Shown here: piece after piece, positions 1 to 45,758 of the stretch
How the letters are laid out: each line of letters begins with the position of its first letter
Numbering within the stretch: the first letter of the stretch is position 1
Origin: Balneolaceae bacterium
GTDB lineage: Bacteria > Bacteroidota > Rhodothermia > Balneolales > Balneolaceae
Length of the DNA: 45,758 bases
Assembly (NCBI GenBank): GCA_007694095.1
Contig: RECI01000148.1
Coordinates: forward strand, 1-45,758
Reading direction: 5' to 3'
The notes under the pieces: model-generated
Database searches by the model: none
Seen by the model: only the letters and a program-made list of their open reading frames with translations
Told to the model about the DNA's origin: nothing
Position numbers and translations under genes: made by a program

Positions 1-76
1 AAAATCCGGGCAGGGTGAAATCACCTGGTTCCTTGATGAAAAGTCGGCGAAGCTGCTAAAGAATCTGTCAGAATGA
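1..76 (+). CDS. C-terminal end of an unidentified protein (cut by the window edge)
   Basis: The frame beginning at base 2 is open from the edge to a TGA at 74-76 and encodes 24 residues ending in KLLKNLSE. The short charged C-terminus (GEITWFLDEKSAKLL) looks like real coding sequence, but it is too short to assign to a family. The stop is followed at once by an AT-only palindrome (78-96). The next gene to the right is convergent, so transcription from both sides ends in the 77-316 gap. Confidence 0.45.
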   Translation, partial: KSGQGEITWFLDEKSAKLLKNLSE

Positions 77-316
77 TATAAATAATCATTATTTATTACG
101 ATAAATTTTTCTCTGAAATATGATAGATAGAATCGCTCTGCTTACTTAAATCCGAAAGTATTCACCAAAATGGATATAGCACAACCTGAAGGTAATACTG
201 AAGTGACACCTTGCTCATTCTGCCCGGTCTTTCCTTATTTTTTAATAATTACTACAATACACCAGACTATCATATTCGGCAATCTGTTTTCAGACTTCCA
301 TTTACAGAAGTATTTA

Positions 317-1849
317 TCAGACAGCTTCCATGCTTATCTGAGCCATTTTTTCTCCCATTTGCACGGATGGAACCGATACGGGATCACCGCCGGCATTACG
401 AATCAGTTCGTCCTCGTATTCATTCTGTGTTAAGACATGGATGGCGCCAAGGTAGTTTTTTTTTCGAAGTTGCTCAACAATGAACACCTTTGTATAGATA
501 TCCCCTGACATGGCAAGAAGTATGTTCCTCAGCTTTGGCATGTCGAGTTCTTCCCAGAAAAAAGCATCCTGGGCATCCGCATAAAGCACCCTGCATCCTT
601 CATTCATCATAGCCTTGACCCGGTCGGGATTGATATCGATACCCACTGCGGATTGACCTTTATCTTTGAAAAGTTTTAGCGCCGCCTGGCCAGTCTTTCC
701 AAGCCCGATCACAAGGTATTTCGCTGCACCAAGGGATACAGGCTGGTGGTCGGGATGTTTCACATTCCGTTCATACTTACGCAAGAACGTATTGAATCGC
801 TGCCAAATCGTGTCTTCATATCTCATCAGCACCGAATTGATCACATACGAAATTGCGGTAAGCAACCCCAGCACTACGATCAGCTCTGCCGGAATAATTC
901 CGGCAGCAGCAGCTACAGCGCCGGCAATCAGAGTAAATTCACTGTAAGCAGTCAATGTAACCGTTGAGAGAAAACCGGTTCTCGCCCGAAGCCTGAATGC
1001 GATAAAGAGTCCAAAAAAGAGAGCAGCTTTTAGCGGCAACAACAAAAGCAGAACTCCAATGTAGTAAAAACCGTCAGCACCCGGCAAGCCGCCGAGTCCG
1101 ATCTCCAGAAAAAATCCAACCAGGAATGCCTCTTTAATGCCCCATATCTTTTTCTCAAGCTGATCGGCTTTGTCGTCATTAACCAAAAGCATACCCATTA
1201 CCAGTGCACCCAGCTCACCGCTTAGATTCACCAATTCGAACAACGCGCTTCCACCCACGGCCAGTGATAGCGCCATCAGTAGTAAAAGCTCTTCCCGTTC
1301 CACGATGTAAAGGAGCCTGGACAAGATCGGGCGAATCAGAGGCAGCCCGAGCAGAATAACTGCCCAGGGTGAGGGAACTCCGCCACCAGCATATGCAATG
1401 ATACCGATTGCCACCAGATCCTGGACAATCAGAATACCGATTGAAAGACGGCCATAAAATGATCCAAGTTCATTTCGTATTTCGAGGCCTTTGGCCGCAA
1501 GTACAGTACTGGAAAACCCGAGCGTAATGGCCACAATGATGGAAGCTTCCAAACTGAGGCCAAAATATAGGCTTACCGGTATAAATATGGCAGAAGAAAT
1601 CAACAGGTGAATGAGCCCCACACCCAATACTTCTCTCTGCAGTATATTCTTCAGGCTGATGTGTAAACCTACAGTGAACAACAGAAAAATTACCCCTAAA
1701 TGGGCTAATTCATGAAGCATATATCCGGGCTCATACGAAGTAAACGAAAGCGCGAGTCCCGCCAGTAAATACCCCACCAGCGGCGGAATATGATACTTGT
1801 TAAGCAGGAGCCCCAACAGAAAAGCCAGTCCAATCCAAACGATGTCCAT
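317..1849 (-). CDS. CPA2-family cation:proton antiporter with RCK/TrkA-N domain (KefB/KefC-like)
   Basis: This 510-residue inner-membrane protein should exchange K+ or Na+ for protons. About 12 hydrophobic segments fill residues 1-340, with the family-typical LFTVGL (about 58-63) and QDLVAI (about 143-148) stretches. A cytoplasmic Rossmann domain follows from about residue 377, with the nucleotide-binding motif GLGKTG (382-387) and an acidic residue at the end of the second strand (GIDINPDR). This is the usual TrkA-N regulatory module of KefB/KefC and related antiporters. It is shorter than E. coli KefB/C (about 600 residues), and I see no separate quinone-reductase ancillary gene (KefF/KefG) nearby, so glutathione gating cannot be assumed. 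It is monocistronic on the minus strand, with a 169-bp gap to the GMC gene upstream. The family call is firm; ion specificity is not visible. Confidence 0.9.
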   Translation of the reverse strand: MDIVWIGLAFLLGLLLNKYHIPPLVGYLLAGLALSFTSYEPGYMLHELAHLGVIFLLFTVGLHISLKNILQREVLGVGLIHLLISSAIFIPVSLYFGLSLEASIIVAITLGFSSTVLAAKGLEIRNELGSFYGRLSIGILIVQDLVAIGIIAYAGGGVPSPWAVILLGLPLIRPILSRLLYIVEREELLLLMALSLAVGGSALFELVNLSGELGALVMGMLLVNDDKADQLEKKIWGIKEAFLVGFFLEIGLGGLPGADGFYYIGVLLLLLPLKAALFFGLFIAFRLRARTGFLSTVTLTAYSEFTLIAGAVAAAAGIIPAELIVVLGLLTAISYVINSVLMRYEDTIWQRFNTFLRKYERNVKHPDHQPVSLGAAKYLVIGLGKTGQAALKLFKDKGQSAVGIDINPDRVKAMMNEGCRVLYADAQDAFFWEELDMPKLRNILLAMSGDIYTKVFIVEQLRKKNYLGAIHVLTQNEYEDELIRNAGGDPVSVPSVQMGEKMAQISMEAV

Positions 1850-2018
1850 AAAGAGAAGATGAAATAATTACGTAATTCAGGGGTTGTCTTTTATTCCGGT
1901 CGGTAAAGTATGAAAGTTAACGTTCATATTTAAGAAGTTGATGGAACACCGCCATTTTCTAAGTAAGAACAACGAGATTACCCGGCTCCCAGTCATTGGA
2001 ATTGATTGCCTGCCCGGC

Positions 2019-3719
2019 TTACAACTTTCCGTCTGCCATTTGGCTATGGGCATAATCCACCGCTCTTGCAGTGAGTGCCATATAGGTGATGCTGGGATTT
2101 TGGGTGCCGGCGCTGGTCATACAGGAGCCATCAGTGATAAACACATTGGGCACCTCGTGCATCTGGTTCCAGCGGTTTAAAACGCTGGTATTCGGATCAT
2201 GCCCCATTCGGGCGGCACCCATTTCATGGATGGCAGCTCCAACTGCAGTAGCGTTATTTGTTGCAACGATATTGATACAACCGGCGGCTTCCAGCATTTC
2301 TACCGCACATTGAACGCCATGTTCGCGAAGTTTTTTCTCATTCTCGCGCAGCGTGGCATCAAATGTAATGATGGGTATGCCGTATTGATCCGTTTTGTTA
2401 AAATTGAGGTACATCCGGTTTTCATGATAGGGCAGCAGTTCACCGAAACAGGTCATCCCGATGTGCCAGGCACCCGGCTGAAAAACGATATCTTTCAACT
2501 CTTCACCAATCACACCCTCCGGGAATTGGGGTATACGGCGTGCTGATCCCTGGTATCCGAAGCCCCGCAAGTAGTCACTTCTTTTCGTCTCTTCATCAAT
2601 GTTGGTAAATCTTGGAATGTAAAAACCAACCGGTTTGCGGCCGGAGTAATAGGAGTTTTCCAGTTTTGGAAGGATACCTGATGCGCCCATTCCGTAGTGA
2701 TGATCCATCATATTATGTCCCAGTTCACCGCTTGAATTGCCCAGCCCATTTGGGAAGGTTTCCGATCGGCTGTTCAGCAAAATGGCTGTTGAACCTACCG
2801 TGCTGGCGTTACAAAAAATGATGCGCGCCGATATTTCCATCTCCTGATTGGTTTCAGCATCAATCAGGCGCACACCGGTGGCTTTCCCGGTGGCTGCATC
2901 GTAAACAATCTCTTTCACAATACTGTGGGGGCGAATTGTCAGGTTGCCCGTTTCCTCTGCCACCGGAAGGGTCGCCGACTGGCTGCTGAAGTATGCACCA
3001 AAAGGGCAGCCGCGCCAGCACCGGTCTCGAGAAACACACCGTCCGCGGCGCCCTTTATGCACCTCCGGATTATATTCGGTGAGATTGGCCACCCGCCCGG
3101 GTGTAACCACTCGCCCGGGATATAATTTGGCAACCGATTCACGTAAATGTTGTTCGGCACAATTGAGGGGAAAGGGTTTTAAAAATTTCCCGTCGGGAAC
3201 CTGTTTCAGCCCTTCCGCCTGACCGCTGATACCTACAAACGTCTCTACATAGTCGTACCAGGGTTCAATATCTGCATAGCGGATGGGCCAGTCGATAGCG
3301 ATGCCTTCTTTTTTGTTGGCTTCAAAATCGAGATCACTCAGGCGATAACAGTGGCGCCCCCACATCAGTGAACGGCCGCCCACATGATGCCCCCGAATCC
3401 AGTCGAAGCGTTCGTCTTCATCATAAGGATATTCATCGTCTTTGTTCACCCAGTGTTTATTATCCTGGCGAACCCACCAGCTGAGTCGGTTCTGTTTTTT
3501 GTAGTGTTTCTCAATCTCATCACGTGGAACCAGGTTTTGATATGGCAGATCCCAGATATCATCATTTACTGTAGGATAGCTGCCATGATTTACCATCCTG
3601 CCGCGTTCAAGTACCAGGGTTTTGTAACCTTTCAGGCACAACTCCATAGCTGCATAACCGCCGCTTATTCCCGAGCCAATTACGATGGCATCAAATTCTG
3701 ATGAGTTTGTTTTGTTCAT
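2019..3719 (-). CDS. GMC-family FAD oxidoreductase (sugar/alcohol dehydrogenase type)
   Basis: This flavoprotein of about 566 residues belongs to the glucose-methanol-choline superfamily, which oxidises sugars or alcohols. The FAD Rossmann motif GSGISGG is at residues 15-21, followed by an ERG at the end of the second strand. Near the C-terminus HEMGAARMG and GTQNPSITYMAL carry the His and Asn expected for the active site. I use the ATG at 3719: it lies 2 nt after the stop of the upstream gene. The 15-nt longer reading would start at a GTG inside that gene. The partner gene encodes a gluconate 2-dehydrogenase subunit 3-like protein, which suggests a two-subunit dehydrogenase whose small subunit carries the export signal. 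No cytochrome c subunit is adjacent, so the electron acceptor is unknown. The substrate cannot be read from sequence; aldose or gluconate-type sugars are the family precedent. Confidence 0.9.
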   Translation of the reverse strand: MNKTNSSEFDAIVIGSGISGGYAAMELCLKGYKTLVLERGRMVNHGSYPTVNDDIWDLPYQNLVPRDEIEKHYKKQNRLSWWVRQDNKHWVNKDDEYPYDEDERFDWIRGHHVGGRSLMWGRHCYRLSDLDFEANKKEGIAIDWPIRYADIEPWYDYVETFVGISGQAEGLKQVPDGKFLKPFPLNCAEQHLRESVAKLYPGRVVTPGRVANLTEYNPEVHKGRRGRCVSRDRCWRGCPFGAYFSSQSATLPVAEETGNLTIRPHSIVKEIVYDAATGKATGVRLIDAETNQEMEISARIIFCNASTVGSTAILLNSRSETFPNGLGNSSGELGHNMMDHHYGMGASGILPKLENSYYSGRKPVGFYIPRFTNIDEETKRSDYLRGFGYQGSARRIPQFPEGVIGEELKDIVFQPGAWHIGMTCFGELLPYHENRMYLNFNKTDQYGIPIITFDATLRENEKKLREHGVQCAVEMLEAAGCINIVATNNATAVGAAIHEMGAARMGHDPNTSVLNRWNQMHEVPNVFITDGSCMTSAGTQNPSITYMALTARAVDYAHSQMADGKL

Positions 3720-3721
3720 TT

Positions 3722-4294
3722 TTAAATTGCCCACGCTCTGTTTCCGACATCATCTACTGAAATACACGGTTCATAATCTCCCGGTACAGGCAGGTAGTTG
3801 AGATAATTTTTTCCAATTTCTTCTGTTGTGAGGTAGTAAGCTATCACCTGTTGTTTCAACTCCCGGTAGGCGCCCCGGGCATTTTCAGTCTCGCTGATAC
3901 GGCTGAGCTCCAGGTTCCGCAGGAGTTCAACCCGGTCAGCCTGCCCGAGCTGCCGGAAATTCAGGTCAGCCAGATGGTTTTCCAGCTCGCCCCATTGTAT
4001 TCTGAAATTGGTTTTAAACTCCATTTCAAAAACCAGCCCGATCATGGTGTCGATTGTATGGTGTACATTCACATCGGTAGCCGATGGGCTGTCGGTTCGG
4101 GGCAGAATCGTATCGGCCAGCAGGGAAACCAGTTCAAACTGACCGGGATCAAAAAAGTGCAGTTCCGAAACTTCTTCTGCCGGCGATGAGCACCCTGATA
4201 AAAAGACTGAGGCAAATGAAGCCGACACAGCACCGCCAGTTAACAAGGCAGTGTATTTCAGCATTGTTCGTCGATTCATTGGAGTTTGACTCAT
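3722..4294 (-). CDS. Gluconate 2-dehydrogenase subunit 3 family protein (Tat lipoprotein)
   Basis: This 190-residue small subunit of a GMC-type dehydrogenase begins with a twin-arginine signal (NRRTMLKY at 7-14), a hydrophobic stretch, and a lipobox-like FLSGC with the acylated Cys at about 35. It is therefore predicted to be exported folded and anchored as a lipoprotein. The body (FDPGQFELVSLLADTILPRTDSPSATDVNVHHTID, cut here into its key parts LLADTILPRTDSP and VHHTID) matches the subunit 3 family. It is the first gene of a two-gene operon, and its stop lies 2 nt before the oxidoreductase ATG, which implies translational coupling. In this family the small subunit carries the Tat signal for the complex, which the catalytic subunit lacks here. 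Confidence 0.85.
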   Translation of the reverse strand: MSQTPMNRRTMLKYTALLTGGAVSASFASVFLSGCSSPAEEVSELHFFDPGQFELVSLLADTILPRTDSPSATDVNVHHTIDTMIGLVFEMEFKTNFRIQWGELENHLADLNFRQLGQADRVELLRNLELSRISETENARGAYRELKQQVIAYYLTTEEIGKNYLNYLPVPGDYEPCISVDDVGNRAWAI

Positions 4295-4463
4295 GATGTG
4301 TTGACTGGTTAATATGCGGATGCGATTTCAGTACGTGCAGATATCACGATGTGAATTATGACTGATACCCATAAAACTCAATGTAGAAAAAAATATTAAT
4401 TTAATTCTGCCACTATTTTAATGGAATCAGCTTATGACTGTTTTCTGTGGTGCGGAATCATAA

Positions 4464-4499
4464 GAATTTGAGATTTGGAATTTGGAATTTGAGATTTTG
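4464..4499. repeat. AT-rich dispersed repeat (AATTTGAGATTTGGAATTTGG type)
   Basis: In the 243-bp gap between the VOC and dehydrogenase genes lies a run of tandem-like TTTGGAATTTGGAATTTGAG units. The reverse complement (CAAATTCCAAATTCCAAATC) belongs to the same family as the short segments found inside two histidine kinase genes at about 29660-29692 and 38593-38625. It is a low-complexity intergenic repeat with no coding potential. Confidence 0.6.
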
Positions 4500-4537
4500 T
4501 GCTTAAAATACAAGATTTTACTTAACTGCCAACTGCC

Positions 4538-5041
4538 TCACACATACGAGCCCTCCGAGTATGTAAGCTCATAACTGTGAGAATAGATTTCAATGATATT
4601 ACCAAAGGGATCTTCCATATAAACCATTTTAAAAGGCTTATCGCCCGGATAGTATTCTCGGATTGGCATTCTTTGCTTTCCGCCTGCTTCGACTATTTTT
4701 TGTGCAAGGCCTTCAATATCCGGATCCTGAACACAGAAATGGAAAATTCCTGTTTTGAACGGCTCAAACACTGCATTTTTTGATGGTTTTAAAGGAAACT
4801 CAAACAGCTCAATGCCTACTTTATCACTCGTTGAAAGGTGTGCAATCCTAAATGTTTCCCACCCGGTGCCAAACACATCAATACACATTTTGCCGATGGC
4901 TGTTTCATTTTCTTCCTTCACGGATACAGGTCCCATCAGCAGGTACCACCCCATAACTGAGGTATAAAATGAGATCGCTTTGTCAAGATCGGGCACTGTA
5001 ATGCCGATATGGGAAAATGCGCGGGGATAAGTATTCTTCAT
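4538..5041 (-). CDS. VOC-superfamily protein (glyoxalase/bleomycin resistance/dioxygenase fold)
   Basis: This 167-residue protein has the paired beta-alpha-beta-beta-beta modules of the vicinal oxygen chelate fold. The N-terminal module starts AFSHIGITVPDLDKAISFY, a typical VOC opening with the first metal-ligand His at about 11. GIELFEF supplies a Glu near the end of that module. The second module has GIFHFCVQDPD with a His and ends GNIIEIYSH with the final Glu. All four metal positions therefore look present, in lactoylglutathione-lyase-like order. The length fits a single-chain VOC enzyme. It is monocistronic between the 5'-nucleotidase and the dehydrogenase pair. The reaction is not predictable: lyases, epimerases, dioxygenases and resistance proteins all use this fold. 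Confidence 0.85.
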   Translation of the reverse strand: MKNTYPRAFSHIGITVPDLDKAISFYTSVMGWYLLMGPVSVKEENETAIGKMCIDVFGTGWETFRIAHLSTSDKVGIELFEFPLKPSKNAVFEPFKTGIFHFCVQDPDIEGLAQKIVEAGGKQRMPIREYYPGDKPFKMVYMEDPFGNIIEIYSHSYELTYSEGSYV

Positions 5042-5176
5042 AATAAATCAAATTTTTGGTTTCTGCATTATCAGTTGGATTGAATGTAAAAGCAGGTTGT
5101 TCCGTATGGCATGTCTGTCAGCAATGATTTCAATTATTGTAAATCCAAAATCTGAAGATTTACTGTATAACTCAAA

Positions 5177-7105
5177 TTACCCCTTTCGTTTTTTGACTAC
5201 CCATACTACAACCATCACGATCAACACCACACCAAAAACCGGCCAAACCCACAGCGGCAGTGTATTAACCATGATTTGGCGGCCGGATGTATCCTGGTAT
5301 ATGGCTGGAATTACCGGCAGCCCGTCATCACCGGGTGGGTGGGATTTGGTGTATTCGAGCAGAGCCTGCCACAACTTAAGCTGGCTGCCGTTTTTCATGA
5401 TAACGGCATCCTCCAGTGCCAGCGGTTCACCATCTTCGTTTTTGAATTCGATACTAAGCTGCGGCACCACTTCACCCACCATCGGCAGAAAACCGGCGAT
5501 GTAGCGATCGGTTACCACATGCAGCAGTTCTTCACTGTTGCGGCTGATGGGGCGCCAGGTGCCATCGTCCAGTTCCAGTTCAGCACTTAGCACTGCCCGC
5601 GATGAAGGAATTGGCGTATCGGCAAACGGTATCGTCAATACTACTGCCCGGTTCGGATCATATATTTTGCGCAGGCCGGAATACTGCAAAAAATAGGTGT
5701 TATCCATAAGCCCGGAAAGCAGCACGGATACCTCCAGTGCACGACGCACTTCCCTCTCCGTAAGATAGAATGAAACCAGCGGGTATCCGGGATTGCCATC
5801 TGCACCTGACCCAAGCCCGGATGCCATCACAAGATCGTAAAAGGAAATGAGGCCTACCGACCATTCTTCTTTCCCCGGTGTGATATTTGCCCTGATTGCC
5901 CCGTTTGCCTGCACGGCCAGGTCAACACGTTTTCCGAGAGCGTTTTCGGCTGCCATTTTCATTGCATCGGTTATATAATTGCCGATGGCTGTTTCACGTT
6001 GATACCTGCCTCCCGTAATGGCAAATTCCGATCGGGCAACCGGCTGCGTAATATCTGTCACTATTCCGCCGGTGAGTTCAGAAACCCAGGAATTTAAAAT
6101 AGTTGTGTACTCCTCAACTTTTTCCCTGATGCCTTCATGAACCGGTACCGTATGATCCAGTGGCTGAAGAAACGGAGTATCATGTTCATTGTTTAATACC
6201 CGAACCCGTTGTTCGGCAGGGAGCCATTCCAGCTCCAGAACGCCCAGATAATGAAGGTAGCTGCCGGCCTGAACGATCACCGTTTTTCCTTCGATAACAG
6301 GCTCGTAAAGCGTTGTGTGGCTGTGACCTCCCACAATCACGTCGATTTCGGGTATTTCTTGTGCCAGAAGTCTGTCTTCATATAATCCAGAATGATTAAC
6401 AGAAATCAGGATATCCGCACCTTCCTGAATCAACTGCTCCACGGCATTTCTGGCTGAACGGACCGGATCCTCGAAATTTACCGGCCCCGGCTCGGCGGTT
6501 TTGTTGATGGCATCATCCCCCAGCAGCCCGAAAATACCAACCTTCAGGCCGTTTTCCAGTTCTTTGATGTAATGGGTTTTGATGCCCATTTGGCTGAGGG
6601 GATGATCAGGCGGCGGACGCGTGTTTGTGCCGAGTATCACGGTTTGTGATGATGCTTCGGGGTAACCGGCCGCTTCAAGGTACTTTGCAAACACATCAGC
6701 ACCATAATCGAATTCATGGTTGCCTATAGTAATGGCATCGTATCCTATATCCTGGAATAGTTTCAGCTCCGGGGCCATCCCTTCCATAAGCGGAAACCAG
6801 CCGAATGCCGGCCCGCCCAGGATATCACCGCCAGAAAAAACAAGTACCGGTTCGTTCGTTTCCGCTTTTTTTTGTTTGATGAAGTCAACAGCCCCTGCCA
6901 GCCGGGCAAACCCGCCCCGTGCGGAATGTTCCCGTTCAGGATGAAAATTCACTGCCGGATGAGGGATAAGGTGTGAATGCTCGTCATTAGTGTGGAGAAT
7001 CGTAAAAGGGAGTCCCTGCTCTCCGCTTTGCGCATAAATGTGAAAAGGTACAGTGAACAGAACAACGAGAACGGCGAACTGAATTTTTTTCGAAATCCGG
7101 TACAT
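5177..7105 (-). CDS. Membrane-anchored bifunctional metallophosphoesterase / 5'-nucleotidase (UshA-like)
   Basis: This 642-residue exported enzyme should hydrolyse nucleotides or related phosphoesters in the periplasm or on the cell surface. An N-terminal signal peptide (about 1-25) precedes a calcineurin-like metallophosphoesterase domain with the metal motifs TNDEHSH (39-45), GGDILGG, GNHEFDYG, a VNHSG block and GGHSHT. The C-terminal 5'-nucleotidase domain (about residues 350-590, including GGRYQRETAIGNYITDAM) binds the substrate base in UshA. A hydrophobic helix near 615-637 followed by KKRKG indicates a C-terminal membrane anchor, unlike soluble E. coli UshA. It is transcribed divergently from the M14 peptidase with a 95-bp intergenic region. 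Substrate range (NMPs, UDP-sugars, others) is not visible. Confidence 0.9.
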   Translation of the reverse strand: MYRISKKIQFAVLVVLFTVPFHIYAQSGEQGLPFTILHTNDEHSHLIPHPAVNFHPEREHSARGGFARLAGAVDFIKQKKAETNEPVLVFSGGDILGGPAFGWFPLMEGMAPELKLFQDIGYDAITIGNHEFDYGADVFAKYLEAAGYPEASSQTVILGTNTRPPPDHPLSQMGIKTHYIKELENGLKVGIFGLLGDDAINKTAEPGPVNFEDPVRSARNAVEQLIQEGADILISVNHSGLYEDRLLAQEIPEIDVIVGGHSHTTLYEPVIEGKTVIVQAGSYLHYLGVLELEWLPAEQRVRVLNNEHDTPFLQPLDHTVPVHEGIREKVEEYTTILNSWVSELTGGIVTDITQPVARSEFAITGGRYQRETAIGNYITDAMKMAAENALGKRVDLAVQANGAIRANITPGKEEWSVGLISFYDLVMASGLGSGADGNPGYPLVSFYLTEREVRRALEVSVLLSGLMDNTYFLQYSGLRKIYDPNRAVVLTIPFADTPIPSSRAVLSAELELDDGTWRPISRNSEELLHVVTDRYIAGFLPMVGEVVPQLSIEFKNEDGEPLALEDAVIMKNGSQLKLWQALLEYTKSHPPGDDGLPVIPAIYQDTSGRQIMVNTLPLWVWPVFGVVLIVMVVVWVVKKRKG

Positions 7106-7200
7106 TGTAATTTTGAGTAATTTCCGGTTTTAAGTAAGCTAATTGGAATGTATTTTTCAATAATCCTGCATTTGCCATACAATCTATCAAATATTAGTTC

Positions 7201-9747
7201 ATGAATAAAACGGCTGTTTCTATTAGTTCTTTTTGTTTATCACTCCTTTTTACACTCCAGGTATTTGCACAGCTGCAATCACCCAATGAATTTTTAGGCT
7301 ATGAACTCGGAGAACGGTGGACCCTCCACCACCAGGTACTCAGCTATGTGAAGCATGTTGCCGAAGAATCAGAGTATGTCACCATTCATTCGTATGGTAC
7401 CACCAACCAGCACCGTGAACTCGTATACCTGATAGTTTCGAGTCCTGAAAATCACGCCAACATTGAAGAAATCCGTCAGAACAATTTACGCCTCACCGGC
7501 CTGGTATCCGGCGAGCCAACTGCCAACAAAAAAGGCATTGTATGGCTGAGCTACAATATACACGGGAACGAAACCTCAAGCAGTGAGGCGATGATGAGAA
7601 CCTTGCATGAGCTTGTTCGCCCTGATAATCCCGGTCCAAAAAACTGGCTCGAAAATACTGTGGTAATCATCGATCCCATGGTAAATCCCGATGGACGCGA
7701 CCGGTACGTGAACTGGTTCAACCAAATGCTCGGTGCTGAGCCAAACCCCGACATTCGTGCGCGGGAGCATCACGAACCGTGGCCGGGAGGACGCTCCAAT
7801 CACTATCTTTTCGATTTAAACCGCGACTGGGCATGGCAGATTCAGCAGGAATCCAAATACCGCTACAAAATTTATCGCGAGTGGTTCCCCCACATCCACG
7901 TAGATTATCATGAACAGGGCTATGATGCACCCTATTATTTTGCACCGGCTGCCGAACCTTTTCACAAAGCCATTACCGACTGGCAGCGGGAATTCCAGAC
8001 CATGATCGGCGAAAACCACATCAGCTATTTTGACAAGGAAAACTGGCTCTATTTCACCCGCGAACGGTTCGACCTTTTTTATCCAAGCTACGGTGACACG
8101 TGGCCCACATTTCACGGTTCTATCGGGATGACCTACGAAATGCCGGGCCACAGTCTCGCCGGGCTGACCATCAATATGCCGGAAGGCGGGGTGCTGACAC
8201 TATCCCAAAGGCTTTTACAGCATCATGTTACCGGCATGAGTACCATAGAGACGGCTTCACGAAATTCGGAAAGAATGATCAGCGAATTTCAAAAGTTTTT
8301 TGATGATGCACGGAATAATCCATCAGGCCAATACAAAACTTTTGTCGTTAAAGCCGATAATAATCAAGACAATATTTATCACTTGCTCCGCTACCTCGAT
8401 ACAAAACAGGTACGGTACGGTACATCCGGGTCAGCCAGGAATGCCAACGGCTTCAACTATTCAACCGGGGAAACAGATCGGGTTTCCATTTCACCGGATG
8501 ATATCCTCATTAGCGTTTACCAGCCGCAGGGCAACCTGGTGCGGGTATTTTTTGAACCCAACCCGGAACTTGCTGATTCGCTCACATACGACATCACCGC
8601 CTGGGAAGCTCATTACCGCTACGGGCTTGACGGATATGCACTTGAAACGAGAATTAACCCGGATTACAATATTTCAGCGGAAGATTTTCGAATCGCACAA
8701 TTCACTGGGTCGGATTCTCCATATGCTTATTTGCTGCGATGGGAGTCGATGGATGATGCCCGTTTTCTTGCACATATCACTAAAGAGGGTGTGAACACCC
8801 GCTTTACGCAGGTTCCTTTCGAGATTGACGGGACCGCGTTCGGCAGGGGTTCGCTGGTTATACCGAGGCGTACGAACAGCCACCTGGACGGCCGGTTTGA
8901 TGATATTATCCGCGAAGCGGCAGAAAAGCACCGTCGATCACTTCATGGTGCCACTTCCGGGTTTGTGACCACAGGATCCGATTTCGGATCGGCAAACCTG
9001 CGGTTTATTGCACACCCAAAGGTGGCCATATTGCTGGGTCAAGGAACATCATCACTCAATGCCGGCGAAATCTGGCACTATTTTGACAAACAACTGGGCT
9101 ATCCCGCCACGTTGATTCATTCACACCAGATTATGTCTGCAGATATAAACCCGTTTAATGTGCTGGTGCTGCCTTCAGGATCTTACAACAATATTTTGAC
9201 GGATACAGCCATCGAAAAAATCAGTGCATGGGCACGAGACGGTGGCACCTTGATTGTATTCGGGGAGACCAATTCCCTTCTTGCCGGACGGGATGGATTC
9301 CTGTTGGAACGAAAAATACAGGATAGCAGCGCTGAGGAGCCTTCTTTCGATGAGCAGCTTCAACCGCATGGTGACAGCGAACGGCGAAGTGCAAGCAGCC
9401 GCACACCGGGCTCCATCTACAAAGTTACTATGGATTACACGCACCCACTGGCCTTTGGGTACGGCGAACATTATTTCTCACTGAAATCAAATGCCTCGGC
9501 TTACAACTATCTCGATGAAGGGGTCAATGTGGGCACTTCCCGCGGTGATGCACACGTCAGCGGATTTGCCGGTTACAGAGCAAAACAACAGCTTGAAAAC
9601 ACGCTCAATTTTGGTGTTCAGCCACTCGGAACCGGTCAGGTTGTCTTTTTTGCAGATAACCCGCTTTTCCGCGGTTTTTGGGAAAATGGAAAACTGTTGA
9701 TGGCGAATGCAGTGTTTATGGTGCGAACCAGGCGGGATGAACTATAG
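7201..9747 (+). CDS. Secreted M14-family zinc carboxypeptidase-like protein
   Basis: This 848-residue protein has a cleavable signal peptide (about 1-23). The peptidase M14 domain occupies about residues 35-370. Zinc ligands are visible as H121-G-N-E124 (in YNIHGNETSS) and a later His in HVDYHEQG (probably H237), and the catalytic Glu is probably E313 in MTYEMPGH. After a linker there is a beta-rich region. From about residue 615 there is a class-I-glutamine-amidotransferase-like fold (AILLGQG, VLVLPSGSY, GGTLIVFGE), as often seen fused to large M14 peptidases. It probably degrades peptides outside the inner membrane for nutrition. It stands alone and ends before a strong hairpin shared with the convergent helicase gene. 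Confidence 0.9.
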   Translation: MNKTAVSISSFCLSLLFTLQVFAQLQSPNEFLGYELGERWTLHHQVLSYVKHVAEESEYVTIHSYGTTNQHRELVYLIVSSPENHANIEEIRQNNLRLTGLVSGEPTANKKGIVWLSYNIHGNETSSSEAMMRTLHELVRPDNPGPKNWLENTVVIIDPMVNPDGRDRYVNWFNQMLGAEPNPDIRAREHHEPWPGGRSNHYLFDLNRDWAWQIQQESKYRYKIYREWFPHIHVDYHEQGYDAPYYFAPAAEPFHKAITDWQREFQTMIGENHISYFDKENWLYFTRERFDLFYPSYGDTWPTFHGSIGMTYEMPGHSLAGLTINMPEGGVLTLSQRLLQHHVTGMSTIETASRNSERMISEFQKFFDDARNNPSGQYKTFVVKADNNQDNIYHLLRYLDTKQVRYGTSGSARNANGFNYSTGETDRVSISPDDILISVYQPQGNLVRVFFEPNPELADSLTYDITAWEAHYRYGLDGYALETRINPDYNISAEDFRIAQFTGSDSPYAYLLRWESMDDARFLAHITKEGVNTRFTQVPFEIDGTAFGRGSLVIPRRTNSHLDGRFDDIIREAAEKHRRSLHGATSGFVTTGSDFGSANLRFIAHPKVAILLGQGTSSLNAGEIWHYFDKQLGYPATLIHSHQIMSADINPFNVLVLPSGSYNNILTDTAIEKISAWARDGGTLIVFGETNSLLAGRDGFLLERKIQDSSAEEPSFDEQLQPHGDSERRSASSRTPGSIYKVTMDYTHPLAFGYGEHYFSLKSNASAYNYLDEGVNVGTSRGDAHVSGFAGYRAKQQLENTLNFGVQPLGTGQVVFFADNPLFRGFWENGKLLMANAVFMVRTRRDEL

Positions 9748-9777
9748 AGATCAGTAGTGTGGGAAGGCGATTGCAGA

Positions 9778-9814
9778 ATAGCCCGCATTTCACTTTGTGA
9801 GAAATGCGGGCTAT
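9778..9814. terminator. Bidirectional hairpin terminator between convergent genes
   Basis: A perfect 14-bp stem, ATAGCCCGCATTTC (9778-9791) with GAAATGCGGGCTAT (9801-9814), encloses a 9-nt loop. It sits between the M14 peptidase stop (9747) and the helicase stop (9828), where a shared terminator is expected. There is no long T run on either side, so termination may rely on the long GC-containing stem or on Rho. Confidence 0.75.
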
Positions 9815-9827
9815 GCCCACCTTATGC

Positions 9828-11120
9828 CTATACCTTACCAACTCTCATTTTAAATAATGCTGCGGCAATTTCAATGGGTGTGAATTCGCTCTCGGCAAGC
9901 GGCTCGAGCTGCTCAATGTAAGGGCGCAATCCTCCCGCTTCCAATGTTTCGATCAATTCTTCGTAATGGGCATCAATTTTTGATTGTTCCACATCGTGCA
10001 TAGAAGGCATGGGAATTGGCTGAAGCCGGGTGCGTATTACTTTTTCGATAAACTGAATTCGTTTCCTTTTTCTGCCAGAGGCAAATGTGATTGCCACTCC
10101 GGTTTTCCCGGCGCGTCCTGTTCGCCCGATACGGTGCACATAATATTCGGGGTCCTGAGGAATATCGTAATTGAATACGATATCGATGTTGTCCACATCC
10201 AGCCCCCGTGCCGCCACGTCGGTGGCAACAAGCATATCAATCCCCCTGTTTCTGAACTTGTTCATCACCTTGTCGCGAACAATCTGGGTCATATCGCCAT
10301 GAAGGGCATCTGCCGAATACCCCCTGGCTTGAAGCTCCTCTACAAGGGTGTCGCACAGTCTTTTGGTGTTACAGAAAATCAGGGCCAGTTTAAAATTGCC
10401 GATATCCATTACACGGGAAACGGCTTCCGTCCGAACTGAATCGCGCACTTCCATGATGTATTGTTCAATACCCGGGGCGGTTTCCGTTTTTCCTTCCACT
10501 TTGATCATTTCAGGTTCTGTCATCCAGCGATTCATGATCTGACGAATCGGTTTCGGAACCGTTGCTGAAAACATCACAGTTTGTGATTTTCCATGGCTGA
10601 AACTGAGGATTTCTTCGAGATCTTCACGAAAACCCATATTCAGCATCTCATCAGCCTCATCAAGAACCACCAATTTAAGTGCACCGAGTTTCAGCGTTCC
10701 CCGTTTCAGGTGATCGATGACCCGGCCCGGGGTTCCAACCACGATCTGGGCACCTTTTTTGAGGGCTTGCAGCTGGCGGGCAATTGGCTGTCCGCCATAA
10801 ACCGGAACTGTGAAAACGCCGTCAATATACTTTGCAAGTTTGATCAGCTCACCCGTAACCTGGATTGCAAGTTCGCGTGTAGGGCAGAGGATTAAAATTG
10901 AGGGTGTTTTAGAACCTCTGTCGGCCATTTGAATGGCAGGAATGCCAAAAGCCGCTGTTTTGCCGGTTCCGGTTTGAGCCTGGCCTACAAGGTCGCGTCC
11001 CGACAGAATAGCAGGGATACACCGGTTTTGAATGGGAGTTGGCTCCTCAAAACCCATTTCAACAACGGTTTGAAGGATTTTGGGATCTATTCCCAAATCT
11101 GAGAAAGAATTGATGTCCAT
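9828..11120 (-). CDS. DEAD-box ATP-dependent RNA helicase
   Basis: This 430-residue helicase has the full motif series in order: the Q motif region (FEEPTPIQ), motif I AQTGTGKT, PTRELA, TPGRVIDH, DEAD (VLDEADEM), SAT (FSATVPK), ARGLDV and HRIGRTGRAG. It should unwind structured RNA in the cytoplasm for ribosome assembly or RNA turnover. The C-terminal tail after the second RecA domain is only about 70 residues, so it lacks the DbpA-type RNA-binding domain of CsdA/DeaD, and the exact RNA target is unknown. It is monocistronic, with a 325-bp leader region upstream, long enough for a regulated 5' UTR as is common for cold-induced helicases; that regulation is inference only. Confidence 0.93.
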   Translation of the reverse strand: MDINSFSDLGIDPKILQTVVEMGFEEPTPIQNRCIPAILSGRDLVGQAQTGTGKTAAFGIPAIQMADRGSKTPSILILCPTRELAIQVTGELIKLAKYIDGVFTVPVYGGQPIARQLQALKKGAQIVVGTPGRVIDHLKRGTLKLGALKLVVLDEADEMLNMGFREDLEEILSFSHGKSQTVMFSATVPKPIRQIMNRWMTEPEMIKVEGKTETAPGIEQYIMEVRDSVRTEAVSRVMDIGNFKLALIFCNTKRLCDTLVEELQARGYSADALHGDMTQIVRDKVMNKFRNRGIDMLVATDVAARGLDVDNIDIVFNYDIPQDPEYYVHRIGRTGRAGKTGVAITFASGRKRKRIQFIEKVIRTRLQPIPMPSMHDVEQSKIDAHYEELIETLEAGGLRPYIEQLEPLAESEFTPIEIAAALFKMRVGKV

Positions 11121-11445
11121 ATTTTTGGTAAAAAATTAGTGTGAAACGTCTCCCTCACAAATCATCGCTCTCGAATTATAGGGCTGATTATATCCCCAAA
11201 AAAATATTTTACAGAAATTCAGAAGAGATCTGCCAAATAGAGACAAAATTTATCGAATGGAAAAAACGCATAAATTGAATGTTAAAGGTACAAAGAAAAA
11301 TTGGATTTATTGGGGTTCTGAAATCTGTTTTTCAATCAGAGCGTATGTGTTTCGAAAATAAAATGTTTTTTTATTGCCGCAGCTGGCTCAGATTTTCACA
11401 GAGGGTTTTATCTGTGTTCATGAGTGTCATCTCTGTGGCAAACTT
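11121..11445. other. Intergenic region with a dispersed TCTGTG-type repeat
   Basis: No convincing gene lies between the helicase start and the acyl-CoA dehydrogenase stop. At about 11395-11440, close to the dehydrogenase stop, is a degenerate tandem run (CACAGAGGGTTTTATCTGTG followed by GAGTGTCATCTCTGTGGCA). It resembles the widespread short intergenic repeats built on TCTGTGTTCATCTGTGGC. The remainder should contain the helicase promoter and leader; I cannot pick a promoter confidently. Confidence 0.5.
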
Positions 11446-12612
11446 CTATCCCTGCAAAATAATTTTGGCGATTGTCTGAAGCTGCATATTGGATGTGCCC
11501 TCGTAGATTTTTCCGATTTTGGCGTCGCGGTAATATTTTTCAACCGGGTATTCTTTTACATAACCGTACCCGCCAAAGAGGTCAATTGCCATGGAGCTTA
11601 GTTTTTCGGCAACTTCAGCACTGTAATATTTAGCCATGGCCGCTTCTTTCAGGAACGGCAGCCCTGCCTCTTTGATTCGTGCGGAATTATAAACCAGCAG
11701 CCTGGCCATTTCCAGTTCCGTTGCCATCTGGGCAAGCTGGAACTGAACTGACTGGAATTCCGAAACAGCCCTGCCAAACTGTTTGCGTTCCTGAGTATAG
11801 GCCAGGGCTGCATCATAGGCACCCTGTGCAATACCAATCATCTGTGCACCAATGCCAATGCGCCCCTCATTCAGTGTTTCGATGGCAACTTTATACCCTT
11901 TGCCAACCTCACCAAGGATATTCTCTTTTGGCACCCGCACATCTTCGAGCAGTAATTCACAAGTTGAACTGGCCCGTATTCCCAATTTATTCTCTTTCTT
12001 TGAGATGGAAAATCCGTCCATGCCACGCTCAACAATAAATCCGGTAATCCCTTTATAACCCAAATCGGGATCAATGGTGGCAAACACCAGAAAAATATCC
12101 GCTTCGGCAGCGTTGGTAATCCAGAGTTTGGTGCCATTTAGTATGTATGCGTCCCCATCCTCTTTCGCGTTGCATTTCAGTGCAAATGCGTCGCTGCCCG
12201 AGCCCGCTTCACTGAGGCAGTAAGCCCCCACTTTATTTGTGGCCAGTTGAGGCAGAAAGCGTGAGTTCACCTCCTCCGAACCCCAGCGCAAAAAGGCGTT
12301 GTTAACCAGTGTGTTTTGCACATCCATAAAAACACCCACAGACGCATCAACCCTCGAAATCTGTTCGATTGCCACGATACCCATAAAAAAAGTGCCTCCG
12401 GCACCCTCATACTTTTCAGGGATTTCTATGCCCATGAAACCCATTTCAAAAAACATCTTTATCAGGCCGGGATCTAGTTTTGCCGCTTCATCCATTTCAT
12501 GTACCTTTGGCCTTATGATGGTATCTGCAAATTCAGCAGCGGCATCTTTCAGCATTTGTTCATCTTCGGTAAGCTGGGTAAGAGGAGCAATTCGATGGTT
12601 CCTTTCAGTCAT
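11446..12612 (-). CDS. Acyl-CoA dehydrogenase (short/branched-chain type)
   Basis: This 388-residue flavoenzyme desaturates acyl-CoA at the alpha-beta position and passes electrons to ETF. Family landmarks are YCLSEAGSGSDAFAL (FAD/substrate region), LNGTKLWITNA, the ARKQFGR-like helix (TQERKQFGRAVSEFQ), and near the C-terminus IYEGTSNMQ, whose Glu is the catalytic base of short- and medium-chain enzymes. The length is normal for a soluble homotetrameric enzyme. It is divergent from mutA across about 120-170 bp. The neighbourhood is consistent with a role in branched-chain amino acid or odd-chain fatty acid breakdown feeding propionyl-CoA/methylmalonyl-CoA, though chain-length preference cannot be read directly. 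Confidence 0.92.
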   Translation of the reverse strand: MTERNHRIAPLTQLTEDEQMLKDAAAEFADTIIRPKVHEMDEAAKLDPGLIKMFFEMGFMGIEIPEKYEGAGGTFFMGIVAIEQISRVDASVGVFMDVQNTLVNNAFLRWGSEEVNSRFLPQLATNKVGAYCLSEAGSGSDAFALKCNAKEDGDAYILNGTKLWITNAAEADIFLVFATIDPDLGYKGITGFIVERGMDGFSISKKENKLGIRASSTCELLLEDVRVPKENILGEVGKGYKVAIETLNEGRIGIGAQMIGIAQGAYDAALAYTQERKQFGRAVSEFQSVQFQLAQMATELEMARLLVYNSARIKEAGLPFLKEAAMAKYYSAEVAEKLSSMAIDLFGGYGYVKEYPVEKYYRDAKIGKIYEGTSNMQLQTIAKIILQG

Positions 12613-12781
12613 TTTATAAGCAGGTTGTTTATTGAATAGTTTTTCCGGTAATCAAGATAGGAATTTGTAAGCGCTTTTCCGCAATATCACGTTATGATTT
12701 GTTAGGGAAAGTAGCACTGCATTCCTATTTTACATGCATCATTTGCGTTTATTAATTAATCAATTAAGCAGATTTAATATC

Positions 12782-14746
12782 GTGTCAACACACCAGGCAG
12801 AAAAACTGTTTTCGGAATTTCAAGCCGCATCAAAAGAGGATTGGGAAGAGCTTATCAAGAACGACCTGAATGGAGCTGATTACAGGGAAAAACTGATGTG
12901 GGATACCATGGAAGGTTTTTCCCTCCCACCGTTTTCTACAAGTGATGATTTCATAAAAAAAGAGAGTACTGCTTCACACATTCAAACAACTGCATGGCTG
13001 TGTTGTGAATTTGTGACAGAAAGCCCGATCTCAAAGGCAAATGAGGCCATCAGAAAAGCCCTTGAGGGTGGTGCCGATGCCTGCCTGATACGATCCGGTA
13101 TCACGGCTGACCCGGATCAGGATAATTACAAGATGACAGGGGTGCCGATTCAGTCCCAGGCAGATATGGAGAAATTGATTGAAGGAATAGAACAAAAAGC
13201 GGAATTGATTTTTGATTGCGGTATGGCGTCCCCTGCCATGATTGCGATGCTCAGCAACTGCGAAGGGCACAGGCTGCGAAGTTCGGCCGTTTTTGATCCG
13301 CTTACTGAAGCTGCAAAATCCGGGACCTTTCCTGTTCAGTTAGCGGATATCAAAAATATGATACAAGATTTGTGTGAACATGCCGGCCCGAATATCCTCT
13401 GCGCGGATGTTGCTTTTTACCATAATGCCGGGGCAACGATTATTCAGGAACTGGGAATTGCACTTGCCCTTGGCAGTGAATACCTGGCCATGTCAGATGA
13501 AAAGTTAAGATCAAAAACTGCGGATAACTTGTTTCTGAAGCTGGGAACAGGGCCGTTCTTTTTTCCGGAAATTGCCAAGTACCGGGCTATCCGCACACTT
13601 TGGCCAAAAATGCTGAATGCTTACGGGATTAATAATCCTAAACCTCTGCGAATCTTTGCTGAAACGGGAAAAACCAATAAAACCATCTCCGATCCCTACA
13701 ATAACCTGCTCCGTAGTGTTACAGAAGCGATGAGTGCGGTAACCGGCGGTGCTGATATCCTGATGGTATATCCGTTTGACAGTGAATCAGGAGAAACAGA
13801 TTATTTTTCTTTACGGATCGCGAGAAATATCCAGCACATTTTAAGGGAAGAAGCTCACTTCAACAAGACGGACGATCCCTCATCCGGCTCGTACTATATT
13901 GAAATGCTAACAGAGAAAATTGCCAGTGAGTCCTGGAAATATTTCCAGCAAATCGAAAGTCAGGGTGGTTTTTTATGTGTACTGGAAAACGGTTTCTTAC
14001 AGCGGGAGATTTCAGGATCGAGAGAAAAAAAAGAGAATGAATATGCTGCAGGCCGGCGCGTGTTGATAGGAACGAATCAATTTCCCGATCCCGGGCAGAA
14101 ACTCAGTACCGGCAGCAACAACGCACCCGCGGTTACATTACACACAAGGCCTGATTTTGTGCATAATGAACCGTCTGATGGATTCAATTTTATGCATTAT
14201 AAAAAAGCTTTTGCTTCCGGAGCGGTGCTGGGCGAGCTGATCGGTGAATTGTATAAACATGGTAAGGAGATGTTTTTAGCAATTGAAGAATTCCGGGCAG
14301 GTGCCGCTTTTGATGAAATAAAACTCAGGACTCAAACCCGGATAACGCAATATGGAAGAAGGCCTTGTGCCAGGCTTGTACCCGTCGGAAATGCAAGATG
14401 GAGAGATGCCAGGGCACAATTTTCCCAAAATGTATTTGAATGCGCAGGGTTTGAAGTCAGAAAAAGCGAAGGTTATGATCATGTGGATGAGGCAATCGCG
14501 GAAAAAGATAGCGGCACTGCTGATATCTATGTTCTCTGCAGTTCTGATGAGGGATACGATATGTTTACAGAAAAATTTTGCGGCCATTTTTCCGGAAAAG
14601 GGATCCTGATACTGGCAGTAAAACCTGCCGGTAAAGAAGAGATCTTCAGGGAGATGGGTGTTGATGAATTTATTTTTAAAGGGATGAACCTGCCAGCGTT
14701 CTTAATAAAAATCCAGGATACACTTAACACAAAGGGGGCAGGATGA
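12782..14746 (+). CDS. mutA: Methylmalonyl-CoA mutase small (beta) subunit
   Basis: This is the non-catalytic partner of the adenosylcobalamin-dependent mutase that interconverts methylmalonyl-CoA and succinyl-CoA. I prefer the GTG at 12782 (654 residues), because the protein then opens [12 protein letters not shown] with [15 protein letters not shown], the usual family N-terminus. An ATG at 12734 would add 16 non-family residues. The TIM-barrel half is recognisable ([19 protein letters not shown], the [17 protein letters not shown] block). The C-terminal Rossmann-like domain is present, but its DxHxxG cobalamin motif is missing, as expected for the small subunit. The stop overlaps the mutB start by 4 nt (ATGA), so the two subunits should be translationally coupled. 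Confidence 0.93.
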
Positions 14747-16881
14747 AAAGGCCGGATTTTTCAAATATCGATTATGAAAAATTGGGGCTGCGGCAGGAAC
14801 CTCCGGCCGCTGATATGTCGAAAGCCTGGCAAACACCGGAAAGTATCCCTGTGAAAAAGAGGTTTTATGAATCAGATACCGAAGATTTTGAACATCCCGG
14901 TTTTGCTGCGGGAATCCCTCCTTACCTGCGCGGGCCATATGCCACCATGTACACAGTACGGCCATGGACGATCCGTCAATACGCCGGTTTCTCCACTGCT
15001 GAGGATTCGAACGCCTTTTACCGCCGCAACCTCGCTGCGGGGCAAAAAGGGCTCTCTGTTGCTTTCGACCTCCCCACACACAGGGGGTATGATTCGGATC
15101 ACCCTCGGGTAACCGGTGACGTTGGAAAAGCGGGAGTGGCAATCGATTCCATCCTGGATATGAAAATTCTTTTCGACCGGATTCCCCTCGATGAAATGTC
15201 AGTATCCATGACCATGAACGGCGCGGTGATCCCGGTAATGGCATTTTTCATTGTGGCAGCAGAAGAGCAGGGGGTTTCGCCCGAAAAACTGAGCGGCACT
15301 ATTCAGAACGATATCCTCAAGGAATTTATGGTGAGGAACACCTACATCTATCCGCCGGAGCCGTCGATGCGAATCATCGGGGATATATTTGATTACACTT
15401 CCAAAAAGATGCCCCGTTTCAATTCCATCAGTGTAAGCGGGTATCACATGCACGAGGCAGGGGCAACGGCAGATATCGAACTCGCATATACCCTGGCTGA
15501 CGGCCTTGAATATGTGCGGCAGGGTATAAAAGCCGGCCTGGATATTGACGATTTTGCACCCAGAATTTCATTCTTTTGGGCTGTCGGGATGAATCATTTT
15601 ATGGAAATTGCCAAACTAAGGGCCGGACGCATGCTCTGGGCCAAACTAATTAAATCATTCAGTCCAAAAAATCCTAGGTCTCTTTCACTGAGGGCTCACT
15701 GCCAAACCTCGGGATACAGCCTTACAGAGCAGGATCCTTTCAATAATGTGGCGCGCACCTGCATTGAAGCGCTGGCAGCTGCACTGGGCCACACACAGTC
15801 GCTCCATACCAATGCACTGGATGAGGCCATTGCCCTTCCTACCGACTTTTCAGCCCGCATCGCCCGTAATACACAGCTTTTTTTGCTGGAAGAAACCGGA
15901 ATAACGAAAGCAATTGATCCATGGGGAGGTTCATATTACGTGGAATATCTAACCGACAGGCTGGCAAGAAGCGCCTGGGACCTGATTGGTGAAGTTGAAA
16001 AACTGGGGGGGATGGCCAAAGCCATCGAAACCGGGATCCCAAAAATGCGCATTGAAGAAGCTGCAGCAAAAAAACAGGCCCGTATCGACAGCGGGATCGA
16101 AACCATTGTTGGTGTAAATAAATTCAGGTTGAAAAAGGAAGAGCCAATGGATATCCTTGAGGTTGATAATGAGAAAGTACGGCAGTCGCAAATCAGGCGT
16201 TTGGAAAAGCTGAAGTCCGGGCGGGACACAAATGCAGTTCAAAACGCACTGGATGCCATAACCCGGTGTGCAGACACTGGAAAAGGCAATTTGCTTGATC
16301 TTGCCGTTGAAGCTGCCCGGAAACGAGCTACGCTCGGGGAAATATCCGATGCGATGGAGAAAGTATTCGGGCGATATCGTGCAACCATTAAATCCATTAC
16401 AGGCGTGTATTCTTCTGAAATAGATCAAAATGAAACATTCAGGAAGGCCAGGGAACTTTCCGACATGTTTGCAGAACGTGAAGGGCGCAGGCCCCGGATC
16501 ATGGTAGCAAAAATCGGCCAGGATGGTCACGACCGTGGCGCCAAAGTTATTGCAACCGGTTTTGCAGACCTTGGCTTCGATGTTGACATCGGTCCATTAT
16601 TTCAAACACCGGAAGAAACCGCAAAACAGGCAGTTGAGAATGATGTCCATATAATTGGAATTTCAAGCCTTGCTGCCGGACATAAAACACTGGTACCCTC
16701 GGTTATTGAAGAATTAAATAAAATCGGACGCGATGACATTATGGTAATCGTTGGCGGAGTTATTCCCAACAAAGATTATGCCTTTCTCTATGATGGGGGG
16801 GTTGCCGCAATATTCGGTCCGGGTACTGTAATTGCGGAAGCAGCTCAAAAAATCCTGAAAATTTTTTTGAAGGATGTTTAG
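14743..16881 (+). CDS. mutB: Methylmalonyl-CoA mutase large (alpha, catalytic) subunit
   Basis: This 712-residue catalytic subunit carries out the radical rearrangement of methylmalonyl-CoA to succinyl-CoA. The N-terminal substrate barrel contains [18 protein letters not shown] and [19 protein letters not shown]. The C-terminal B12 domain has the complete base-off cobalamin signature: D594-G-H596-D-R-G599, with H596 the lower cobalt ligand, then the GISSLAAGH and VGGVIP segments. The length matches bacterial MutB. It overlaps mutA by 4 nt. The MeaB chaperone gene is not immediately next: a histidine kinase gene lies between. No methylmalonyl-CoA epimerase or propionyl-CoA carboxylase gene is visible in the window; the VOC gene at 4.5 kb is too distant and divergent to call an epimerase. 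Confidence 0.96.
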
Positions 16882-16968
16882 CTTTTTGACCAACTAATTC
16901 CTAAATAATGTGTACTTATATAATGTGAGGTATATCATCAGACATCGCTCAATAAAACAACGCATGTT

Positions 16969-19239
16969 TTGAATGCTCCTATAACTGCTCTGCCAAAATT
17001 TCTGTTACTACTATTATTTTCTGTACTCATTCAAACCGGGATAACATCCGCACAAAATGAGCCAAACCCTTCCTATATCTACATTTCACCGGGAGATTTT
17101 GAAGATGGTGAAGTACTCAGAATAACTCAATTATCTCCATGGTTTTATAAAGCCGGTGATGATCCGGCATGGGCAAACCCCGATTTTATTTTGAATGAGT
17201 TTATTCATAATGAATGGCAGGAAACCGATTATTTGACCCGGCTTGATGTGATGCCGGTATTTGAGCCAAATGGTTATAAAGCTGTCGGAAACGTATGGTT
17301 TTTCAAAGAATTCAGGGTAGACTCTAAGATTATCGAAAAACCCTTTGCCATTACTGGAAAAATATATGGGGCACTTGAAATTTATCTGAATGGAAATAAA
17401 ATTGGTTCCGCAGGGAAAATAGGCACATCTAGAAAAGATGAGGATCCAAAAGGGCATTTTCTTCCAATTTCTTTTCAATGGGATGATTCAGGGCAACAGT
17501 TCCTTGCCATTCGCTACTCATATCACACTCTCCGAGAAGCCGGATTTGGGTATGATTTGCTCGGCCTTGACTTGTATATTGGATTTGAGGACGATATTAC
17601 TAAACATTTTGAGACCCGTACAGGCGAAAGAGGATTAAATTTAATTGCCCAGAGTATCTCCGCCGGTGCTTCTATTGTTCTGGGTATTCTGCTTCTGTTT
17701 CTATTTATTTTGTATCCTAAACAAAAACAAAATTTAATAGCAGCTCTTCTATTTCTATCGATATCAATGGGATCTATTGGCTTGCTGATAAGCTTTACTA
17801 TTTGGGAGCTGCCGCAAGATCTTCCAACCATTTTCTTTTTTAACGGCCTGAGTCTTTCAATCAGCAGTTTTATAAATGTTTGGTTTGCACACACACTTAC
17901 AAAGAGAAAATCGAGATGGATATTTTGGACCTTTGCCGTGTTATCCACCATCTTTGCCATTCTCACGTTTATTAATGCATTTATTGTCAATGATTTTGCT
18001 CTGATGTACTGGACAGTAAGTATGATCTATGTGGTTATCCACTTCACAAGGGCAAGAATTAAACATGGCATGAAAGACCTTGATATTATCCTGATTGGTC
18101 TCGCAATTTATCTCATAGCCTTCATAGTAATGGTTACCATGCTGTTAACCGGCCATATCGAACGTGCATCTCTTGTATGGCTGTCTGTAATCTCACTTCT
18201 TGTACCTGTATCCTATTCATTCTATCTGGCACGTGACATTGCAAGAACCAACGAACTTCTATCTATGAAACTTGATGAAAATCAGCGCCTTGCAGATGAA
18301 AAACTTAGGCAGGAACAGGAAAACAAAAGGCTGATTGAAACCCGTAAAGAAGAACTTGAGGAAGAAGTAAAAGCCCGGACTGCTGAACTTGCCGAGGCAT
18401 ATAAAAACCTTCAGGATTCACACGAAGATCTCAAAAATACACAGCAGCAGTTAATTCAGCAGGAGAAAATGGCCAGCCTTGGCCAGTTAACCGCCGGAAT
18501 TGCCCACGAAATTAAAAACCCTCTTAATTTCGTAAATAATTTTTCTGATGTGAGCCGCGAACTCATCGGGGAGCTCAGGGAGGAGTTAGACCGCATGAAA
18601 AAGGATAAAAAAGTAAATCTCGAGGGTAGTTTTATTGAAGAAATTCTTGATGATATTGATGCGAATGTAGCCACCATAACCAAACACGGTAAACGTGCCG
18701 ACAGTATCGTTCACGGGATGCTGCTTCATTCGCGCGGGAAAAGCGGTGAAAAAATGCCTGCAGATATTAATAAACTGCTGGACGAATACACCGATCTCTC
18801 GTATCATGGCCTCCGTGCGAAAGACCCCGACTTTAACGCTGAAATTGTAAAAGATTTTGATCCGTCAATAGGTAAAATTGAAGTAGTACCGCAGGATATC
18901 ACCCGGGCTTTTTTGAATATCATCAACAATGGTTTTCAGGCGGCAGCTGAACATTTCAAAAAACAGGGGATTAAACAGAATGTTGAGCTTTCTGTAAAAA
19001 CCGAGTTATCAGACGATAAGGTCATCATTCGCATCAAGGATAACGGCCCGGGTATTCCTGAAAAGATAAAAAATCAAATCTTTGAGCCATTCTTTACTAC
19101 AAAAGATGCAGGTGAGGGAACAGGCCTGGGGCTATCCATGACCTATGACATCATCAAAACACACAATGGAACTATTGAGCTCCATAGCGAAGAAGGAAAA
19201 GGAGCCGAGTTTATCATCACACTTCCCGCCGGCAAATAG
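16969..19239 (+). CDS. 7TMR-DISM-type membrane sensor histidine kinase
   Basis: This 756-residue sensor begins at a TTG, the only start that keeps the signal peptide (LPKFLLLLLFSVLIQTGITSAQ). Residues about 30-215 form an extracytoplasmic beta domain (LSPWFYKAGDDPAWANPDF) like 7TMR-DISM extracellular domains. Seven hydrophobic helices follow at about 225-420, then a charged coiled coil (425-500). The kinase core has [24 protein letters not shown] with phospho-acceptor H513, and an ATPase domain with DNGPGIP and GTGLGLSMTYDI. No receiver domain is fused and no response regulator is adjacent. It lies between mutB and meaB (87-nt gap upstream, short gap downstream), so it may share their transcript. 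Its kinase core is clearly related to the three kinases at 26-43.5 kb but lacks their inserted repeats. Confidence 0.88.
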   Translation: MNAPITALPKFLLLLLFSVLIQTGITSAQNEPNPSYIYISPGDFEDGEVLRITQLSPWFYKAGDDPAWANPDFILNEFIHNEWQETDYLTRLDVMPVFEPNGYKAVGNVWFFKEFRVDSKIIEKPFAITGKIYGALEIYLNGNKIGSAGKIGTSRKDEDPKGHFLPISFQWDDSGQQFLAIRYSYHTLREAGFGYDLLGLDLYIGFEDDITKHFETRTGERGLNLIAQSISAGASIVLGILLLFLFILYPKQKQNLIAALLFLSISMGSIGLLISFTIWELPQDLPTIFFFNGLSLSISSFINVWFAHTLTKRKSRWIFWTFAVLSTIFAILTFINAFIVNDFALMYWTVSMIYVVIHFTRARIKHGMKDLDIILIGLAIYLIAFIVMVTMLLTGHIERASLVWLSVISLLVPVSYSFYLARDIARTNELLSMKLDENQRLADEKLRQEQENKRLIETRKEELEEEVKARTAELAEAYKNLQDSHEDLKNTQQQLIQQEKMASLGQLTAGIAHEIKNPLNFVNNFSDVSRELIGELREELDRMKKDKKVNLEGSFIEEILDDIDANVATITKHGKRADSIVHGMLLHSRGKSGEKMPADINKLLDEYTDLSYHGLRAKDPDFNAEIVKDFDPSIGKIEVVPQDITRAFLNIINNGFQAAAEHFKKQGIKQNVELSVKTELSDDKVIIRIKDNGPGIPEKIKNQIFEPFFTTKDAGEGTGLGLSMTYDIIKTHNGTIELHSEEGKGAEFIITLPAGK

Positions 19240-19265
19240 CACAATCAAACTAACACACTGTTGCT

Positions 19266-19273
19266 TATATTTG
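19266..19273 (+). promoter_or_regulatory. Candidate -7 element (TATATTTG) before meaB
   Basis: TATATTTG fits the Bacteroidota -7 consensus TAnnTTTG exactly, 20-42 nt before the two likely meaB ATGs. No clear -33 TTG is at the right distance, so this is a weak call. If real, meaB can be transcribed separately from the kinase gene, and the TTG at 19261 cannot be the start codon. Confidence 0.3.
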
Positions 19274-19293
19274 ACCGAAGCGGTTTATGTAAA

Positions 19294-20361
19294 ATGTCCG
19301 TAATCATTTATGCCATGCCTGATAACAATCATTTACATAATGAACTTTCCGATTCTGTCAATCCCGCTTATCATCAGAAACCGGGGAAGTTGAACAGTGC
19401 AAAAGAGTATGCAGACGGAATTCAAAAGGGAAACAGGGCTTTTCTGTCAAGAGCAATTACCCTCATAGAAAGCACAAAAAATGAATACCGGGAGCTGGGA
19501 TATTCCATTTTGGAAAAATGTTACGATTCAACAGGAAACTCAATCCGGATAGGTATTACAGGGGTGCCGGGTGTCGGAAAAAGTACGTTTATTGAAAAAT
19601 TTGGGACATACCTGATCGGGCAGGGTAAGAAAGTAGCTGTATTAACGATTGACCCAAGCAGCAGTGTTACAAAAGGGAGTATACTGGGAGATAAAACCCG
19701 TATGGAAACACTCGCGGTTCAAGAAAATGCTTTTATTCGGCCTACTCCCACTGCCGGTGCCCTTGGAGGAGTAGCCGGTAAAACAAGAGAGGTGATTCTG
19801 CTGTGCGAAGCTGCGGGTTTTGATACCATCATTGTAGAAACAGTTGGCGTTGGGCAATCGGAAATATCCGTGAAAACCATGGTTGATTTTTTTCTATTGC
19901 TGATGCTGGCCGGAGCCGGTGATGAGCTTCAGGGAATCAAGAGGGGAATTATGGAAACAGCAGATTTAGTAATCATTAACAAGGCAGACGGCCAAAACAT
20001 CGAAAACGCCAATCGGGCAAGAAGTGACTATCAACATGCTTTATCACTGTTTCCCCCGCATCCCTCCGGCTGGAAAACACCCGTACAAACAGCGTCCTCA
20101 ATCAAAAATTATGGCATAAATGAGGCCTGGGAAGTCATAAAAGAATATTATGAACAGGTGAATGGGAGCGGGTATTTCATAAATAACAGAAGAGAGCAGC
20201 TGGTATATTGGCTGCATGAAGCTATAGAGAGTGAACTGAAAACCCGTTTTTTCAGTCAGCCGAATGTAAGAAAAAAACTTGCCCAACTCGAAAATGAAGT
20301 GTTGTCGGGAAGCATGAACCCGGCACGTGCCGCGTCGGAATTGATCAAATTATCCCGATAG
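19294..20361 (+). CDS. meaB: Methylmalonyl-CoA mutase-associated GTPase MeaB
   Basis: This G3E-type GTPase loads, protects and repairs the adenosylcobalamin cofactor of methylmalonyl-CoA mutase. The P-loop is GVPGVGKST. Other landmarks are LTIDPSSSVTKGSILGDKTRM (switch region, quoted in part), IVETVGVGQSE and the base-specificity motif NKADG. The C-terminal helical dimerisation part ends normally. I take the ATG at 19294 (355 residues). An ATG at 19315 is also plausible, and the TTG at 19261 looks too far upstream. It lies downstream of mutAB, with which it should work, separated by the sensor kinase gene. Confidence 0.92.
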   Translation: MSVIIYAMPDNNHLHNELSDSVNPAYHQKPGKLNSAKEYADGIQKGNRAFLSRAITLIESTKNEYRELGYSILEKCYDSTGNSIRIGITGVPGVGKSTFIEKFGTYLIGQGKKVAVLTIDPSSSVTKGSILGDKTRMETLAVQENAFIRPTPTAGALGGVAGKTREVILLCEAAGFDTIIVETVGVGQSEISVKTMVDFFLLLMLAGAGDELQGIKRGIMETADLVIINKADGQNIENANRARSDYQHALSLFPPHPSGWKTPVQTASSIKNYGINEAWEVIKEYYEQVNGSGYFINNRREQLVYWLHEAIESELKTRFFSQPNVRKKLAQLENEVLSGSMNPARAASELIKLSR

Positions 20362-20431
20362 GTTCAGGAACTCTACATGATTTGATGTAAATTGATATTT
20401 AGATACAATTAATTGAATGCCCTAATTAACC

Positions 20432-20444
20432 GGAGGTAATCATT
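20432..20444 (+). promoter_or_regulatory. Strong ribosome binding site positioned on an ATT codon
   Basis: GGAGG at 20432-20436, then a 5-nt spacer and ATT at 20442-20444, with an in-frame stop 15 nt upstream at 20427. Spacing is ideal for initiation at ATT. This site decides the methyltransferase start. Confidence 0.6.
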
Positions 20445-21074
20445 AAAAAGCTTAGAATACAAACTGCCAGTCAATTTGACAAGCTTGCCAGCAGGTACAA
20501 CAGGGCTTACCGAAGTTACCTGAGGCATACTCACCGTGAAATGATGAAGCATCTGAAACTGGGCCACAACGATGAAGTTTTGGATATTAGTGCCGGAACA
20601 GGATTGTTGGCAGAAGAAATCGCAATTCAATTTGGTCCATTAAAGCGAATCGTCTTGAATGATCCATCAAAGAATATGCTTGCAGAGGCAAAATACCGCT
20701 TGCGTTATGTAAAGAATGTGGAGTTTACCTCCTTCTTTGCAGAGGAACTCTCCTTTGAAGAAAATTCTTTTTCAAATATCGTCTGCCTGAATTCATTTCA
20801 CTATTATACAAACCAGCCCGGGGTTGTGGAGCAATTGATGAGAATATTAAAACCCGGTGGTACACTTTACCTGCTTGATTGGAACAGAAAAGGTTTCTTT
20901 ATCTTTGTTAGTGCCGCCATCAAACTGTGGTCAAAAGAGCATATTCATGCCCGAAGTTTTGAAGAATTAAAAAATTTACTGACGGAACATGGATTTATAC
21001 TTCGAAAACACAAAGAATGGAGCTATTGGTGGTGGAACTTCTGTTTTTTGAAATGTTCCAAACCGAAAAAATAA
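20442..21074 (+). CDS. Class I SAM-dependent methyltransferase with apparent ATT start
   Basis: This 210-residue methyltransferase has motif I as VLDISAGTGLL, a motif II region (RIVLNDPSKNML) and a post-I acidic loop. The LKPGGTLYLLDWNR segment is typical of UbiE/class I enzymes. The first in-frame ATG (20541) would remove the N-terminal helix (ASQFDKLASRYNRAYRSYL) that precedes motif I in this family. The frame is open back to a TAA at 20427, and between them lies a strong Shine-Dalgarno GGAGG (20432-20436) five bases before ATT at 20442. No ATG, GTG or TTG is available there. I therefore annotate an ATT start, a rare codon known from infC. The substrate is unknown. It ends just before a hairpin shared with hsp20. 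Confidence 0.8.
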   Translation: MKKLRIQTASQFDKLASRYNRAYRSYLRHTHREMMKHLKLGHNDEVLDISAGTGLLAEEIAIQFGPLKRIVLNDPSKNMLAEAKYRLRYVKNVEFTSFFAEELSFEENSFSNIVCLNSFHYYTNQPGVVEQLMRILKPGGTLYLLDWNRKGFFIFVSAAIKLWSKEHIHARSFEELKNLLTEHGFILRKHKEWSYWWWNFCFLKCSKPKK

Positions 21075-21075
21075 G

Positions 21076-21100
21076 AGCCGCCTGTTTTCAACAGGCGGCT
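21076..21100. terminator. Hairpin terminator between convergent methyltransferase and hsp20 genes
   Basis: The stem AGCCGCCTGTT (21076-21086) pairs perfectly with AACAGGCGGCT (21090-21100) around a TTC loop. On the minus strand it is followed by CTTATTTTTTCGG, a T-rich tract, so it is a good intrinsic terminator for hsp20. It can also stop the methyltransferase transcript coming from the left. Confidence 0.8.
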
Positions 21101-21120
21101 TGAGATCTTACGGGATCTTA

Positions 21121-21567
21121 TTATTTGATGTTTATTTTACGGCCTGCTTTTTCTTTTAATTTTGGTATAGAAATAGCAAGTACGCCATTTTCGTAGGATG
21201 CGCTGATTTTATCGGCATCGATAACATTTGGCAGTGGAAGTGAGCGGCTGAACCGGCCAAAACGGCTTTCCACCCTGTGATATCTCCTGCCGTTTTCTTC
21301 TCCTTCGTTGTATGAACGCCGTTCACCACTGATGGTGAGAACATTGTTGTTCAGGTTAATGTCGAAATCATTTTTGTTCATTCCCGGAAGCTCAACAGTT
21401 ACTTCAAACATCTTTGCTGTTTCATAAACATTCAGCTCCGGAACGAATGAACCTTCTGACCATTGGAATGCATCATTGAAGATGTCATCCAGCCATGTGG
21501 ACAGGCTGAAGGGTGAAGTAAAACGTGGACGCACGAGGGTTGGTGTTTCTTCTCTTCTCATCAACAT
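21121..21567 (-). CDS. Hsp20/alpha-crystallin small heat shock protein
   Basis: This 148-residue holdase chaperone should bind unfolding proteins in the cytoplasm as large oligomers. The alpha-crystallin domain covers about residues 40-140: VYETAKMFEVTVELPGM, then NNVLTISGER and YENGVLAISIPK, where GVLAISIPK is the family signature. The arginine-rich SRFGRFSRSLPLP segment is also typical. The N-terminal arm is short (about 38 residues). A strong Shine-Dalgarno AAGGAGG (rc of 21576-21582) lies 8 nt before the ATG. Upstream are a Bacteroidota-like promoter and a 18-bp palindrome overlapping its -33 element. The next gene upstream on the same strand is a MarR regulator, a candidate controller. 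Confidence 0.93.
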   Translation of the reverse strand: MLMRREETPTLVRPRFTSPFSLSTWLDDIFNDAFQWSEGSFVPELNVYETAKMFEVTVELPGMNKNDFDINLNNNVLTISGERRSYNEGEENGRRYHRVESRFGRFSRSLPLPNVIDADKISASYENGVLAISIPKLKEKAGRKINIK

Positions 21568-21611
21568 AATTATAACCTCCTTAACAGTTTAATTAATGGT
21601 TAATAAGATTA

Positions 21612-21642
21612 CAAAAATGAATAATGTTGTGAACTCACAACA
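21612..21642 (-). promoter_or_regulatory. hsp20 promoter with overlapping palindromic operator
   Basis: On the minus strand, TGTTGTGAGTTCACAACA (rc of 21625-21642) is a palindrome with 8-bp arms and a 2-nt centre. It contains a TTG that is 18 nt from CATTTTTG (rc of 21612-21619), a 7/8 match to the TAnnTTTG -7 consensus. A repressor bound to the palindrome would cover the -33 region. The MarR-family gene next door is the obvious candidate. Confidence 0.5.
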
Positions 21643-21796
21643 CTTTCATTTACATCAAAACCTGTGCCAATTGCTGTTTATGGTTTATCTCAAGGAGATG
21701 GGTGTGTTAAATACTGACATTTTTTAATCAGATATTTTCATTTTGACAGACGAGGAATGAAAAAACGGCAAACCGCAGATCGGGAGAACGACTGCA

Positions 21797-22246
21797 TTAA
21801 CTTTTTTGTAACCCAAGTTTTTTACAGATAAGTGCCAGGGTTTTTTTCTCTGATTCTGACAATACGCTGAACTCTTGTTTAATTTTTTCGAGGTGTTTTG
21901 GAAAAAACTCTTCAATAAATTTCTTCCCTTTTGGTGTAAGGTGTATCAAGACGGCCCGCCGGTCTTCGGGATCCTTTTTACGTTTTACATAACTGTTTTT
22001 TTCCAGGTTATCGATAACCATTGTAATATTGCCACCGCTTTTTAGCAGCTTTTCCCCGATTGTCCGTTGATTTAATGGCCCGAGGTGGTGCAGAACTTCA
22101 AGTGTTCCGAATTGGCTTACAGTTAAATCAGCGTCTGAGAGGTGGCGGTTAAGCCGGTTGTTAAGGGTTTCTGAGGCCCTCATCAACGTAATAAAAGCAT
22201 TAAGTGTATTTTTTTCTGATTCTGTACCGGAGTAATGGGTTCCCAT
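21797..22246 (-). CDS. MarR-family winged-helix transcriptional regulator
   Basis: This 149-residue DNA-binding protein has N- and C-terminal dimerisation helices flanking a winged helix. LTVSQFGTLEVLHHLGPLNQ and TIGEKLLKSGGNITMVIDNLE form the helix-turn-helix, followed by the basic wing KKDPEDRRAVLIHLTPKG, the classic MarR signature (D-x-R). It should bind palindromic sites as a dimer and respond to small molecules or oxidation; I see no conserved redox Cys pair in the DNA-binding core. It sits directly upstream of hsp20 on the same strand, with a 229-nt gap that holds a palindrome. Target and ligand are unproven. Confidence 0.9.
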   Translation of the reverse strand: MGTHYSGTESEKNTLNAFITLMRASETLNNRLNRHLSDADLTVSQFGTLEVLHHLGPLNQRTIGEKLLKSGGNITMVIDNLEKNSYVKRKKDPEDRRAVLIHLTPKGKKFIEEFFPKHLEKIKQEFSVLSESEKKTLALICKKLGLQKS

Positions 22247-22389
22247 ATGAAAACGTTTTTATTAGGTATATTGGAATATAGAATTTCTCGGTTTACGGAA
22301 CACGTTTAAATCTGTAAATCAATCAAAATAAGGTATAAAAGCTCAAATTTTCAGTTAGTATCCCTTTATTTGGTCGGGTAGAGTTTGCG

Positions 22390-23604
22390 TTATTCAGAAA
22401 TCAACCGGGCATATTTACGTTTGCCTACTTTCAGGTGCAGTTCATCTCCTTTTTTGAACGAGACTTCATAATTTGGATCACTGATTTTCTTATCATCCAG
22501 CGTTACACCACCCTGTTTCATCAATCTTTTGGTTTCACCGTTGCTTGGTGACAGGTTTGAATCAGAAATGATATCCATCAACCGGTAGGTGCTTCCCGGT
22601 TGATATGTAAATACAGGGGCATCATCAGGAATATTTTTTTTGATGATGGTTTGTTCAAAATGATTTTTTGCATCTGCAGCCGCCTGCTCACCGTGGTACA
22701 TCCTTGTTATGGTAAAAGCGAGATCATGTTTTGCATTGCGGGGATCATTTGCAATCTTTGTTTTGATGGCAGAAAGTTCATTTGTTGAAACATCTGTAAC
22801 CAGTTCAAAATATGGATAGATGAGTTCATCGGGGATAGAGAGGCATTTGCCATAGATTTCGCTGGCAGGCTCATCAATCCCGATATAATTGTCGTAAGAT
22901 TTACTCATCTTCATGGTGCCATCTGTTCCAACGAGCAGCGGCATCATGAGGCACACTTGTGGTTCCTGGCCGTTACTTTTTTGCAGCTCGCGCCCTACAA
23001 GCAGGTTGAATTTTTGATCGGTTCCACCCAGTTCCACATCCGACCTCAGATATACGGAGTCCTGGCCCTGAGCAAGCGGATAAAGAAATTCGTGAAGTGA
23101 AATGGGTTCCTGGTTTTGATACCTTTTCGAAAAATCATCACGTTCAATCATCCTGGCTACTGTCAGTTTTGATGAAAGCTTCACAACATCCATAAACGTC
23201 ATAGGCCCAAGCCAGTCAGAATTATCAACGATTGTGGTTTTCTCCTCATCCAGGATTTTTTTCGCCTGCAAAATATAGGTATCGGCATTTTCCTTAACCT
23301 CGTCGGCACTAAGCGGAGGGCGGGTTTTATTCTGGCCTGTTGGATCACCTATCATGGCTGTAAATCCGCCGATAATCAAAATAGCCTCATGGCCAAGATC
23401 CTGGAACTGGCGCAATTTTCGAAGGATAACCGAATGCCCCAGGTGCAAATCCGGGCGGGTGGGATCTACGCCAAGTTTGATTCTCAAAGGCTTGTTATCA
23501 GCCTTCGATTTTTTAAGTTTATTAATTAATTCTTCTTCAGGTACAATTTCAACAGTGCCGCGTTTGATTACGGCTACTTGTTCATCGACAGTGGGAAAAT
23601 TCAT
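22390..23604 (-). CDS. tyrS: Tyrosyl-tRNA synthetase
   Basis: This 404-residue class I aminoacyl-tRNA synthetase attaches tyrosine to tRNA-Tyr. The HIGH-type motif is HLGH in [17 protein letters not shown], and the KMSKS loop is exact ([11 protein letters not shown]). The C-terminal region (about 340-404: [15 protein letters not shown] and [16 protein letters not shown]) is the S4-like tRNA-binding domain. Length and motif spacing fit the TyrZ-like bacterial form rather than E. coli TyrS. It overlaps the upstream cvpA gene by 4 nt (ATGA), so cvpA and tyrS are probably co-translated. Confidence 0.95.
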
Positions 23605-24170
23605 GAATCTGGTTCGTTCTTGTCAAAAATAGGTAAAGTTCGCAATGTGTTATTCTCCCGTATCGATTTTTCAATAGTTTTTATAAAATTTTCGGTGTCG
23701 GGATAGACGAATGCAATCAAGTTGTACGCCATAGGTGCAAGATAAATAACTGAAGGGTAAGTAGCAGACTCGGCGCGGGTGGTTTCCTTAGGAATATTAA
23801 AACCGCTAAGAAGCAGCAATACAGCACTCACAACAATTGCGGACTTTGCGGTTCCAAAGATTAAGCCGGCTGCCTGGTTGATAAAGCCAAGCCGGATTAT
23901 GTTAAACGCTTCTTCGAGCCAGAACGCTGCAACTTGTGTCACAGCCATAACGAGTATGAAAATCAAAATTCCGGTAACAAGCGTGGCATTATCCACGTTT
24001 TTTACAAATGGTGTTAAAAACCCCGAGACCGGCCCCATATATCGAAAAGCAACAAAAACCGCGATAATAATTCCGGCGATACCAAAAAACTCCTTGATAA
24101 ATCCATTCAGAAAACCCCGGTATCCAAAGTAGGCAATCGGTACCAGGATGAAAAAATCAAGGACGTTCAT
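23601..24170 (-). CDS. CvpA-family membrane protein
   Basis: This 189-residue inner-membrane protein has four hydrophobic segments (starting [20 protein letters not shown], then [29 protein letters not shown] and [13 protein letters not shown]). This matches CvpA, first named for colicin V production and now linked to envelope homeostasis. The opening with D near the first helix and the GFxxGFI turn is family-typical. It lies between yqeY (3-nt gap upstream) and tyrS (4-nt overlap downstream), forming a three-gene operon. The molecular function of the family is still poorly defined. Confidence 0.85.
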
Positions 24171-24173
24171 TAG

Positions 24174-24635
24174 CTATAATTTTGAGAGTTCCTCTTTAAC
24201 AATACTGCTGATAAGACTTCCTTCAGCCTTTCCTTTCAGTTTACCCATAAGGGCACCCATAACTTTACCCATATCACCGGGGCCGGATGCACCCATCTGG
24301 CTGATCTGATCCAGCACAGCGTTCCTGATTTCATCAGCACTCATCATTTCCGGGAGATATTGTTCGATAATGGAAAGTTCCTGTTTTTCCTGATTTGCAA
24401 GATCTTCCCTTCCGCCGCTTTCAAATTGCTCGATGGATTCTTTGCGCTGTTTTGCCGCCTTCATCAAAACCTCGATAATTTGCTCATCAGAGAGTGTGGA
24501 TTCGCCTCCTTTACGTTCACTGATTTCTTTTTCGAGAATTTTTGCTTTCAGCGAGCGCAAGACCAGAAGCCGCCCGGAATCTTTGGATTTCATGGCCGAT
24601 TTTAAATCGTCAAGAATTTTTTCTTTGATACTCAT
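24174..24635 (-). CDS. yqeY: GatB/YqeY-domain protein
   Basis: This 153-residue soluble protein is homologous to the C-terminal tRNA-binding tail domain of GatB, standing alone as YqeY. Family features include IKEKILDDLKSAMKSKDSGRL at the start, LRSLKAKILEKE, IEQFESGGREDLANQEKQEL in the middle and MGKVMGALMGKLKGKAEGS near the end. It probably interacts with tRNA or with aminoacylation, which suits its place in an operon with tyrS. It is the first gene of yqeY-cvpA-tyrS, all on the minus strand with gaps of 3 nt and -4 nt. Confidence 0.93.
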   Translation of the reverse strand: MSIKEKILDDLKSAMKSKDSGRLLVLRSLKAKILEKEISERKGGESTLSDEQIIEVLMKAAKQRKESIEQFESGGREDLANQEKQELSIIEQYLPEMMSADEIRNAVLDQISQMGASGPGDMGKVMGALMGKLKGKAEGSLISSIVKEELSKL

Positions 24636-24860
24636 AAGAAATTTTAATTAGTAAAGTAATTTCAGAAAGTTAAGAAAGAATATTATTGTTTGGTACTCTC
24701 GAATTTGGCAGGGACTTAATCAATTGAGCAGTTGCATCAAGGTATAGAATCTATAAACCCGATAAACAACAAATCTATCTTTAACAGTATAACATAATTT
24801 TTGAGAGCGGAATATCTGTTCAGTTCAAAGTCATCCGGTAACAGATAGAACATAAACAAA

Positions 24861-24892
24861 AAAAGGTTTCATCTTTTGGGATGAAACCTTTT
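24861..24892 (-). terminator. Terminator of the rpmB-rpmG-DUF4295 operon
   Basis: A 13-bp perfect stem AAAAGGTTTCATC (24861-24873) / GATGAAACCTTTT (24880-24892) has a 6-nt loop. On the minus strand it is followed by TTTTGTTTATG, giving a standard intrinsic terminator about 20 nt after the last stop codon of the operon. Confidence 0.85.
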
Positions 24893-24912
24893 AAAAACAC
24901 TTTATTGCTGAA

Positions 24913-25083
24913 TCAGGTCTTATTTCTTTGAATAAAATTCTCTACGCTCTCCTGGTCAATCATCGTTTCTCTGAAAGAGTACTTGCCTCTGTCGTTCTTG
25001 TTCGAAATAATGACCTTTGCCATCTTACGGTGGGCAAACTTCAAAGATTTTGCCTCTTCTCCAAATACCTGTTTTTTAGCCAT
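24913..25083 (-). CDS. DUF4295 family small ribosome-associated protein
   Basis: This is a 56-residue basic protein read from the sequence (start MAKKQVFGEEAKSLKF, end VENFIQRNKT, TGA at 24913). The MAKK start, the KMAKVIISNKNDRGKYSFRE core and the EENF-like tail match the DUF4295 family that accompanies rpmG and rpmB in Bacteroidota. As I recall, this family has been assigned as a ribosomal large-subunit protein (bL38) in a Flavobacterium ribosome structure; I cannot verify that here. It begins 9 nt after the rpmG stop and ends before the operon terminator, so it is co-transcribed with two large-subunit proteins, which supports a ribosomal role. Confidence 0.8.
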   Translation of the reverse strand: MAKKQVFGEEAKSLKFAHRKMAKVIISNKNDRGKYSFRETMIDQESVENFIQRNKT

Positions 25084-25092
25084 GGTTCTTAA

Positions 25093-25257
25093 TTATTTAA
25101 TTTCTTTATGAACAGTGTGTTTTCTCAAAACCGGATTGTATTTCTTCAATTCCATCCTCTGAGTTGTTGTACGACGGTTTTTAGTAGTAACGTATCTCGA
25201 GCTGCCCGGTTTTTCCGTACACTCAAGGATAACCTGTACACGGTTGCCTTTTGCCAT
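25093..25257 (-). CDS. rpmG: 50S ribosomal protein L33 (bL33)
   Basis: This 54-residue protein was read directly from the minus strand: it starts [15 protein letters not shown] and ends [15 protein letters not shown]. The [19 protein letters not shown] core is the L33 signature. Only one Cys is present, so this is the zinc-free (C-minus) type. It lies between rpmB (4-nt gap upstream) and the DUF4295 gene (9-nt gap downstream), the usual Bacteroidota order. Confidence 0.93.
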
Positions 25258-25261
25258 TGAT

Positions 25262-25507
25262 CTATACCTCTTTTAATAACGTTCCACTTTTCCTGGCATC
25301 TTTAAGTACAGCATAAATCCCTTTCTTGTTGATCGTTCTGAGGGTTTTAGCCGATACTTTCAATGTAACCCAGCGGTCTTCTTCCGGGATATAAAATCTA
25401 CTTTTCTGTAAATTCAGATGAAAGCGGTGCTTTGTCTTGTTATTCGCTTTCGACGACCGGTATCCATTCATCGGTGATCTTCCGGTAATATCGTCTTTTC
25501 GTGCCAT
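25262..25507 (-). CDS. rpmB: 50S ribosomal protein L28 (bL28)
   Basis: This 81-residue large-subunit protein has the L28 features [30 protein letters not shown] (quoted by its parts DITGRSP and KTKHRFHLN) and [19 protein letters not shown]. It is the first gene of a three-gene ribosomal operon on the minus strand. A purine-rich AGGAAG lies just before the ATG, and a textbook TTG-N20-TATTTTTG promoter is found 35-65 nt upstream. Confidence 0.96.
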
Positions 25508-25541
25508 GATTCTTCCTGTTTATCTAAATTTTGATAGACAC

Positions 25542-25572
25542 CAAAAATATGGGTAAATGTTTAAAATTTCAA
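25542..25572 (-). promoter_or_regulatory. rpmB promoter of Bacteroidota type
   Basis: On the minus strand, TTG (rc of 25570-25572) is followed after 20 nt by TATTTTTG (rc of 25542-25549), an exact match to TAnnTTTG at -7. The expected transcription start is about 28 nt before the rpmB ATG. This supports a Bacteroidota-type primary sigma factor in this organism. Confidence 0.65.
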
Positions 25573-25810
25573 TAACTGTTTTCAAAATGTTTCTTAAAGA
25601 TACCTGATTTCTGTACAATTTGATTTTTAGACACCGGGAATGGTTGTTTTTCTACTATTTTCGTTTAATCGTGCAGATTCATCTTCTCATCAGGATGCCA
25701 TCGTCCAGATACCACACACTGTGTCATTACCATTAAATAAATTGGTTATATCATTATATCAAGCATTACGAAATAAGCTCAACAAAGATTAAAAGATCGA
25801 AGTTTTTAAA

Positions 25811-25862
25811 AATGAAAAAAGACTTCGGAAGTCTTTTTCGTCTATTGCTTAATGTGGGTTTA
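25811..25862 (+). repeat. Terminator-like dispersed repeat, copy A
   Basis: A perfect hairpin AAAAAGACTT-CGG-AAGTCTTTTT (25816-25838) is followed by TCGTCTATTGCTTAATGTGGGTTTAA. The same flank occurs at 43541-43574 (copy B, same strand) and, inverted, at 45702-45755 (copy C). The hairpin looks like an intrinsic terminator. It lies between two divergent genes, where a terminator has nothing obvious to stop, unless it is in the leader of the kinase gene. Confidence 0.75.
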
Positions 25863-25987
25863 AAACACATTCATTGGGAAATGATTAAATAATTATGTAA
25901 ATCATTTATCAAAGAAAAATTACGTGTGGTCTTATCAAAACCGGAGTGGCAGATCAATTTGAATGAAATATTAACTAAATAATTCAG

Positions 25988-28900
25988 ATGGAATATAAAA
26001 ACAAAAAATACCTGTCCGTTTATGGAATACGTCTTACAGGTATGATAGTCCTGTTCTTAATATGGGGAACAGATGGTTTAAGCCAGGTAATTCAGCCGCA
26101 ATATTTCTCTATTACCGAAGGAGTTTCATCACCGGTTGTACAGACCGTTTTACAGGATAGCTACGGAATGCTGTGGATTGGTACAGGCAACGGGTTACAA
26201 AAGTATAATGGTCACAGATTTGAATCATTCAGAACCGTTTCCGGAAATCCCGGCAGCCTGCTGCACAATAATGTATGGGGGTTGATTGAGGATGTTGAGA
26301 AAAATCTCTGGGTGGCGAACGAACAAGGCATTTCTAAATACAACCGAAAGAAGAATGAGTTCATCAATTATAATATTGCCGAACAATTTAATATTTCTGG
26401 CCTCGAAGGTGGCAGGATTTTTAATTTCTATATAGACAGCCAGGACAAGCTTTGGGGTTTGGGGTTTCAGGCCGGCCTGCTATTCTATGATCCACAGTCA
26501 GATCAGTGGAACCGTGCTGACTATCTGCTGGATGATGTCGCGGGAACTATTAACACCGGTGATTTTCTATTAGGTTTTGCAGAAGACAGCAACAGACGGC
26601 TCTGGGCCGGATCCATAGGAAACGGCTTGCTCGTAAAAAACAGAACCGACAGCTACTTTAGTCCGGCCGAAATAGATGAGGGAAACCGAATTGATTTTAC
26701 CACTCCCATTAATCACATCACTTCCCTTTATGCCGATTCTGCCAACATCATTTGGATTACAACAAGAAATGGAATCTACAAATACAATCCGGAAAGTACC
26801 GTTTTAAAAACCATCACAGAGTACGATTACTCCCAGGCTATTACGCTAAACTATTGGAATCGCATTTTACAGGATAACGAGGGAAATATCTGGATTTCAA
26901 ATAACTTTCGGGGAATATTAAAATTCGATGGCATTTCAGACCACTTTGAGGAAATCACTGTTTCCGGCATTTCACGAGGTATAGATAACAGAATGGAGCT
27001 CGTTACAACGGATTTCACCATTGATAAGTCCGGCATTTTCTGGTTCGGAACGACTTCACTTGGACTCCTGAAATACAATCCTGTCGAAAATCCTTTTACT
27101 GTGTATACGCATGACAGTGCCACAGAGGGCAGCATCAGTTACAATGGGATATTTGGTATTCTGGAATCCAGCATATCCCCCGGAACGATCTATGTGGGAA
27201 CCAGGGGAGGCGGAGGGCTGAACATTTTTGATCAGCAAAAAAAGACATTCAGACAGGTCGTCATTCAAGGTGTCCAGGATATGTATGGTGGGTCAGCCAG
27301 GACTATTCTTGAAGAAGCTGACGGCTCCTTATGGGTAGGTTCCTGGGGTGATGGCCTCATCAAACTCGATCCTGACTACAGGGAAGTGAACCGATATACC
27401 CATGATCCGGATTCACCCAATAGCATTTCAAACAACTCTGTGCGTGTAATAAAAAAAGACGGCAATGGTGTCTACTGGATCGGTACCAATAATGGATTGA
27501 ATCTATTCGACCCCGATACCGGACAATTCAAACAAATTCAGAGCCTGCTGACCCGGTCATTTACTAAGGAACTTCACGAACTGTTATCGCAGAAGTTGTT
27601 GTCAAACTCAAAAGTTGCCGGCATCGAAGAGGTGGAAGATTACCAGAATCTCACACACACGTTTGAAGTTGAAGAGACAGGCAGATATCTCATTATGGCA
27701 GTTGGTGAGGGTACAGGTGACCTGATGTTTGATTACGGATGGCTGGAAGATGCTTCTAACAACCCGGTTTGGAGTGCGGAAGAGATCAACGATTCCTATT
27801 ATGCCGGGGGAGCCTTTAAAAACAGGATATTTATTGACGATATCACTTTGGATGCAGGAACTTATAATCTCAGATATATCTCCGATGGAAGTCACAGTTA
27901 TGAAAACTGGAACCAGGAACCACCGGCTTTTACCGGTTTATGGGGGATTACCGTTTTAAAGCTTGATGATAGCGAGCCTGATGCTTCCATCCTGTCAATA
28001 TTGAATCAAACCCGTGATGAATACAGTAACTACAGGCTCATCACCGGCAATAATATCCGATCCATTCATGTAAGCGATAACAGTGTCTGGATTGCAACCG
28101 ACAACAATGGCCTGAATAAAATCGATTTGGATACCTATACGGTTACAACCTATATGCATGATGAAGCAGATTCCAACACCATCATCAGTAACGTACTTCT
28201 GGAGATCTATGAGGCCCCGGATGGTATACTGTGGATCACGACACTTGAAGGATTGAGCAGGTTTGATCCGGTAACGGAGCAGTTTACAAATTATACGGAG
28301 AGAGACGGGCTGGCTACCAATCTTCTCTCCAGTGTTATTCCCGGTGATGATGGCAATTTATGGATCACTTCACAAAGCGGTATCTCCCATATGGTTACCA
28401 ACACAGCCATCGAAAAAATTACATTCGTTAATTATTTTTCAGAAGATGGCCTGGGCGGCAATAGTTTCATACCACTTGGCTCTCTCAGGGCCAGTGATGG
28501 GATGATCTATTTTGGCGGCGATCATGGCTTGGTAGAATTCAGCCATTTCAGCCCAAATCTAACTCCACCCGATATCGTCATTTCTGATTTCAGGATAGCC
28601 AACGAATCGGTGCGCACTATGGGAGATGATTCTCCTGTCTCGGTATCACTTTATGACCTTGAGGAAATCACTCTTTCGCATTCCCAGAATTACTTTAGTA
28701 TTGATTTTTTAGCCCTTCATTACGCAAATCCTCAAAAAAACCAATACGGTTACATGTTAGCAGGTTTCGATGATGACTGGATATATGATAACAGCACGAG
28801 TGCTTCATATGCCAATTTGAAACCCGGTGAGTATAATTTTATTGTGAGAGCATCCAATTCAGATGGAATCTGGAATGAGGATGGGAAATCCGTAAAAATT

Positions 28901-29956
28901 ACCATTCTCCCGCCATGGTGGCTAACATGGTGGGCTTATAGTTTATATCTATTAATTTTTATTGGAGGTGTGTTTACCGTTGACAGGGTGCAGCGCCGCC
29001 GTATTATAAGCAGAGAACGAAAAATTGCTCTTGAAAAAGAACTTCAGCAAAAAAAGGAGATAGAAAATGCATACCGGAAGCTTGAAGCCGCCCATGAAAA
29101 TCTGAAGGCTGCACAAACCCAGCTGGTTCAGCAGGAAAAACTGGCCAGCCTGGGACAGCTCACCGCAGGTATCGCTCACGAGATCAAGAACCCTCTCAAT
29201 TTTGTCAATAATTTTTCAGAAGTAAGCCGTGAAATGATCACCGAACTCCGCGAAGAAATCGACGGTTTTTTAACAGGGTTTCAAACCGGCGGCAAAACCA
29301 GGCTGATCAGTAACGAGCAAAAAAAATCGGCAGATCTGATTCTGGAACTTCTGGTTGAACTGGAATCCAATCAAGCCAAAATACATGAACACGGTACTCG
29401 GGCCGACTCTATTGTAAAATCCATGCTTCAGCACAGCCGGGGCGGCTCGGGTAAAATGGAACCAACCGACCTGAATGCCATGATTAAAGAGTACACAAAC
29501 CTGGCCTTCCACGGCATGAGGGCAGGGAAAGATCCCATCAATGTGGACATTGAACTGGACCTGGATGAACAAATTGGCATGGTGCATATGATAGCAGAGG
29601 ACTTTTCAAGAGTGCTTTTGAATCTTTGCAATAATGCGTTTGATGCTATGAGGGAAAGATTAAATTCCAATGACCAAGCACCAAATTCCAAACGGTACAG
29701 TCCAAAACTAACTGTCAGAACACAAACCAGCAATGGCATTTTAATCATCGAAGTGGAAGACAACGGCCCCGGAATTCCCGATGAGATTAAAGACAAAATC
29801 CTGCAGCCGTTTTTTACCACCAAGAAGGGCACGCAAGGAACAGGCCTGGGGCTTTCGATCACCCATGATATTGTGAAGGCTCATGGAGGAGAGATATTAA
29901 TCGAATCAAAAACAGGTAGATATACAAAATTTGCAATACATTTAAATCACACTTAA
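25988..29956 (+). CDS. Two-component propeller / Y_Y_Y sensor histidine kinase
   Basis: This 1322-residue hybrid-type sensor has a signal/anchor helix at about 12-32 and two seven-bladed-type propeller arrays of Reg_prop repeats (units such as [49 protein letters not shown]). It then has a Y_Y_Y domain ([20 protein letters not shown], then [18 protein letters not shown]), a transmembrane helix ([16 protein letters not shown], about 980-998), a coiled coil, and the kinase core with H1064 in [15 protein letters not shown]. The ATPase domain has DNGPGIP and [13 protein letters not shown]. Such sensors typically detect periplasmic oligosaccharides. Two oddities stand out: a beta-sandwich of about 150 residues (about 525-670) splits the propeller, and the ATPase loop carries the AT-rich repeat SNDQAPNSK. 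No receiver or AraC output domain is fused, unlike classical hybrid systems. Confidence 0.9.
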
Positions 29957-30022
29957 AAAAACGAAAAGGCAAAAGAGTGTGATTGGTTTGTTGTTGTTTA
30001 TTATAAACGTGTCGTGGAAATT

Positions 30023-30047
30023 CTATTTCGGAAAAAACCCGGAATAG
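30023..30047 (+). terminator. Intrinsic terminator after the propeller kinase gene
   Basis: The stem CTATTTCGG (30023-30031) pairs with CCGGAATAG (30039-30047) with one G-T wobble, and is followed by TTTTAGTTGTTTTT. It separates the kinase transcript from the lipoxygenase operon that starts at 30106, so the latter should have its own promoter within about 60 nt. Confidence 0.65.
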
Positions 30048-30105
30048 TTTTAGTTGTTTTTATTAATGAAATAACAGTGATTGCACTATTAATAAGTATA
30101 ATACC

Positions 30106-32313
30106 ATGGAAACTACTAAAAAACGTAGGGTAGACAAGGAACAGATTGCAGAAGTGTGTCAGGAATGCATTCAAAGAACTAAGATTTCTCATAACCCAAA
30201 ACGCAGTTTTTTTCATCCCCGATTAAAAAATCTCAACAGAATCGAGATTCACCGGTCGAAGACCCATGGCGGGATCTTTCAACGATTTGCACTCCATTGT
30301 GTGGAATTCTATGAAGGGTTGGTTCGTCTGTCCCATAAGGTACACAGATTCATCTTTCCCCGACGCAATAAGATTTACGGGCAACCCAGTCCGCATCATT
30401 TGGTGACCGGGCATCTTACTTTTGGCCGTCGAAAAGAGGATGCCGATTCCCCGGTTTTCAATATGCACGTAGAGCTTTGGGCAAGAACAATTTGGGGCGG
30501 ATACCGGAAACTCAGTGAGGGAAAGTCAGACCGGAACGGACAGTTCAGCCTGCCATACAATCTGTTCTATGTTCATCGGCTATACATTGCCAGGGTTTGG
30601 CTCGCGGTCTATCAAACTGATCATGAACACTTCAATAAGCTTGGTCAGCACTCTCCCACTTTCAGAGATTTTAAACGTATTAAAATTTCTAAGGGAGATT
30701 TGGTCGGTATCGAGTATTGTTGCCGGCAGGTTCAATTATCTTATTGGGAATACCGAAAAGACACACCGTTACCGCGGGTTGTGATCAGGGATCATGATAA
30801 GGATGCTCCGGACGAGTATTCACCCGGTTATAATGAAACGCTTGAAAAACAATTCATCCCGATCGAGCTGATCAAACTCCGGCACATTGAGATGATCCGC
30901 ATGAACCAAGGGCTTACCTATGAACAAATAGTTGAGGATTACCCGGAGAACTTAACGGTTTGTATGGAGAAAAAGATACCCGGAATTACCCGTGGGGACG
31001 ACTGGTTTGGTGAAAGGATGATGAACGGTATGTATGCCTGTGATTTCGACCGCGACCCAAAAAACCCAAACCTCTACTGGGTTCACCATCATTGGGGTTC
31101 ATATGAAAAGACCTACCACCACTACGCCATGCCGGATGTGGACATGTGGTTTGAACTGAAGGATAATGGCCTGCCGAGGCCAGTGAAGATTACACTGACC
31201 GGCCCGTTGACGGCAAAAGAAAAAGATCAAAAACAAAAAAGAACTTTTACTCCCGGGGATGGAGAAAAATGGTTGGCGGCCAAACGAATTTGCCGGGTAA
31301 GTGCAGGGCTATATGCGGAGTTGGCACACCATTTTGCCGGAACTCATGTGAATACAGAACAATTTGCCATTGCCTGTTTCAGGAATCTGCGGCTAAATCC
31401 CATATCTGGTTTGCTCAAATCCTTCCTGCGCTCTGTGGTACTGGTAAACCACACCGCTGACCGCATCCTGATAGGAAAGGGATACATTACAACTGCCTGT
31501 GCATTGACCCCCAAAGGGATCGATCAAGTAGTGTATAACGTCATGGGTACGTTAGACTGGAAGGGATATCGTCCGATGCAGCCAATCAGTGCTGCGCATA
31601 CCTATGCAAAAGCCTGCAACCTCTACTGGGATATTGTCTTTGATTTTGTTTCCGGATTCATCGATGATCCTATAAACCGGGGTTCGATTCTGGAGCAATG
31701 GTTTGAGATCTATTGCTTCTCTGAAGACCTGGTAAACCACAGTGTTCCGGCCTTCCTTTGCCATTATTTGCAAAATGCTCTACTGGATGGGAATGGTAAG
31801 ATGAAAGGAAATGGCAGTACGGACTGGTATCAACACCATCACCGGATGGATTTGAACGATGAGCGGCCGGAAATAGATGGAATAAAAAGAGCCGTTTCTA
31901 AAATAACCGATAAAAAGAATGGCCATGAAGTAACGGATGAGGATATCAGCCAGCTGAAACAGGCTTGTACTTATATGATATATCAGGCTACTTTTGGTCA
32001 TACCTGGTCTAATTCGAAGCAGTACGACGATATCGGGGAAGTTCTCTATTGCAGCCTGGGCCTCCGATTCGGAAATGGCCCGGATGGCGTAATGGGGCCT
32101 GAATCGGATCATTCCATTGCACCGGATCTCACCCGGTCAACACAGATGATGTGGTGGAGTAATATGCTTTCCCGCACCGGTTACGGATTCATCATGGCCA
32201 ATGAGGATGGGGACGTTCCACCGGAATTACGGAAAAACCTGGAAAAGCATCGGCAGGAGTTCGCCGATCTCAACATTGATATAGATATCATCCAATCGCG
32301 AACCAACATTTGA
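30106..32313 (+). CDS. Lipoxygenase-family non-heme iron dioxygenase
   Basis: This 735-residue protein should add O2 to polyunsaturated fatty acids, giving hydroperoxides. The iron-ligand set of lipoxygenases is complete: H409 and H414 in HHFAGTH (HxxxxH), H632 and N636 in GHTWSN (HxxxN), and a C-terminal isoleucine I735, the carboxylate ligand. Supporting family blocks are DDWFGERMMNGM (cf. D-x-FFG-x-Q-x-LNG), QFAIACFRNLRLNPISGLLKSF and the NHTADRILI helix. The N-terminal 250 residues are basic and contain a beta-rich stretch (100-215) in the place of the PLAT domain. No signal peptide is seen. It is the first gene of a tight operon: 12 nt to the catalase-like gene, then 12 nt to a giant kinase. 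Regiospecificity and substrate are unknown; typical members of this group lack PUFAs, so an external or algal substrate is possible. Confidence 0.85.
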   Translation: METTKKRRVDKEQIAEVCQECIQRTKISHNPKRSFFHPRLKNLNRIEIHRSKTHGGIFQRFALHCVEFYEGLVRLSHKVHRFIFPRRNKIYGQPSPHHLVTGHLTFGRRKEDADSPVFNMHVELWARTIWGGYRKLSEGKSDRNGQFSLPYNLFYVHRLYIARVWLAVYQTDHEHFNKLGQHSPTFRDFKRIKISKGDLVGIEYCCRQVQLSYWEYRKDTPLPRVVIRDHDKDAPDEYSPGYNETLEKQFIPIELIKLRHIEMIRMNQGLTYEQIVEDYPENLTVCMEKKIPGITRGDDWFGERMMNGMYACDFDRDPKNPNLYWVHHHWGSYEKTYHHYAMPDVDMWFELKDNGLPRPVKITLTGPLTAKEKDQKQKRTFTPGDGEKWLAAKRICRVSAGLYAELAHHFAGTHVNTEQFAIACFRNLRLNPISGLLKSFLRSVVLVNHTADRILIGKGYITTACALTPKGIDQVVYNVMGTLDWKGYRPMQPISAAHTYAKACNLYWDIVFDFVSGFIDDPINRGSILEQWFEIYCFSEDLVNHSVPAFLCHYLQNALLDGNGKMKGNGSTDWYQHHHRMDLNDERPEIDGIKRAVSKITDKKNGHEVTDEDISQLKQACTYMIYQATFGHTWSNSKQYDDIGEVLYCSLGLRFGNGPDGVMGPESDHSIAPDLTRSTQMMWWSNMLSRTGYGFIMANEDGDVPPELRKNLEKHRQEFADLNIDIDIIQSRTNI

Positions 32314-32325
32314 AAAACCTGAGAT

Positions 32326-33417
32326 ATGAAATCAAACCGTATTCCAATTTTCAACTCCATCCGTACCGCTGTTAACCGCTTTGTTGGGTTGATATTCCTT
32401 TGGTTATCCACCAAGGCATTCACCTGGTTGCTGACTATTTTCGGAAGCATCATAGCCAGAAAAAAGATGTCGCATAATAATGGTATCGCTGCGTCGGGAT
32501 CTATACGATTTGTAGATAATCCCGGATTCCCGCTCCATCCGTTCTTTGAGCCTGGAAAAACAATGCCTTGCCGTGTTCGGCATGCGGCAGCCTCTTTTAT
32601 GGATGATGCGATGCGTGTTGTTCGGAGTATGTCTATAAAAATGGCAGACACCAATTATAAAAGCCCAATGGATATCGAGCTGAACACCGGTGAAACCGCA
32701 CTTTTTTGGTCGGTTGCAAGCTTCTTCCGGTTTGCAAAGTACAAGAAAACCCGTTTTGGGATGCAGTATGAGGAATACTACCGGAAGTATCCGACGGGGG
32801 TGAAAGGTGCCCAGGTTGGAATGCGGCGTAACCCGACTTCATTTTCAAATCTAACTTATTATTCGCAGACCCCTTTCCTTTATAAAGCCGAAGACAATGT
32901 GATGCGATATATTAAATATCGAACAGTTCCTTCGGAACCTGTACCCGAATCAGGTATTCTGGATGATTATGACATGAAGATACCCTCTGAAAACCAGCGT
33001 ATTTTACCCGGTGAAACTCGCAGCCGAAATTATCTGAAAGATGAGTATGTCGAGAGGCTCCGGGAAGGCCCTGTAAAGTACAAGCTTCAGGTTCAGTTAC
33101 ATCAGGCGTCAGATGACGATGATGCAGAGATTTTCAATTGTTGCCGAAAGTGGGATGAAGCATCTCATCCGTGGATGGACCTGGCGGAAATCACTATGAA
33201 TAAGCCACTTGATTGGGCAGAGAGTACCAAAATGATCTTCTCCATGAAGAACCTGCCTAAAGGCCTGGGCATCATACCATCTTTTTCTATTTATGATTAC
33301 AATTCACTCAATTTCCTTCGCAAACACTCAGACTTGGCGCGATACGCCCGGGTGTGGGCCATCAGGATATTTGGAATGCCACCCGAGATTCCGGATAGTG
33401 ATGTTCGGAATTGCTAA
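32326..33417 (+). CDS. Catalase-related hydroperoxidase (allene oxide synthase-like), membrane-anchored
   Basis: This 363-residue protein has a catalase-type heme core and probably transforms the lipoxygenase hydroperoxide. After a hydrophobic N-terminal anchor (about 17-42) comes SHNNGIAASGSIRF, which aligns with catalase VHARGAGAHGYF and places the distal His at H50. FFEPGKTMPCRVRH aligns with the catalase PGK...VRFS block. MDIELNTGETALFW carries the distal Asn at N120. The His-Asn spacing of 70 equals that recalled for coral allene oxide synthase (H67, N137). In coral and some cyanobacteria the catalase-like domain is fused in front of a lipoxygenase; here it is a separate gene just after one. 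The proximal tyrosine is not at the expected place: R332 is followed at +4 by Asp336, and the nearest Tyr is Y340. It could therefore be an allene oxide synthase, an epoxide-forming enzyme, or altered. Confidence 0.75.
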   Translation: MKSNRIPIFNSIRTAVNRFVGLIFLWLSTKAFTWLLTIFGSIIARKKMSHNNGIAASGSIRFVDNPGFPLHPFFEPGKTMPCRVRHAAASFMDDAMRVVRSMSIKMADTNYKSPMDIELNTGETALFWSVASFFRFAKYKKTRFGMQYEEYYRKYPTGVKGAQVGMRRNPTSFSNLTYYSQTPFLYKAEDNVMRYIKYRTVPSEPVPESGILDDYDMKIPSENQRILPGETRSRNYLKDEYVERLREGPVKYKLQVQLHQASDDDDAEIFNCCRKWDEASHPWMDLAEITMNKPLDWAESTKMIFSMKNLPKGLGIIPSFSIYDYNSLNFLRKHSDLARYARVWAIRIFGMPPEIPDSDVRNC

Positions 33418-33429
33418 CTCCAATATTAT

Positions 33430-36400
33430 ATGGCTGAAGAACTTATTTACGAAAGTAAAAATTCAAAGATTTTCCTGAAAGAAGACAAAGAAAGAGGAAT
33501 CAGGGTAGTTACCAAGATTCTAAATCAGGAATTCCCGTCTCTGCAGGTCATCAATCAATTCTACAATGAGCACGAGCTAATTCACGGACTTTCCATTGAA
33601 GGGGTGCGTGAAAGTTTTGAGCGAAAAAGGGTGAACAATCGTCATGCGATTGTGATGGAATATGTTCCAGGTAAATCCATCCGGGAAATGGTGGAAGATG
33701 AAGCATTCAACATTCCGGATTTCTTAATGTATGCCATAGAGATTTCCAGAATCCTATCCGAAGTGCATGCTGCTAAAATCATCCATAAAGATATCAATAG
33801 CCATAATATCATTGTCGATGAAGAAACCGAAAAGGTATATCTATTGGATTTTGGCATTTCTACCAAGCTCAATCTAAAGAAGAAGAGCCTTGAGAACCCT
33901 GAAAAACTTGAAGGCACCCTGCTTTATGTCTCACCGGAACAGACGGGTCGTATGAACCGCATGGTAGATTACCGCACAGACCTGTACTCTCTCGGGGTCA
34001 CTTTTTATGAGATGCTGGCCGGTCAGGTGCCGTTCCAATCGACCGATGCCATGGAGATCGTCCATGCACATATTGCCAGTCAGCCACCACAAGTCTCGTT
34101 CCATCGGCAGGGCGTCCCGGAAATGCTGGAGCGTATTATCACCAAGTTAATGGCCAAGAACGCAGAAGACCGCTACCAGTCAGCCCTGGGGTTGATGAAA
34201 GATCTGCAATACTGTCTGGTTGCCTGGAAACAACTCGGCCGTATCGATGAATTTGAATTATGTCAGCACGACTTCTCAGGTGATTTCCAGCTACCACAGA
34301 AACTTTACGGACGAGAGAAGGAATTGAGGTTGTTGATGGAAGCCTTCAACCGGGTTTCCAATGGTCATTTAGAAACCGTGTTGGTAGGTGGGTACTCAGG
34401 TACAGGAAAATCTGCATTGGTCCATGAAACACACCGCCCGATCACTGCCAAAAGAGGGTACTTTATTGAGGGAAAATTTGACCAGTTCCAGCGTTCAGTG
34501 CCTTATCTTGCGTTTATACAAGCCTTTACCAGTTTCGTTTCCATCCTGCTTACAGAAAATAAAACCCGGCTGGAACCCCTTCGAAAACAGATTCTGAATA
34601 CCGTTGGAGATGAAGGAAAGGTACTTACTGACCTGATTCCCAATCTTGAACTATTAATTGGGCCACAGCCGAAAATTCCAAAGCTGGGTGGCTTGGAGTC
34701 ACAAAACCGATTAAATTACCTGTTTAGCTCTTTTATCAAGGCGATTGCCGCTGCTGATCATCCCATCGTGCTCTTCATCGATGACCTGCAATGGGCAGAT
34801 AGTGCATCCTTATCACTTCTGAACGTTTTGATGTCCAACAAAGAACTGAAACATTTGATGTGTATCTGCGCATACCGAGATAATGAGGTAAGTCCGGCGC
34901 ATCCATTCATTACAACGGTGGATGAAATGCGAAAAAAAGGCGCCGTGATAACCGAAATCAAAATCGGTAACCTTGATGATTCAGATGTGCAACAACTAAT
35001 CTCCGACGCTACATACCTGTCGCTGAAACAGACCGCCTCCCTTGCGAAACTGGTCTATGATAAGACCCATGGAAACGCCTTTTTCGTAACTCAATTCCTC
35101 AAAAATCTTGCAGAGGAGTCCCTTTTACACTTCGACTACAAGAGCCGGAAGTGGCAGTGGAATGATGCGAAAATCCGTGATCGTAATATCACAGACAATG
35201 TGGTGGAACTGCTGGCCGATAAAATAACCTTTCTGCCCAAGGAAACACAAGAGATACTTAAAGTTGCTGCTTGTATCGGAAACCAGTTCGATACGGAAAC
35301 GTTGGCCGCTTGCTACAATCCGGATGCTAACTCAGATCGCACATCGGATGAAAGGAATGAAACTGTATTGGAAGCACTTCAGGCAGCACTTGCCGGAGGC
35401 TTCATCATGCCGATGGAGAACCGCTACCGTTTCATTCATGACCGGATACAGCAGGCGGTTTACTCACTCATTCCGAATGACGATACCAGTGCTGTACACT
35501 ATCAGATCGGGTCCCTTCTATTGGAAAAGGTTTCGAAAGAGCAACTGGAAACTCAGCTCTTCGAGATTGTGAATCAACTGAATCAAGGGCTTAAGCTAAT
35601 CGATTCAGAGGCAGAAAAAGAAATGCTTGCGGAGTTAAATCTTCGAGCCGGCATAAAAGCACGAGAGTCATCAGCTTTCGAGCCAGCGCTGGCCTATTTT
35701 GAGACAGGTATCGGTTTATTAAGGCCAGATCACTGGGTGTCACAATACCAACTCAGTCTCGGGCTATTCACAGAAGCTGCTGAAACAGCGTACAATTTGG
35801 GTGAATTCGAACCCATGGAAGAAAAACTGAAGACCGTATTGGAGAACCGGAAAGAACTGATGGATGTGGTTCGGCCCTACGCGATACGGATAAACGCCTT
35901 AAAGGCACAGAATAAACTGCAGGAAGCCATCGATACCGGCCTGGAAGTGTTGGAACAATTGGGAGAAAAATTTCCTGAGAAAGGGCCGCTGCCATTGGTG
36001 ATGGTTGATTTGATCCGGACAAAGATCAAGCTGATAGGCAAAGACGAGAATTATATCACCAATCTACCGGAAATGACAAATCCGTACAAGGCGGCTGCAC
36101 TAAGGATGCTTAATGACATCGCATCACCGGTTTATTGGGCACGGCCGGAAATCCTGCCGTTTATCATTTTCCGGATGGTCAGGCTTTCATTGAAATACGG
36201 GGTAACAGAGATCTCCGCCTTTGGTTTTGCTACCTATGGATTGTTGATGTGCGGGGTGTTAGGTGATATGAGTTCAGGCTACCGTTTTGGGCAGATCGGT
36301 TTGGCTCTGCTCGACCGTTTTGAAGCAAAGAAATGGTTGTCGCAGATTTATACGCCAATCTATGCCCTTATCAATCACTGGAGTGAGCATGTACATAAGT

Positions 36401-38877
36401 CACTGGATCCCTTCCTATATTCCTACAAGGTAGGATTTGAGACTGGTGCCATTGAATACGCCTGTATCAATGTCAATATTTATTGCAATCACATCTACCT
36501 GGGAGGGAAACCTCTTTCACAGTCTGAACGGGAGATGAAAATGTTCAGCGAGCAGATGTTAAAATATAAACAAGAGACAAACTACAATTATAACGAGGCT
36601 TATCGCCAAGCTGCGCTCAACCTTCTTGGCCTATCGGAGGACCCGACGATTCTGTCTGGCGAAGCCTATGATGAGCGCAAGATGGCGCCTATTCACAATA
36701 AACAGAAAGACCGGGCGGGCATCTTCCTGATCCACTTTAATAATGTGATGCTTAAATACCTTTTCCATCAATATGATAAAGCGCTGGAACACGCAGCATC
36801 TACCCGGCCTTTATTGGATGCGGTATTGGCCAAATACGATGTGGCGATGTTCTGGTTCTACGAAGGCCTGGTGAATATGGCAGTGGCACGGGAGAAGAGT
36901 GGTAGTAAAAGGGATTCCCCGTTACGTCGCGCGAATAAGAATATCGCACAATTCAGAAAATGGGCAAAATTTTGCCCGGTTAACCACCAGCATAAACTGG
37001 ATCTGCTCATCGCGGAGATGGCCTGGTGCAAGGGTGAGGATGAGAAAGCCCGAAAACACTATGATCTGGCGATTAAGGGTGCGGAGGATGGCGAATTTCT
37101 CAATGAGGAAGCTCTTTCATTCGAAAGAGCCGGCTTGTTTTACCTCTCGGCCGGCCAGGATTTCATCGCGGAGAATTACTTGCGTAAAGCATACCAGACT
37201 TACAAGGAGTGGGGTGCTGCCGCAAAGATGCTGGATTTAAAAAAACAATTCCCGAAAATTCTTATTGGCCTGGATAAAGATCCTCCTAATGTCAGCAAAT
37301 CAGCAACTCAGGTAGATACTTCTATGGCAGAGAATTCTACCCTGGATCTTGATACCCTGATGAAAGCTGCACAAGCGATTTCCGGAGAAGTTGTGCTGGA
37401 TCGATTGTTAAAGACCCTTTTGAACATCAGCATAGAAAATGCCGGTGCAGAATCCGGTTGTATAATTATGAAAAAGGGACAGGATTGGTACATTAAAAGC
37501 GCATATTTTGCCAATCAGACAGACCAATCTGAAAATGCAGAAACACCTCTTCTTGAGAATAATCGGGTACCGGAAAGCCTGATACAATACATTCAGAACA
37601 CCAAACAGAGCCTCGTTTTAGATGACATAGCAAAGGACCATAGATTTTTGGCCGATCCGGTTGTGAAAGCAAATGGGTTAAAATCTGTAATGTGTCTGCC
37701 GTTGTTCACCAAGGGTAAATCCGAAGGAGTCCTCTATCTGGAGAATAATTTACAGACATCTGTTTTCACCGAGAGCCGGGTCCGATTTCTTGAATTGTTG
37801 TCAGGGCAAATCGCTGTTTCAATAGAGAATGCCTATCTATATGAAAACCTGGAGATGAAAATTGAGGAAAGAACATCCGATTTGAAAAGTTCATTGGAAA
37901 ACCTAAGAGCAACCCAGGAACAACTCATCCAGCGGGAAAAACTGGCCTCCCTCGGCCAGCTTACCGCCGGTATCGCCCACGAAATAAAAAACCCGCTTAA
38001 CTTTGTGAATAATTTTTCCGAGGTGAGTCTGGAGTTGGTGGAGGAAGCACGGGAGGAGGTTTTGAGTCAAAAGTCAAAAGTGATTCGGAACGAAGTGGAG
38101 AACCGCGAAGCGAAAAGTCAAAAGTCTCCCCTTGAGGGGAGTGCCGAAGCGGAGCGAAGGCGAGGGGTGTTGTCCCCTTATCCCAAAGGGATCCCTTCGG
38201 GGGAAGGGGGAAGTGAGCGAAGCGAACAGGGGGATGATGCGATCTCTGCAAAAGACGAAACCTCATCGCTCATCCTCGAAATTCTCGACGATATTGAGGC
38301 TAATCTGCGCAAAATCCATCAGCATGGCAGCCGTGCCGATACCATTGTGAAATCGATGCTGCTGCACAGCCGGGGCGGAAGCGGGGAGATGGAACCCACA
38401 CACCTGAATTCCCTTGTGAAAGAGTATGTGAACCTGGCCTTCCATGGCATGAGGGCCGGCAAAGAGCCGATTAACGTAGACATCGATCTGCAGCTGGATG
38501 AATCAGTTGATGAGGTGCCGCTGATTGCCGAGGATTTTTCCAGGGTAATTTTGAATCTGTGTAATAATGCGTTTGATGCGATGAGGGAAAGATTAAATTC
38601 CAATGACCAAGCACCAAATTCCAAACGGTACAGTCCAAAACTAACCGCCAGAACGCAAACCGAAAATGGCACTGTAATCATCGAAATTGAGGACAACGGT
38701 CCCGGCATCCCAAATGAGATCAAAGACAATATCCTGCAGCCATTTTTTACCACCAAGAAAGGGACACAGGGAACAGGGCTTGGACTGAGTATTACGAATG
38801 ATATTGTGAAGGCGCATGGTGGCACTATGGGTATCGATTCAGGACCGGGACAAACAATTTTTATCATTAAACTTTAA
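33430..38877 (+). CDS. Dual-specificity signalling giant: Ser/Thr kinase - AAA ATPase - GAF - histidine kinase
   Basis: This 1815-residue cytoplasmic protein is organised like cyanobacterial HstK-type kinases. Residues 1-265 form a Hanks-type kinase with HKDINSHN (H119, D121), DFG (D140) and SPEQTGR. The glycine loop is degenerate. The AAA/predicted ATPase domain has Walker A GGYSGTGKS (320-328) and Walker B LFIDDLQW (448-455). A long helical repeat region follows (about 690-1270), then a GAF domain (about 1310-1470), a coiled coil, the HisKA-like segment with H1517, and an ATPase domain ([20 protein letters not shown]). There is no transmembrane helix. A palindromic repeat is inserted in frame at about 1566-1602, and an AT-rich repeat lies in the ATPase loop at about 1722-1734. 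It starts 12 nt after the catalase-like gene, so its input may be the oxylipin made by the two enzymes; that is inference. Confidence 0.9.
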   Translation: MAEELIYESKNSKIFLKEDKERGIRVVTKILNQEFPSLQVINQFYNEHELIHGLSIEGVRESFERKRVNNRHAIVMEYVPGKSIREMVEDEAFNIPDFLMYAIEISRILSEVHAAKIIHKDINSHNIIVDEETEKVYLLDFGISTKLNLKKKSLENPEKLEGTLLYVSPEQTGRMNRMVDYRTDLYSLGVTFYEMLAGQVPFQSTDAMEIVHAHIASQPPQVSFHRQGVPEMLERIITKLMAKNAEDRYQSALGLMKDLQYCLVAWKQLGRIDEFELCQHDFSGDFQLPQKLYGREKELRLLMEAFNRVSNGHLETVLVGGYSGTGKSALVHETHRPITAKRGYFIEGKFDQFQRSVPYLAFIQAFTSFVSILLTENKTRLEPLRKQILNTVGDEGKVLTDLIPNLELLIGPQPKIPKLGGLESQNRLNYLFSSFIKAIAAADHPIVLFIDDLQWADSASLSLLNVLMSNKELKHLMCICAYRDNEVSPAHPFITTVDEMRKKGAVITEIKIGNLDDSDVQQLISDATYLSLKQTASLAKLVYDKTHGNAFFVTQFLKNLAEESLLHFDYKSRKWQWNDAKIRDRNITDNVVELLADKITFLPKETQEILKVAACIGNQFDTETLAACYNPDANSDRTSDERNETVLEALQAALAGGFIMPMENRYRFIHDRIQQAVYSLIPNDDTSAVHYQIGSLLLEKVSKEQLETQLFEIVNQLNQGLKLIDSEAEKEMLAELNLRAGIKARESSAFEPALAYFETGIGLLRPDHWVSQYQLSLGLFTEAAETAYNLGEFEPMEEKLKTVLENRKELMDVVRPYAIRINALKAQNKLQEAIDTGLEVLEQLGEKFPEKGPLPLVMVDLIRTKIKLIGKDENYITNLPEMTNPYKAAALRMLNDIASPVYWARPEILPFIIFRMVRLSLKYGVTEISAFGFATYGLLMCGVLGDMSSGYRFGQIGLALLDRFEAKKWLSQIYTPIYALINHWSEHVHKSLDPFLYSYKVGFETGAIEYACINVNIYCNHIYLGGKPLSQSEREMKMFSEQMLKYKQETNYNYNEAYRQAALNLLGLSEDPTILSGEAYDERKMAPIHNKQKDRAGIFLIHFNNVMLKYLFHQYDKALEHAASTRPLLDAVLAKYDVAMFWFYEGLVNMAVAREKSGSKRDSPLRRANKNIAQFRKWAKFCPVNHQHKLDLLIAEMAWCKGEDEKARKHYDLAIKGAEDGEFLNEEALSFERAGLFYLSAGQDFIAENYLRKAYQTYKEWGAAAKMLDLKKQFPKILIGLDKDPPNVSKSATQVDTSMAENSTLDLDTLMKAAQAISGEVVLDRLLKTLLNISIENAGAESGCIIMKKGQDWYIKSAYFANQTDQSENAETPLLENNRVPESLIQYIQNTKQSLVLDDIAKDHRFLADPVVKANGLKSVMCLPLFTKGKSEGVLYLENNLQTSVFTESRVRFLELLSGQIAVSIENAYLYENLEMKIEERTSDLKSSLENLRATQEQLIQREKLASLGQLTAGIAHEIKNPLNFVNNFSEVSLELVEEAREEVLSQKSKVIRNEVENREAKSQKSPLEGSAEAERRRGVLSPYPKGIPSGEGGSERSEQGDDAISAKDETSSLILEILDDIEANLRKIHQHGSRADTIVKSMLLHSRGGSGEMEPTHLNSLVKEYVNLAFHGMRAGKEPINVDIDLQLDESVDEVPLIAEDFSRVILNLCNNAFDAMRERLNSNDQAPNSKRYSPKLTARTQTENGTVIIEIEDNGPGIPNEIKDNILQPFFTTKKGTQGTGLGLSITNDIVKAHGGTMGIDSGPGQTIFIIKL
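38125..38236 (+). repeat. REP-like palindromic repeat inside kinase gene, copy 1
   Basis: A GC-rich element of about 110 bp is made of several hairpins (CTCCCCTTGAGGGGAG, AGGGGTGTTGTCCCCT, ATCCCAAAGGGAT, TCCCTTCGGGGGA). It is carried in frame within the 1815-residue kinase gene and encodes [17 protein letters not shown], then [11 protein letters not shown]. Copy 2 at 42793-42881 is nearly identical but lacks the central ATCCC/GGGAT hairpin. It is preceded by repeats of AGTCAAAAG. Confidence 0.85.
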
Positions 38878-38905
38878 AACAATTTTACTCAATTATTAAC
38901 CCTCT

Positions 38906-40279
38906 ATGAAAAGACAAATTAAGCACCTGACGAATAATATAACCCGGCAACCGGCATTTCTTTGCATAACCTTGCCGTTATGGATAATCACATGCCTTTT
39001 TTTACAGGCAGGTATGGTCAATGCGCAGCAGCATAACCTGTTCTCACCGGATTTACAGATTCTGATTGAAAGTGTTGAAGATAAAGTGATTGAATGGCGC
39101 CGGGATATTCATCAGCACCCCGAACTTGGAAACCGGGAATTCAGAACAGCAGCACTGGTGGCAGATCATTTACGTAGTATTGGGCTTGATGAGGTGCACA
39201 CGGAAGTTGCGCATACGGGGGTAGTCGGAGTTCTTCATGGTGCACACCCGGGGCCGGTTGTAGCCCTCAGGGCCGATATGGATGCACTTCCTGTTACCGA
39301 ACGGGTGGATATTCCATTTGCTTCCACAGTACGAACAGTATTCAACGGACAGGAAGTGGGTGTGATGCACGCCTGCGGCCACGATACGCACGTTGCCATG
39401 CTGATGGGAACGGCCGAAGTACTGGCGAATTATCGTGAAAACCTTCATGGCAGCGTTAAATTCATCTTTCAGCCGGCCGAGGAAGGCCCGCCGGAGGGTG
39501 AAGAGGGTGGCGCCGAACTCATGGTAAAAGAAGGTGTGCTTCACAATCCCGACGTGGATGTAATCTTTGCCATCCATATCAATTCAATCCTGGAAATCGG
39601 ACACATTGGCTATACACCCGGCGGTACAATGGCCAGCGCTGACGATTTCCGCATCGTAGTGCACGGCGAACAGACCCATGGAGCCTATCCCTGGGGCGGT
39701 GCCGACCCCATTGTTGCATCGGCACAAATCATTACCGCACTACAAACCATTGTAAGCAGGCGTATGGTCCTCACCGAAAACCCGGCCGTGGTTACTATTG
39801 GAGCGATCCGCGGTGGTGTCCGTTCAAATATCATTCCTGAAGAGGTGGAAATGCTGGGCACTATGCGTGCACTTCACCCTGACGACCGTATTGCCATGAT
39901 TGCACACATGCATGAGATCATAGAAAACACAGCACGGGCAATGGGTGTCTCGGCAACCCTCACACTTCCGGTTACAACATCATACCCTGTAACTTACAAT
40001 GATGTTGACCTTACAAACCGGATGGTGCCGGTCTTGCAGACTGTAGCAGGGTCGGATAATGTGATATTGGAGAAGCCCGTTATGGGCGCCGAAGATTTTT
40101 CATTCTTTGCAGAGCAGGTTCCCGGTTTTTTTATCGGGCTGGGCGGACGGCCATCTGACGTACCCGCAAGCGAAGCGGCTCCCCATCATACCCCCGATTT
40201 TTATATTGATGATTCGCGCCTCAATCTTGGCGTGAAAGCGTTCGTTGCCATGACATTAGAGTATTTGAATAACCGGTAA
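38906..40279 (+). CDS. Exported M20-family amidohydrolase (N-acyl amino acid / ILR1-like)
   Basis: This 457-residue zinc/manganese amidohydrolase of subfamily M20D has an N-terminal hydrophobic signal (about 17-40). Family signatures are WRRDIHQHPELGNREF at the start of the mature domain, ALRADMDALPV, HACGHDTHVAMLMGTAE (metal-binding His and the catalytic region) and FQPAEEGPPEGEEGG with the catalytic Glu. The HHTPDFYIDD block near the C-terminus supplies a further metal His. Members cleave N-acyl or N-aroyl amino acids; plant relatives (ILR1/IAR3) cleave auxin- and jasmonoyl-amino acid conjugates. It starts 28 nt after the giant kinase gene on the same strand and may be part of the operon. 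If so, it could release fatty acids or oxylipins from amino acid conjugates; that is speculation. Confidence 0.9.
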   Translation: MKRQIKHLTNNITRQPAFLCITLPLWIITCLFLQAGMVNAQQHNLFSPDLQILIESVEDKVIEWRRDIHQHPELGNREFRTAALVADHLRSIGLDEVHTEVAHTGVVGVLHGAHPGPVVALRADMDALPVTERVDIPFASTVRTVFNGQEVGVMHACGHDTHVAMLMGTAEVLANYRENLHGSVKFIFQPAEEGPPEGEEGGAELMVKEGVLHNPDVDVIFAIHINSILEIGHIGYTPGGTMASADDFRIVVHGEQTHGAYPWGGADPIVASAQIITALQTIVSRRMVLTENPAVVTIGAIRGGVRSNIIPEEVEMLGTMRALHPDDRIAMIAHMHEIIENTARAMGVSATLTLPVTTSYPVTYNDVDLTNRMVPVLQTVAGSDNVILEKPVMGAEDFSFFAEQVPGFFIGLGGRPSDVPASEAAPHHTPDFYIDDSRLNLGVKAFVAMTLEYLNNR

Positions 40280-40339
40280 ATACATCATAACCTCATCATC
40301 ATTCGATTCAGAAAATATTACTTATTGATCCGGTTTCAT

Positions 40340-40504
40340 GATAAAATCATGCAGCCGTTCTTTACCACGAAAAAAGGGACTCAGGGAACTGGATTAGGGC
40401 TTTCAATTACCCATGATATTGTAAAAGCTCTTGGCGGAAAAATTGATTATCAAAGTGATAAAAATGGTACTATCATGAGTATTAAACTAACTCACCTTTC
40501 ATGA
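40340..40504 (+). pseudogene. 3' remnant of a histidine kinase gene
   Basis: The frame reading [19 protein letters not shown], then [15 protein letters not shown] and ending LTHLS (TGA 40502-40504) is the G2-box and C-terminus of an ATPase domain. It is very close to those of the three neighbouring kinases ([20 protein letters not shown]). Homology starts abruptly near 40340, and nothing upstream encodes the rest of a kinase; a 457-codon amidohydrolase ends at 40279. Its stop overlaps the ATG of the next kinase by 4 nt. It is therefore the scar of a deleted kinase that once sat in tandem with the gene at 40501. Confidence 0.85.
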
Positions 40505-43500
40505 AATCAACTCAAAAAGGAAACAATAGTTCTGCCGAATTAGAAAAAAAACTTGCTCAACGTGAAGCTGAGCTTGCTGTAATCAATTCAGTTCAAAAGG
40601 GTCTTGCAAGTAAAATGGCTATGCAGGAAATCTATAACCTGGTTGGTGGAAAAATCAGGGAATTATTTGATGCTCAGGTAGTAATGATTGCCACATTTCT
40701 GCATGAGGAAAAAAAAGAACAATTTCATTTTTTTTATGAAGACGGAGAGCTCCATTATCCGAGTCCACGGGTTTACAATAAAACCCGCCAGCAACTGATT
40801 GATACCAAAGAATTGATTTGCATCAACGAGAATGCCGAAAAAGCGGCTTCCGTAGTGCCTGGTACAAAACCCCCAAAATCCATGGCATTTTTTCCGCTTA
40901 TCACGGGAAAAGATGTGACAGGCTATATCAGCCTCCAAAACCTGGATCGGGAAAACGCCTTCAGTACCTCCGACGTTCAGTTGCTTGGCACAATCACCAG
41001 CAGTATCAGCATTGCCCTGGAAAACGCCCGTCTTTTCAACGAAACCGAGCAGCGAAATGCTGAGCTGGCGGTGATCAACAGTGTACAGGAAGGTCTTGTG
41101 GCTGAGATGGGTCTTCAGGAAATATATGAGCTTGTAGGGAATAAAATACGGGATCTGTTTGATGCCCAGGTTGCCGGTATCGCTACATTTGATCACGAAA
41201 ATAAAACCGAGAATTTTCAATACCTGTTTGAAAACGGTGAACGGTTTTTTCCTGAACCACGTCGTTTTGATAAACTCAGGCAGCGGCTGATAAATACCCG
41301 GAAAATGATCTGGATTAATGAAAATGCTGCTGAAGCCTTCAGAACCATAACCGGGGAAGCCCCAAAACCCATACCCGGAACCCGGTTTCCAAAGTCTGTG
41401 GTGTATGTTCCGCTCGTTATCAGTGATTCCGTTCGTGGTTATGTAACCCTTCAAAACCTCGACCGGGAACATGCATTCAGTGAATCTGATGTGCGTTTAC
41501 TCAGTACACTGGCAAATAGTATGAGCGTTGCCCTTGAAAATGCCCGGCTGTTTAGCGAAACCGAACAGCGAAATGCTGAGCTGGCTGTGATCAACAGCGT
41601 GCAGGAAGGGTTGGTGCGCGAAATGAATATGGACGCGATTTACAGCCTTGTCGGTAATCGTATTTGTGAGGTTTTAAAAACACAAACCATGCTGATCCGT
41701 ACGTTTGATCACGATTCAGAACTTGAAACCTGGGAATATGCTGTTGAAAACGGTGAACGGCTGTATATGGATCCCCGTCCGTTTATTTGGGCAAACAGAT
41801 ACCTGATTAAAACCAAAGAACCATTACTCATCAATGAAAACTATCTCGAAACTGCTCAAAAATATGGTGGCAAAGGGGTCTCAAAAGGACAACCTCCCAA
41901 ATCTGCCATTTTTGTGCCAATGATTGTGAGTGATCATGTAATGGGTTCCATCAGCCTGCAAAATGTTGAAAGGGAGCATGCATTCACCGATTCCGATGTG
42001 CGCTTGCTAACCACACTTACCAACAGCATGAGCGTGGCTCTGGAAAATGCACGCCTGTTTAACGAAACCACTCGTCTGCTGGCTGAAACCGAACATCGTG
42101 CAACCGAAATGCAAACCGTCAATCATATCAGCCGGGCTATGGTTTCACAGCTTGAATTTGATGCACTCATTAAGCTGGTCGGGGAACAGATGAAAGAGAC
42201 CTTTCAGGCCGATATTGTCTATATCGCACTATTTGACCGTAAAACAGATACGATTTCTTTTCCATTTGAATACGGCGATAAAAATGAACCGCGTAAATTC
42301 GGAAACGGATTCACAGAACGTATCATTACCAGCAATAAACCCCTTCTGATTAACAAAGATATTGAAGAAATACGTGCCCAGCTGAAAGCCAAACCAATCG
42401 GTCGGGTTACTTCCTCATTTTTAGGTGTACCTATCCAAACCGGCAACATACCCAATGGTGTAATAAGTGTACAGAGTACCGAAGAAGAAAACCGGTTTGA
42501 TGAAAATGACCTGCGACTCCTTTCAACAATTGCAGCCAATGTGAGTGTAGCCATGCAGAATGCTGAGGCCTACCGAAAACTCAGTTCTGCACTTGATGAG
42601 CTTAAATCCACACAGGAACAACTCGTTCAGCAGGAAAAACTCGCCTCGCTTGGCCAGCTTACTGCCGGTATCGCCCACGAAATTAAGAATCCGCTCAATT
42701 TTGTGAACAATTTTTCGGAGGTGAGCCTGGAAATGGTGGATGAGGCACGGGAGGAAGTTTTGAGTCAAAAGTCAAAAGTGAAAAGTGAACAGTCTCCCCT
42801 TGAGGGGAGTGCCGAAGCGGAGCGAAGGCGAGGGGTGTTGTCCCCCTTTGAAGGGGGAAGTGAGCGAAGCGAACAGGGGGATGATGCGATCTCTGCAAAA
42901 GACGAAGCCTCATCCCTCATCCTCGAAATCCTCGACGACATCGAGGCCAACCTCCGCAAAATCCACGAACACGGCTCCCGGGCAAATGGTATCGTTCAAT
43001 CCATGCTGATGCATTCCCGTGGCGGTTCAGGTGAAATAGAACCAATAGACTTGAACGCTATTGTCAAAGAATACACCAACCTCTCCTTCCACGGCATGCG
43101 GGCAAATAAAGAACCTATAAATGTGGATATAGTTTTGCAGCTGGATGAAACTATAGGTAAGGTGCCGCTAATTCCCGAGGATTTTTCACGGGTAATTCTG
43201 AACCTGTGCAACAACGCGTTTGATGCGATGAGGGACAAGCAAGGTTCAGTGCACAAGACACAGGGTTCAGGGGATTATAAACCAAAGCTAACTGTCAGAA
43301 CACAAACAAGAAATGGCACTGTAATCATAGAAGTGGAAGACAACGGCCCCGGTATTCCCGACGATTTCAAAGACAAAATCCTGCAGCCATTTTTTACCAC
43401 CAAGAAGGGTACCCAGGGAACCGGGCTGGGACTTTCCATCACCCACGACATTGTGAAGGCACATGGCGGTGAATTGAATGTAGACTCGGAACCGGGCAGA

Positions 43501-43530
43501 ACAACCTTTATAATCAAAATTAAAAAATAA
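40501..43530 (+). CDS. Cytoplasmic sensor histidine kinase with four GAF domains
   Basis: This 1009-residue kinase has no membrane segment. Three GAF units of about 175 residues follow each other, starting at about residues 17, 181 and 354, each opening with (Q)[15 protein letters not shown] and ending [15 protein letters not shown] fourth, more divergent GAF spans about 530-690 ([21 protein letters not shown]). The coiled coil leads to H726 in [16 protein letters not shown] palindromic repeat is inserted in frame at about 765-794 in the dimerisation region, and the ATPase loop holds another repeat-like stretch ([13 protein letters not shown]). DNGPGIP and [13 protein letters not shown] complete the ATPase domain. 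GAF repeats usually bind small ligands or heme/flavin; the ligand here is unknown. No receiver gene is adjacent. The start overlaps a kinase remnant by 4 nt. Confidence 0.9.
42793..42881 (+). repeat. REP-like palindromic repeat inside kinase gene, copy 2
   Basis: This copy is nearly identical in DNA to copy 1 at 38125-38236 (CTCCCCTTGAGGGGAGTGCC onward) but about 24 bp shorter, lacking the middle hairpin. The reading frame stays open ([21 protein letters not shown]). It sits at the same place in the dimerisation domain as copy 1, between NNFSEVSLE and [16 protein letters not shown]. Confidence 0.85.
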
Positions 43531-43927
43531 TGTGATTCTGATCTTTTTCGTCTATTGCTCCATGTGGGTTTAATGGATTCGGCTGGTATTGGGTTTTTGT
43601 AAAGTAGATATTAGAGTTGTGAGTTTTTGGTTGGGGAGTGTTGATCTGGTGAGGCCAAGGACGGTGATCGTCTACTAAATTCTGAATTTGATTCAAGTTC
43701 TCCTAACCCGGATTTCACTACGTGGGGAAAAGATGAGCGCTTCGCGTTCAAAAAATGAGTTTGGTGAGAAATCAGAGCTATTGCGCCAGTTTAAGCCCAT
43801 GAAAGGGGGAATTGACTCCACGAGACCCATCTGTCAGGGAAGGGAAAATCTGTACGGAAACATGCAGTGGGCACCTGTTTGTGGACATGTAACTCAGAAA
43901 CATAACATGAACCAGAGTCAATGACCA
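43531..43927. other. Intergenic region with repeat copy B and possible intron debris
   Basis: No convincing gene lies here. Just after the kinase stop is repeat copy B. The stretch 43730-43927, directly upstream of the reverse transcriptase remnant, may be leftover group II intron sequence. I could not recognise a domain V or intron boundary. A 78-codon open frame at 43688-43924 has no family resemblance. Confidence 0.4.
43541..43574 (+). repeat. Terminator-like dispersed repeat, copy B (partial)
   Basis: ATCTTTTTCGTCTATTGCTC and the following CATGTGGGTTTAA match the right half of copy A (25831-25863) with few changes. The left arm of the hairpin is degenerate here (TGATTCTG), so the terminator fold is lost. 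It lies about 10 nt after the four-GAF kinase stop. Confidence 0.7.
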
Positions 43928-44332
43928 ATGATGTCAACTGTCGACGTACATATAGCGGAAAGGGCGAGGGCATTCCCCGATGAGCCTTTGACGAACCTGC
44001 ACAGCTTCATTGACGAGAAACTGCGGGAACTCCTCGACCGACGGATAAAAGATGGAATCATTCGACGCATAATAGACAAATGGCTTAAAGCCGGGGTGCT
44101 GGAGGACGGGCGGGAAACTCCCAAACATCTTATATTCCAGCTCAACCAGAAGATGCAGGGACACTATGGGTATTACGGGATTACGTTCAACTATCCGGGA
44201 CTCAACATCTACTGCCACCAGGTAAGGCGGATGCTCTACAAATGGTTGAATAGACGTGGAGGAAAACCAACATGGTGTTGGATAAAGTACACCGGAAGGA
44301 TTCTTGAACAATACCCGGAACACACCCCTTAA
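43928..44332 (+). pseudogene. Internally deleted group II intron reverse transcriptase/maturase
   Basis: The 134-codon frame joins two separate parts of a group II intron-encoded protein. FIDEKLRELLDRRIKDGIIRRIIDKWLKAGVLEDG resembles the reverse transcriptase segment that precedes the QGG block (here seen as ELLDRRIKDG and KWLKAGVLEDG). After the junction GRETPKHLIF comes LNQKMQGHYGYYGITFNYPG and MLYKWLNRRGGKPTW, the C-terminal maturase/thumb region. The YADD active site, the QGG block and most of the thumb are missing, and the N-terminus is also lost. It cannot be an active reverse transcriptase. The open frame suggests a fairly recent in-frame deletion or a short selected fragment; I favour decay of a mobile element next to other repeats. 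Confidence 0.8.
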
Positions 44333-44362
44333 TCAAAACTATCAATCATTAATAACGGTCAA

Positions 44363-44380
44363 GTCAATCCAGGGATTGAC
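44363..44380. repeat. Short perfect palindrome after the reverse transcriptase remnant
   Basis: GTCAATCC-AG-GGATTGAC is an 18-bp perfect palindrome in the gap after the remnant. There is no T run on either side, so it may be a weak terminator or a repeat scrap. It is followed by TATTCGATATTC-type repeat pieces (about 44387-44420). Confidence 0.4.
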
Positions 44381-44429
44381 GGTGCTTCGATATTAAGTGT
44401 TCAATATTCGATATTCAAAGAGCGGTGTA

Positions 44430-44515
44430 GTTTGCCAGGTCGACTTTTAACCTGAATCCCCCCGACTCTGGCAGGATCACGAAAAGCACGTGAACTCTGC
44501 CAGGTCTTATCTGGT
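44430..44515. repeat. Fragments of a TGCCAGGTC-type dispersed repeat
   Basis: Two direct copies of TGCCAGGTC (about 44434 and 44499) and an inverted CTGGCAGG (about 44468) lie within 80 bp. They resemble the short palindromic intergenic repeats (AACCTGCCAGGTCT type) frequent in Bacteroidota genomes. No coding potential is seen. Confidence 0.45.
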
Positions 44516-44592
44516 TTATCGACATGTTTTTTATTTGTGTCGATAATTTGACTATATTTCGACATAGTTTTGTAACCTGTAGATATTACCGA
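44516..44592 (+). promoter_or_regulatory. Candidate fic operator: repeated TCGACA/TGTCGA half-sites
   Basis: TTATCGACA (44516-44524) and TGTCGATAA (44538-44546) form a perfect 9-bp inverted repeat with a 13-nt spacer. Further half-sites TTCGACAT (about 44558-44565) and CCGACATG (overlapping the fic start codon) follow in the same short leader. The array of four half-sites within 80 bp directly before a gene with its own winged-helix domain suggests autoregulation. Confidence 0.5.
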
Positions 44593-44593
44593 C

Positions 44594-45679
44594 ATGTTGT
44601 ATAGCCCGGATAAACCGCATAATTACTTGCCGCCACTGCCTCCGGAGGCGGATATTGAAACGCCTATCGTGCTAAAAGCGGCTATCGCAGCAAACCGTGC
44701 ACTGGCCGAACTGAAGGGGAAATCGGAGAACCTTCCAAACCCGGCCATGCTGGTGAATTCCATTGTACTGCAGGAGGCGAAATCGAGTTCGGAAATTGAG
44801 AATATTGTCACAACAAACGACAAGCTGTTTACGGCGCTTTCGGCGGAGGACAGCAGCGTGGACCCGCAAACCAAGGAGGTGCTTCGCTACCGGCAGGCGC
44901 TTTGGAAAGGAGCCGGACGGCTGGCCGGAGGTGAGCCTCTCACCACCGGTCTTTTTATTGAGCTGATGCAGACGATTAAAGAAACCGATGACGGGATCCG
45001 GTCTGGTACAGGCACAGTGATCGCCAATCCCAACACAAAAAAAATCATCTACTGGCCGCCGGAGGGACAGGAACTGATCCGGAATCTGCTGGTGAACCTG
45101 GAGCATTACATCCGGGAGGATGACGGTGTGGATCCGCTGATAAAAATGGCAGTGGCACACTATCAGTTTGAGGCGATCCATCCGTTTGAAGACGGAAACG
45201 GCCGGACCGGCAGGCTGATTAACATCCTCTATCTGCTGGACAAAGGATTGCTCCACCAGCCGGTGCTCTACCTGAGTGATGCCATTATCAACCAAAAACA
45301 ACACTATTACCAATTGCTGCGGGGCGTTACCGAAAACGGGGAGTGGGAACCGTGGATCATGTTTATGCTGGATGCGGTTAACAGCACATCACATAACACG
45401 ATGGAGCGGATCGTGCAGATACTCGGCCTGCTGGAAGAAACACTCGACATTGCCCGAAAAAAACTCCCTGCCCGGGTCTACTCCAAAGAGCTGATCGAGC
45501 TGCTGTTTGAGCAGCCGTACTGCAAGGTAAAGCACCTGGTTGACCGCGGAATCGCCAAACGCCAAACCGCTGCCGAATACCTCCGCGAGCTGGAACAAGC
45601 CGGCATACTAAGGAGCAAACAGGCAGGACGAGAAAACCTTTTTTTGAACATTGGTCTGTACGAACTGCTTCTTAAGTGA
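44594..45679 (+). CDS. Fic-family AMP transferase with N-terminal inhibitory helix and C-terminal winged helix
   Basis: This 361-residue enzyme is predicted to transfer AMP (or another nucleotide moiety) to a target protein hydroxyl. The catalytic motif is exact: HPFEDGNGRTGR at 196-207, with H196 the base. An N-terminal inhibitory motif SSEIEN (S65, E69, N70) matches (S/T)xxxE(G/N), making it a class II, self-inhibited Fic protein; no separate antitoxin gene is needed or seen. The flap region is around NPNTKKIIYWPP (145-156). The C-terminus (about 290-361, KVKHLVDRGIAKRQTAAEYL) is a winged helix, typical of the Fic/DUF4172-like regulators. It is transcribed alone after a leader rich in TCGACA half-sites. 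Target proteins are unknown. Confidence 0.92.
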   Translation: MLYSPDKPHNYLPPLPPEADIETPIVLKAAIAANRALAELKGKSENLPNPAMLVNSIVLQEAKSSSEIENIVTTNDKLFTALSAEDSSVDPQTKEVLRYRQALWKGAGRLAGGEPLTTGLFIELMQTIKETDDGIRSGTGTVIANPNTKKIIYWPPEGQELIRNLLVNLEHYIREDDGVDPLIKMAVAHYQFEAIHPFEDGNGRTGRLINILYLLDKGLLHQPVLYLSDAIINQKQHYYQLLRGVTENGEWEPWIMFMLDAVNSTSHNTMERIVQILGLLEETLDIARKKLPARVYSKELIELLFEQPYCKVKHLVDRGIAKRQTAAEYLRELEQAGILRSKQAGRENLFLNIGLYELLLK

Positions 45680-45701
45680 GGACGTGTCACACCCCAAAGA
45701 T

Positions 45702-45755
45702 TGACCCAAATTAAGCAATAGACGAAAAAGACTTCCGAAGTCTCTCTTCATTTTA
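45702..45755 (-). repeat. Terminator-like dispersed repeat, copy C (inverted)
   Basis: On the minus strand this reads AAAATGAAGAGAGACTTCGG, AAGTCTTTTTCGTCTATTGC and TTAATTTGGGTC, matching copy A (25811-25860) closely but in the opposite orientation. The hairpin AGACTTCCGAAGTCT is intact, and it can terminate fic, which ends 22 nt before. Confidence 0.75.
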
Positions 45756-45758
45756 TTA

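Follow-up and report, generated by a model that had tools for sequence, protein, structure and literature searches.

Results

The start region of the methyltransferase gene

The window (the whole stretch of DNA analysed, 45,758 nucleotides of a Balneolaceae genome) contains on its plus strand a coding sequence for a class I SAM-dependent methyltransferase at 20442–21074 (210 aa and a stop codon, read from ATT; PF13649, E 1.1e-17), which is supported by conservation of the N-terminus and a structure model with a pLDDT of 94.8, and is closed by the TAA at 21072–21074. The gene for the MeaB GTPase lies upstream on the same strand (19261–20361; PF03308, E 3.5e-103), its stop codon ending 80 nt 5′ of the ATT. 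An in-frame TAA at 20427–20429 precedes the start region, in which a Shine-Dalgarno core, GGAGG at 20432–20436 (duplex, -9.0 kcal/mol), is placed 5 nt before the ATT at 20442–20444, and the first in-frame ATG, residue 34 of the protein, is located at 20541–20543, all on the plus strand. This layout, including the absence of ATG, GTG and TTG before 20541, had been described in the first-pass annotation and was confirmed in the letters. The neighbouring in-frame ATC (20439–20441, plus strand) is an unlikely start, lying 2 nt from GGAGG in a column that is not conserved (ATC, ATT or ATA, hereafter AUH, in only 5/24 genus orthologs); the column of the ATT is AUN in 22/24 orthologs and TTG in two. 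Directly 3′ of the methyltransferase stop, an inverted repeat (AGCCGCCTG/CAGGCGGCT, 21076–21100) was noticed by eye; it lies ahead of a convergent minus-strand gene and is probably a shared terminator.

The combination of GGAGG with ATT, ATC or ATA at 4–8 nt occurs 17 times on both strands of the window, and the chance of 33 codons without ATG, GTG or TTG is approximately 0.23 in these genes. The pattern in the window alone is thus not significant and could be due to chance; it becomes significant because AUH is conserved at the homologous codon in the genus, as described below.

The distance between meaB and the methyltransferase gene varies among the orthologs, with 239 nt in L009, 306 nt in L010 and 1398 nt in L012, the last value probably being misread by the script. 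In four loci (L008, L014, L015 and L016), the meaB stop codon lies between 8 nt inside and 10 nt before the AUH start, and translational coupling to meaB is possible in this clade.

The protein

The product scored 64.9 bits against Methyltransf_25 (PF13649; gathering cut-off, 27), and Methyltransf_11 was also over its cut-off. SAM motif I (LD.S.GTG) is located at residue 47. Residues 2–37 are mostly helices in the AlphaFold model, and the N-terminus that they form is conserved. The nearest folds in Foldseek were small-molecule and lipid methyltransferases, among them a phosphatidylethanolamine N-methyltransferase (8ys9; TM 0.80/0.81 with balanced coverage and 20% identity). The protein shares the Rossmann class I fold with UbiE/MenG-type and PmtA-type methyltransferases, but unlike UbiE/MenG-type proteins and BioC it falls below the NCBIfam cut-offs: 70.1 bits were obtained for UbiE/MenG (TIGR01934) against a curated cut-off of 158.35, and the cut-offs of BioC and the other NCBIfam models listed were not reached.

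Start codons in Rhodohalobacter

The window's genus, which in the whole-genome set includes Rhodohalobacter, is represented by 28 genomes, of which 25 gave a match at E 1e-20 and three did not. One match (L032 in G026; 30% identity, ATG start) was excluded as a likely non-ortholog, and the 24 orthologs read comprise the window's own and 23 with 45–79% identity to its protein. The comparison of start codons in related genomes that had been proposed for this gene gave ATC in 14, ATT in five, ATA in two, TTG in two and ATG in one at the homologous first codon; 21/24 Rhodohalobacter orthologs thus have a non-canonical start (other than ATG, GTG or TTG), and all of these are AUH. One of the ATA orthologs belongs to a named isolate, R. 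halophilus JZ3C29, and the ATG ortholog to R. sulfatireducens WB101 (G016). With TTG or ATG in three members of the genus, AUH is not indispensable.

Of the 21 AUH genes, 17 have no in-frame ATG, GTG or TTG between the upstream stop codon and the AUH codon; the remaining four (L007, L008, L016 and L020) carry one there, which counts against an AUH start. On the downstream side, the first such codon is at residue 72 in L019, 73 in L022 and 70 in L023. As these positions are beyond SAM motif I (residues 47–49), initiation at a canonical codon should not give a working enzyme in these three species.

The orthologous proteins align with conservation from their first residues, and Y19, Y26, L27 and H31 are invariant. 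Substitutions in codons 2–33 were distributed 20/15/47 over the three codon positions (six non-overlapping pairs; chi-square p 2e-5), and such a coding-type pattern was absent from the stretch 5′ of the start in the same comparison of pairs. A start at 20541 would delete these four invariant residues and most of the N-terminal helices. The use of ATT at 20442 rather than ATG at 20541, as had been claimed from the window, is thereby strongly supported by the ortholog comparison, and non-canonical initiation of the Rhodohalobacter gene is well supported. The predicted strength of folding around the start codon ranged from -2.0 to -13.6 kcal/mol, with no value common to the orthologs.

Origin and drift of the AUH start

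Outside the genus, 26 family genomes gave a match and 24 were read (G096 and G103 were left out). All 24 relatives carry ATG, GTG or TTG close to the corresponding position, with the weak canonical codons TTG and GTG being common, and AUH is therefore derived. On a maximum-likelihood tree, the exchange between AUH and canonical codons required two changes within the genus, and at least five exchanges among ATT, ATC and ATA occurred over the 21 AUH rows. The third base of the start codon has changed repeatedly, and G appeared once. Such a pattern would be expected under selection for the AUH class; the events are few, and no statistical claim is made.

Shine-Dalgarno sequences

The strong Shine-Dalgarno sequence noted for the window is real there but not general in the genus, with a well-placed GAGG/GGAG-type motif in 12 of the 21 AUH species and none in the other nine, which counts against the reading preferred below, because no Shine-Dalgarno sequence would explain the choice of AUC or AUA in these species. 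The 12 motif-bearing orthologs, all AUH, form a clade that includes the window's genome and is explained by one change on the tree. L017 was scored as lacking the motif, as its GGAG lies approximately 17 nt upstream, which is too far; counting it as motif-bearing would make two events.

Shine-Dalgarno sequences are described as generally absent from Bacteroidetes in a survey (PMC3155529). Among ATG genes in three 400-kb stretches of genus genomes, any such motif was found in 19/162, 25/150 and 20/152, and in 0/15 of the ATG-start genes called in the window, where gene starts were taken by the simple rule of the ATG nearest to the onset of the coding score, with no gene finder. Putative GGATCACCTCCTTT-like 3′ ends were found in only some assemblies (e.g. 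G005) in the anti-Shine-Dalgarno search; perhaps rRNA is missing from many of the assemblies.

infC and initiator tRNA

IF3 is the start-codon proofreading factor, and isoleucine-type start codons (AUU, AUC and AUA) are, to our knowledge, known mainly from its gene. The parallel with infC drawn in the first-pass annotation is borne out in this lineage, where ATC is the infC start codon, with a GAGG-type Shine-Dalgarno sequence ahead of it, in 24/24 genus loci (28 genomes searched; L034–L057) and 22/22 loci from the rest of the family (24 genomes searched; L250–L271). As all 46 Balneolaceae loci share this start, AUH initiation is normal for the IF3 gene of the lineage.

Every zero-mismatch match to the anticodon stem-loop pattern of initiator tRNA, a pattern that would miss an initiator tRNA with an altered stem, carried CAT, corresponding to the normal anticodon CAU. 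A special initiator tRNA was also considered in this search and rejected; one-mismatch matches with other triplets look like chance, since a reversed-pattern control also produced matches.

Control families and AgcS

In a control set of 173 ortholog families from approximately 1.2 Mb of three genomes and the window, ten families were flagged for conserved sequence 5′ of the first canonical codon. Inspected by eye, eight of them had a plausibly placed ATG or frames that are not genes, and only two lacked a usual start, the methyltransferase and the AgcS sodium:amino-acid symporter (TIGR00835). AgcS loci were read for 23 of 26 genus matches and 23 of 24 matches outside the genus (L194–L217 and L224–L246); L214, L218, L219 (that of the window's own genome) and L247 were left out because they are incomplete or adjoin the end of a contig. 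The agcS start was CTG in 22/23 genus loci (in G012 at L140:3481–3483) and TTG in one, and among other family members CTG in 17/23, TTG in three, GTG in one and a nearby ATG in two. In an alignment with a solved AgcS structure (6cse), residue 6 of the latter pairs with residue 7 counted from the CTG, which places the CTG at the first residue of that protein. A conserved ATG 14 codons downstream of the CTG is a possible alternative start outside the genus.

In a further gene (G012:C1 near 1171169 and G016:C50 near 105700), which by resemblance we take to be a lipoyl transferase gene, 12/14 residues are conserved in frame upstream of the first ATG; this stretch may belong to an N-terminal extension of the protein or act as a leader element.

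Discussion

In the reading that we prefer, with a probability of approximately 0.78, the methyltransferase gene starts at the ATT at 20442, the AUH class has been held across Rhodohalobacter, and initiation would be weak and subject to rejection by IF3, with the Shine-Dalgarno sequence compensating in part. What was observed directly is the codon class and its conservation, the fact that most species offer no alternative start for use, an ordinary initiator anticodon, and AUC as the first codon of infC in the genus. The ordinary fMet initiator tRNA (anticodon CAU) would pair with AUH with its third base mismatched, and it is from this mismatch that weak initiation would follow. According to a study of IF3 preference (PMC10158994), bases one and two tolerate only Watson-Crick pairs and weaker third-base pairs are excluded by IF3. 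As with infC and with sigR of Streptomyces, IF3 would be expected to reject AUH more strongly the more active it is, and in the 12-species clade that includes the window's genome the strong Shine-Dalgarno sequence may partly offset the weak start. Low output, this compensation and the IF3 sensitivity of the methyltransferase gene are what we infer. Among 408 ORFs, the per-codon codon-usage scores of three AUH members fell within the lowest 5%, and that of the ATG member G016 between the 10th and 25th percentiles; the low scores of the AUH members fit low expression.

That a sequencing or assembly error had converted an ATG is hardly credible: although the draft genome of the window consists of 324 contigs, the same codon is AUH in 20 other genomes, and the occurrence of ATA in an isolate, R. 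halophilus JZ3C29, makes a base-calling error unlikely. Initiation at ATG 20541 or its homologous codon, the part before it being untranslated, is very unlikely. This ATG is the first canonical codon and is the one picked by the ORF listing based on ATG, GTG and TTG, but residues 1–33 are conserved with codon-position bias and modelled as helices, the first canonical codon follows SAM motif I in three orthologs, and no downstream start is common to the orthologs. It is improbable that ribosomes arrive from a preceding ORF through frameshifting or termination-reinitiation, which would make the identity of the codon of little importance. Reinitiation is possible where the meaB stop codon lies within approximately 10 nt of AUH (L008, L014, L015 and L016), and an ATG-, GTG- or TTG-started ORF of another frame runs across AUH in nine orthologs (L014, L015, L017, L018, L019, L020, L021, L025 and L027); against this, meaB ends 80 nt before the ATT in the window, it was not found upstream in 10/24 loci (including L006, cut by a contig end), and no such crossing ORF is present in the other 12 of the 21 AUH orthologs.

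A serious rival to IF3 control is simple low expression without regulation, in which AUH is the real start but merely a setting for weak expression, output being kept low by selection with no regulatory part for IF3; we consider the chances of this to be a little short of even. The frequent use of TTG and GTG in the 24 relatives outside the genus, the low codon-usage scores and the variation of the Shine-Dalgarno sequence between clades all favour such a setting. However, TTG and GTG are also weak, and yet 21/24 orthologs use AUH, the class found in infC of the same genus. IF3-dependent control of the methyltransferase gene is regarded as plausible by analogy, from general knowledge of IF3 and the precedent of Streptomyces sigR.

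The methyltransferase gene resembles infC in its conserved AUH start and, in the window's clade, its GAGG-type Shine-Dalgarno sequence, the two genes occurring in the same genus. It differs in that such a sequence is missing from nine of the 21 AUH species and three genus members use ATG or TTG, and in that it encodes no translation factor and hence implies no autoregulatory loop. According to PMC5472188, E. coli infC starts with AUU and is autoregulated, Streptomyces infC starts with ATC, and Streptomyces sigR starts with GTC in 32/34 species and GTT in two behind a strong ribosome-binding site and is repressed by IF3. The sigR gene is like the methyltransferase gene as a gene other than infC that has kept a non-canonical start genus-wide and, as far as the window's clade is concerned, in its strong ribosome-binding site, but it is unlike it in codon class (GUC/GUU against AUH), being another gene in another phylum and one for which IF3 repression has been shown.

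Few bacterial genes are known to us to have retained a non-canonical start in the course of evolution. Judged from the sequence comparisons, the Rhodohalobacter methyltransferase gene is a candidate member of this group, with infC and sigR. Neither an AUH-started methyltransferase nor a CUG-started AgcS was found reported in the literature searched (titles and beginnings of abstracts, subscription journals being mostly outside), nor was 'Rhodohalobacter' found there together with 'start codon'. Gene finders restricted to ATG, GTG and TTG truncate proteins of this sort.

In this lineage, where few genes have a Shine-Dalgarno sequence, a deep genus has retained AUH throughout apart from three natural exceptions, and its infC starts with AUC; an IF3-dependent reason for keeping non-AUG starts is therefore directly testable. 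More speculatively, and with the odds against it, Balneolaceae may have a small IF3 regulon encoded in start codons and consisting of infC (AUC), agcS (CUG, family-wide) and the Rhodohalobacter methyltransferase gene (AUH). Rhodohalobacter is salt-loving, and the AUH start that its methyltransferase gene shares with the IF3 gene hints at common control. If such a regulon exists, IF3 activity would set the output of all three genes, so that amino-acid uptake and the methylation of a small molecule or lipid would be tied to the machinery of initiation.

Follow-up and report, generated by a model that had tools for sequence, protein, structure and literature searches.

A lipoxygenase, a catalase-related protein lacking the proximal tyrosine and a giant dual kinase in a possible mobile cassette of a Balneolaceae bacterium

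Lipoxygenases (LOX) that are coupled with catalase-related haemoproteins are known from corals and cyanobacteria. In the AOS-LOX of the coral Plexaura homomalla (PDB 1u5u, 3dy5) and in the cyanobacterial catalase-LOX fusions of Anabaena and Acaryochloris, a LOX and a catalase-related protein are encoded together, as in the locus described here, which by homology brings together the same two activities. The LOX of this locus most resembles CspLOX1, the 9R-lipoxygenase of Cyanothece PCC 8801 (PDB 5ek8), with which it shares full-length homology, the five iron ligands and a transthyretin-like N-terminal β domain at the same place. Two further systems bear on the third gene of the locus, which encodes a giant kinase. 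HstK of Anabaena (Alr2258) has a similar domain layout, with a Ser/Thr kinase at its start and a histidine kinase at its end. In the oxylipin-dependent quorum sensing system (ODS) of Pseudomonas aeruginosa, the oxylipin enzymes are encoded beside their own receptor (PMC6377657), a role that the kinase of our locus would fill.

The locus lies in a window of 45,758 nucleotides, the whole stretch of DNA that was analysed, from a Balneolaceae bacterium, and it differs from each of these systems. Where CspLOX1 has Gly at the Coffa-Brash position, the LOX has Ala; it also has Trp684 in the place of Ile617, as read from the alignment, and a longer and more basic N-terminus. Its relationship to the coral LOX is only distant. 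LOX and its catalase-related partner (CAT) are two separate genes, in contrast to the fusions of corals and cyanobacteria, the latter being compared here by description. CAT lacks the proximal tyrosine of the coral AOS and has an additional hydrophobic N-terminal helix. Moreover, HstK is tied to nitrogen supply, whereas the giant kinase gene is fixed to LOX-CAT, and the P. aeruginosa system employs dihaem diol synthases rather than a LOX and a LysR-type regulator, OdsR, rather than a kinase (PMC6377657). Searches of an open-access library found neither a description of a LOX-CAT-kinase cassette nor one of any LOX that is tied to a dual kinase. The LOX itself is a further member of an already known family; what is new here is the cassette and the tyrosine-less partner, as a variant of the known coupling between LOX and catalase-related proteins. 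The features are listed in Table 1.

Table 1. Features of the LOX-CAT-kinase locus and of a related family (positions in the window unless another locus is named)
Feature	Position	Strand	Evidence
LOX gene, 735 aa	30106..32313	+	Pfam PF00305; 5ek8 E 2e-100; 12-member family
LOX residues 1-94, basic, mainly helical stretch, possible membrane contact	30106..30387	+	charge counts; predicted helices 11-24, 57-83
LOX residues 95-211, transthyretin-like β domain in the place of PLAT, common to 5ek8	30388..30738	+	Pfam, alignment, AlphaFold, Foldseek
LOX H409 and H414, iron ligands 1 and 2	31330..31347	+	codons read; alignments
LOX A451 (Ala), Coffa-Brash position, invariant	31456..31458	+	alignments
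LOX H632 and N636, iron ligands 3 and 4	31999..32013	+	codons read; alignments
LOX I735, C-terminal carboxylate ligand	32308..32310	+	codons read; alignments
CAT gene, 363 aa	32326..33417	+	coral cAOS 1u5u E 5e-63; profile E 2e-73; Foldseek 1u5u E 4e-23
CAT N-terminal hydrophobic helix, residues 7-42, probable membrane anchor	32344..32451	+	hydropathy 11/11; helix in model
CAT S49-H50, corresponding to distal T66-H67 of coral AOS	32470..32475	+	alignment
CAT N120, corresponding to distal N137 of coral AOS	32683..32685	+	alignment
CAT R332-x-x-x-D336, corresponding to coral AOS R349-x-x-x-Y353; proximal haem tyrosine absent	33319..33333	+	alignments
Giant kinase gene, 1815 aa: Ser/Thr kinase, AAA_16 ATPase, middle region, GAF, HisKA, HATPase	33430..38877	+	Pfam; motifs; linkage
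Divergent lipoxygenase-like family, 472-505 residues, beside related giant kinases	L032:11200-12714	-	
Same family, second locus	L019:10715-12130	+	

Iron site and N-terminal region of the lipoxygenase

The original prediction, drawn from the interval 31327-32313 (codon 408 to the stop of the LOX gene), proposed a complete lipoxygenase metal site that would hardly arise by chance. Sequence comparison bears out both points and confirms the encoded protein as a lipoxygenase with a predicted five-ligand site, far beyond chance. Translation of 30106-32310 gives His, His, His, Asn and Ile at positions 409, 414, 632, 636 and 735, and all five are invariant in 12/12 homologues that share 41-81% identity with LOX in the alignment. 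The closest solved structure is that of the crystallised Cyanothece LOX (PDB 5ek8), which matches residues 100-734 with an E value of 2e-100; counted from the alignment, its corresponding ligands are H359, H364, H570, N574 and I668. Searching with a profile of the 12 homologues lowered the E value to 4e-145 and extended the alignment to the terminal isoleucine. In addition, both His pairs of soybean LOX-1 are matched by LOX in two alignable segments of a profile alignment, and LOX scores 43.2 bits in the Pfam Lipoxygenase family against a cut-off of 23.6. The AlphaFold model, built from 12 sequences, which are too few homologues, has a mean pLDDT of 57 and a pTM of 0.34, and its core is poorly modelled, with pLDDT <50 at residues 403-483, 633-702 and 731-735. 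The top Foldseek match of this model is again 5ek8, with an E value of 1e-32 but a TM score of 0.29. The case for the metal site thus rests on the alignment with 5ek8.

The N-terminal region of LOX combines a basic stretch with a β domain. Residues 1-95 contain 12 Arg and 9 Lys (21 basic residues), 7 His and 8 Asp plus Glu, giving a net charge of +13. Over the first 100 residues, the net charge is +10 to +13 in the close homologues and in the copy at locus L019, compared to +3 to +6 in the others; the strong basicity is limited to the former and is not a property of the whole LOX family. Pfam found no PLAT domain in any of the 12 family members, as had been proposed for this protein, and a transthyretin-like match at residues 115-150 of LOX, which is below the threshold and recurs with the same family in 8/12 homologues, supports the β segment that had been suggested from the sequence. 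A transthyretin-like fold is also indicated by Foldseek. In the AlphaFold model, a helix at residues 57-83 is followed by strands across residues 87-211, with a mean pLDDT of 86-88 at residues 121-170 and lower values on either side. The N-terminus had been described as both basic and atypical, and only the first part holds: residues 100-250 have their counterpart in the N-terminal part of 5ek8, in an alignment that starts at about residues 73-100, so that the region is common to this LOX branch and is no oddity of one protein.

LOX also has no signal peptide, in agreement with the original prediction, the most hydrophobic 19-residue stretch among its first 100 residues scoring 0.66. Intracellular action at the membrane is plausible, as had been proposed. 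In the 2016 paper by Newie on 5ek8, an N-terminal helical extension is said to mediate membrane binding, a role that would suit the basic helix of LOX.

The Coffa-Brash position is occupied by Gly401 in CspLOX1 and by Ala in S-specific LOX enzymes (PMC5437038), and from the sequence it is a reasonable guess that LOX oxygenation is of the S type or bis-allylic. However, the main product of CspLOX2, which likewise has Ala there, is 11R (PMC5437038), so the stereochemistry of LOX cannot be safely read from A451. As to the substrate, a PUFA synthase of the organism's own was considered as its source and dropped, since PfaA is absent from the genome. The genome encodes two desaturases with a QIEHH box, which we take to indicate front-end enzymes.

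Catalase-related partner

LOX, CAT and the kinase gene lie in one operon, in which the CAT gene starts 12 bases past the LOX stop codon. The CAT model, at a pLDDT of 60, has the coral-type catalase-related fold, with 1u5u as Foldseek match (E 4e-23), and coral AOS numbering corresponds to the CAT residue plus 17. In coral AOS, the distal Thr-His, Asn and R102 contact the hydroperoxide and the haem (PMC5617202). H50 and N120 of CAT, equivalent to distal H67 and N137, are invariant in 11/11 homologues, as is R85, equivalent to coral R102. Distal Thr66 is not kept; all 11 homologues have Ser49 in its place, a conservative change that retains the hydroxyl group. Of the other two arginines that contact haem in coral AOS, R64 corresponds to Lys or Arg at position 47 of the CAT homologues, and R360 may correspond to R342 of CAT with a shift of one residue.

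The proximal side differs. Y353 is the proximal haem ligand of coral AOS (PMC5617202), and a study on the coral wound response names an Arg-x-x-x-Tyr pair (R345 and Y349 in its own numbering) as important for catalysis (PMC3925239). A gap-free alignment places coral R349 on R332 of CAT and Y353 on D336; the proximal position is Asp, Glu or Gly in 11/11 CAT homologues, and none of the 11 has a conserved tyrosine downstream of it. A frameshift as the cause of the missing tyrosine is excluded by the agreement of all 11 homologues. As Tyr353 is not kept, we do not place CAT in the haem enzyme family proper.

All 11 CAT homologues begin with a hydrophobic helix that has no counterpart in the aligned coral segment, which supports the earlier idea that the partner of LOX is anchored in the membrane. 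A search of plasmids found no LOX and, for CAT, only distant catalase-like homologues from Sinorhizobium, one of which keeps R-AIV-Y at the proximal site. At the Sinorhizobium plasmid locus (pNGR234a 407216-416094, L021), genes for a catalase, a catalase-related protein keeping R-x-x-x-Y, a dihaem cytochrome c peroxidase and a patatin-like phospholipase stand in a row, possibly forming another lipid-peroxide locus.

Giant kinase, linkage and transfer

The giant kinase carries a Ser/Thr kinase and a histidine kinase in one chain, as assigned by Pfam and by its motifs, of which HKD, DFG, Walker A and the H-, N- and G-boxes are all intact; it is thus a dual kinase. No other protein of its own genome matches residues 1-1485 over more than about one sixth of the length. 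The histidine-kinase tail (37885-38877) shares ~57% identity with the tail of a neighbouring propeller-type histidine kinase (25988-29956), which suggests an exchange of modules within the genome. A reading as a defence system was set aside: the PADLOC matches of the kinase are headed by kinase-domain models (PD-T4-6, mad6), and LOX and CAT have none.

The linkage of the three genes was assessed at 12 loci (the window, L002-L008 and L016-L019). LOX and CAT adjoin in 11/12 and the kinase lies within the LOX locus in 11/12, in four different arrangements. Algoriphagus (A. lacus N3) keeps LOX-CAT with no kinase beside LOX, and genome G228 carries LOX but lacks CAT. Among 394 evenly sampled genomes of the phylum, LOX is present in six and CAT in five of those six; kinase homologues of at least 48% identity occur in exactly the five genomes with both LOX and CAT, all other full-length kinase matches being at most 38% identical. 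In 10 of the 11 other LOX-bearing genomes, the best kinase match is found within the LOX locus, and the LOX-linked kinases form one clade with a support of 1.0. An M20 peptidase gene (38906-40279) was considered as a fourth member and rejected, since none of ten related loci has a homologue of it. A gene for a Fic/SoFic-like protein adenylyltransferase lies close to the window's end, at 44594-45679.

The pairwise identities of LOX, CAT and kinase correlate with r of 0.92-0.96. Plain descent alone would also yield such a correlation, but the signs of horizontal transfer argue against it. None of 27 other genomes of the genus has LOX, and its closest copy is in a Balneolales genome, of the same order as the source genome. 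LOX is 76% identical to the Algoriphagus and Flammeovirgaceae copies and 64% to the Saprospiraceae copy, whereas a UbiA-type protein of the source genome, probably a haem O synthase, shares 76% identity with its counterpart in one genome of the same genus and only 39%, 38% and 32% with those in the Algoriphagus, Flammeovirgaceae and Saprospiraceae genomes. Altogether, the cassette proteins are 64-84% identical across distant genomes, compared to 32-39% for this housekeeping-type protein. As the cross-genome identity of CAT and the kinase is as high as that of LOX, the cassette moves as a unit; these comparisons show, at the level of sequence, a joint transfer of all three genes between distant bacteria.

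Relatives of the kinase have other neighbours. In two genomes of the same genus (L030:10049-13226 and L031:7225-10402, both on the minus strand), a related giant kinase is encoded after a flavin amine-oxidase-like protein of 754 residues and a protein of 304 residues with a lipoprotein-like start and no assigned family. Elsewhere, the neighbour of the related kinase resembles an amine oxidase or a lactone oxidase, or is a protein of 472-505 residues. This last family occurs in Algoriphagus and G228; Pfam gives no match for it, but a two-member profile of it matches mammalian LOX with an E value of 7e-6 and shares the motif APxxxRxPPPxxKD. It has H-x3-H in place of the H-x4-H of LOX, a second H-x3-H pair and a C-terminal Tyr or Phe. 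Kinases of this family thus seem to partner oxidative enzymes more generally, perhaps ones that modify lipids.

Proposed pathway and alternative readings

We propose, at a little short of even chances, that the three genes make up one mobile cassette for lipid oxidation and signalling. In the first step, LOX would work in the cytoplasm as a non-haem iron enzyme like 5ek8 and oxygenate polyunsaturated fatty acids or lipids with O2 at the inner membrane, its site being read from sequence and its activity presumed from it. CAT, which its N-terminal helix probably keeps at the membrane, would then convert the hydroperoxide to a secondary product such as an allene oxide, an allylic epoxide or an aldehyde, as its fold and distal residues suggest by homology; its haem would be bound in a non-standard manner because the proximal tyrosine is absent. 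Finally, the giant kinase, genetically linked to both, would detect either this product or the lipid oxidation state via its middle or GAF region and relay it by phosphorylation. The cassette is favoured by an association of LOX, CAT and kinase that persists while the gene order varies, and by the precedents for LOX coupled with catalase-related haemoproteins and for oxylipin signalling with an adjacent receptor. Against it stand the absence of PfaA, the lack of an adjacent kinase in Algoriphagus, the missing CAT of G228 and the pLDDT <50 of the LOX core; moreover, CAT without its proximal tyrosine may bind no haem and be no enzyme.

Alternatively, LOX and CAT might together serve metabolism or detoxification by oxidising imported polyunsaturated lipids and breaking them down, with the kinase regulating only the operon or a related stress response and no signal molecule involved. 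The patchy, transferred distribution suits such an accessory trait, the genome has no PUFA synthase, and a hydroperoxide lyase is among the coral catalase-type enzymes (PMC5617202). However, a very large dedicated dual kinase that is co-transferred with two enzymes would be costly for simple regulation, and the pairing of its relatives with other oxidative enzymes suggests a general enzyme-sensor design, so we regard this explanation as possible but doubtful. Rather unlikely, in our judgement, is that CAT is a haem-free pseudo-enzyme, serving LOX as a membrane scaffold or hydroperoxide-binding subunit or passing the LOX product to the kinase: the distal Ser-His, Asn and R85 would be surprisingly invariant for such a scaffold, although the loss of the proximal tyrosine to Asp, Glu or Gly and the hydrophobic helix, both in 11/11 homologues, would fit it well. 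An accidental adjacency of three unrelated genes, with an ordinary bacterial LOX as the one notable element, agrees with the crystallised branch to which LOX belongs and with a kinase superfamily that is widespread in the phylum, but it is highly improbable given that the three genes occur together, in varied order, diverge congruently and are transferred jointly.

Taken further, the cassette reading leads to a mobile bacterial oxylipin signalling system, in which LOX, together with a catalase-fold enzyme whose haem ligation would be unprecedented, makes a lipid signal that is read by a dedicated Ser/Thr-histidine dual kinase, and related kinases would work with further lipid- or flavin-oxidising enzymes, the divergent lipoxygenase-like family among them; we put this forward tentatively, as a minority chance. 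The tyrosine-less CAT puts to the test the rule that haem proteins of the catalase fold use a proximal tyrosine. In plants and animals, LOX products are hormones and mediators, and the use that bacteria make of LOX is mostly obscure; a compact mobile cassette of a LOX with its own giant kinase makes it testable whether the LOX product is a signal and the kinase its receptor.
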